Program-made: the position numbers and the translations under genes
Part shown: positions 1 through 36,658 of the stretch, one piece after another
How the letters are laid out: the number at the start of each line of letters is the position of its first letter
How positions within the stretch are numbered: position 1 is the stretch's first letter
Assembly: GCA_028711445.1 (NCBI GenBank)
Contig: JAQTSD010000013.1
Location: 1-36,658, forward strand
Length of the DNA: 36,658 nt
Direction: 5' to 3'
Source: Candidatus Peribacteraceae bacterium
Lineage (GTDB): Bacteria > Patescibacteriota > Gracilibacteria > Peribacterales > Peribacteraceae
Notes under the pieces: generated by a model
What the model saw: the letters and a program-made list of their open reading frames with translations, nothing else
The model's database searches: none
Told to the model about the DNA's origin: nothing

Positions 1-2106
1 ACAGGCGATGGTGCGCGATGTCCCCGGCTCGCTTGCCGTGCAGACCTTCGCAGCGGATGGGGTGCGCGGATTGACGAGTGTGATGGTAGCCGGGTCGATA
101 TCGACGTTCTGTGTCGTGAGCGTGAAAACGAGTGTGTGCAAACGCGGCGGGAACGAATCAAGAGTGATTTTCCCCGGTCCGGGTGATGCCCGAAAGCGAA
201 AGGTTCCGACCATCATTGGTCCGAGCTGCACCGGCGAACCGTCCGGATTCACGTCTGCATTCTCAATCGCCACGATCCGTGAGGCAGCAACATCATGCCG
301 CGGCCCGACAACCGCCTGCTGTGCACCAAGAACACCGAGGAAGATCTTCCCCTCCTGCTTGCCCGGAGCATCGGAAAGCTGGAACGCAACTCCCGATTGC
401 ACACCGATCGCTTCCACAGCGGGCTGTTTGCGCGAGGACGGTAACAACGTTACTGCGATGGATCGGCCGCTTAAACGTCGGGGATTACCTACGGGAATTT
501 GCGCCCGGATGAGAAGCGTCACATCCCGATCCTGCGCGACGACGAAATCTGTCTGCGCACAGAGCAGTCCACCCGAAAGATTTCGACAATCGGATGCAGT
601 CGCCGACGCAAACGGCATCGCGGAGCTCCCTTGGTAGAGCTCCAAGTACGGAATCACAGAAGCTCCGCTGAAAGCAAGACTCGTCACACGCACATCTTCG
701 CCACCCGCATGTAGCTTGAAGCGTGCCACAACACTGTCCGCGCTTCCCGGGAGCAGCTGACGGCTACGCACCGGAATGGAATCCGGCATCACTGTAAGCG
801 TGCCGGCGGCCGGCCCTGTTGTCGGAAGCTCTGTTGCTCCACTGCCGACGGACAGCGTGACGGCACACATCGCCACCGGACACGGCTGATCATCGAGATG
901 AATACCTGTGAGATCGGTAAATCCCCGCACACTGATCGCCCGGACAGCCTCTTGATTTTCCGGATCGATCCGCGCCCCAATCGCCCGCGGATTGACCGTG
1001 AGTGAGATATCCGCGACGATCTCGATGCGCACGACGGTTCCGGCACGCACAGGGATCGCGAGCGCCGTGAAGGAGAGCGTGTCTTTTGTGAGAATGGCAC
1101 CTCCTGCCATCTTTTCGGGCATTCCATCCCCATCCGCATCGAAGCGGATACGAAAGTTACGCAATCGCGCGATGCTTCCGGTCATTACCTGCACATGGAG
1201 ACCGGTGACGAGCACATCTCCGTTGCGCGCAGCGGCATCAATTGTAAGGAGTGGGACATCCTTGCTTCCGCCTTCACGCATCTCGGAAGGGATCTCCTGT
1301 GAAGCGAACAGGAGTTCTGCCGGAAGCTCCCTGTCGATCGCACATTGCGAAGAACATCCGTCGCCAGATACGCGATTACCATCGTCACACTGCTCTCCCG
1401 TCTCCACCTTCCCGTTGCCGCAAACAGGTAAAGTCACGGAGCTCTGAGATGAGGAGGATGGAACAGAGGAAGGCACACTGGATACGCTCGATGCACTGCG
1501 AGGCGGTTCGATGCCGACCGTCGCGATATTACCGCCAAGGGACACAAGTAAGACGGCCATCTCGCTCCGGGTGAGGAGGTGTCCCGGATCGTAGGGGAAG
1601 TAGTCGAAGATCCGCTTGCTGGCGCCGACGTCGATGTACGGATCGTACCAGTTCGCCGCGCCAGAGAGATAGGAGGGTGTCTGCATCTCCCAACCATCGA
1701 TACTCATCTTGAGCGCTTCCGCAAGAATCACGTTCTTCTGACCGCGGAACGTGCCATCGGGATACCCGGTAATGATCCCGCGCGCTTTCGCGGCGCATGC
1801 AAGACTCCAGTACCATTGCGAAGGCCCGATGAAATCAGTGAAGCAGGCTGTATCTGTAGTTTGCGTTCCCGTATCTCCATAGACCGCACGCATAAGGATC
1901 TTGAGAAACTCCGCACGATTGAGAAGGATATCCGGACGAAAGAGACCATAACCGATCCCCTCCACTACTCCGCGGGCATGGAGAAGCTCTACCTGTGCCG
2001 CATGCGGATGCCCGACGACGTCGAGGAACGGTGTCACCTGCGCACCAACCGCAAGGGGAACGAGAACCGACAGACCGAGCAGAGCAAAACGACGCACGGA
2101 GATCAT
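1..2106 (-). CDS. Secreted SLH-domain protein with Cys-rich (DUF4215-like) repeat, 3' end cut by window edge
   Basis: The frame is open for 702 codons from ATG 2106 to the window edge, so the C-terminus is missing. The N-terminus has a signal peptide (MISVRRF, then a hydrophobic run ending in AVGAQ). Three SLH-type modules follow at about residues 24-200, with typical fragments such as ARGIITGYPDGTF and NRAEFLKIL. Next is a Ser/Pro-rich linker (about 205-225). A Cys-rich module at about 227-255 begins CGNGKVETGEQCDDGN and matches the DUF4215/Myxococcus Cys-rich repeat pattern. The rest looks like beta-sandwich repeats. SLH modules normally bind secondary cell-wall polymer, so this is probably a surface-anchored protein; its ligand or activity is unknown. 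An in-frame ATG at 2121 would add five residues, and neither start has a clear ribosome site. The gene is divergent from tRNA-Arg. Confidence 0.85.
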   Translation of the reverse strand, partial: MISVRRFALLGLSVLVPLAVGAQVTPFLDVVGHPHAAQVELLHARGVVEGIGYGLFRPDILLNRAEFLKILMRAVYGDTGTQTTDTACFTDFIGPSQWYWSLACAAKARGIITGYPDGTFRGQKNVILAEALKMSIDGWEMQTPSYLSGAANWYDPYIDVGASKRIFDYFPYDPGHLLTRSEMAVLLVSLGGNIATVGIEPPRSASSVSSVPSSVPSSSSQSSVTLPVCGNGKVETGEQCDDGNRVSGDGCSSQCAIDRELPAELLFASQEIPSEMREGGSKDVPLLTIDAAARNGDVLVTGLHVQVMTGSIARLRNFRIRFDADGDGMPEKMAGGAILTKDTLSFTALAIPVRAGTVVRIEIVADISLTVNPRAIGARIDPENQEAVRAISVRGFTDLTGIHLDDQPCPVAMCAVTLSVGSGATELPTTGPAAGTLTVMPDSIPVRSRQLLPGSADSVVARFKLHAGGEDVRVTSLAFSGASVIPYLELYQGSSAMPFASATASDCRNLSGGLLCAQTDFVVAQDRDVTLLIRAQIPVGNPRRLSGRSIAVTLLPSSRKQPAVEAIGVQSGVAFQLSDAPGKQEGKIFLGVLGAQQAVVGPRHDVAASRIVAIENADVNPDGSPVQLGPMMVGTFRFRASPGPGKITLDSFPPRLHTLVFTLTTQNVDIDPATITLVNPRTPSAAKVCTASEPGTSRTIAC

Positions 2107-2145
2107 TGTAACCCTAACCATCGCGTACCGCACACTGCACAGTCG

Positions 2146-2154
2146 TGCTAGGCT
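2146..2154 (+). promoter_or_regulatory. Extended -10 promoter of tRNA-Arg
   Basis: TGC followed by TAGGCT forms an extended -10 element ending 9 nt before the first base of the mature tRNA. No convincing -35 is visible. The same TAGGCT hexamer with a TGn extension occurs before uvrA. Confidence 0.5.
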
Positions 2155-2163
2155 ATTTTCCAC

Positions 2164-2240
2164 GCCCCCTTAGCTCAACTGGATAGAGCGTCGGTCTTCG
2201 GAACCGAAGGCTGCAGGTTCGAGTCCTGCAGGGGGCACCA
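2164..2240 (+). tRNA. tRNA-Arg (anticodon TCG)
   Basis: The full cloverleaf can be drawn by eye. The 7-bp acceptor stem is GCCCCCT/AGGGGGC, the D-stem is GCTC/GAGC, and the anticodon stem is TCGGT/ACCGA around loop CTTCGGA (anticodon TCG, reading CGA). The T-stem is GCAGG/CCTGC around TTCGAGT. The CCA tail is encoded. Arginine identity fits the anticodon and the D-arm resembles other bacterial tRNA-Arg. Confidence 0.96.
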
Positions 2241-2292
2241 TTCGACTCACACCTTCAGCTCTTTACCCGTCCCCTGCAAGATACGCGGGTTT

Positions 2293-2321
2293 TTGACAGA
2301 CAATTCTGATACGAGGAAAAT
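2293..2321 (+). promoter_or_regulatory. Promoter for the two small membrane-protein genes
   Basis: TTGACA at 2293-2298 is followed after 17 bp by GAAAAT at 2316-2321, one base from TAAAAT. The predicted start point lies about 5 nt before ATG 2333, leaving almost no leader. Confidence 0.5.
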
Positions 2322-2332
2322 GAGAGATTCTC

Positions 2333-2563
2333 ATGGACAGCACACTCCTCACCGCACTCGCCTCCTTCGCTCTCCTCATCCTCGCCATCGAGGGGGTCAT
2401 GTGGCACATCTTCCACCGGAAGATCATAGGGATGTGCCTGCCGGAAGAGAGCGGCCCGGGTATGCGTTCACTCTTCACGCGCATCCGCTTCAAGGCGTTT
2501 GCGATCATCCACACGATTCTCCTGATCGTCGTCATCGTCATAACCTACTTCTTCCTATGGTGA
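2333..2563 (+). CDS. Small two-helix membrane protein, unknown function
   Basis: The protein has 76 residues. An N-terminal hydrophobic helix (residues 4-25) and a C-terminal one (about 55-75, ending in ITYFFLW) flank a short polar loop with several Arg/Lys, so a two-pass inner-membrane protein is likely. Its last codons overlap the next start by 4-7 nt (ATGGTGA arrangement), which points to translational coupling with the downstream PH-like protein and perhaps a shared complex. I do not recognise the family. It has its own promoter with almost no leader. Confidence 0.65.
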   Translation: MDSTLLTALASFALLILAIEGVMWHIFHRKIIGMCLPEESGPGMRSLFTRIRFKAFAIIHTILLIVVIVITYFFLW

Positions 2564-3126
2564 AGTCTCCGCTCCTGATGGCCGATACCGAGTTCCAAGG
2601 CAAGCATCCCGGGGAAGCCTTTCAGTTCTCCTTTCGTCAGCACTGGATCAGGCTGCTCTGGCCATTCACCAAGCTCATCGTCTGGCATCTACTCATCATC
2701 AGCATCGCCTATGTGACATTCACGATGATCGAGATCCCTGACAGCTTCACGCGACGGGCAACCCTCGTCCTCCTGACAGTCTTCTACCTTCTCGCAAACT
2801 TTGAATTCCTCGCTCGTTTCTACCGGCACTTCCTCTATGTCATCGTCATCACAGATAAGAAGATCCATCGGATCAAGAAATCGCTCATCATTCTCGACGA
2901 TCACCAGAGCATCGACTTATGGGCGCTGCAGGATATCAACAAGTACCAGCACGGCCTCATCCAGAACCTTCTCGGCTTCGGATCAATTGAACTCGAAGCG
3001 CAGGATACGCTGCTGCGCATTCACTTCACCCCCGTGATCGCAAACATCTACGAAAAGCTCATGCACTTGCGGGAACAGGCGCGGACACAAATGAGTTACC
3101 GGGGCACGGCGCAGCAGAAGGCGTAG
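2557..3126 (+). CDS. Membrane protein with bacterial PH-like (DUF304-type) domain
   Basis: The protein has 189 residues. Two membrane helices lie at about residues 32-52 and 66-85 (WPFTKLIVWHLLIISIAY and the following VLLTVFYLL). A C-terminal soluble part at about 95-170 resembles the bacterial pleckstrin-homology fold of YdbS/DUF304 proteins: strands around ITDKKIHRIKKSLIILD, then DLWALQDINKYQHG, then a nucleating FGSIELEAQD strand. Such proteins are membrane-associated and of unknown biochemical role. I chose ATG 2557, which overlaps the upstream stop; ATG 2578 (MADTEF) is possible. An open frame further upstream in the same phase is out-of-frame coding of the previous gene. Confidence 0.7.
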   Translation: MVKSPLLMADTEFQGKHPGEAFQFSFRQHWIRLLWPFTKLIVWHLLIISIAYVTFTMIEIPDSFTRRATLVLLTVFYLLANFEFLARFYRHFLYVIVITDKKIHRIKKSLIILDDHQSIDLWALQDINKYQHGLIQNLLGFGSIELEAQDTLLRIHFTPVIANIYEKLMHLREQARTQMSYRGTAQQKA

Positions 3127-3158
3127 ATGATCAGCTTCTTATGTTGGTTTGCAACGAA

Positions 3159-3282
3159 AACGCGACAAATACGATGGTTCGAGATGGCCCGCGCTCGTCA
3201 TGGTGAGGAGGAGTCCGCCGCAGGCGGACGACGTCTCGAACCACGAGCGCGGGCCTCCTCACCATGACGTATTTGTCGCGTT
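3159..3282. repeat. Composite inverted-repeat element with permuted arms
   Basis: Four perfect inverted pairs are present. They are AACGCGACAAATACG 3159-3173 with 3268-3282; TGGTTCGAGA 3175-3184 with 3234-3243; GGCCCGCGCTCGT 3186-3198 with 3243-3255; and CATGGTGAGGAGG 3199-3211 with 3254-3266. They surround a core hairpin, GTCCGCC-GCA-GGCGGAC, at 3213-3229. The inner arms reappear in the same order on the right instead of mirrored, so one simple hairpin cannot form. The element fills the gap between two genes on the same strand. Confidence 0.8.
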
Positions 3283-3393
3283 TCAAATGCAACTTGGTAT
3301 TAGGAATGAAGTTGCACACGCTTTTTGCTTTTTTACTCATAAGGAACAAACCTACAAGCTGGCGAAGCGAACAGTGAGCCGCTATCGTAGACC

Positions 3394-4353
3394 ATGATGC
3401 TCGAGCAATTCGTGCACTGGTTCGTCGGCCCCGTCATGCACCTTCCGCCGCAATCGGAAGGGGCAGCCATCGCCTCGTTTTTCCTCAAAGATAGCATCGA
3501 GGTCTTGACCTTGCTCCTGCTTATCACACATGCGATGAGCCTGCTCCGGTACTACCTTCCTATTGAACGGATACGCACACTTCTCACCAGCCATCGCCTC
3601 TTCGGTCTCGACTACTTCCTCGCCACTCTCTTCGGAGCGGCTACGCCGTTCTGTTCATGTTCCTCCATCCCGCTCTTCATCGGATTTCTCGAGGCTGGCA
3701 TTCCGTTCGGTGTCACGCTCGCTTTCCTCATCACCTCACCACTCATCAACGAGGTCGCCGTTGGTATGATGATCGGGCTCTTCGGCTGGCGCATCACGAC
3801 CCTCTACGTTGCCGCCGGCATCTCTATCGGCATGGTAGGGGGGTATCTGCTCGGGAAATTACGGCTCGAACGTTATGTGTCGGCTATCATCACTGATACC
3901 TCGAGGCTCCAGGCTTCCGTCCAACAGGAATACCGTTCCATCGGAGCGGTCTTTCGGCTGACCTCCCGCGACGCTCTCAGAATCTTCTGGAATGTTCTGC
4001 CGTACGTGCTGCTGGGTATCGGTCTCGGCGCTCTCATTCACGGCTTCGTTCCGACGGGATTCTTCGAACAGTCCGTTGCGACACAGGGGCTCTTCGCCGT
4101 TCCTGTCGCCGTCCTCGCCGGCGTACCGCTCTATGCGAATGCCACAGGAGTGATTCCCATCATTCAATCACTCGTAGAGAAAGGGATTCCGCTCGGAACC
4201 GGCCTCGCGTTCATGATGGCGGTTGTGGGACTGTCGCTTCCTGAAGCGCTCATCCTGAAACGTGTCATGCGCTGGCCACTACTCGCAGCATTTTTTGGAA
4301 CCATCACACTGGGAATGATCCTCATCGGATACGGATTCAATGTGATCCTTTAG
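3394..4353 (+). CDS. ArsP/DUF318-family permease (COG0701)
   Basis: The protein has 319 residues and about eight to ten membrane helices. The signature of the DUF318/ArsP permease family is clear: residues around 88-120 read FCSCSSIPLF followed by GIPFGVTLAFLITSPLINE, and a mirrored second half has VPVAVLAGVPLYANATG and LPEAL. Members include ArsP organoarsenical exporters and several uncharacterised permeases; the CSCS cysteines may bind a thiophilic substrate. No arsenic regulator or ArsM is adjacent, so the substrate is open. ATG codons at 3394 and 3397 are both possible; a weak -10 (TATCGT, 3383-3388) sits close upstream. Confidence 0.85.
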   Translation: MMLEQFVHWFVGPVMHLPPQSEGAAIASFFLKDSIEVLTLLLLITHAMSLLRYYLPIERIRTLLTSHRLFGLDYFLATLFGAATPFCSCSSIPLFIGFLEAGIPFGVTLAFLITSPLINEVAVGMMIGLFGWRITTLYVAAGISIGMVGGYLLGKLRLERYVSAIITDTSRLQASVQQEYRSIGAVFRLTSRDALRIFWNVLPYVLLGIGLGALIHGFVPTGFFEQSVATQGLFAVPVAVLAGVPLYANATGVIPIIQSLVEKGIPLGTGLAFMMAVVGLSLPEALILKRVMRWPLLAAFFGTITLGMILIGYGFNVIL

Positions 4354-4385
4354 TGCAGGATGGCCACTTACGGTGTTCCTCCCGT

Positions 4386-4443
4386 GAACCCACCCTTCCC
4401 TTAAAAAGGGGGCGCCCCAGGCGGGCGAAGCCTGCCTTCGCGC
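4386..4443. repeat. Left-end fragment of the ~200-bp dispersed element
   Basis: CCACCCTTCCCTTAAAAAGG and the following GC-rich stretch with AAGCCTGCCTTCGC resemble the left part of the element at 26347-26400 (CCATCCTTCCCTTTAAGG, then AAAGCCACGTTTCGCC). The conserved right part with the CTTCTTTCTTTG hairpin is missing. It lies between the convergent permease and 4498 genes, where it may also aid termination. Confidence 0.5.
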
Positions 4444-4497
4444 ATTACTTCACTACGATGACACAACGCACCGATTCTCCGGACGACTCATCTCTGC

Positions 4498-5721
4498 TCA
4501 TGGGTAGAGATATCGCTGCGCGAGGAGGACCGCATGCATCTGGTGCTGCGTGACATCGATCCTGAGCTTCGGATTGTTCGCTGCATTCATGACTCCGCCG
4601 CGGGCCAGCGGATCATCCGTCGAATGCTCACGCAGATAATCGTTCGCGACCGAGATGCCCACTTGCCACGTCGTGAGCTTACTTAAGCCTTCCTCTATCG
4701 TATCACGGAAGAGCACTTCGGTATCTGCATCCCCCTTGCTCCGTGCAAGGTCGTACGCATGAATGATACCTTCGAATGCATAGCCGGTATTGAACGTGCG
4801 TTCCAGAACATCGTGTACGCCGATCATCCAATGTGTCATCTCGATGGCGTGATCACTGTAGATATCCGTGTCCTTCCACCCGCTGGTCGCGATCTCGTAG
4901 TAAGCCATGGTTCCCCACTGGTAAAAACTCTTGAGGATGGCCGGATCCTGGCTCTCCTGCAACGCCTCCGTGATGTAGTGATGATACATGCGCTTCGCGG
5001 AATCGAGCACGGGCGCCCTGAGTTCATCGTGGCCGAGGTACCGCGCCGCCTTCGAGAGTGCAAGCAACGTCTCGCCGTCGAAGTAGGGAGATGTGCCGTC
5101 CTGCGATGCGCCGTCTTTGTACGCATAGTGTTCGTAGTATTGACCGTCCTTGCGCTTCTGAGAGAGGAGGAATGTCAAGTACCCGTCGAGATCCTTCGTG
5201 AGACCGGAACACTCCGGACATTCTCCTTCTATCCGTAGAAACTCGATGAGGGCGAGGGAAAGGATGGAAACGGTTCCCGTCTCGCCGTACTTGGAGTGCG
5301 GGTAGACGACAATCCTCCGACCGTCTGCAAATTCCTTGGAGTGTTCACGGAAGAACGCAAAACCTCTGAGGATGGCACTACGCGTTTCCGGTGACGGTTG
5401 ATTGCGGTGAATGAGTGCGAGCGCCCAGAGCGGACCGGCCTGGCGCACTTGGTTGTCTCCTGTGGAGTATGTGCGCGCCAGGAAATCATATTCGTAATTG
5501 AAATTGCCCTCCTCCTTCTGATTGGCAAGGAGATATCCACGTCCAAGCGCGAGGGATTCATCGAGCAACGCACGATTCAGTACAGGTGCAGGTGCATCTT
5601 TCTGTTCTGCCGTATGTTCCAGCACTTGCGCATCCCGGTGAAACGGACGGATGACGACGAGGAGGACTCCGACGATACTGAGAATAACGAAGATTGTTAC
5701 GGAGAATCTCTGCTTGGCCAT
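4498..5721 (-). CDS. Membrane-anchored alpha/alpha-toroid-like protein, unknown function
   Basis: The protein has 407 residues. A single N-terminal hydrophobic helix (residues 8-26, VTIFVILSIVGVLLVVI) acts as an uncleaved anchor or signal. The rest is a series of helical hairpins with short loops rich in Gly, Trp and Tyr (GPLWALALIH, GTVSILSLALIEFLRI, YFDGETLLALSKAARYLG, FYQWGTMAYYEIATSGW). This pattern is typical of (alpha/alpha) toroids such as six-hairpin glycosidases, epimerases and terpene-cyclase-like folds. I cannot assign catalytic residues or a family, so a carbohydrate-active role is only a guess. The start is supported by an extended -10 placed 6 nt upstream of ATG 5721. Confidence 0.65.
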   Translation of the reverse strand: MAKQRFSVTIFVILSIVGVLLVVIRPFHRDAQVLEHTAEQKDAPAPVLNRALLDESLALGRGYLLANQKEEGNFNYEYDFLARTYSTGDNQVRQAGPLWALALIHRNQPSPETRSAILRGFAFFREHSKEFADGRRIVVYPHSKYGETGTVSILSLALIEFLRIEGECPECSGLTKDLDGYLTFLLSQKRKDGQYYEHYAYKDGASQDGTSPYFDGETLLALSKAARYLGHDELRAPVLDSAKRMYHHYITEALQESQDPAILKSFYQWGTMAYYEIATSGWKDTDIYSDHAIEMTHWMIGVHDVLERTFNTGYAFEGIIHAYDLARSKGDADTEVLFRDTIEEGLSKLTTWQVGISVANDYLREHSTDDPLARGGVMNAANNPKLRIDVTQHQMHAVLLAQRYLYP

Positions 5722-5727
5722 GGGAGT

Positions 5728-5736
5728 ACGGTAGCA
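5728..5736 (-). promoter_or_regulatory. Extended -10 immediately before gene 4498-5721
   Basis: On the minus strand TGC-TACCGT ends 6 nt before ATG 5721, so transcription should begin at or next to the start codon (leaderless). Confidence 0.4.
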
Positions 5737-5772
5737 GGAAGAGGCAGTCGGAGAAAAGCATCAAATCAATGC

Positions 5773-6984
5773 TCAGATCGAGTGAATCACATGCCCCATC
5801 TTCTCCTTCTTCGTTTTCAGATACTTGTGCTGGAGATCTGTGCGCTTTTCAAGTTCGATGGGTACTTGCTCGACGATCTCCATCCCGTAGCCGGAAAGAC
5901 CCACGACCTTCTTGGGGTTATTGGTGAGCAGCCGGATCTTCTCCACCTTAAGATCCTTGAGAATCTGCGCTCCAGTGCCGTAATCACGCAGATCTGCCGG
6001 GAAACCGAGCCGCTCGTTCGCTTCCACCGTATCGAGACCATGGCGACGCTGGAGTTCATAGGCGCGGATCTTGTTGATCAGTCCGATTCCTCGCCCCTCC
6101 TGACGCATGTACACGAGTACGCCACGCCCCTCCCGTTCGATAATGCGCATGGCCGTCTTGAGCTGTGAACCGCAATCGCAGTGCAGCGATCCGAGCACGT
6201 CCCCCGTGAGACATTCCGAATGCACCCGGACCATGACGGGGGCGCCCGAGCCGATATCCCCCTTCACGAGAGCGATGTGTTCACCGGTATCACAGGTGTC
6301 TTCGTAGATGATCATCGTCCAGAGACCGGTTTCTGTCGTGAGCTCCGTCTGGGCGACTCGCTTCACGAGTATTTCGGAGGTGCGACGGTATGCGATGAGA
6401 TCTGCAATGGAGACGATGAGGAGGTGATGCCGCGATGCGAACGTACGAATCTGCGGAAGCCGCATGGTTGTCCCGTCGTCGTTCATGAGCTCGCTTAGGA
6501 CTCCGCCTGTCCTCAGCCCCGCGAGCCTGCAGAGATCCACTGTCGCTTCCGTATGGCCGGCACGGCACAGGATGCCTCCGTCATGCGCACACAGCGGGAA
6601 GACGTGTCCGGGTCGATTGAGATCCTGCGGCCGCGCCGCCGGCTCTACGGCACGGCGAACCGTCTCCGCGCGATCGTGTGCGGAAATACCCGTAGTCACC
6701 CCCTCACGCGCTTCGATGCTCACCGTGAACGGCGTCCCAAAGGCGGACGTATTGCGCGCCACCATCGGCGGAAGATCCAGCTGATCGGCAAGCGCATGCG
6801 AGAGGGCAAGACATACCACACCTCCGGTGTGCCGGATAATGAAGGCCATTGCCTCATCCGTCACATGCTCAGCCGCCATGATAAGATCTCCTTCGTTCTC
6901 ACGTCCCTCGTCATCCACCACGATGACCATGCGACCGTCACGAAGGACCTCAAGCGCCTGCGGAATGGATGCAAAAGACTCCAT
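5773..6984 (-). CDS. ribBA: RibBA: 3,4-dihydroxy-2-butanone-4-phosphate synthase / GTP cyclohydrolase II
   Basis: The protein has 403 residues and two domains. The N-terminal RibB domain (about 1-203) converts ribulose 5-phosphate to 3,4-dihydroxy-2-butanone 4-phosphate; it shows the acidic [12 protein letters not shown] motif and [14 protein letters not shown]. The C-terminal GTP cyclohydrolase II domain (about 207-395) opens GTP to the diaminopyrimidine; it shows the zinc-site cysteines in [18 protein letters not shown] and the RQEGRGIGL loop. Both domains look complete and the length is normal for the fusion. It is a cytosolic enzyme feeding both branches of riboflavin synthesis, with ribH and ribE nearby on the same strand. 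No FMN riboswitch is seen; a TACAAT -10 lies 12 nt upstream. Confidence 0.97.
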
Positions 6985-6996
6985 AAGAGAGGCTGC

Positions 6997-7002
6997 ATTG
7001 TA
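6997..7002 (-). promoter_or_regulatory. -10 box of ribBA
   Basis: TACAAT on the minus strand ends 12 nt before ATG 6984, giving a predicted leader of about 5 nt. Such a leader is too short for a riboswitch or a Shine-Dalgarno site. Confidence 0.4.
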
Positions 7003-7118
7003 TCGAAGGCGGATGGAAGCGTCACGTAAGAAGACAACTATCCCTCAAAGCCCGGATGATGGTTTGTAGTGCATGAGCTCCCAAGAGGGAGCCGCCTCCC
7101 ATTACCTCTGCGCTTCTG

Positions 7119-7124
7119 TACAAT
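7119..7124 (+). promoter_or_regulatory. -10 box placed for leaderless start of gene 7133
   Basis: TACAAT lies 8 nt before ATG 7133, so the start point should fall at or within two bases of the start codon. This favours ATG 7133 over an in-frame ATG at 7073. Confidence 0.45.
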
Positions 7125-7132
7125 GCAACGCG

Positions 7133-8668
7133 ATGTCCTCTCTCTTTCAACGACGCTGGATGCCTGTGACCATCGGCGCACTTTGTGTAGGTCTCATCGC
7201 CTTCATGTTGTGGCCGCTTGAGAATGTCCCGTTCCAGGATGACGGCATCCGACACCTGACACTGGCACGGCTCATGGCGGAACACGGCATCGGCACATTC
7301 ACGGGTTGGGGAGATTTCTTCTTCACGGGATACTTCGCTCACCATAACAGCGACCCGTGGTTCCTGTCGGAGGTGCTTCTCATACCGCTTGCGAGTCTTC
7401 CGCTCGTAACCGGCATCAAGTGGTTCATTGTCCTCTCCTCGGCACTGCTCGCAACCGTCATGGGAACGGCATTCCGTGTTCTCAAAGTGCCCTCTGGCGC
7501 AACAGCTCTCCTCATCCCCCTCCTCCTCTTCGGTGAAGCGGGATTCTTCCTCCGCCTCTTCCTCGCACGCCCATTCATTCTCATGAGCTGCGTCCTCGTT
7601 CTCGTCATCCTTGCGATTGTACAACGTCGGACATGGGCTCTCATCCCGCTCCTCGCTCTCGCCATCCTCCTCTCGCACCTTTTCATCTTTCCGCTCATTG
7701 CGAGTTGTATCGGTGTCCTATGGCTGTTGTCCGTCGGTGACGCGCCTCGGGCACGCATTGCAGCCCTCTCGATTGTTGCGGGAACCGGCTTGGGGCTACT
7801 GCTTCACCCACAAGCTTCCGCCTACCTGCACTATCTCTTCACCGTTTTCCTTCAACCAGTCTTTTCGCAGCAAATGAGCCATGGCACAGAACTCTGGCGG
7901 GGATTCGGCATGGGTGCCCACATGACAGAACCGGCAGCTGGCGCTGCCATTCTGTTCGTCACCTGTATCCTCGCCCGCCTCAAAGTACCACTCTCTACGC
8001 TGCATGAGCGCGGCATCACCTTTACTGCGTTCATCGCAACGGGACTTCTCTTCGCTTTCTGGCTCTGGATACGGTCCGTCGAAATGCTCTGGCCCGTTCT
8101 CATCCTCCTTATGGGGCAGCTTATCGGGCTGGCCCCTTCAGCTCCATCGTTGCTCTTAAAGAAGATTCTTCCAAGCAAATTTGCTTCAGGTACTCTCGCC
8201 ATTTGCGCGCTCATCATCATCATGGCACACAACATCCAGAGTACGAGCTTCTATTTGCTCCGCGAAGATCCCAAACATACTCTCGTTCCGGTTGCCGAAG
8301 CTCTCAAGAACATCGAACCGGATGCGCATGTCCTCAATATCCTGTGGGATACTTTTGCGATGCTCTTTGCTGTGCGCCCGGATCTCAAGTACGCAACGGC
8401 CATGGATTCCTCTTTCACAGCCATCGAGGATCAGACGGGCTCCATCCTCCTCGACGTCACGAGGGACCGCGCCTTCGCGTTCCCTGATCCGATCATCTCC
8501 GTCTCTTCGTGGGTACACCAAACGCTCGACCACTTCCCTTCAACGCAATATCTCGTGTTCACCGCGAAAAACCGCTTCTTCATCCAGGCATTGAGTGCAT
8601 TGCCCACATTGGATCACGTCGCATCGAACGAAGTGATCGCGGTTTTCAGGGTTCGGAAAGATCGCTAA
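7133..8668 (+). CDS. Polytopic membrane protein, GT-C glycosyltransferase-like
   Basis: The protein has 511 residues from ATG 7133. About ten to twelve membrane helices are followed by a C-terminal soluble domain of roughly 110 residues. After the first helix comes an acidic loop, NVPFQDDGIRHLTLARLM, in the position where GT-C enzymes (PMT, ArnT, PglB types) carry their catalytic Asp. The C-terminal part (around EDPKHTLVPVAEALKNIEP) resembles the globular tails of such proteins. GT-C enzymes transfer sugars from polyprenyl-phosphate donors on the outer face of the membrane. The family call is by architecture only. It lies between ribBA and an SLH gene on the opposite strand, so glycosylation of surface proteins is a possible but untested role. 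Confidence 0.6.
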   Translation: MSSLFQRRWMPVTIGALCVGLIAFMLWPLENVPFQDDGIRHLTLARLMAEHGIGTFTGWGDFFFTGYFAHHNSDPWFLSEVLLIPLASLPLVTGIKWFIVLSSALLATVMGTAFRVLKVPSGATALLIPLLLFGEAGFFLRLFLARPFILMSCVLVLVILAIVQRRTWALIPLLALAILLSHLFIFPLIASCIGVLWLLSVGDAPRARIAALSIVAGTGLGLLLHPQASAYLHYLFTVFLQPVFSQQMSHGTELWRGFGMGAHMTEPAAGAAILFVTCILARLKVPLSTLHERGITFTAFIATGLLFAFWLWIRSVEMLWPVLILLMGQLIGLAPSAPSLLLKKILPSKFASGTLAICALIIIMAHNIQSTSFYLLREDPKHTLVPVAEALKNIEPDAHVLNILWDTFAMLFAVRPDLKYATAMDSSFTAIEDQTGSILLDVTRDRAFAFPDPIISVSSWVHQTLDHFPSTQYLVFTAKNRFFIQALSALPTLDHVASNEVIAVFRVRKDR

Positions 8669-8716
8669 TATTTTTCATAAAGAAGACCACCGTGTCATCT
8701 GAGTTACATTTTATAA

Positions 8717-8788
8717 GCCACAAATGCGTCAGTCTGAACCTGTCGAAGACCAGACCATTTGTGGCATGCCGACCCTTCGACAAGCTCA
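8717..8788. repeat. Palindromic intergenic repeat with two CTTCGAC...TCAG units
   Basis: GCCACAAATG (8717-8726) pairs with CATTTGTGGC (8756-8765), and inside it GTCTG pairs with CAGAC. The loop contains CTGAACCTGTCGAAG (8734-8748). Its inverted relative CTTCGACAAGCTCAG follows at 8774-8788. Related units occur at 11548-11585, 15026-15049 and 25065-25089. The gap lies between the convergent 7133 and 8862 genes. Confidence 0.7.
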
Positions 8789-8861
8789 GAGCGACACGCC
8801 TTTGGCGATGTTATGAGCACAGAGTGGCCTGATGTGGGGCACCTTGCTTAGTACCTCGTCA

Positions 8862-10238
8862 TCACTTCACCTGGATCGTATACGTCTGCTTGGCGGTTCT
8901 CGAGGCCTTGCGTCCCACGGAAACAGTGTAGGTCCCCGTCGGGTAGGTGTAGGACTGATTGCACGTCGGCCCAGTGAATCCGAAGAGATCCACGTCCTTC
9001 ATCGCATACACAAGACAGGAGAGTTGCCCTGCATTCGAGAGAGTAACCGTCATGACTCTCGGCGTGTCGACGGTAAAGGAGTAGAAATCCTGGAAATCAC
9101 CCTCGCTGAGCATCTCCGTGCGCGTGTCGCCACGCTTGATCTTCACTGACTGGATAAACCCGTCATTGCCATCACCAGTCGTTACGGTCGCAACCGCCGT
9201 GTACGTCACATCCGCAACCGTCGGCTGGAGCTGGAGCTGGTAATCACCCGGTCCGATGGCGACTTTTAGAAAACATTTATTCCCCTCCTGGAATCCGAGA
9301 AAGTACTGATCCGAGAATCCCTCGGTCCCCAGCAGATACAGCCGGCAACTCACCATGCCCGATTGTCCGGACTGCAGACCTGTTTCGATGAGCATCACCG
9401 TGTTCTTCGCAAGACTGAAAGTGTAAGAAGAGGACTTCTTGCCAGAGAATTTACCATTCATCGAGAATGGAAAATCTACAGCATAGGATGCCGCTGCCAT
9501 GGAAGAAGCTGCTGCTTCTGAACTCGTCTGTTCCGCGGAAGAAGACGTCTCCCCCGATTGTTCCGAAGCCTGAGAGGAAGCGGATGAGGATGGCTTGCGA
9601 TCATCTGCAAACTGCACGTTTAACGCATTGAAAATATAAGCAGCCGCCTCTCCGCGCAGGAGTGGCCAATCCGGATTGAAGTGCCCACTGACCTGCCCTG
9701 CGATTGGCAAAATCCCCTTCTTGAAGGCAGTGGAGAGATATTTTGTGTACCACGCGGACGTGGAAACATCGACGAACTTCACGAGAGAACGATCTGCTTC
9801 CGTGTAATCGTCAACGGATATCCCGAACACAGTGGTGATCATCTTGATCGCCTCCACGCGATTCACGAGATTGGCCGGACGGAAAGTACTGTCGCCGTAT
9901 CCATCCACAAAATGATTCGCAGCTGCATCACAGATGAACGTTTCGTACCAGCTCTCACGTTCCACATCCTTGAAACAATCCTTGTTTGCCGGATCGGGAA
10001 TGCGTCCTTTGGCTCTGTAGAGCATCTTAATCATCTCAGCGCGATTCACTGCACGCTCCGGGGAAAAGTTGCCGTCGGGATTTCCGTCGATCACGCGTGC
10101 ACCCACGAGCGCCTCAATTGCCTCACGATAGATGTGTCCCACCGGAACATCCGGGAAAATGGGTGCATCGAGTTGTGCAAACGCGACACCGCTCGACAAG
10201 AAGAGTAGTGCTACGAGAAGAATTCCGATTTTGCGCAT
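8862..10238 (-). CDS. Secreted protein: three SLH domains, Ser-rich linker, two PPC-like domains
   Basis: The protein has 458 residues. The signal peptide MRKIGILLVALLFLSSGVAFA has a typical cleavage site. Three SLH modules (about 27-85, 90-145, 155-210) show ALVGARVIDGNPDGNFSPE, FVDGYGDSTFRPANLVNR and KGILPIAGQVSGHFNPDWPL. A Ser/Ala/Glu linker (about 216-250) precedes two similar beta-rich modules (about 252-350 and 360-458). These resemble pre-peptidase C-terminal (PPC) domains, with matching motifs SSSYTFSLAKNTVMLI and QDFYSFTVDTPRVMTV. It is probably anchored to the cell wall by the SLH part with the PPC-like pair displayed; no catalytic domain is seen. AAGG lies just before ATG 10238, and a TATGAT box further upstream would give a short leader. 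Confidence 0.88.
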   Translation of the reverse strand: MRKIGILLVALLFLSSGVAFAQLDAPIFPDVPVGHIYREAIEALVGARVIDGNPDGNFSPERAVNRAEMIKMLYRAKGRIPDPANKDCFKDVERESWYETFICDAAANHFVDGYGDSTFRPANLVNRVEAIKMITTVFGISVDDYTEADRSLVKFVDVSTSAWYTKYLSTAFKKGILPIAGQVSGHFNPDWPLLRGEAAAYIFNALNVQFADDRKPSSSASSQASEQSGETSSSAEQTSSEAAASSMAAASYAVDFPFSMNGKFSGKKSSSYTFSLAKNTVMLIETGLQSGQSGMVSCRLYLLGTEGFSDQYFLGFQEGNKCFLKVAIGPGDYQLQLQPTVADVTYTAVATVTTGDGNDGFIQSVKIKRGDTRTEMLSEGDFQDFYSFTVDTPRVMTVTLSNAGQLSCLVYAMKDVDLFGFTGPTCNQSYTYPTGTYTVSVGRKASRTAKQTYTIQVK

Positions 10239-10289
10239 GGCCTTGAGGTGAAGGAGTTGTCCGTCATCATACTCGTTCCTCCGCTTTCT

Positions 10290-10775
10290 TCACAAGCCGT
10301 CAAGACAAAGGGCGTGCAATTGCGCAAGGGAATGTAGGACACCGCGCGCAGCCTCCACTCCCCTGTTCCCATCAGTGCCACTGCGTGCTCTCGCCTGATC
10401 GATGGAATCGACATAGAGCACCTCGAAAGAAAATGGCTTACGGTAGCGGATTTGTACGTCCATGATTCCGCGCGCAACCTCACCGGCAATGAGGTCAGCA
10501 TGGTGCGTCTCCCCCTCGACGATGACCCCGAGACCGATGAGGGCATCCGCCTCCTTCGCCTCGAGAAGCGCCGCTCCGATGAGGGGAATCTCGAAGGAGC
10601 CGGCCACCGGATGCTCAGAGATGTTCGCGCGAGGGATCCCCGCATCTTCGAGCGTCCTCCTAGCCGCTTCCACCAGTTGTGAGACTTCCTCCGGATAGTA
10701 AGACGAGTGCACGATCGCGATGCGCCAGCCGGGGTTGATGGTGACAGGTGGCGTGAGTGGCTGTGAAGATTTCAT
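10290..10775 (-). CDS. ribH: 6,7-dimethyl-8-ribityllumazine synthase
   Basis: The protein has 161 residues, close to the usual 155. RibH condenses 5-amino-6-ribitylaminouracil with dihydroxybutanone phosphate, the product of RibBA. Family motifs are clear: the N-terminal substrate segment GWRIAIVHSSYY, PVAGSFEIPL, the catalytic His region GVIVEGETHHADL, and the late DSIDQARARSG helix. The segment before it reads FSFEVLYVDS where most homologues have a Gly-Val-Leu-Thr pattern, a mild divergence. I chose ATG 10775 (MKSSQ), 11 bp downstream of the ribE stop, so the two genes are probably cotranscribed. No Shine-Dalgarno is visible. Confidence 0.95.
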   Translation of the reverse strand: MKSSQPLTPPVTINPGWRIAIVHSSYYPEEVSQLVEAARRTLEDAGIPRANISEHPVAGSFEIPLIGAALLEAKEADALIGLGVIVEGETHHADLIAGEVARGIMDVQIRYRKPFSFEVLYVDSIDQARARSGTDGNRGVEAARGVLHSLAQLHALCLDGL

Positions 10776-10786
10776 GAGGGTTGGGA

Positions 10787-11377
10787 TTAGGAAGAGGGCT
10801 GAGTTGTGAGGAGCTTCCCGACGTAACGACCAAGCACATCCGTTTCGATGTTCACGCAGCCGCCAACGCTCAATAAACCCAACGTTGTCGATGAGAGCGT
10901 GTAAGGAATGAGAGCGATGCGCACATCGCAATCTTTTATATCGGCCACCGTCAATGAAACGCCATCGACGGCGATGGACCCCTTCGAGACGACGCAACGT
11001 GCCAGATTCTGAGGCAACCGGATCACGAGTTCCCTGCTCTCATCTTCGCACAGCCGTACCTCCGTCACCTCACCCACCCCTTCCCCGTGCCCCTGCACGA
11101 TATGCCCCTCAAAGCGGCCGGATGCGGAGAGTGCCCGCTCGAGATTCACTTTGTCGCCGGGATTCAGCGCACCGAGTGTGGTTTTTGTCAGTGTCTCGGG
11201 GACCGTATCGAACGTGAGAGACTGCGCATCGCCCGCCTTCACTGTCAGACAGACGCCGGAGACGCAGATGCTCGATCCTAAGCAAGTATCCTCGAACGCC
11301 TTAGGACGTGAGATCGCAAGCACATGCGCGCTGTGGGAGAGAACGGGGGCCATGACTTCCACGATTCCGGTAAACAT
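10787..11377 (-). CDS. ribE: Riboflavin synthase, alpha subunit type
   Basis: The protein has 196 residues. RibE dismutates two 6,7-dimethyl-8-ribityllumazine molecules to riboflavin. The diagnostic start MFTGIVE is at ATG 11377, which sets the start; an in-frame ATG nine codons earlier is unlikely. Two lumazine-binding barrels are present: the first carries SSICVSGVCLTV and TTLGALNPGDKVNLERAL, the second GHIVQGHGEGVG, KGSIAVDGVSLTV and TTLGLLSVGGCVNIETD. The C-terminal trimerisation helix is short but present. It sits upstream of ribH on the same strand and is divergent from uvrA. Confidence 0.96.
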   Translation of the reverse strand: MFTGIVEVMAPVLSHSAHVLAISRPKAFEDTCLGSSICVSGVCLTVKAGDAQSLTFDTVPETLTKTTLGALNPGDKVNLERALSASGRFEGHIVQGHGEGVGEVTEVRLCEDESRELVIRLPQNLARCVVSKGSIAVDGVSLTVADIKDCDVRIALIPYTLSSTTLGLLSVGGCVNIETDVLGRYVGKLLTTQPSS

Positions 11378-11456
11378 GGAGGACTCTATGGTACTCAAGA
11401 GCATGAGAGGTGAGAAATATTTGCCCCGGGATCCTTGTTTTCCCGCCTTAAGACCC

Positions 11457-11485
11457 TAGACACGAGGGAAAATTTCTGGTAGGCT
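11457..11485 (+). promoter_or_regulatory. Strong promoter upstream of uvrA
   Basis: TAGACA (11457-11462) is one mismatch from TTGACA. After exactly 17 bp comes TAGGCT (11480-11485), preceded by TGG (extended -10). The predicted start is near 11492, only about 9 nt before the terminator hairpin at 11501. Confidence 0.55.
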
Positions 11486-11500
11486 AAAGGCTCTCACGGA

Positions 11501-11523
11501 GCCCGCGCCGCGGGCGTTTTTTT
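11501..11523 (+). terminator. Intrinsic terminator/attenuator in the uvrA leader
   Basis: The hairpin GCCCGC-GCC-GCGGGC is followed after one G by seven T. A competing hairpin GGCTC-TCACG-GAGCC directly upstream (11489-11503) overlaps its first bases by three. It stands between the promoter at 11457-11485 and ATG 11604, so it would stop transcription before uvrA unless read through. Confidence 0.65.
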
Positions 11524-11585
11524 GTTTCACGCGAAGCGTGAAACAACCCTGAGCGAGCCCCGCACGTGCGGGGCGAGTCGAAGGG
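11524..11585. repeat. Two palindromes in the uvrA leader, one of the CTTCGAC/GCTCAG family
   Basis: GTTTCACGC-GAA-GCGTGAAAC (11524-11544) is a perfect hairpin. It is followed by CCCTGAGCGAGC ... GCGAGTCGAAGGG (11548-11585), whose ends match the dispersed CCCTTCGAC...GCTCAGG unit and which encloses the palindrome CCCCGCACGTGCGGGG. Confidence 0.65.
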
Positions 11586-11603
11586 TGCCCACCTCATTCC
11601 CCC

Positions 11604-14498
11604 ATGGATTCCATCATCATCAAAGGCGCGAAAGTTCACAACCTCAAGAATGTGGATGTGACCATCCCGCGAAACAAACTGACGGTCATCACGGGGCTTT
11701 CCGGCTCCGGAAAATCCTCGCTTGCATTCGACACGATCTTCGCTGAGGGGCAACGCCGATACGTGGAGAGTCTCTCCGCCTACGCCCGCCAGTTCATCGC
11801 ACAGATGGAGAAGCCGGAAGTGGAATCTATCGAAGGATTGAGTCCCGCGATCTCTATCGACCAGAAGACCGCCCCGCGGAATCCACGCTCCACCGTTGGG
11901 ACGATCACTGAGATCTACGATTACATGCGTCTACTGTGGGCAAAGGTCGGCAAGGTACACTGCACGCAGTGCGGCAAAGAGCTGCGCAAGCAGTCCGCGA
12001 GCCAGATCGTCTCTCTCATCGCGGCGCTCCCCGAAGGGAAGAAGATCTTCCTGCTCGCCCCCATCGTCGCCGGACGCAAAGGATCGCACGTGAAGATCAT
12101 CGACGCCATTCGCCGTGAGGGCTTCGTGCGCATGCGCATCGACGGACAGATCGTCACCGTGGATGAAGAGATGGAGCTCGACCCGAAGAAATCCCACACA
12201 ATCGAGATCGTCGTCGACCGCATGATGCTCAAGGACATGGCAGTCAACGATGGTGCAGTGAACCCGAATCGCACCCGTCTTGCCGATTCCATCGAGCTCA
12301 CCCTTAAAAAGGGGGAAGGATCTATGATCCTGCTCGATGCGGACAGCGGCGAGGAGCGAAGATTCTCCGAAGAATTCGTTTGCCCTGACCACCCCGAAGA
12401 GGACATCCCCTCTATCGAGCCGCGGAGCTTCTCCTTCAACTCCCCTCACGGAGCTTGTGAAGAGTGCCACGGCCTGGGTTCTATCCTCCGCATCAACGAG
12501 CAGACGATCATCCCGAATCCGAGCCTATCGCTCGCAGAAGGCGCCATCCATCCGTGGGCGACATCCGCGACGCGCATGGGTTTCATGATGCGCGTCCTCG
12601 AATCCGTGGCACGCGAAGCGGGCTTCAGCATGAATATACCGTGGGAGAAACTCTCTGACGCAGCAAAAGATATCGTCCTGAAGGGCTACGATCACCCGCT
12701 CACCGTCACTATGCAAGGCGAAGCGTTCAACGGTACCTATGAGACAACCTACGAAGGAGTCATCCCGAATCTCGAGCGCCGACACAATGAAACAGACTCG
12801 AGCTACGTGCGCACGCAGATCGAGGAATATATGGAGGAGCTTTCGTGCAACTCCTGCAATGGTTTGCGTCTCAAGCGTTCCGTCTTGGGTGTGACCGTCG
12901 GCGGGAAGAACATCGTGGAATCCACCGATCTCTCCGTCACCGCGGCGAAACAGTACTTCGAAGGGTTGATTCCCGCGAAGGAGACAGCGAAATCCGTCTC
13001 TCCCGATAGCGCGCTCTCCGACTACGAGTTCGCTGTCGTGAAGAAGGTATTGCGCGAGATCATCGCACGTTTGAGTTTCCTCGAGAACGTCGGCTTAAAC
13101 TACCTCACGCTCTCGCGTTCTGCCGCAACGCTCTCCGGCGGCGAAGCGCAGCGCATCCGCCTCGCCACTCAGATCGGATCCGCTCTGCAAGGCGTCCTCT
13201 ACGTCTTGGACGAGCCATCCATCGGGCTCCATCAACGCGACAATGCACGGCTCATCGGTACACTCACGAAGCTCCGCGATCTCGGCAACACTGTCATCGT
13301 TGTGGAGCATGACGAAGAGACGATCCGGGCCGCTGATTTCCTCCTCGAGATCGGACCGGGTGCCGGCAAATACGGCGGAGAGATCATCGGTCAAGGCACG
13401 CCGGAAGATCTCATCAATAATGCAAAATCCATCACGGGACAGTATCTCAAAGGAACGAAATCCATCCCCATCCCCTCAAAGCGCCGAAAAGGTAGCGGCA
13501 AGACACTCGCAATCCGCGACGCCCACCTCCACAATCTGCAACACCTCGACGTGGCCTTCCCGCTCGGCACATTCATCGGCATCACAGGCGTATCGGGGTC
13601 GGGCAAATCGAGTCTCATCCACGGTATCCTCGGACCCGAGCTCCTCCACACACTCAACAAAGCACACGCACGCGGACAGAATGTGAAGACGATTGAGGGA
13701 ATGGAACACCTCGACAAAGCAATCATGATCGATCAGTCCCCCATCGGTCGCACGCCGCGCTCCAATCCCGCCACCTACACAGGTATCTTCACAGACATCC
13801 GCGATCTCTTCGCCTCCACGCCCGAAGCGAAACTGCGCGGATACAAAACCGGGCGCTTCAGCTTCAATGTGAAAGGCGGCCGTTGCGAAGACTGCGAGGG
13901 GGATGGACTCAAGCGCATCGAAATGCACTTCCTCCCGGATGTCTTCGTCACATGTGAGACCTGCCACGGTCAACGCTACAACCGCGAGACGCTCGAGATC
14001 ACCTACAAAGGGCGAAACATCGCCGATGCACTCGATATGACCATCCGCGAGGCGCTCGACTTCTTCTCTGCCATCCCGGCACTCAAGAAAAAACTGCAGA
14101 TGCTTGAGGACGTGGGACTCGGTTACATCCACCTCGGCCAGAGCGCCACCACCCTTTCTGGCGGTGAGGCACAGCGCGTCAAGCTTGCCACGGAGCTCAT
14201 GCGACGCGCCACGGGCAAGACCTTCTACATCTTAGACGAACCCACGACCGGCCTGCACTTCGACGATATCCAGAAACTCCTCACTGTGCTCCAACGGCTT
14301 GTGGAAAAGGGAAACACGGTGCTCGTCATTGAGCACAATCTCGACGTCATCAAATGTGTAGACCATGTCCTTGATCTCGGGCCAGAGGGCGGCGAGCTCG
14401 GCGGCCGCATCATTGCACAAGGAACGCCCGAAGATATCGCACGAGCGGAGGAGAGCTTCACAGGGCAGTACTTGAAGAAGATACTGGAGAAGAGATAA
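11604..14498 (+). CDS. uvrA: UvrA, excinuclease ABC subunit A
   Basis: The protein has 964 residues, near the usual 940. UvrA is the damage-sensing ATPase of nucleotide excision repair and works as a dimer with UvrB. Two ABC modules are visible: Walker [10 protein letters not shown] (31-39) and GVSGSGKSS (about 660), with signatures [12 protein letters not shown] and [12 protein letters not shown]. The first zinc module reads CPDH ... CEECHG, with His in place of the second Cys; this variant is, as far as I recall, common in UvrA. The second zinc module is CEDCEGDG ... CETCHG. The ends are normal. No uvrB or uvrC lies in the window. The leader holds a promoter, a terminator-like hairpin and palindromes, which suggests conditional read-through. 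Confidence 0.98.
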
Positions 14499-14714
14499 AC
14501 CAACCCTTTCGTCGGGCGGGCCCCGCCGCCAAGGGGGGTGAAGGGGAAGGCCCTGCCCAGCACCCTTGCCATGCAAGGGTGCTGGGTTTGCCGACGAGTC
14601 GACCCCGAATCCTTGGAGGGGTCGACGAGGAGGCACAGGGCCGGGCGGAGGGGCACTGGCGGCGGAGCGCTTTCTTTGCTTCTTTCTTTGTCGCCCTGAC
14701 AAAGAAAGAAGAAG
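14499..14714. repeat. ~200-bp structured dispersed element, copy 1
   Basis: The segment aligns over most of its length with 26407-26601. It contains three hairpins: a perfect 14-bp stem with a CAT loop at 14556-14586 (arm CCCAGCACCCTTGC); GTCGACCCC ... GGGGTCGAC at 14598-14626; and a 14-bp stem at 14679-14711 (arm CTTCTTTCTTTGTC, loop GCCCT). The first hairpin replaces a different 6-bp hairpin in copy 2. It starts right after the uvrA stop and ends at the Nudix promoter. Minus-strand open frames across it are not likely to be genes. Confidence 0.85.
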
Positions 14715-14723
14715 GAACATCAT

Positions 14724-14732
14724 TGGTATAAT
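14724..14732 (+). promoter_or_regulatory. Consensus extended -10 for leaderless Nudix gene
   Basis: TGG-TATAAT is a perfect extended -10 whose last base is 8 nt before ATG 14741. The predicted start point is within two bases of the start codon. No Shine-Dalgarno can be present on such a transcript. Confidence 0.6.
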
Positions 14733-14740
14733 CTTCTTCC

Positions 14741-15247
14741 ATGCCCCGCCACTTCACCTCCACCGCCTTCGTCGTCGATGATCACAAACGCACGCTGCTT
14801 CTGTGGCACAAGCGCTTAGGACGGTGGATGCCTCCGGGCGGACACATCGAAGATGATGAGACGCCGGAGGAAACCGCCAAACGCGAGTGTAAGGAGGAGA
14901 CGGGCCTCGATGTGGAGATCATCGGTACGGAACAGGAGAATATGTTTGCGTCCAATCCTGCAGAAGGCCGCATGTTGAAGAGCCCTATCGCGCTCCTCCT
15001 CGAGGAGATTCCTGCATCTGTGGAGCCCTTCAACTCCGCTCAGAACAGGCAAAATGAACCGGCACACCAGCACATGGACTTCGTCTATCTCGCCCGCCCT
15101 CTCGACACCTCCCAAAAGCTCTCGCTTGATGAAACTGAAGGACGGGAACTTCGGTGGTTCACCTTAAGTGAGATTGCTTCTCTTGATCCATCATCCGAGA
15201 TCTTCTTCAACGTTCAAACCTATATCCTTTCCATTCTCAAGGATTAA
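14741..15247 (+). CDS. Nudix hydrolase
   Basis: The protein has 168 residues. The Nudix box G-x5-E-x7-REUxEExGU is complete: GGHIEDDETPEETAKRECK then EETGLD at about residues 32-55. The domain starts almost at residue 1 (HFTSTAFVVDD). Nudix enzymes cleave nucleoside-diphosphate-linked compounds; the substrate cannot be read from sequence. It lies 48 bp upstream of the RSH fusion gene, so a link to alarmone or nucleotide turnover is possible but speculative. Residues 96-103 (FNSAQNRQ) are encoded by a copy of the dispersed CTTCGAC...GCTCAG repeat and sit in a loop before HMDFVYLARP. The gene is probably leaderless. Confidence 0.92.
   Translation: MPRHFTSTAFVVDDHKRTLLLWHKRLGRWMPPGGHIEDDETPEETAKRECKEETGLDVEIIGTEQENMFASNPAEGRMLKSPIALLLEEIPASVEPFNSAQNRQNEPAHQHMDFVYLARPLDTSQKLSLDETEGRELRWFTLSEIASLDPSSEIFFNVQTYILSILKD
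15026..15049. repeat. Dispersed palindrome unit inside the Nudix coding sequence
   Basis: CCCTTCAACTCCGCTCAG (15026-15043) differs at one base from the intergenic unit CCCTTCGACTCCGCTCAG at 25065-25082. The copy keeps the reading frame and adds a loop to the protein. Confidence 0.65.
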
Positions 15248-15281
15248 GAGAATTGCGCTACCCAATGCGTCAAAGATGGTG

Positions 15282-15287
15282 TACACT
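15282..15287 (+). promoter_or_regulatory. -10 box for leaderless RSH fusion gene
   Basis: TACACT ends 8 nt before ATG 15296. The same hexamer at the same distance (7 nt) precedes ileS. Confidence 0.45.
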
Positions 15288-15295
15288 GCTTCGCT

Positions 15296-18028
15296 ATGCA
15301 GTGGAATGAATTCCGCACGCATATTCGGCACCTTTCCGCCGCCGATCAGGAGCGCGTGCGCTCTGCCTTCGGACTCGGCATGGAGCTGCACCGGAATCAA
15401 CTCCGCAAATCGGGGGCTCCCTACTTCACTCACCCGCTCGCGACGGCCGACATGCTCGCCGATATGGGGGCGGATGCCGATTCGCTGATTGCCGCTCTCC
15501 TTCACGACACCATCGAAGATACCCCATTCACTGTAGAAGATGTACGAGCACAATTCGGCCCGATCGTTGCCGATCTTATCGACGGCGTAACAAAGCTCAT
15601 GCCTGAAGATGTCTCCGGGCATCCAACCCTCGATGATCGTATCGAAACACTTCGCAAGATCTTCACGCTCTTGAAGAAAGACGTACGTATCGTCGTCCTC
15701 AAGCTCGTCGACCGCCTCCACAACATGCAAACCGTGGAGTTTGTTTCTCCGGAGAGACAGGAAGCCCTCGCCAGAGAAACATGTGAGGTCTATGTGAAAA
15801 TCGCAGACCGCCTCTGTATGCAGGAGCTGCGCGATGAACTCGAAGAGTACTGCCTGAGCGTCCTCGAACCGGAACTCTTGCAACAGCTCAAGGCACTGCG
15901 AAAGCAGAATGAGCCACAGGGAAAGAAGATCGCCAAGGAGATGCAAAGGGCCCTCGCAAAGATCGCACCACACGATCTTCCTGTCGAGACACTCTTTGAA
16001 CAGAAGGCTTGGGAGACCTTGCGAGAACAAACGACCATCGGTGGCATTGCTGCAACCGGCCTCTCCACACACACGGTGGTCTTCCTTACCAACTCCTCCG
16101 ACGAATGTTATCGCATGCTTGGCTTGCTCCATGACCTCTGGCAACAGGAGATGCTCTCCTTCGAGGATTTCATCAATCACCCACAGATCAACGGTTATCA
16201 GGGGCTCCACACAACCGTCATCCTCGAAGACGGCACTCGTGTTCGCTGCAAGATCCGCACGCACGAAATGCATACATATGCCCGCAAGGGCATTGCCACG
16301 AAGTGCTTCGACAGTGAATCAGCTGGCCTAGTCACCTATCTCCCCTGGACCGAACACATCTCTACTCTCTCAAAGGACTCCGAAGACCGCAGCGAACAAT
16401 TTTGGGAGAGTCTCAAGAGTGACATTCTTCGCGAATCCATCACCATTCACGGGCCGAACGATATCGTAAAACTGCTTCCTACGGGCACCACGGCTCTTGA
16501 TGCCATCTTCTATCTTTTCGAAGAAAAAGGTCTTACCACCCAAGACGTATTCATCAACGGAACGAAGGTCCCTTTCTACGAGGGATTATCGAATGGCTGC
16601 AGTGTGAGCGCCACGTTTGCGGATGAGCCGCAAGTTGAACTCTCTTGGCTCCAGAATGTGCAAACAGGCATTGCAGCCGCTTTCATTCGACAGGGCCTTG
16701 CGCAAGTCCCGGAAAATCAGAAGATACTATTGGGGAAAAACCTCCTTGAACATGCTGTGCGCGCATACGCAAAAGTGGAATGGAGTGAACTGGAAACCGC
16801 CTCCCTCTTACAACATCTCTCTGCTCTCGGTATTTCTTCGTTCGAAACTCTTTATGAGCAGATCGCAGAAGGGAAGATCCAAGCAGAGAGGGCCGCTCGT
16901 TCCCTCTTCCCGGAACACAAATCTCGTAAACCGTTATCGGAGAAAAGACGTTGGAATCTCTCTGTACGATTCCCGACGGCATTGACAGACGTGGTCAACA
17001 AGGCCACGAGAGTCGGCGTTCCACGCTCTCTCTCCTTCCGTCATCTGAACGGAGACTGTCAGATCACTGCTGACTACAATCTCTCCGCCGAACAATCACA
17101 GGAAATGCAAACACTTCTGAGAACCATTCTCCCGGACGAACGCTGGTCATTGGTCCCGAGAACGGCATTGTGTATATCCATCGCCGCCGCCTTCATCCTT
17201 ATTATCCTGTGGGGTCTCGATCCGGTCTTCGCCCACCTGCTCCTCTGGAACTCCACCATTTCCCCCCCAGACCTCACTTTCATCCGCTTCGTTACCCTGT
17301 TTATCGCTACAACGATCCTCTATGGACTGCAAAGCAGATTTACGAAACAGAAGCTCAAACCCCTTTCCCCCCGCCATCCCGCTCTCGTCACCTCCGCTCT
17401 CGCACTCTTCCTTACGGCGTTCTGCTCTTACCTCGCCTTGGAACTCATCTCTCCAACCCAGTACATCCTCTTCATCATCGAAGGACTCATTGTCATTGTC
17501 CTGTTGCGCAGCATCGCCATGCGTACCACTCGGTGGTGGAAACTTCATATTTCGTTCCTCCTCCTCACGCTGGGCATCACCCTCCTCATTGTCATGCAAG
17601 GGACTTCTCCCTTGGGCCTCCTCTATGCTGCCGTCAGCTCACTCGGATTCGCCCTCTACTCGGAAGTAAGCGCGCGGTATCAACGTGGAACGATTCATGC
17701 CCGCTATCCCGCCTTCCTCTTCTGGCTCTCCATCATCGGGATGCCATTTGTATTGCTTCTCCTCCCGTTCACCACTCTCCGCATCCTTCCCGCAGGCGAT
17801 TTGTTACGAAGCATCCTGTTCGCCATCGTGTTCTCGGTGCTCCCGTACGGTCTCTACTACGAATCCATGCGTCGCATGAAGAGCGACCTGCTCGACCGTG
17901 CGCTGCCTTTCGTCTGTCTCTCTACGATCATCGGTGAAGCGATCTCTACACAATCATTCACTCCATTCATAGCCACCCCGCTGCTCGTCGTGTTCCTGTG
18001 GTACTACTCCGCAGCCACACGCTCATAG
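15296..18028 (+). CDS. RelA/SpoT homologue (HD hydrolase, degenerate synthetase, TGS) fused to a 10-TM EamA/DMT domain
   Basis: One uninterrupted frame gives 910 residues. The N-terminal HD hydrolase (about 1-200) is complete: H46 (YFTHP), H70-D71 and E74-D75 (LLHDTIED), and D139 (KLVDRLHNM), as needed for Mn-dependent ppGpp hydrolysis. The synthetase part (about 230-350) keeps the C-terminal motif NGYQGLHTTVI and KIRTHEMHTYA but lacks the upstream ATP-binding and catalytic stretch, so it is probably hydrolase-only. A TGS domain (381-445) and a helical domain follow. Residues about 620-910 contain roughly ten membrane helices with the repeated pattern of EamA/DMT transporters (SSLGFALYSEVSARY; VLPYGLYYESMRRM). 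RSH proteins are normally soluble and end in ACT domains. The gene follows a Nudix gene and overlaps the opposing gene end by 6 bp. Confidence 0.9.
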   Translation: MQWNEFRTHIRHLSAADQERVRSAFGLGMELHRNQLRKSGAPYFTHPLATADMLADMGADADSLIAALLHDTIEDTPFTVEDVRAQFGPIVADLIDGVTKLMPEDVSGHPTLDDRIETLRKIFTLLKKDVRIVVLKLVDRLHNMQTVEFVSPERQEALARETCEVYVKIADRLCMQELRDELEEYCLSVLEPELLQQLKALRKQNEPQGKKIAKEMQRALAKIAPHDLPVETLFEQKAWETLREQTTIGGIAATGLSTHTVVFLTNSSDECYRMLGLLHDLWQQEMLSFEDFINHPQINGYQGLHTTVILEDGTRVRCKIRTHEMHTYARKGIATKCFDSESAGLVTYLPWTEHISTLSKDSEDRSEQFWESLKSDILRESITIHGPNDIVKLLPTGTTALDAIFYLFEEKGLTTQDVFINGTKVPFYEGLSNGCSVSATFADEPQVELSWLQNVQTGIAAAFIRQGLAQVPENQKILLGKNLLEHAVRAYAKVEWSELETASLLQHLSALGISSFETLYEQIAEGKIQAERAARSLFPEHKSRKPLSEKRRWNLSVRFPTALTDVVNKATRVGVPRSLSFRHLNGDCQITADYNLSAEQSQEMQTLLRTILPDERWSLVPRTALCISIAAAFILIILWGLDPVFAHLLLWNSTISPPDLTFIRFVTLFIATTILYGLQSRFTKQKLKPLSPRHPALVTSALALFLTAFCSYLALELISPTQYILFIIEGLIVIVLLRSIAMRTTRWWKLHISFLLLTLGITLLIVMQGTSPLGLLYAAVSSLGFALYSEVSARYQRGTIHARYPAFLFWLSIIGMPFVLLLLPFTTLRILPAGDLLRSILFAIVFSVLPYGLYYESMRRMKSDLLDRALPFVCLSTIIGEAISTQSFTPFIATPLLVVFLWYYSAATRS

Positions 18029-19084
18029 ATCATGCTGTGCCGCTCCCGTCTCGGCCTGCTGTAGGTCGGCAACGAGGACATTCCAATCCGTCTGAAGTGC
18101 GGGCCCGTTCGGATCGTCTGTAACGGGAGTATCGCACCCCTTCACGCGCCACCCAAAGAGGAACGGCAATCGCTTGCTCTTGCGATGCACAAGAACACTG
18201 ATGGTATTGTCGATTGTTTCATCTTCCTGAAGGGAATAGCGCGTCCCATCAGCTTCCCGTAATCCCGTTACCGAGAAGGTTCCCGCAAGCAGGTAACGAA
18301 CACGTGTCCGACCCTCTCTCCGTAAATCAAGGATGCGTTGAACCGCCGCCTCACGGGCAGCAGAAGCGAACCTCAGGTGCATGTACCCCTTCTCGGACGA
18401 GAGATCTTCCACCACGCCCGCGAGGGCCGGATTGCTGTGAATCTCATTGAGCCTGCGCTGGATGAGATCACCGCTCATGATAAGATCGCCACGCTGCTCA
18501 TCGGGAAGGAGTACCCGTGTAAATGCACTGCCACTCGTATCATCAATGAGAGGAATTTGAATATGAACATCTGCAGCGTACCTCGCTTCTTCCTGCTCCA
18601 TCGTTTGCGAATTGAGACGGCTCCCCTTCGCATGGGCGATCACCCAGTGTGGGTCGCGCAGGCGCGCTTCGATACATGCAGGAGTGTAATGCTTCAGGAA
18701 CCCCCCCTCTTCCTCCGCGATATGTTGAGCTGCGCGCAAGGCCTCTCTGTCACCACTCTTATGAAACCGACGGATGGCTGCGGCGAAGAACTCCCCCCGA
18801 TGCAATCCCTCATGCCGTCTATGCAGCTCCTCCACAGCCTCACTCAAACGCTGGCTACCGTCCATTTCCCCATGCAGATCGAACACCTCCGCAGAGAGGT
18901 CTGAAGCAATTGCGAAATGGATGCGATTTTCACGTATGCCTTGCTGGAGACGCTCCAAGATGTGTCTTTCCCTGTTACGTCGAGCGTCCTCGGCGCACAC
19001 GCGACGCATCTGGGTTTCCAGATTGGCAAGTGTGACCCGCTCGTCATCCCAATCCTGTGGATGATCGTCTGCAAAATCAGTCAT
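18023..19084 (-). CDS. Unknown soluble protein, 353 aa
   Basis: I do not recognise this protein. It has no signal peptide or membrane helix. The first half is highly charged and helical (LANLETQMRRVCAEDARRNR, EELHRRHEGLHRGEFFAAA), probably coiled-coil. The second half contains beta-strand-like segments (YAADVHIQIPLID, GYMHLRFASA, YLLAGTFSVTG, FLFGWRVKG). The 3' end overlaps the convergent RSH fusion stop by 6 bp. The start at ATG 19084 is supported by a TAAATT box 8 nt upstream. Base composition matches its neighbours. Confidence 0.7.
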   Translation of the reverse strand: MTDFADDHPQDWDDERVTLANLETQMRRVCAEDARRNRERHILERLQQGIRENRIHFAIASDLSAEVFDLHGEMDGSQRLSEAVEELHRRHEGLHRGEFFAAAIRRFHKSGDREALRAAQHIAEEEGGFLKHYTPACIEARLRDPHWVIAHAKGSRLNSQTMEQEEARYAADVHIQIPLIDDTSGSAFTRVLLPDEQRGDLIMSGDLIQRRLNEIHSNPALAGVVEDLSSEKGYMHLRFASAAREAAVQRILDLRREGRTRVRYLLAGTFSVTGLREADGTRYSLQEDETIDNTISVLVHRKSKRLPFLFGWRVKGCDTPVTDDPNGPALQTDWNVLVADLQQAETGAAQHDL

Positions 19085-19092
19085 AGAAGAAT

Positions 19093-19098
19093 AATTTA
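19093..19098 (-). promoter_or_regulatory. -10 box for leaderless gene 18023-19084
   Basis: TAAATT on the minus strand ends 8 nt before ATG 19084, the same geometry as at the Nudix, RSH and GT-C-like genes. Confidence 0.4.
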
Positions 19099-19177
19099 TG
19101 AAAAATGCAACAACATAAAATTACGGGAGTGCACCATACCAATCTCCATAAAGAAAGCAAGAAATATTTCGGCTCTT

Positions 19178-19819
19178 TTATCGCGCTATCTCTCTGAACT
19201 GCGCTTCAATCTCCGCGGACTTCGCTGCAACATCCGCAAGAATCCTCCCTAGCTCACCTTGTCGAAGAGCAATCATGAGAAGCTCGACTCTCTTCTGAAC
19301 ATCCTCAGGCACCAGTGTGATTCGCAGCTTTTCGTTAGGACTGGTCTGCAGAAACCTTATGGCCTCTTCCTCTGCCAACGGCCAAGCGACAGCCAAGGCC
19401 AGCTTATCTGCAACAGACTTAACACCCTGATGCACATTAGACAATTCGGCGGTACGCATGGCTTGTGCGATAAGCATGCGATACTCCATGCTCAATAAAA
19501 AGCTCTTGGCCTTTTCTTTGAAATACCCAATAACATGTGCGAGCTCCGGCCTGCGCATCGCGCGTTGGATGTCACTATCCGACGGACCACTGCCCACTGA
19601 CATGTCATCCAAGACCTCTTGAGACGCTATCGTCCTCTCTCCGGGATTCAATCTCAGTTCTGTCACCGTCCTCGCTGGATCCTCATCACCCCCCCGGCTA
19701 AACGAGGACGAGGATGCCAGAACTCTATCGACCGCGCGCACGTCGGTGATAGCCCTGTTGGGGCTCATATGCGCAGCTCCTGCTCCGTAGCCGATGCATC
19801 TATCGTCGAGTGAAGACAT
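19178..19819 (-). CDS. Unknown soluble protein, 213 aa
   Basis: I do not recognise this protein. The N-terminal 90 residues are low-complexity and probably disordered (SSSSFSRGGDEDP). The C-terminal part is mostly helical (FKEKAKSFLLSMEYRMLIAQ, VADKLALAVAWPLAEEEAIRF, RVELLMIALRQGEL). No membrane segment or catalytic motif is seen. It lies 93 bp upstream of the 18023-19084 gene on the same strand, so the two could be expressed together, although the latter appears to have its own promoter. AGGA lies 5 nt before ATG 19819 and may act as a weak ribosome site. Confidence 0.65.
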   Translation of the reverse strand: MSSLDDRCIGYGAGAAHMSPNRAITDVRAVDRVLASSSSFSRGGDEDPARTVTELRLNPGERTIASQEVLDDMSVGSGPSDSDIQRAMRRPELAHVIGYFKEKAKSFLLSMEYRMLIAQAMRTAELSNVHQGVKSVADKLALAVAWPLAEEEAIRFLQTSPNEKLRITLVPEDVQKRVELLMIALRQGELGRILADVAAKSAEIEAQFREIAR

Positions 19820-19926
19820 AAGATTCCTAAGCTCTCACAGCTTGGCTTTTGCAAGCAATAAAGTCAATCTGATGCTCCGGAAAATGCACATGGCTCCGTT
19901 GGCATGCGTAAGCAAAAAAATCCTCG

Positions 19927-21144
19927 CTACTTCCTCTCCCGAAGATAGAACGGGATCTGATGCGTGATCAGATCGTGCTGGAAAGCAATGAGTCGTGCCA
20001 CACTCCGCTCGCTCACCCATTCCGTCCCGCGATGCGCGTCTCCGCCGATGGGGGCAACCTCGGCGATAGGAATTCCCAGATCCGCAAGGACATTGGTATC
20101 CGCCGTCGAGAGGCCACCCGCAAGCTGGTGGCTGCCGTAAACCCTGTCGACACTTGGAAGCACGATCCTCTGCAAAAGCGGATCCTGTGGCGACGTACGG
20201 AACGGATTGTATGAACGCATGCTTCCGCTCCGCTGCACAAGCGTGTACTGAATGCCCAATCGCGCCCAGTTCTTCGTTTCAGCTAATCGCGCAGCACAAT
20301 CCTGCTGCCACCTGAAGGCCTCTTCGACCGTGGACTCCGGCACCAACCACTGCCGAAATCCCCAAGATGCCTCTGCCGTCAGCGACGCATAATCACTGTC
20401 TTCTGCATGTAATCGCGTTGTACGCAGACACTCCGATCCACAGTGCTTATCCGTCCTCTCGGCACGAGCAAACTGCTCGAAGAAATGATTCTGCATCTCC
20501 CGAGCGGCATCCGGTGCATTGGGTGCTTCATCATTATAGCCATGACCTTCCGGAACCGAGACAGTGACTGCCGTTTTCAGATTCCCTCTACGGGCGATCA
20601 CCACGCTCTTCGGCGCATCGCACTCGTACCCGCGATAGGTCGTAATGTCCGACGAAAGGATGAGATGACAGCCATTTTTCAATCGCTCCCCCTCTCCGTC
20701 CACAAGTGCCTGCACTCCGGCGGAATTGGACTCCTCCGCAGAACTGAAGACGACTGTGAGCGTGACACCATCCGGAATGGTTGCCCGCTCGAGGATATCC
20801 AGAGCAATCATCACCTGCGACTTCATGTCGTACACTCCCACTCCACGCAATCGGTCAGCACCGATATCACGCTGCAAGTTATAATTGTTCTCCCAACCTT
20901 CCTTCCGTGGAACCGTGTCCACATGCACATAAAGGAGAAGGCCAAACTCACTTCCCGTCCCTTTCCTCACAATTAAATTCTGCCGATCTTGCCCCTGTCG
21001 GACGAGACGACACCCCTCAAACTGCTGACATCTGGTTTCGATGAATTCGAGAATGGGCTGCTCCCCGCCGGAGGGAGACGGGATGCACACGAGCCTCTTC
21101 AATGTTTCGAGTTGCCGTTCGTCGAGTTGCTCAGGAACGTGCAT
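19927..21144 (-). CDS. M20-family metallopeptidase (dipeptidase/deacylase type)
   Basis: The protein has 405 residues from ATG 21144. The two-zinc M20 fold is indicated by LLYVHVDTVP (first metal His and the catalytic Asp two residues on), GVGVYDMKSQVM (bridging Asp), VVFSSAEESNSAG (catalytic Glu-Glu) and the C-terminal metal His in GGDAHRGTEW. A dimerisation lid domain lies between about residues 185 and 300. M20 enzymes include peptidase T, ArgE, DapE and carboxypeptidases; the exact substrate is not evident. No signal peptide, so cytosolic. An upstream in-frame GTG at 21240 is rejected because TACAAT (21155-21160, minus strand) sits 10 nt before ATG 21144. The gene is divergent from ileS. 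Confidence 0.88.
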   Translation of the reverse strand: MHVPEQLDERQLETLKRLVCIPSPSGGEQPILEFIETRCQQFEGCRLVRQGQDRQNLIVRKGTGSEFGLLLYVHVDTVPRKEGWENNYNLQRDIGADRLRGVGVYDMKSQVMIALDILERATIPDGVTLTVVFSSAEESNSAGVQALVDGEGERLKNGCHLILSSDITTYRGYECDAPKSVVIARRGNLKTAVTVSVPEGHGYNDEAPNAPDAAREMQNHFFEQFARAERTDKHCGSECLRTTRLHAEDSDYASLTAEASWGFRQWLVPESTVEEAFRWQQDCAARLAETKNWARLGIQYTLVQRSGSMRSYNPFRTSPQDPLLQRIVLPSVDRVYGSHQLAGGLSTADTNVLADLGIPIAEVAPIGGDAHRGTEWVSERSVARLIAFQHDLITHQIPFYLRERK

Positions 21145-21154
21145 AAAGGGGTGG

Positions 21155-21160
21155 ATTGTA
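21155..21160 (-). promoter_or_regulatory. -10 box of the M20 peptidase gene
   Basis: TACAAT on the minus strand ends 10 nt before ATG 21144, predicting a leader of about 3 nt. Confidence 0.4.
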
Positions 21161-21235
21161 CCCCGAATACAGACCTGTCCAATCACTTGGCAGCGAATTC
21201 TCCCATCTGAAGTTTCCGAAATGCTTCCGACCGCA

Positions 21236-21241
21236 TACACT
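21236..21241 (+). promoter_or_regulatory. -10 box for leaderless ileS
   Basis: TACACT ends 7 nt before ATG 21249, so the message probably starts at the start codon. No T-box or other leader regulator can fit between this box and the gene. Confidence 0.45.
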
Positions 21242-21248
21242 TGGAACC

Positions 21249-24200
21249 ATGTTCGATCCCGTCGACCCGAGGCAGTCCCTGCCGGCCATGGAGCACGGCA
21301 TCCTCAAGTACTGGAAGGAGGAAGACACCTTCAAACGCTCGATTTCCAATCGCGACCCAGCCGATGCTTTCAGCTTCTTCGACGGACCACCGTTCGCCAC
21401 AGGCCTGCCCCACTACGGCCACCTGCTTGCCGGCACGATCAAAGACGTCATCCCCCGCTATCAGACGATGCGTGGCAAAAGGGTGGAACGGCGATTCGGC
21501 TGGGACTGCCACGGGCTGCCCGTCGAGAACCTCATCGAGAAGGAGGAGAAGATCGCCTCCCATAAGCAGATCCACGAAATGGGCATCGGCGCGTTCAACC
21601 GTCTCTGTGCCCAATCTGTGCAACGCTTCACGAAGGAGTGGCGCGAGGTCGTCGAACGTATGGGACGGTGGGTGGACATGGACAATGACTACCGGACGAT
21701 GGATCCGGACTACATGGAATCCATCTGGTGGGTGTTCTCGGAACTGCATAGGAAAGGACTGGTCTACGAAGGGTACAAGCCGATGTACATCTGTCCCCGA
21801 TGCGCCACACCCTTGAGCAATTTTGAAGTGACGCAGGGCTACCGGGATCGGACCGACCTGTCCGTCATCGTGACTTTCCCTCTGAAGGACGATCCGAAGA
21901 CCACTCTCCTCGCTTGGACAACCACCCCTTGGTCACTCCCGGGAAACATGTGGCTCGCGATCGGCAGACATATCGAGTACTCGCTCGTGGAGTCGGAGGG
22001 TAAGCGTTACATCCTCGCCCGAAAGCAGGTGGATCAGGTGTTCAAAGGGAAAGCATTCCAAATCATCGACACTGTGGAACCGAAGGATCTGACGGGGAAA
22101 GCATATGAGCCACTCTTCCCCTACTTCGTTGGCAAACCGAGCAGCAAAAAGAGGCCGAAGGAAACCTACGGCGACCGCGTCTTCAAGATCGTGATGTACG
22201 ACGATGTAGAAGTTTCCGATGCTGAAGGAACGGGCATCGTTCATGCCACGTCCTGCCTGGGTGAAGACAGTTACCGCATCGCCGTGGGAGAGGACGTGGA
22301 TGTCGTGTGGCACCTCGGTATCGATGGCATTTTTTCCAGCGACGTGACGGACTTCGCCGGCATGCAAGCCAAACCAGAAGGAAAAGACCCGCAAGCGACC
22401 GATCGAGTCATCATCGCCAAGCTGAAAGAGCGGGGAAGGATGTTCTCCTCCTTCAGCTTCACGCACAGCTACCCGCATTGCTGGCGCTGCGATACCCCTC
22501 TTCTTCCCTACACCACCTCTTCATGGTTCGTGAACGTCGAAAAGATCAAGGAGCGGCTTCTCAAGGCCAATGCGAGAACGGAATGGGTGCCTTCTCACGT
22601 ACGTGACGGGCGCTTCGGCAAGTGGCTCGAGAATGCTCGCGACTGGGCAGTCTCGAGAAATCGCTTCTGGGGGACGCCGCTTCCCATCTGGCGCTGCTCG
22701 AAGTCGGGAGAAATCGCAGTGATCACGAGTCGCAACGAACTCATGGCACACGCTCCTCAGCGTTTCACGAAAGTCACCGTGCTGCGCCACGGTGAGAGCG
22801 AGGGGAACCTCATCCCCGTATACCAAGGAAACGTTCCCGGCACCTCGCTGACAGCACGCGGGAAAAAACAGGCAAAGGAAACGGGCCGAGCCCTTGCCGG
22901 AGAGGAAATCTCGGTCATCTATGCCTCTCCTCTCGATCGCACGCAGCAGACGGCAAAACAGATCGCCGAAGCGACCGATGCTCCGGTGGTCACGGATGAC
23001 CGTCTGCGCGAGGTGGCGTTCGGCTCCTACGAAGGGAAGACCGTCGATTTTTCGGATCTCTCTCTCGTGAAAGCACGGCGAGCTCACAAACTGCAGCAGA
23101 GCGCCCCCGAGAGCATCTACCACTTTCCGGGGATGGAGACGTGGCAGGACGTGCAGGTACGCATCTCCAGCTTCTTAACTGAGATCCTACCGAAACACCG
23201 CGGGCAACACATCGTCATCGTCACGCACGCGGACCCACTGCTGAATATCCGCCACGTCTTCACGAAAGAGGATCCTGTGAAACTTTCGCACCGCCCCTAC
23301 CCCGTCTACGCCGATCCTCACACATTTTTCTTCGATCACACGACGCAGTCGCAGCTCGACCTGCACCGGGAGACCGTGGACTCGATCATGTGGAAAGCGT
23401 CGGATGGCGGGAACATGGAGCGCATCGGCGAAGTCTTCGATTGCTGGTTCGAGTCGGGCTCCATGCCCTATGCTCAATCACACTTCCCATTCGAATCCGA
23501 AGCTTCAAGTCCTCATTCCAAAACTCCACATTCCCTTCCTCCCGGTTTCCCCGCCGACTTCATCGCGGAAGGCATGGACCAGACGCGCGGTTGGTTCTAC
23601 ACGCTCATGGTGCTCTCGACCGCGCTCTTCGAGCAGCCGGCGTTTCAGCACTGCGTGGTGAACGGCATCGTGCTCGCTGAAGATGGGAAGAAGATGAGCA
23701 AGCGCCTCAAAAACTATCCTGAACCGATGGAGCTTGTCGAGAAGTACGGCGCGGACGCGGTGCGCTTCACCCTCATGAGCTCGCCAGCCGTGCGCGGCGA
23801 GGACCTGCGTTTCTCAGGCAAACTCGTGGAGGAGAGCGTGCGAAGCGTGCTGCTGCCACTGTGGAACGTCTACAGCTTCTTCGTGACGTATGCGAATGCC
23901 GCAAAATTTGAACCGGTTGAGAACCGCAAGCACTCGACTCACCCCCTCGACCGCTGGATCCGCGCGGAGATGCAGGATCTCTGTAACCGCATGACCGAGC
24001 AGCTTGACCGCTACGATCTCTCTGCCACATGCGCTGAGCTCCATGAGACGATCGATGCTCTCACGAACTGGTACGTCCGCCTGTCGCGTCGCCGATTCGC
24101 CGGCAAAGCGAGTATCGATGCCCCCGACGCGAGCTACACCTCGGAGATGGAAGCGGACGAGGAAGACCGGCTCTCTGCACTCTCAACGCTCTACGACGTT

Positions 24201-25043
24201 CTGTTGTCCCTCAGTCAGCTCCTCGCGCCGTTCTGTCCGTACATTACCGATGCGATCTACTTAAATCTCGTCACGCAGGAACACGGTTCGGTGCACTTAA
24301 CCGACTGGCCCGATGTCCGCAAGCTCACGGATGCAGAAGGGAAGCTCCTCGCCAAAACACGCTTACTGCGGCTCATCGTCTCGCTCGGGCACGCGGTGCG
24401 TTCGGAGAAGAACATGAAGGCGCGCCAGCCACTCAAGCGCGCTGTCATCGCCCTGCCCCCCGCCCTCGCTCTCATCGCCCTCACCGATGAAGATCGCGCT
24501 CTCCTGCGCCAGGAAATGAATGTGAAAGAACTTTCTTTCATAACCGATCCCGGCAAGCTCGCACAGACGGTCGCACTCGTGAACGCGCGCAAGGTCGGCC
24601 CGCGTCTCGGCGCGCGCGTGCAGGAAATCATCGCAGCCGGCAAGCGCGGGGAATTCGAAGTGCAACCTGACGGTATGGTCCTCATTGGCGAAGAACGCCT
24701 CTCCCCCGAAGAAGTGCAGATCGCCTACCGCGGGAAGGAAGGGATGGATGCCGCCGCGGACCGCGGAGTCGTCGTCGGACTGGACACGACCGTATCCACT
24801 GATCTCAAGCTCGAGGGCTGCGTGCGCGATCTCATCCGCGCCGTGCAGAAGATGCGCAAGGACTCGGGCCTCTCCTTCACAGACATCATCGATCTCGACG
24901 TCAAAGGATTCGACGATATCGTGGGAACGTGCAAAGCGCTCCTCGAAGAGGAAACGCGGTCCAAGCTGAAAGCCAATGAGGGGAAGCCGCTGACAGTCGA
25001 GCTTGACGGGAGGAAGGTGACGATCCGGTTTCAGAAGCAGTAA
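21249..25043 (+). CDS. ileS: Isoleucyl-tRNA synthetase (type 2) with an inserted histidine-phosphatase domain
   Basis: The protein has 1264 residues, about 200 longer than usual type-2 IleRS. It charges tRNA-Ile. HYGH (55-58) and KMSKR (815-819) form the class I active site, TTPWSLPGN marks the editing domain, and FGWDCHGLPVE is typical of the eukaryote-like type 2. Between ITSRNEL and DLHRETVD, residues about 505-700 form a complete histidine-phosphatase (phosphoglycerate-mutase-like) domain: R513-H514-G515 (VLRHGESEGN), SPLDRTQQTAKQ, Glu in LREVAFGSYEG, and H660 (IVTHADP). Synthetase sequence resumes cleanly with EVFDCWFESGSMPYAQ. A further ~14-residue insert (SEASSPHSKTPHSLPPG) follows. 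ATG 21249 is chosen because homology begins there and a -10 lies 7 nt upstream. Confidence 0.95.
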   Translation: MFDPVDPRQSLPAMEHGILKYWKEEDTFKRSISNRDPADAFSFFDGPPFATGLPHYGHLLAGTIKDVIPRYQTMRGKRVERRFGWDCHGLPVENLIEKEEKIASHKQIHEMGIGAFNRLCAQSVQRFTKEWREVVERMGRWVDMDNDYRTMDPDYMESIWWVFSELHRKGLVYEGYKPMYICPRCATPLSNFEVTQGYRDRTDLSVIVTFPLKDDPKTTLLAWTTTPWSLPGNMWLAIGRHIEYSLVESEGKRYILARKQVDQVFKGKAFQIIDTVEPKDLTGKAYEPLFPYFVGKPSSKKRPKETYGDRVFKIVMYDDVEVSDAEGTGIVHATSCLGEDSYRIAVGEDVDVVWHLGIDGIFSSDVTDFAGMQAKPEGKDPQATDRVIIAKLKERGRMFSSFSFTHSYPHCWRCDTPLLPYTTSSWFVNVEKIKERLLKANARTEWVPSHVRDGRFGKWLENARDWAVSRNRFWGTPLPIWRCSKSGEIAVITSRNELMAHAPQRFTKVTVLRHGESEGNLIPVYQGNVPGTSLTARGKKQAKETGRALAGEEISVIYASPLDRTQQTAKQIAEATDAPVVTDDRLREVAFGSYEGKTVDFSDLSLVKARRAHKLQQSAPESIYHFPGMETWQDVQVRISSFLTEILPKHRGQHIVIVTHADPLLNIRHVFTKEDPVKLSHRPYPVYADPHTFFFDHTTQSQLDLHRETVDSIMWKASDGGNMERIGEVFDCWFESGSMPYAQSHFPFESEASSPHSKTPHSLPPGFPADFIAEGMDQTRGWFYTLMVLSTALFEQPAFQHCVVNGIVLAEDGKKMSKRLKNYPEPMELVEKYGADAVRFTLMSSPAVRGEDLRFSGKLVEESVRSVLLPLWNVYSFFVTYANAAKFEPVENRKHSTHPLDRWIRAEMQDLCNRMTEQLDRYDLSATCAELHETIDALTNWYVRLSRRRFAGKASIDAPDASYTSEMEADEEDRLSALSTLYDVLLSLSQLLAPFCPYITDAIYLNLVTQEHGSVHLTDWPDVRKLTDAEGKLLAKTRLLRLIVSLGHAVRSEKNMKARQPLKRAVIALPPALALIALTDEDRALLRQEMNVKELSFITDPGKLAQTVALVNARKVGPRLGARVQEIIAAGKRGEFEVQPDGMVLIGEERLSPEEVQIAYRGKEGMDAAADRGVVVGLDTTVSTDLKLEGCVRDLIRAVQKMRKDSGLSFTDIIDLDVKGFDDIVGTCKALLEEETRSKLKANEGKPLTVELDGRKVTIRFQKQ

Positions 25044-25064
25044 GGAGCGTCGACGGCGTGTCGA

Positions 25065-25089
25065 CCCTTCGACTCCGCTCAGGATGACA
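25065..25089. repeat. Dispersed CCCTTCGACTCCGCTCAGG unit after ileS
   Basis: The unit CCCTTCGACTCCGCTCAGG plus ATGACA sits 21 bp after the ileS stop, flanked by GTGTC (left) and GACAC (right). It is nearly identical to the copy within the Nudix gene. Confidence 0.65.
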
Positions 25090-25127
25090 CGGCAGTGCAT
25101 TGAAGATGTTGTATATGAAGCCTCCGC

Positions 25128-25133
25128 TATAAT
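25128..25133 (+). promoter_or_regulatory. Consensus -10 before the holin-like gene
   Basis: TATAAT lies 25 nt before ATG 25159. An in-frame ATG at 25132 overlaps the box itself and so cannot be the start if this promoter is used. Confidence 0.45.
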
Positions 25134-25158
25134 GCCAATCAATCCCCCCCCTCCTGAA

Positions 25159-25572
25159 ATGCCCTCCGAATCCTCCGGAACGTCCTTGCCACTACGGCTC
25201 CTCATCTCCGCACTCGTCACCATCGGCGTCGTATGGCTCATGGCCACCTACCTCGATCAGTACTTCCAATTGACCGGTAGTCCCGCTTCCTTCGTCATCG
25301 TGGGGGCACTGCTCACGCTCATGAACCTCTTCGTCCGGCCGGTGCTCGCCATCGTCACCCTCCCCCTGAAACTCTTCGCCACGATCCTCGCCATCATCGT
25401 CGTGAACGGCGCGTTCGTCTGGCTCACGGTGAAGATCACGGACATGATGGAACCGGCTCTCGTCACGCTCCGCATCTTCGGAGGACCCTTCGGGTGGATC
25501 GTCGTGGCAGTCGTCTTCGGCCTCACGCACTGGATCACGCACCGTATCCTCGGCTCTCAAGCGCACGACTGA
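25159..25572 (+). CDS. Phage holin family 4 / YvlD-like small membrane protein
   Basis: The protein has 137 residues from ATG 25159. Four membrane helices are present with the family pattern of Phage_holin_4_2/YvlD proteins (COG1950): LRLLISALVTIGVVWLMA, FVIVGALLTLMNLFVRPVL, LPLKLFATILAIIVVNGA, and FGGPFGWIVVAVVFGLTHW. The NLFVRPVLAIVTLPL stretch between helices 2 and 3 is characteristic. Despite the family name these are usually chromosomal envelope proteins of unknown role, and nothing else phage-like is nearby. An earlier ATG (25132) overlaps the -10 box. The last codons lie in a short duplicated segment shared with the convergent gene. Confidence 0.8.
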   Translation: MPSESSGTSLPLRLLISALVTIGVVWLMATYLDQYFQLTGSPASFVIVGALLTLMNLFVRPVLAIVTLPLKLFATILAIIVVNGAFVWLTVKITDMMEPALVTLRIFGGPFGWIVVAVVFGLTHWITHRILGSQAHD

Positions 25573-25652
25573 TGAAATCATGAATCGCCCAAGCGGTTGT
25601 CTGCGACTTCGGTTCTACAGCGCGCGATTGATGAAATCGTTGAGCGCCCAGC
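25561..25652. repeat. Imperfect tandem duplication of the 3' end of gene 25615-25866
   Basis: 25561-25594 and 25620-25652 share about three quarters of their bases, including TGATGAAATC. Read on the minus strand, the second segment encodes LSWALNDFINRAL, the true C-terminus of gene 25615-25866, and the first encodes TAWAIHDFISRAL. This suggests the remnant of a second gene copy that now overlaps the end of the holin-like gene. Confidence 0.5.
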
Positions 25653-25866
25653 TCAATCCCTTGACCGCGGCATTGGTGGGAACTTGGTAGAAGGAAGACA
25701 CAAGGCCAAACTCCGCCTGCGCGGAGGGCTGCTGCCCATTGGTAGTCGCGAGCTTGACCGAGTCCCCCTTCTTCCACCCAAAGACAATGAAAGCTGGGAC
25801 ATTGAGCTCTTTTAAGAACGCTTCAACTTTCTTCTGTATAGCCTGCTGATCGAGGGGCTGATCCAT
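25615..25866 (-). CDS. Small unknown protein, 83 aa
   Basis: I do not recognise this protein. The predicted pattern is a helix (QQAIQKKVEAFLKELN), a strand (VPAFIVFGW), a strand (DSVKLATTNG) and a C-terminal helix (KGLSWALNDFINRAL). It is soluble. I chose ATG 25866 (MDQPLDQQ) because the upstream in-frame extension is low-quality and a TAGGAT box lies 26 nt before this ATG. The 3' end is partly duplicated downstream. Confidence 0.55.
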   Translation of the reverse strand: MDQPLDQQAIQKKVEAFLKELNVPAFIVFGWKKGDSVKLATTNGQQPSAQAEFGLVSSFYQVPTNAAVKGLSWALNDFINRAL

Positions 25867-26002
25867 GGAAATATGGGGGAACAGCCCTATCCTACACAGA
25901 AATCCGCCCAATGGGGAGCGTGAGAGAATGATTGCTTTTGTAAAGTTTTCTGTCATAATATCAAAAGCTACTTTCCATTACAGTTTCAGTTCCTACCTTT
26001 GA

Positions 26003-26010
26003 AAGGAGGT
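26003..26010 (+). promoter_or_regulatory. Consensus Shine-Dalgarno of gene 26015
   Basis: AAGGAGGT, a full match to the 16S anti-SD complement, lies 4 nt before GTG 26015. It decides the GTG start and stands out because most genes in the window lack any Shine-Dalgarno. Confidence 0.75.
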
Positions 26011-26014
26011 CCCC

Positions 26015-26269
26015 GTGTTGCGTTTCTTGGTCCTATCAGCCTGCATCATCTTCACAGGATGCTGCATCGGCCATGTCACCCAGAGAGCGTGGCAGCTCTG
26101 GGTGGAGAAAGAGCCCGTTCAGATCACGATGGAGGACACAGCCACCGGCTGGTGGCACTGGATTCCCAAGATCTGGCAAGATGTCCGTGATCCCGAAGGT
26201 ATGAAGAAAAAATACCTCGGAACCGAGGACGCTCGTACCAATCAGCCACACTTCTTCGCCGGGAAGTAG
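26015..26269 (+). CDS. Small lipoprotein-like protein, 84 aa
   Basis: The GTG start is fixed by the consensus ribosome site. The N-terminus is a short signal peptide (LRFLVLSACIIF) with a possible lipobox FTGC, so Cys15 may be lipidated. The mature part is rich in Trp (RAWQLWVEK, TGWWHWIPKIWQDV) and has no known motif. It is a stand-alone unit with its own strong ribosome site and a strong terminator 7 bp after the stop, which suggests high expression. Function unknown. Confidence 0.7.
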   Translation: MLRFLVLSACIIFTGCCIGHVTQRAWQLWVEKEPVQITMEDTATGWWHWIPKIWQDVRDPEGMKKKYLGTEDARTNQPHFFAGK

Positions 26270-26275
26270 CCGAAG

Positions 26276-26312
26276 GCACCGAACCCCTGGACCAGGGTTC
26301 GGTGCTTTTTTT
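26276..26312 (+). terminator. Intrinsic terminator of gene 26015-26269
   Basis: A perfect 11-bp stem, GCACCGAACCC with GGGTTCGGTGC, has an 8-nt loop and is followed immediately by seven T. Confidence 0.92.
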
Positions 26313-26313
26313 G

Positions 26314-26346
26314 CATGGAAGGGAACCTTGTCGGTTCCCTTCCATG
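26314..26346. repeat. Perfect 14-bp inverted repeat
   Basis: CATGGAAGGGAACC and GGTTCCCTTCCATG are separated by TTGTC. It directly follows the terminator and abuts the left end of the dispersed element. Confidence 0.8.
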
Positions 26347-26601
26347 AACCATCCTTCCCTTTAAGGTGCGGCTCCAGCGCGGCAAAGCCACGTTTCGCCG
26401 GTTAATGAAACCACGCTGGGTGGGCACCGCCGCCACGGGGGGTGAAGGGGAAGGCCCTGCTGCCGTAGGCAGCGTTGCCGACGAGGCGACCCCGAATCCT
26501 TGGAGGGGTCGACGAGGAGGCTCAGGGCCAGGCGGAGAGGCTCTGGCGGCGGAGCGCTTTCTTTGCTTCTTTCTTTGTCGCCATGACAAAGAAAGAAGAG
26601 A
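26347..26601. repeat. ~200-bp structured dispersed element, copy 2, with left extension
   Basis: The part 26407-26601 aligns with copy 1 (14499-14714). Shared blocks are GGGGTGAAGGGGAAGGCCCT, TTGCCGACGAG, CGAATCCTTGGAGGGGTCGA, and the 14-bp hairpin at 26566-26598 (arm CTTCTTTCTTTGTC, loop GCCAT). The variable hairpin here is GCTGCC-GTA-GGCAGC at 26459-26473. The left extension 26347-26406 resembles the fragment at 4386-4443. With the terminator and inverted repeat it fills the 460-bp gap before the next gene. No credible gene is seen in it. Confidence 0.85.
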
Positions 26602-26729
26602 AGATAAGCATCTACTAGGGCTCCACTCGAATTCCTGAACACAAGTTTGCTACACACTCTCTTCGTAAAGCCCTTGCGAAAATTTGCGGAACCAGACCAA
26701 AATAAGTCCCTTTTCTCCCCTTTCTCATT

Positions 26730-27347
26730 ATGTCCCGCATCCTCTCGACCTTCCTCTCCACCCCTCTCGTCTTGCTACTCACGGCGAATACCGCCTTTGC
26801 ATACCCCGCCTCGCTCTTCGGTCTGCCGAGCGGCCGACCATCGTCAGGAATGAGAGAAGAGAGCATCCGACCGATCTTCCAAAACATCAATCCATCTGTA
26901 CCATCGTACATTCAAATCGTCCCCACTATCACGGGAAAAGTCGTCACCCGTGCACAGTTCGTACAAGCCATGGTGAGCAAACTTCATCCCATGGGCATCC
27001 CGTCGAGCTGTTTTGATCAGCTTTCTCCGTCCGATTACCACCTTCTTTTCACCGACGTCCCAAAGGACGCCACATACGGCCCCTCCCTCTGTGCCGCAAT
27101 GATCATGGGGCTCGTGAACGGCTACGGTGATGTTACATTCCGACCTTCTCAGCCCATCAACATTGCCGAGGCATCCAAGATCATTGCAAAAGCTGCGGGC
27201 TTGGCCACGGATCCGATGAGTCCGAGAACCGTATGGTACGATCCCTATGTGAAAGCACTCGTCAAGCGCGGTATGCTCCCCGCCAATCCGCCGCTCGCGG
27301 AATTCGTGACACCGGGCATGCTGAATCTGCTGATGGGGAAGTTCTAG
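26730..27347 (+). CDS. Short secreted SLH-domain protein
   Basis: The protein has 205 residues. The signal peptide (ILSTFLSTPLVLLLTANTAFA) is followed by about 40 non-conserved residues. One degenerate and one better SLH-type module come next at about 70-190: VVTRAQFVQAMVSKL, LFTDVPKD, MIMGLVNGYGDVTFRPSQP, INIAEASKIIAKAAGL and WYDPYVKALVKRGML. There is no cargo domain, so it may be a wall-binding or self-assembling surface protein. No clear ribosome site; the start is set by the signal peptide. The convergent neighbour begins 14 bp after its stop. Confidence 0.8.
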   Translation: MSRILSTFLSTPLVLLLTANTAFAYPASLFGLPSGRPSSGMREESIRPIFQNINPSVPSYIQIVPTITGKVVTRAQFVQAMVSKLHPMGIPSSCFDQLSPSDYHLLFTDVPKDATYGPSLCAAMIMGLVNGYGDVTFRPSQPINIAEASKIIAKAAGLATDPMSPRTVWYDPYVKALVKRGMLPANPPLAEFVTPGMLNLLMGKF

Positions 27348-27361
27348 CCCTCTTCCTCCGC

Positions 27362-28336
27362 TCACCTGCCGTTACTGCTTTGCGTGATCAGGCCGACTGC
27401 ACGCTGAACTCGCTGCATGAGACTCTGCAGCATTGCTGCCTCGGGGTCGCGCACCGCTGCGGATGCCACATCTTCTTCAAGTTGCTGCACGGCATTCGTC
27501 AATGTATCGATGAGGTGTGCCTGCGCACGCTGGCCGAGGAGGGACTCGAAGGTCGTAGTCTGTACACGCAAGCAATCGTGATCGAGCTGCTCTCGAAGTG
27601 CCATGAACGGGACTTGCTTCGCCACTCGTGCACGTACCTGCGCGATACGCTGATTCAGCGTACCAATGAACGAGCGGATACGCTCGAGGAGTGCCTGGAA
27701 GGAAGCTATTTGACGATCGTAATAGCCGTGTAAATCCCCACCGTACGCTTCCAGCTCTGTGATAAGCGCTTCGGGATCGGTGACCGTGAATGTGGCGAAG
27801 TGGTGACAGACGACGCCTTCTTCATCCACGCCGTTCGACCCCTGTATCATCCGTTTCCACACGCCACGTTTGTCACGGCGATTGCAAAAATCGGCGTAGC
27901 GCACCTGCGCCTGTACGATCTCCCATTCCCCTTGATGAGGATTGACGCCATGATTCCCGTTTTTCCCCGCAGCCGCGCCGTATGACTTGCGTACATGGAG
28001 GGCGCGCGTATGAATCTCGTCATAGAGAGCACTGCGATCGGCCATGCGGGGGACGAGCGCGCAGAGAACATCGTAGAAAAGAGTGCCGCCCCTGTGCTTC
28101 ACCTCAACAATAGCAGTGATGAGACGGCGCACGCCGAAGCGCCCGATGAGCTCCTGCGCCACGCCGTCCGCGAACCCGGCGAGGTGCTGCGCCTCCGTAA
28201 ACTGCCTGCTGGCAACGGCAAACTCCGCGAGCAGTTGATCCGCCTGCTTCGACAAACCCCCCTCCGGTACGGGAGAGTTCCGTACGGGTTGGCCAGTCTC
28301 TGTGCCCCCCAGATCTCGCTCCGGTGTCATTGCCAT
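27362..28336 (-). CDS. Unknown helical protein, 324 aa
   Basis: I do not recognise this protein. It has no signal peptide or membrane segment. Most of it is predicted helical, with coiled-coil-like stretches near the C-terminus (residues about 215-310: FQALLERIRSFIGTLNQRIA, HLIDTLTNAVQQLEEDVASA). The centre has a region rich in His, Cys and aromatic residues (QVRYADFCNRRDKRGVWKRM, VVCHHFATFTV), which could be a ligand or metal site, but I cannot tie it to a family. ATG 28336 follows a good promoter with a leader of about 4 nt. Confidence 0.7.
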   Translation of the reverse strand: MAMTPERDLGGTETGQPVRNSPVPEGGLSKQADQLLAEFAVASRQFTEAQHLAGFADGVAQELIGRFGVRRLITAIVEVKHRGGTLFYDVLCALVPRMADRSALYDEIHTRALHVRKSYGAAAGKNGNHGVNPHQGEWEIVQAQVRYADFCNRRDKRGVWKRMIQGSNGVDEEGVVCHHFATFTVTDPEALITELEAYGGDLHGYYDRQIASFQALLERIRSFIGTLNQRIAQVRARVAKQVPFMALREQLDHDCLRVQTTTFESLLGQRAQAHLIDTLTNAVQQLEEDVASAAVRDPEAAMLQSLMQRVQRAVGLITQSSNGR

Positions 28337-28346
28337 TCAAATGGGC

Positions 28347-28375
28347 ATCCTACGATTAACTGCAATTCCTGTCAA
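28347..28375 (-). promoter_or_regulatory. Promoter of gene 27362-28336
   Basis: On the minus strand TTGACA (28375-28370) and TAGGAT (28352-28347) are separated by exactly 17 bp. The -10 ends 10 nt before ATG 28336. Confidence 0.65.
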
Positions 28376-28407
28376 TGCTCCGCAATGCTGCAAAACAACG
28401 AACTATC

Positions 28408-29652
28408 TCACTTCATCCCCGCTCCCGTCACCGCTGATTTTCTCCGCTGATCATGTTTGAAGATGCGCCAGAATACCCAGAAGAGAGGAAGGAGGATGAA
28501 CTCTCCGAGCAGCAGCGAATGCGTGGCGCCGATACGGTCGGCGATGAAGCCGAACAGGAACGCGAAGACCGCAAAGAAGAGGCTTCCGATGAATGTATTG
28601 AGCGATCCCAATGTCGCACGCTGATGATCGGTGAATTCTCTCTGGAGCAAGGTCGTCTGCGCCGTCATTCCCAACCCATAGAAGACGGATGCAACTGTCA
28701 GGAGTGCCGGTGAGCATGCCGTCGGAAATCCGAAGGCGATGATGCCCACGATCCTGTTGAAGAGCAGATTCGTCACGAGAACGCGCAGAGCCGTGAATCG
28801 TTTGATGACTCCGCCCGCGTACCAGAATCCTCCCGCGGCAAAAATGTTCGAGAAGAACCGCACGATGCCGAGTGCCCACGTCGGCCAGAGCATACTGATG
28901 AACACCGGCTCGAACTGCCACATGGTTTCCCCCACGCCGTTGCGCACGGCAGAAACGATCGTGAGGAGCCGCAGCTTGCCATTGGCCCTGAAGTGCCGGA
29001 GAGCTTCCCGAAGATGCGCGAACACGTTCGTGCTCTCCTGCCGGTGCCGCTCCGGTTCGACGAAGAACAGACTGATCACCGCGCAGATCGTCTGGGGAAT
29101 GACTGCGATCCAGAATACCCACTTGAACGAATACGATGCGACGAACCCACCGAGAAGCGCTGCAAATGCGAGGCCCATCTGGAACATCGAGCTCGTTTTC
29201 CCCAGGTACGTGGGGAACAGACTCTCCTGATGGCGATCCGCGAGCGAGTCGTAGAGCAGCGCATCGTTATTGCCGCTGAAGAATGCCCTGCCGATGCCCT
29301 CGCAGAGGGCGCCCATGGCGAGCACGAGGAATGATCCGCCCAAGGCGTAGAAGACGACGGCCAGGATCTTGCAGATGCTGCCGAGCAGCATAGTCCTCTT
29401 CCTGCCGATCCGATCGGAAAAAATTCCCGTCGGCACTTCGAAGAGCGACGACGAGATGGTCACAACAGAGAAGATCGAGAGCCCCAACGCGTACGATCCC
29501 GTGATCTCGCTGAAGTAGATGATCTCGATCGGGGCGTACGGGACGAAGTCGAGGAAGAAATTGAACCATGTGAGCAGCCTCACGTTGCGGTGCAATTGCC
29601 CGGAAACCGGCAAGCGCCCCGGCACCCCTCTGATCGGCGTCTCGATGTCCAT
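28408..29652 (-). CDS. Major facilitator superfamily transporter
   Basis: The protein has 414 residues and about twelve membrane helices. The MFS motif A lies in the loop after helix 2 (TGIFSDRIGRKRTMLLGS). A second, weaker copy follows helix 8 (around FGFIADRIGATHSLLLG in the C-terminal half). The central loop (about 185-215) is charged. The substrate cannot be inferred; the closest look is to multidrug or uncharacterised single-component exporters. The start ATG 29652 (MDIETPIRG) puts about 25 polar residues before helix 1. It is divergent from ssrA and has no neighbour hinting at a substrate. Confidence 0.88.
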   Translation of the reverse strand: MDIETPIRGVPGRLPVSGQLHRNVRLLTWFNFFLDFVPYAPIEIIYFSEITGSYALGLSIFSVVTISSSLFEVPTGIFSDRIGRKRTMLLGSICKILAVVFYALGGSFLVLAMGALCEGIGRAFFSGNNDALLYDSLADRHQESLFPTYLGKTSSMFQMGLAFAALLGGFVASYSFKWVFWIAVIPQTICAVISLFFVEPERHRQESTNVFAHLREALRHFRANGKLRLLTIVSAVRNGVGETMWQFEPVFISMLWPTWALGIVRFFSNIFAAGGFWYAGGVIKRFTALRVLVTNLLFNRIVGIIAFGFPTACSPALLTVASVFYGLGMTAQTTLLQREFTDHQRATLGSLNTFIGSLFFAVFAFLFGFIADRIGATHSLLLGEFILLPLFWVFWRIFKHDQRRKSAVTGAGMK

Positions 29653-29725
29653 GCGGCACCACTCTGCACGGCACGGGGAAATGTTTCAATTCGACTGTGA
29701 ACTTCCTCGCATGGCGAGCGCATGC

Positions 29726-29734
29726 TGCTATACT
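29726..29734 (+). promoter_or_regulatory. Extended -10 promoter of ssrA
   Basis: TGC-TATACT ends 30 nt before the mature tmRNA 5' end, leaving a short precursor leader for RNase P to remove. No strong -35 is seen. Confidence 0.55.
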
Positions 29735-29764
29735 ATTTCTCTCGCATTTGCTTCTTCACACCAT

Positions 29765-30174
29765 GGGGATGACAGGCTTCGACAGCGTGATTCATAGGCG
29801 ATCTTCGTCTCAGTCCGGGATTGCAGCATCTCCCGTTACCCGCTGCTGCACTCTATAGATGCCAACTCATCTATTCTTGCGAAGGCTCGCGACATCGTCG
29901 GAAAGCTTCGGCTGCCCGATATGAAGCCCACATTCGCATAAGTTCCCCTTTATCCGGGAACGCGTCTCTCCTTCCATCCTCGCTAAAGGGATGAGGCGTC
30001 ATCAGCGAGGTTGGTCTGCCGCGTGACGCGACGGCGGATCCGACACTTCGCGTCAACACTCTCCCGACTTTCCTTGTCCCTTCCTTGAGGTCTGGGGAGA
30101 ATCGGAAAGGACATGACTCTACGGACAGGACGTCTACACGTTGGACCCGGGTTCAATTCCCGGCATCTCCACCA
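29765..30174 (+). ncRNA. ssrA: tmRNA (transfer-messenger RNA)
   Basis: About 410 nt. The 5' end GGGGATGACAGGCTTCGACAG is a tmRNA hallmark. GGGGATG pairs with CATCTCC of the 3' end, and the T-arm CCGGG-TTCAATT-CCCGG and encoded ACCA tail are intact. A GCAGC/GCTGC stem (pseudoknot 1 region) precedes TAGAT-GCC-AAC, which matches the usual sequence around the resume codon. The tag reads from Ala (GCC) for 26 codons, starts ANSSILAKAR, ends PDMKPTFA and stops at TAA 29939-29941. The stop is followed directly by a GTTCCC/GGGAAC hairpin. With SmpB it would rescue stalled ribosomes and tag the peptide for proteolysis. The tag is long and ends in TFA rather than the common LAA. Confidence 0.95.
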
Positions 30175-30192
30175 ATGGCTTATATAAGCCAT
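30175..30192. repeat. 18-bp perfect palindrome directly behind ssrA
   Basis: ATGGCTTATATAAGCCAT begins at the base after the encoded CCA and is followed by an AT-rich stretch. It could be the ssrA terminator (no long T run), or mark the junction to the AT-richer block. Confidence 0.5.
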
Positions 30193-30236
30193 TTATGCAA
30201 TGCTTTTCCATGCAGATTAGTTTAGCGAACACTATA

Positions 30237-30264
30237 TTGACACAATATAATAAGATTGTATCTT
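30237..30264 (+). promoter_or_regulatory. Consensus promoter for leaderless gene 30271
   Basis: TTGACA (30237-30242) and TATCTT (30259-30264) are separated by 16 bp. The -10 ends 6 nt before ATG 30271, so the transcript should begin at the A of the start codon. Confidence 0.65.
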
Positions 30265-30270
30265 GTCTTT

Positions 30271-31746
30271 ATGAATCATAGACGCACTGTCTTCATGGGT
30301 GGAGCAGGAGGTTTGGGGAAAACTAGCTTTGGCAAGGCATTAGAAGATGCAAACCCAGGCAGAGTAAAACTCCTCAACTGTACTGAAGAAGCGATGAGAT
30401 CCCTTAATGTTGAGAACCGAAGTGATCTCCATCGGTTTTCCTATGAGGAAAAACTCACAGCAGTTAATGAAGGAATTGAAAGAGCCATGCGAAATATATC
30501 CGACGAAATCCGGTTACTGCTCCTAGATGGCCACTATGCAGTTGAGACTGAACCAAGGAAATTCGAACCTGGTTGCTACCCCATTGCTCTTCAGGACAAA
30601 ATTGATACTGCCCTTCACCTCACAACTACTCCCGACGCTCTCTTGAGCGTGCGACAATTGGATCAACATCGAAAACGAGGATTGAGTCGCGATCAGATCC
30701 AAGATGAGCTTGATCATAATGAAACTGAAGCAAAGACCCTTGAGCAAACGAAAGGAATTCCCCTTCGCTCCATTCCTATTGCATTACAACAATTGAACAC
30801 TCGATGGGATATGTCTGCTGTTTTCTCAACCTTGCAGGAACTCGTGCCAGAACTTCAGGGATCTGACGCATTCAATGGCAAGTCAACATCCATGACCGAT
30901 CGGCCATATCCTGTCATCAGAGCAGATAACATCGACCGTCTTGTTGTAGAAGGTGCGGAATACATTCTTAGAAACGGCAGACCAATCCAATCCCGAGTAG
31001 GTGATGCCATTCAGGCATACAACGTGACCTATCACTTTGATGGCTCTAGAGACAGGGTACACGTTCTTCGCGCTCCACAGGCCATTACATATCTCTGTCG
31101 AGAATTTGTGGAATACTTCAAAGGAACACTTGAGGCAAAGGAGATGGGAAAAGCATCTTCGTTCTGGCTCCATTTGACTGACGAGAATGGTAGAATCAAC
31201 TCCAATTGCGGTTATTGCACATTCAAGCAACCAATTCCGGAATCATCTGGAGGGAATAACCAATTTGAGTGGGTGATCGCACAACTTCGCAAAAACCCCG
31301 ATTCAAGAAAAGCGATCATTAATTTCAATAATGCGGAGCACAAGACTCCTACGAGGGATTTTCCTTGTGTTGTCTCTGCGCAATTCTTTATCGAACAGGA
31401 CACACTCAATTGTTTTGTGTCGTCCCGAAGTACCGATGTTCTTTTTGGTCTTCCTTACGACGTAGGTTATTTTTCATTTCTCAATGAATTACTACTTGCT
31501 CGACTGCGAGAACATTATCCAAAGCTTCAGCTTGGCTCTACTAGCATGCATAGCACCTTCACACAGGTATACGATCTCAACAGACAGAAAGTGATGGCCC
31601 TCCTTACAGATGTTCGCAGATATCACAAAAAGAGGACCCCCTTAATCATGCCTGCGGTGGAATCGGGCACGTACGATGACATTATGAATGGAACACAGAA
31701 GACTGAAGTTGCTAGATGGATACACGAATATGCCTATGGCTCATGA
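30271..31746 (+). CDS. P-loop kinase fused to a thymidylate-synthase-fold dCMP hydroxymethylase-like enzyme
   Basis: The protein has 491 residues from ATG 30271. The N-terminal domain (about 1-200) is a P-loop NTPase with Walker A GGAGGLGKTS (10-19) and a nucleotide-kinase-like layout (LLLLDGHYAVE as a Walker B-like strand). The C-terminal domain (about 215-491) follows thymidylate synthase: FEWVIAQLRKNPDSRKAIIN, catalytic C366 in DFPCVVSAQFF, phosphate-binding SSRSTDVLFGLPYDVGYF, and VYDLN. Where ThyA has Asn in its GxPFN motif this protein has D397. That Asn-to-Asp change marks phage dCMP hydroxymethylases and related CMP enzymes, which act on (d)CMP. The fusion suggests making and phosphorylating a modified dCMP. 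The gene is AT-richer than its surroundings, lies right behind ssrA and is probably horizontally acquired. Confidence 0.8.
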   Translation: MNHRRTVFMGGAGGLGKTSFGKALEDANPGRVKLLNCTEEAMRSLNVENRSDLHRFSYEEKLTAVNEGIERAMRNISDEIRLLLLDGHYAVETEPRKFEPGCYPIALQDKIDTALHLTTTPDALLSVRQLDQHRKRGLSRDQIQDELDHNETEAKTLEQTKGIPLRSIPIALQQLNTRWDMSAVFSTLQELVPELQGSDAFNGKSTSMTDRPYPVIRADNIDRLVVEGAEYILRNGRPIQSRVGDAIQAYNVTYHFDGSRDRVHVLRAPQAITYLCREFVEYFKGTLEAKEMGKASSFWLHLTDENGRINSNCGYCTFKQPIPESSGGNNQFEWVIAQLRKNPDSRKAIINFNNAEHKTPTRDFPCVVSAQFFIEQDTLNCFVSSRSTDVLFGLPYDVGYFSFLNELLLARLREHYPKLQLGSTSMHSTFTQVYDLNRQKVMALLTDVRRYHKKRTPLIMPAVESGTYDDIMNGTQKTEVARWIHEYAYGS

Positions 31747-31805
31747 TCATCCAAAATGCTCTCAGTGTGTTATCCGCTCCGCCCAACTCATAATCAGTTG
31801 ATTAA

Positions 31806-31841
31806 GTTGGTTCCACTCCAATCGAATCCTTTCCACCATTC
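31806..31841. repeat. Direct repeat R1 flanking the Fic gene (tRNA-3'-end-like)
   Basis: The segment shares the exact 14-mer TCGAATCCTTTCCA (31822-31835) and about 29 of 36 positions with 33122-33157. It ends in CCACCA, like a tRNA 3' end, but no cloverleaf is present. Confidence 0.55.
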
Positions 31842-31851
31842 GAATTATCTT

Positions 31852-32985
31852 TCAACGTTCAAAGAAAATATTGAGGTAGGTGCGGTATACATAGGAACGG
31901 TCATAGGTTTCTCTTTCATCTCTTGGTTCCAATATTTTCAGTTTTATGAATCTATCAATTAATTTTTGTGCGCCAGCTCTTGTAAACTGAGTCCACACCA
32001 TAATGATACGAGTTGATATGATTGGCTGAGCATAGAGTTTTCTCATGACAGCAACACCGCTTTCGGATTCGCGTTTGGCCAAGGCTTGAATTTTTCCCAT
32101 GTCTTCCTCTCTCAATTTTGTAATTTCTTTACAGATTCTTATAGAGTCATTTGCCGTATCTATTACTGCGTCAAGAAAAAATTCCAACCAAGCCGAAGGT
32201 TTTCCTTCATGGTAATCTTGCAGTGCCTGATAATAAGCTCTTTGGTGTTTCCTAAAATACGAAGAGAAAAATAATACTGGTCTTTCAAGAAGATTCCTCT
32301 GGCAAAGAAGCATGCTGATTAATAGTCTCCCAGTGCGTCCATTCCCATCGAGAAAAGGGTGGATAGTCTCAAACTGAGCATGCATTAATCCCGCGTGAAT
32401 CAGAGGGGGGGCCGATCTTTCGTCATGTAAAAACTTCTCAAAATCGTCCAAAGATCGCTGCATTTCGTTTACGGGTGGAGGAACAAATGATGCATTACTG
32501 GGCATTGTTCCTCCAATGTAGTTTTGAGACTTTCGAAATTCTCCTGGGTCTGCGAAATGTGTTGAACGTGCGCCAGTCATTAACTGCGCATGCAGTTCCC
32601 GAATCAATCTCAACGAGAAAGGGAAATTTTTTAAACGATCGGCGCCATAATGCAATGCTTTAATATAGAACAAAATGTCGTCGGCATCAGTGTGAGCAAC
32701 GGCGATACCCGCGTCTTTCTCCAGTGCATCCACCATCGTTGCTCTTGTGCCTTCAATTTGAGCAGAAGAAGTTGCATCTTTTGTTACGAACATTGAAAGG
32801 AAAAAATCTACATCCGGAAGAGTGTGAGTGATTCCATCAAGCTTACCGACCAAATGGCCCGCTTCAGCTGCTTTGATAAGTAGATTAGTAGACAAATCAA
32901 GAATCCCTTTAGGCGGAAAAGGATTTGGGATAAATGCCAGAAATCCCTCTGCTTGCCGAACATTTTTACCAATTTCTATTAACAT
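31852..32985 (-). CDS. Fic-family protein (AMP-transferase type) with N-terminal inhibitory motif
   Basis: The protein has 377 residues. The Fic motif is complete: HPFLDGNGRTGR starting at H209, preceded by HAQFETI. The inhibitory helix motif S-x3-E-G is at S74-E78-G79 (TSSAQIEGTRAT), which places it among class II Fic proteins that restrain themselves. A Fic_N-like segment (about 20-60) precedes it. The C-terminal part (about 300-377) looks like a winged helix (IISTRIIMVWTQFTRAGAQK). Most such proteins transfer AMP from ATP to a protein hydroxyl; the target is unknown. The gene is AT-rich and flanked by imperfect direct repeats, so it may be a mobile cassette. A CTTAG-CAA-CTAAG palindrome just before ATG 32985 may be an operator. 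Confidence 0.92.
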   Translation of the reverse strand: MLIEIGKNVRQAEGFLAFIPNPFPPKGILDLSTNLLIKAAEAGHLVGKLDGITHTLPDVDFFLSMFVTKDATSSAQIEGTRATMVDALEKDAGIAVAHTDADDILFYIKALHYGADRLKNFPFSLRLIRELHAQLMTGARSTHFADPGEFRKSQNYIGGTMPSNASFVPPPVNEMQRSLDDFEKFLHDERSAPPLIHAGLMHAQFETIHPFLDGNGRTGRLLISMLLCQRNLLERPVLFFSSYFRKHQRAYYQALQDYHEGKPSAWLEFFLDAVIDTANDSIRICKEITKLREEDMGKIQALAKRESESGVAVMRKLYAQPIISTRIIMVWTQFTRAGAQKLIDRFIKLKILEPRDERETYDRSYVYRTYLNIFFER

Positions 32986-33001
32986 ACTTAGTTGCTAAGA
33001 T
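32986..33001. promoter_or_regulatory. Possible operator palindrome at the fic start
   Basis: CTTAG-TTG-CTAAG lies within a few bases upstream of the fic start codon, between the promoter and the gene. This is where autoregulation by the winged-helix part could act. Confidence 0.35.
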
Positions 33002-33020
33002 GGATAGAGATATATACTAT

Positions 33021-33047
33021 ATTATAGTTTAGTTTATATCATGTCAA
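33021..33047 (-). promoter_or_regulatory. Promoter of the Fic gene
   Basis: On the minus strand TTGACA (33047-33042) and TATAAT (33026-33021) are 15 bp apart; a TAATAT two bases further gives 17. The leader would be about 30 nt with no Shine-Dalgarno. Confidence 0.5.
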
Positions 33048-33121
33048 TACATGATTACTAAAATTTCAATTGAGATACTATCCAGATAAACACATGGCAA
33101 AATCTATAATTTTCATATGGA

Positions 33122-33157
33122 GCTGATTCCACCCATTTCGAATCCTTTCCATCACAT
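33122..33157. repeat. Direct repeat R2 flanking the Fic gene
   Basis: Partner of 31806-31841, in the same orientation, sharing TCGAATCCTTTCCA (33138-33151). The two repeats bracket the Fic gene and its promoter, a unit of about 1.3 kb. Confidence 0.55.
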
Positions 33158-33185
33158 CGGTTACACACACATCTAGTTTCCCCGA

Positions 33186-33662
33186 TCATTTATCATCATC
33201 AATTGCCACAAAGATTCTCCTAAACGATTCGACCAGCATCGTTGCGATTCCGAGCGACATGAGCAGCTGTGCGCCAATAAATAACCAATTTCCAACTGTC
33301 GAATACCAATATTGTTGTTTTTGGCTTCCGATCATCATGCTGCCATAGCCAACAATAATGAAAAAACCGGCCCAAATGAATAGCAGAGCGAGTACCGGCA
33401 ATGATTTCCTCTGTCCTGAAGTGAGCATTGTGGGTTTCATGTTGAACAACAATGCAGCCAACACAAAATTAAATCCGATGACCTGCCAGATGAAATCGAG
33501 CGCCTCCTTATCGCCAAGCTGACCATAAACGACGAACATCTTCAAAAGCCCAACCCATGTAATGGCAGCAAAAAGAAAAACAAAGAATATCCAATTGAAA
33601 ATCCCATAGATTTCCCCTCCCACCTGTATCCCTCTCCTCCATTTGAATGGTGATCTCACCAT
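33186..33662 (-). CDS. Four-helix membrane protein, unknown function
   Basis: The protein has 158 residues with four membrane helices: FNWIFFVFLFAAITWVGLL, IWQVIGFNFVLAALLF, LPVLALLFIWAGFFIIVGY and TVGNWLFIGAQLLMSLGIA. The N-terminus is basic (MVRSPFKWRRG), predicting a cytosolic N-terminus, and the C-terminus is acidic (IDDDK). I do not recognise the family. It is AT-richer than the flanking genes and lies at the right side of the putative acquired block. ATG 33662 is supported by an extended -10 ending 8 nt upstream. Confidence 0.7.
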   Translation of the reverse strand: MVRSPFKWRRGIQVGGEIYGIFNWIFFVFLFAAITWVGLLKMFVVYGQLGDKEALDFIWQVIGFNFVLAALLFNMKPTMLTSGQRKSLPVLALLFIWAGFFIIVGYGSMMIGSQKQQYWYSTVGNWLFIGAQLLMSLGIATMLVESFRRIFVAIDDDK

Positions 33663-33670
33663 GTGAACAC

Positions 33671-33679
33671 CCTATACCA
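33671..33679 (-). promoter_or_regulatory. Extended -10 for leaderless gene 33186-33662
   Basis: On the minus strand TGG-TATAGG ends 8 nt before ATG 33662. Confidence 0.45.
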
Positions 33680-33815
33680 ATCATTTTATGATTGCGAGAT
33701 CGTCGGGGGTTCTCCATCCGCGCCCATCACCAAAGAAAATTGATCATTTGCTCTGTTTCTGATAAATTTTTCAAAAGAACGCATGGAACTTTCTAATTCT
33801 TTCGATATAACCATC

Positions 33816-34268
33816 ATGAAAAAATGGTCAACGATTCTCGGCGCGGGCTTGATCTTCACTTTGGCCGGATGCCAGAGCACTCCCACGAATGTGACTGGCG
33901 ATCAGCCGAATGCGCAGATGGCCAATCCCGCTTCCGTGAACTGCGTCGAAAAGGGCGGCACGCTGGAAATCCGCACAAATAAGAACGGCGAGTACGGGGT
34001 GTGCCTCTTCGAAGATAACCGGCAGTGCGAAGAGTGGGCGCTTCTGCGCGGCAATTGTCCGGTCGGCGGAGTGAAAGTCACCGGATACGAGAATGACGCG
34101 GAGATCTTCTGCGCCATCACCGGCGGACAGGTGGAGGGAGTCGGAACGGCAACCCCGATGTGCAAGCGCGTCGACGGCACGCTCTGCAACGCGCAGGCGA
34201 ACCTCGATGGCGACTGCCCGGATCCCTCTGATCCGAATCCGGACGCGGGAAATACGGAAGCTCCGTAA
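33816..34268 (+). CDS. DUF333 lipoprotein
   Basis: The protein has 150 residues from ATG 33816 (MKKWSTILG). The signal peptide ends in the lipobox LAGC, so Cys18 should be lipidated and the protein anchored to the membrane. The module ANPASVNCVEKGGTLEIR ... GYGVCLF-type ... CEEWALLRGNCP is the DUF333 pattern (COG3042, often labelled putative hemolysin without proof). The second half, FCAITGGQVEG ... MCKRVDGTLCNAQANLDGDCP, looks like a diverged repeat of the same module. The tail is Asp/Pro-rich and disordered. An in-frame ATG at 33783 would bury the signal peptide and is rejected. GC content returns to the window's normal level here. Confidence 0.85.
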   Translation: MKKWSTILGAGLIFTLAGCQSTPTNVTGDQPNAQMANPASVNCVEKGGTLEIRTNKNGEYGVCLFEDNRQCEEWALLRGNCPVGGVKVTGYENDAEIFCAITGGQVEGVGTATPMCKRVDGTLCNAQANLDGDCPDPSDPNPDAGNTEAP

Positions 34269-34317
34269 GATGATTTTCGGAGATGGGAAAAGCAGTTTCT
34301 TCGTGTAACCCACAAGA

Positions 34318-34356
34318 AAAGAACCCAGCGCCAATGTCGAGATTGCTGGGTTCTTT
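34318..34356. terminator. Bidirectional terminator-like hairpin
   Basis: A perfect 12-bp stem, AAAGAACCCAGC with GCTGGGTTCTTT, encloses a 15-nt loop between two convergent genes. A-rich and T-rich flanks on both sides let it work in either direction, although the T runs are short. Confidence 0.6.
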
Positions 34357-34433
34357 GGAGTCTTTCGCGTGCAGCGTGAGTCCATGCATGGACAACTCAC
34401 GCTTCATTCCACGATTGACGATCGATCTGACGA

Positions 34434-35726
34434 TCAGACGGCATTCTGCAGCCGCGGCATGTCGTTTCCCCACACGTCCGGACCGAAGTACCGAAGGAGA
34501 GTGAGAGGAACGAGGCCGGTGTTGCGGATCTTGAGGCCGCTGGTGGCCGTCACGTACGGAATGAAACACTCATCCCGCGGGACGTCGTAGATATCCCGCA
34601 GGATGTACGGGGCCTGCACCTCGTACTTGCCGATGACTCCGGAACCTGCGAGCACTTGCATGCCGCTGGCACCCGGATCACGGAGCGTCGTCTCCGCGCC
34701 GGGGGCGATATCGAGCCGCTTGGCGCTGAAGAGCTCCTTCTCCTCGCCGCCTTTCTGGAACGTGCCGTACACGACCCATACGTCCGTCACGCCGACCCCG
34801 CTGCGCGATTCGTCGTAGATCGGCAGGATCTGGTTGCCCGACTGGTCGGCCAGGTTGCCGATCCAATCGATCATCTCGACCATGTGATCGACATCCTGGT
34901 CCCTGCTGATCTGCTGCGGAACGTCCTTGAACAGCAACACACTGCGATCCAGCCAGCCGTCTTCCGTCTTCCCTTGAAACATGTTGAAGACGTCGCTGCG
35001 CCACTGCGGCTCGTAGGTGCAGAGCGCGGCCGGGGCGTGCAGCCGACGGGCGGGCATGCGCCAGCCCGTTCCGACCTTCATCGCGTACTTCATCGTGAGG
35101 AACCGGATGTCGTGACCGCGTGTCCCCCAGTGCAGGAGGCAATTGCGAAGCTGCTCCCTGGTCGTACCCGGACGCAGTCCGATCATCGTGCCGTCGTCGG
35201 CCGACCGGTGCATGTTGTACTCGGGCGGCCAATAGTACGATTCGGGCTTGCCGGGCAGTCCGACGAGTGCGGCCTGCGCGTCATCTCCGTGCATGTGGTG
35301 CGGGAGGGGCTGCCGGTTGTTGAAGTACTTGCTATACACGGGCCAGTGCCTGTACTTCCCGTACATCGTCCCGCCGACCAGCACGTTCCCGCGCTCCTCC
35401 ACGGCAGCCGCAAGCGTGAACCGCGACATGCCCGAGGTGCTGAACATCCAGCTCAACCCCTCGTTCGGGACACGGAACGTATTCTTGGCGCCGATAGTGC
35501 TCGCAAACCACCGTTCGTCGACCTCTTTGCGGGGTCCGAACGGCATGTACTGGTGCGGATGCAGCCGCAAGTCCATGCCTGCCTGGCAGAACTCACGGTG
35601 CACCCATGCCGGACCCAAGGGCAAGACGCCGCCGAACGCGTCCAGCAATGCATCGACCTGCCTGCCGACATGGGTTGCCTGCATGCGAATGTTTTCCCAT
35701 CGTGCGGGAAAGCGAATGCGTGACAT
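34434..35726 (-). CDS. Cupin-fold protein, phosphomannose-isomerase-like
   Basis: The protein has 430 residues. GGGAGGA about 7 nt before ATG 35726 fixes the start; an open frame upstream is noncoding. Two cupin-like halves are visible: PLPHHMHGDDAQAALVGLPG then YYWPPEYN, resembling the metal-binding His cluster of type I mannose-6-phosphate isomerases, and GTGWRMPARRLHAPAALCTY then EPQW, the typical second cupin motif. The last 120 residues (GASGMQVLAGSGVIG, GLVPLTLLRYFGPD) look like another beta-barrel. A sugar-phosphate isomerase or cupin dioxygenase role is possible; I am sure only of the fold class. It is a GC-rich single gene with one of the few clear ribosome sites in the window. Confidence 0.65.
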   Translation of the reverse strand: MSRIRFPARWENIRMQATHVGRQVDALLDAFGGVLPLGPAWVHREFCQAGMDLRLHPHQYMPFGPRKEVDERWFASTIGAKNTFRVPNEGLSWMFSTSGMSRFTLAAAVEERGNVLVGGTMYGKYRHWPVYSKYFNNRQPLPHHMHGDDAQAALVGLPGKPESYYWPPEYNMHRSADDGTMIGLRPGTTREQLRNCLLHWGTRGHDIRFLTMKYAMKVGTGWRMPARRLHAPAALCTYEPQWRSDVFNMFQGKTEDGWLDRSVLLFKDVPQQISRDQDVDHMVEMIDWIGNLADQSGNQILPIYDESRSGVGVTDVWVVYGTFQKGGEEKELFSAKRLDIAPGAETTLRDPGASGMQVLAGSGVIGKYEVQAPYILRDIYDVPRDECFIPYVTATSGLKIRNTGLVPLTLLRYFGPDVWGNDMPRLQNAV

Positions 35727-35999
35727 GGAACATCCTCCCAAATTCTTGAGTTCGAACAAGAGTCGCTCCCCCGCACGCGCGGGGGACAGCGTTCCGACAT
35801 TGGCGGAGTAGATACTCTTTAGTAATACCCACACCGCCAATGTCGAAATACATTCGTCAATCGTGCTGTGAAAGACCGATCCTATTCAGCGAGATTTGCC
35901 AAATAGGAAGGGATATTCTTCATTCTTATGGCCGATGTGTAAAGCGTATAGGGGACAGTTTTTCCTCCGGCGACACGGCAATTTCTTACCGAAAGTGAT

Positions 36000-36658
36000 T
36001 TACCTCTCCGATTCCAGGAGCGCCGCCGCGTTCGTCCCGCCAAACCCTTTGGCATCCGCGATCACGAGGTCATGCTCCGCATCGAATGGCGCGTGGCGAC
36101 GGCACAGAACCGAATCCGCCACGGCATTGAGTGCTGCAGGATCGATCACAATCCCCTCCTTCCCCAAGATTTCCGGATCCGCGACACGAAGCTTCGGATC
36201 CACTGCGCGCATCGAAGGGAAACCCGGGATGACGCCATGGCGCATCCCTTCGATCGCCGCGGAGACGTTCGCCGCGAATGCCGCGCCGAGCGTGTGCCCG
36301 TCGCGCTCCTTCGTCCCCGTGACGATATATCGCCCATCACGCGCAATATCCCCGAGTACTTTCGCAGCCGCGTAGATTTCGTTGATGCCTCCCGCCTGCG
36401 TCCCCGTCCCATGGAGGAAATGTACGAGTTTGCCGGAGAGATGCTTAAGATCGATACCGGATTTGGCGAAGAGTCTCTCGAGGAGCGCCGCTTGCCCCGT
36501 GATCGTTCCGTCCGCGAGACTCTTGCCGTACTGCTCCGACTGGCAGGTGTTGGCGGCGACGCCGAGCACGCGAGCGAGCGATTCGAGCTTAAGGAGATCG
36601 GCGATCTTCCGGCGCATCATCACGATGAGCACGGCGGCATCCCCCGGGACGAAACCGT
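36000..36658 (-). CDS. Beta-ketoacyl synthase, C-terminal part (5' end beyond window)
   Basis: The frame is open through the right window edge, so the N-terminal half with the active-site Cys is not seen. The visible 219 residues cover the end of the thiolase-like fold. GFVPGDAAVLIVM matches the G-VPGEGA strand of ketosynthases. HGTGTQAGGINEI holds the first catalytic His, KERDGHTLGAAFAANV the catalytic Lys and second His, and AKGFGGTNAAALLE the C-terminal Gly-rich loop. It could be FabF/FabB or a polyketide-type ketosynthase; neighbours beyond the edge would decide. Fatty-acid synthesis genes are uncommon in reduced CPR genomes, which makes it notable if the lineage guess is right. Confidence 0.85.
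   Translation of the reverse strand, partial: GFVPGDAAVLIVMMRRKIADLLKLESLARVLGVAANTCQSEQYGKSLADGTITGQAALLERLFAKSGIDLKHLSGKLVHFLHGTGTQAGGINEIYAAAKVLGDIARDGRYIVTGTKERDGHTLGAAFAANVSAAIEGMRHGVIPGFPSMRAVDPKLRVADPEILGKEGIVIDPAALNAVADSVLCRRHAPFDAEHDLVIADAKGFGGTNAAALLESER

Follow-up and report, generated by a model that had tools for sequence, protein, structure and literature searches.

The window, by which we mean the whole 36,658-nucleotide stretch of DNA that was analysed, contains a gene in which a RelA/SpoT homologue (RSH) is joined to a transporter-like membrane domain. An ORF and translation check found it to be one unbroken frame with no internal stop codon, as the original prediction had it. 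Its domains and the neighbouring genes are as follows.

5773-6984: ribBA, flanking the gene of the S-layer-repeat protein
8862-10238, minus strand: protein with three S-layer homology repeats
10787-11404: riboflavin synthase, likewise flanking the S-layer-repeat gene
14741-15247, plus strand: Nudix hydrolase, 168 aa, with the canonical Nudix box GHIEDDETPEETAKRECKEETG (Pfam NUDIX, 3e-19)
15296-18028, plus strand: RSH-DMT fusion gene, 910 aa, type A (ORF, translation, 38 co-linear homologues)
15374-15814, plus strand: HD domain for (p)ppGpp hydrolysis, aa 27-173, with no metal or catalytic residue lost (Pfam HD_4, 1.2e-36; motif table; dN/dS 0.041)
15968-16315, plus strand: pseudo-synthetase (aa about 225-340) that retains NGYxxLHTT but has lost its ATP/Mg residues and the ExQIRT Glu (Pfam, motif table)
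16427-16621, plus strand: TGS domain, aa 378-442, tRNA-sensing histidine of IHxxxGH lost (AF2 fold, TGS alignment)
16658-16936, plus strand: alpha-helical (AH) domain, aa 455-547, RIS/zinc-finger half absent (Pfam RelA_AH_RIS, profile positions 4-92 of 185; CCxP scan)
16946-17158, plus strand: diverged ACT domain, aa 551-621, whose final strand meets TM1 directly (AF2 secondary structure)
17159-18022, plus strand: 10-TM DMT/EamA domain, aa 622-909 (AF2, EamA search, Foldseek, loop charges)
18023-19084, minus strand: gene running convergently to the fusion gene and overlapping its end (no Pfam match)
21156-25043, plus strand: IleRS-like tRNA synthetase, 1295 aa (domain search)
30256-31746, plus strand: 496-aa protein with a long N-terminal extension and a thymidylate synthase domain at aa 235-444
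31852-32985, minus strand: Fic/DOC-family protein with a Fic_N domain

The same domain order recurs in related organisms. Searches of 59 related genomes and of 288 genomes of the class recovered full-length, co-linear copies, designated type A, from 38 genomes in six families, with lengths from 910 to about 940 aa and a start conserved as MxW. About 31 of the 38 belong to the window's own family, and the others to families f5, f6, f15, f21 and f31. The ten C-terminal helices are part of the order common to all 38 genomes, and the reading frame is open across the RSH/DMT junction in every homologue, leaving no trace of a break near 17.1 kb that might have separated two genes. In the two closest genomes dN/dS is 0.093 for the whole gene and 0.107 for the DMT part. 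Because 38 genomes share this order and the DMT part shows so low a ratio, the fusion is confirmed as genuine. The idea of an assembly error, a frameshift read-through or a functionless chance fusion draws on a single point, that the window comes from a draft genome of 45 contigs; set against complete, stop-free reading frames in independent genomes and the constraint on the DMT part, its probability is negligible, and we rejected it. The genomes searched are small (0.6-2.7 Mb), and some families read through TGA, which would fit a class of the Gracilibacteria type within Patescibacteria. Across 381 genomes of the phylum, the listed matches included no fusion from beyond the class.

The front of the protein, from HD to AH, belongs to the long RSHs. 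The order HD-SYN-TGS-AH is present in one protein (Pfam, AF2, phmmer), residues 14-539 align to mycobacterial RelA (8fr8, 7.8e-70) in a phmmer search of solved structures, and Foldseek against the PDB matches this part to full-length SpoT (7qpr, 6e-28) and also to Rel. The NCBIfam spoT_relA model (TIGR00691, cut-off 499.2 bits) is missed by the fusion protein, which scores 373.1 bits over aa 24-555 only; a bifunctional relative with four TM helices (L034, type C below) passes it with 563.6 bits. The hydrolase domain had been predicted to be intact, and indeed H46, H70-D71, E74-D75 and D139 are all there and do not vary across a 38-row full-length alignment; in the fusion protein the intact metal and catalytic set also counts N143. 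This is the most conserved part of type A, with 54% mean identity and the low dN/dS listed above for the closest pair. The synthetase, predicted to be reduced, seems to be dead: its RelA_SpoT Pfam match is partial (aa 264-336, profile positions 32-105 of 113), the equivalents of D264 and E323 are gone from the fusion protein, and all type A rows have lost the Arg/Lys of the RxK...S...K ATP-site motif, the Ser with them (motif table), the catalytic Asp and the Glu of ExQIRT. The guanine-side NGYxxLHTT motif is kept in most type A rows. These motif calls use RelSeq residue identities that we take to be established. Since the HD residues are intact and the synthetase residues lost, (p)ppGpp hydrolysis is the only activity to be expected of type A, an expectation strongly supported by the alignments.

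The domains that follow have lost the usual ribosome-facing features. The TGS domain is where it had been predicted, as the AF2 fold and TGS alignment agree. In known Rel and RelA proteins the histidine of its IHxxxGH motif contacts the tRNA end; this residue is absent from nearly all type A rows shown, with one exception (L139). The CCxP motif of the zinc finger (RIS/ZFD) was found in none of the 38 type A proteins by a CCxP scan. In one respect the original prediction was wrong, namely in having membrane helices replace the ACT domain. Loss of ACT is rejected because the AF2 model has a beta-alpha-beta-beta-alpha-beta unit between AH and TM1, with strands at 551-560, 578-584, 587-596 and 617-621 and helices at 561-573 and 598-611. 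In the fusion protein (P0001) this domain lies below Pfam detection and is missed by sequence searches, and across type A it evolves fast (17% mean pairwise identity). Its final strand runs without a linker into TM1 (622-652) in the model.

The back of the protein is a DMT domain by fold and by Pfam cut-off, in agreement with the ten-helix EamA/DMT domain originally proposed. AF2 on the 38-row alignment (mean pLDDT 87, pTM 0.72) gives exactly 10 C-terminal helices, reaching residue 909. Both EamA repeats were detected in a whole-genome EamA search (aa 629-765 and 773-863), and Pfam EamA matches aa 773-863 of the fusion protein, for which the whole-protein score is 31.0 bits against a cut-off of 28.2. 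Foldseek against the PDB returned the triose-phosphate translocator (TPT; 8.3e-5, TM-score by target 0.70), YddG (3.6e-4, 0.65), SLC35B1 (4.5e-4, 0.73) and also the CMP-sialic acid transporter (CST), so that model and search together put the C-terminal half inside the DMT fold. NCBIfam transporter families gave no match to the fusion protein, and a sequence search with the DMT profile gave no PDB match. Lys and Arg number 3, 5, 3, 3 and 3 in the inside loops versus 0, 0, 0, 1 and 0 in the outside loops; because these charges obey the positive-inside rule, the RSH part is predicted to be cytosolic. The DMT part evolves fast (24% mean pairwise identity in type A), and its dN/dS in the closest pair indicates purifying selection. 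Residues W639, P643, R664, Y712, R803 and P850 are conserved, and generic EamA positions are retained in the TM helices (WG in TM1, R in TM2, GE in TM9). With HD and DMT in one polypeptide, alarmone breakdown would be tethered to the membrane, a suggestion of the original prediction that is supported here.

A second RSH is encoded in the window's own genome and in 12 other genomes of the same family, and here the HD motifs are ruined and the synthetase motifs intact. This protein is soluble in the same-family genomes checked, retains the TGS histidine in 13 of 13 cases, and carries the CCxP motif in 10 of 12 full-length copies versus 0 of 38 for type A. It appears to be a RelA-like synthetase, and a Rel-type enzyme appears to have been split in two, with type A as the putative hydrolase half and the soluble RSH as the putative synthetase half. 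The opposite retention of sensors suggests that ribosome and tRNA sensing went with the synthetase, and ACT and the membrane with the hydrolase. The own genome additionally encodes two small HD-only proteins (L003, L005) and one small synthetase-like protein (L004); because two further hydrolases of HD-only size are present, type A is probably not its sole alarmone hydrolase.

Five RSH architectures were distinguished in the class, of which four (A to D) have membrane helices. Type A is a hydrolase-only RSH-ACT-DMT protein; type B is a hydrolase-only RSH-ACT-4TM-DMT protein of about 1,095 aa with 14 TM helices; type C, widespread in the class (for example L034 and L149), is a bifunctional RSH-ACT-4TM protein; type D has RSH-ACT-4TM and a soluble tail; and type S, found in several genera of the window's family, is soluble and hydrolase-only, with ACT as its last domain. 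One locus (L155, G205:C124, 1333-4614) encodes a bifunctional-looking RSH-ACT-4TM protein that has a further soluble domain, about 340 aa long, at its C-terminus; a GCGPEPG stretch in this domain looks methyltransferase-like by eye, and Pfam gives no match. The 4TM parts of types B and C are homologous (hhalign probability 97, E 1.5e-10). In a tree of the RSH parts, built by a quick method and with some long branches, types A, B and S fall together (97), as do A with B (98), and C makes up a group of its own. In the DMT tree the 38 A domains (97) and the 12 B domains (98) form two groups apart from free-standing EamA proteins. A type A DMT profile found fused copies at E <1e-60 and a best free-standing relative at 2e-7 across 60 genomes, the exception being a fragment of 290 aa from a genome that is 66% complete; this DMT clade thus seems to occur almost only fused to RSH. 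The A and B profiles match each other with 101 bits in hhalign and either matches free EamA proteins with 120-122 bits. A single shared DMT capture for A and B is not supported, since each profile matches free EamA proteins at least as well as it matches the other and the clades are separate; one ancient capture may nevertheless lie behind both. In one protein (L038, G022:C8) the RSH part groups with type A and the membrane part with type B, an apparent exchange of membrane modules between RSH lineages. In this class, several membrane modules (4TM, 4TM+DMT, DMT) appear to have been swapped onto RSH enzymes.

The surroundings of the fusion gene are partly conserved. Between the Nudix gene and the fusion gene downstream of it, which share a strand, lie 48 bp, and the two are likely co-transcribed; an upstream same-strand Nudix gene is found at 21 of the 38 type A loci. 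A convergent ORF of 318-508 aa lies within 50 bp of the fusion gene at 34 of 38 loci. We considered it as one conserved family and rejected this, as leave-one-out profile growth reached 8 of 36 sequences and hhalign joined some clusters only; what recurs appears to be the position, occupied by several clusters that are not all detectably related. The ileS gene lies 3 kb downstream of the fusion gene, and in 19 of 24 family genomes it is at most about 4 kb from a hydrolase-type RSH gene (A, B or S), co-oriented for type A and divergent for most B and S. This linkage may be shared gene order only. The IleRS itself has a histidine phosphatase domain (His_Phos_1, 1.9e-37) with an intact RHG motif, which interrupts its catalytic domain at aa 541-707. 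In many relatives the enzyme is about 1450-1500 aa long, with a further insertion near residue 750 that is perhaps a second phosphatase copy.

That the fusion protein is embedded in the membrane and hydrolase-only is strongly supported. We regard it, with a probability of about 0.5, as a SpoT-like enzyme of this kind that takes its DMT domain as input, in other words an alarmone 'transceptor', for which we infer catalysis, gating and ligand as follows. The HD domain would degrade (p)ppGpp in the cytosol. The C-terminal domains of Acinetobacter baumannii SpoT allosterically activate its HD domain, with the Core as linchpin (PMC9974481), and in the fusion protein the pseudo-synthetase, Core, TGS and AH would likewise be a scaffold that keeps HD active. 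Ribosome and tRNA input would have been lost from type A, because the zinc finger is missing and the TGS histidine almost always gone, and the C-terminus would instead be wired through ACT to the 10-TM domain. Most economically, binding or transport of a DMT substrate would move the ACT/AH cap and so set the rate of hydrolysis, a gating for which the one basis is that ACT joins TM1 continuously. A separate soluble RelA-like enzyme would make the alarmone when ribosomes starve. The arrangement suggests that the input which turns the ppGpp signal off comes from the transporter's sensing and not from the ribosome. As to the ligand, the linkage of ileS to the hydrolase-type RSH gene leads us to guess at an amino acid, perhaps a branched-chain one, isoleucine or a relative.

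A sensor role calls for caution, as the fast divergence of ACT and DMT would fit a loose tether equally well, and the soluble hydrolase in several genera of the family implies that DMT is dispensable there. The membrane part might accordingly be an anchor that localises ppGpp breakdown and no longer transports or senses. The simpler 4-TM module, which follows ACT in bifunctional RSHs elsewhere in the class and has its homologue in the first four TM helices of type B, would fit such an anchor, and membrane attachment rather than transport may be the older trait; rapid DMT divergence and the interchangeable look of the modules, with a type A RSH on a type B membrane part in G022, point the same way. 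For a bare anchor, however, purifying selection (0.107) would not have to preserve all ten TM helices and both repeats of the DMT fold, or the conserved residues and generic EamA positions listed above, and we consider this explanation unlikely, if a serious one. Signals might also flow in reverse, with the RSH part sensing (p)ppGpp or guanine nucleotides and gating the transporter. The dead synthetase has kept NGYxxLHTT through deep divergence and may still bind G nucleotides, and the direct fusion of ACT to TM1 would serve this direction too; yet the HD catalytic domain is the most conserved part, which argues for catalysis as the output, and soluble hydrolase-only relatives do without any transporter. 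Such reverse flow seems improbable to us.

It has long been asked how hydrolases of the SpoT type detect carbon, lipid or nutrient stress with no help from the ribosome. Here evolution has apparently split Rel into a synthetase with tRNA and ribosome sensors and a hydrolase on a transporter fold, in tiny-genome, probably host-dependent bacteria whose physiology relies on imported metabolites. The fusion would be the first clear membrane-embedded stringent factor. If the DMT domain does gate HD, nutrient control of alarmone breakdown could be tested directly in a single protein, and a new class of transceptor would stand beside CbrA. The broadest formulation, a first alarmone transceptor with DMT-gated hydrolysis, a fully split Rel with synthesis driven from the ribosome and breakdown from the membrane, and exchangeable modules across the class, is tentative, and we hold its odds to be a little short of even.

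The original prediction knew of no characterised RSH-transporter fusion, and we found none among the open-licence papers searched; the word 'transmembrane' is absent from the text of the founding RSH survey (PMC3153485). A link between ppGpp and EamA through riboswitches (PMC7266159) was set aside, as the EamA-associated ykkC subtype there is without a determined ligand and has no bearing on this protein. Of known systems, A. baumannii SpoT (7qpr, PMC9974481) is the best Foldseek match and has an intact HD, pseudo-synthetase, Core, TGS, helical and ACT/RRM-type domains in the same order, and it too is the partner of a separate RelA synthetase; unlike the fusion, it is soluble and has a zinc finger, whereas the fusion lacks the finger and carries a 10-TM DMT domain after ACT. 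The DMT/EamA transporters YddG (5i20), TPT (5y78) and SLC35B1 (9gry) resemble the back part in their 10 TM helices and two EamA repeats (TM-score by target 0.65-0.73), but known members are free-standing, and in 60 genomes the fusion clade shows no close relative that stands alone. Plant RSH1 was once described as membrane-anchored through its C-terminus, and its GFP fusion was seen in chloroplasts (PMC5633626); with only two putative TM segments and no transporter domain it is a weak precedent. Type C proteins (L034, L149) share RSH and ACT followed by membrane helices and the absence of the zinc finger, but both their active sites are intact, they have only 4 TM helices and they form a separate clade. 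In CbrA an SLC5 transporter and a histidine kinase form one chain in which the transporter signals to the enzyme (PMC13022988, PMC7096432). CbrA and the fusion thus each combine a transporter and a signalling enzyme in one polypeptide, with a small regulatory domain between them; the transporters are unrelated, and the output of CbrA is phosphorylation of a response regulator, whereas that of the fusion would be alarmone hydrolysis under a gating that we infer.
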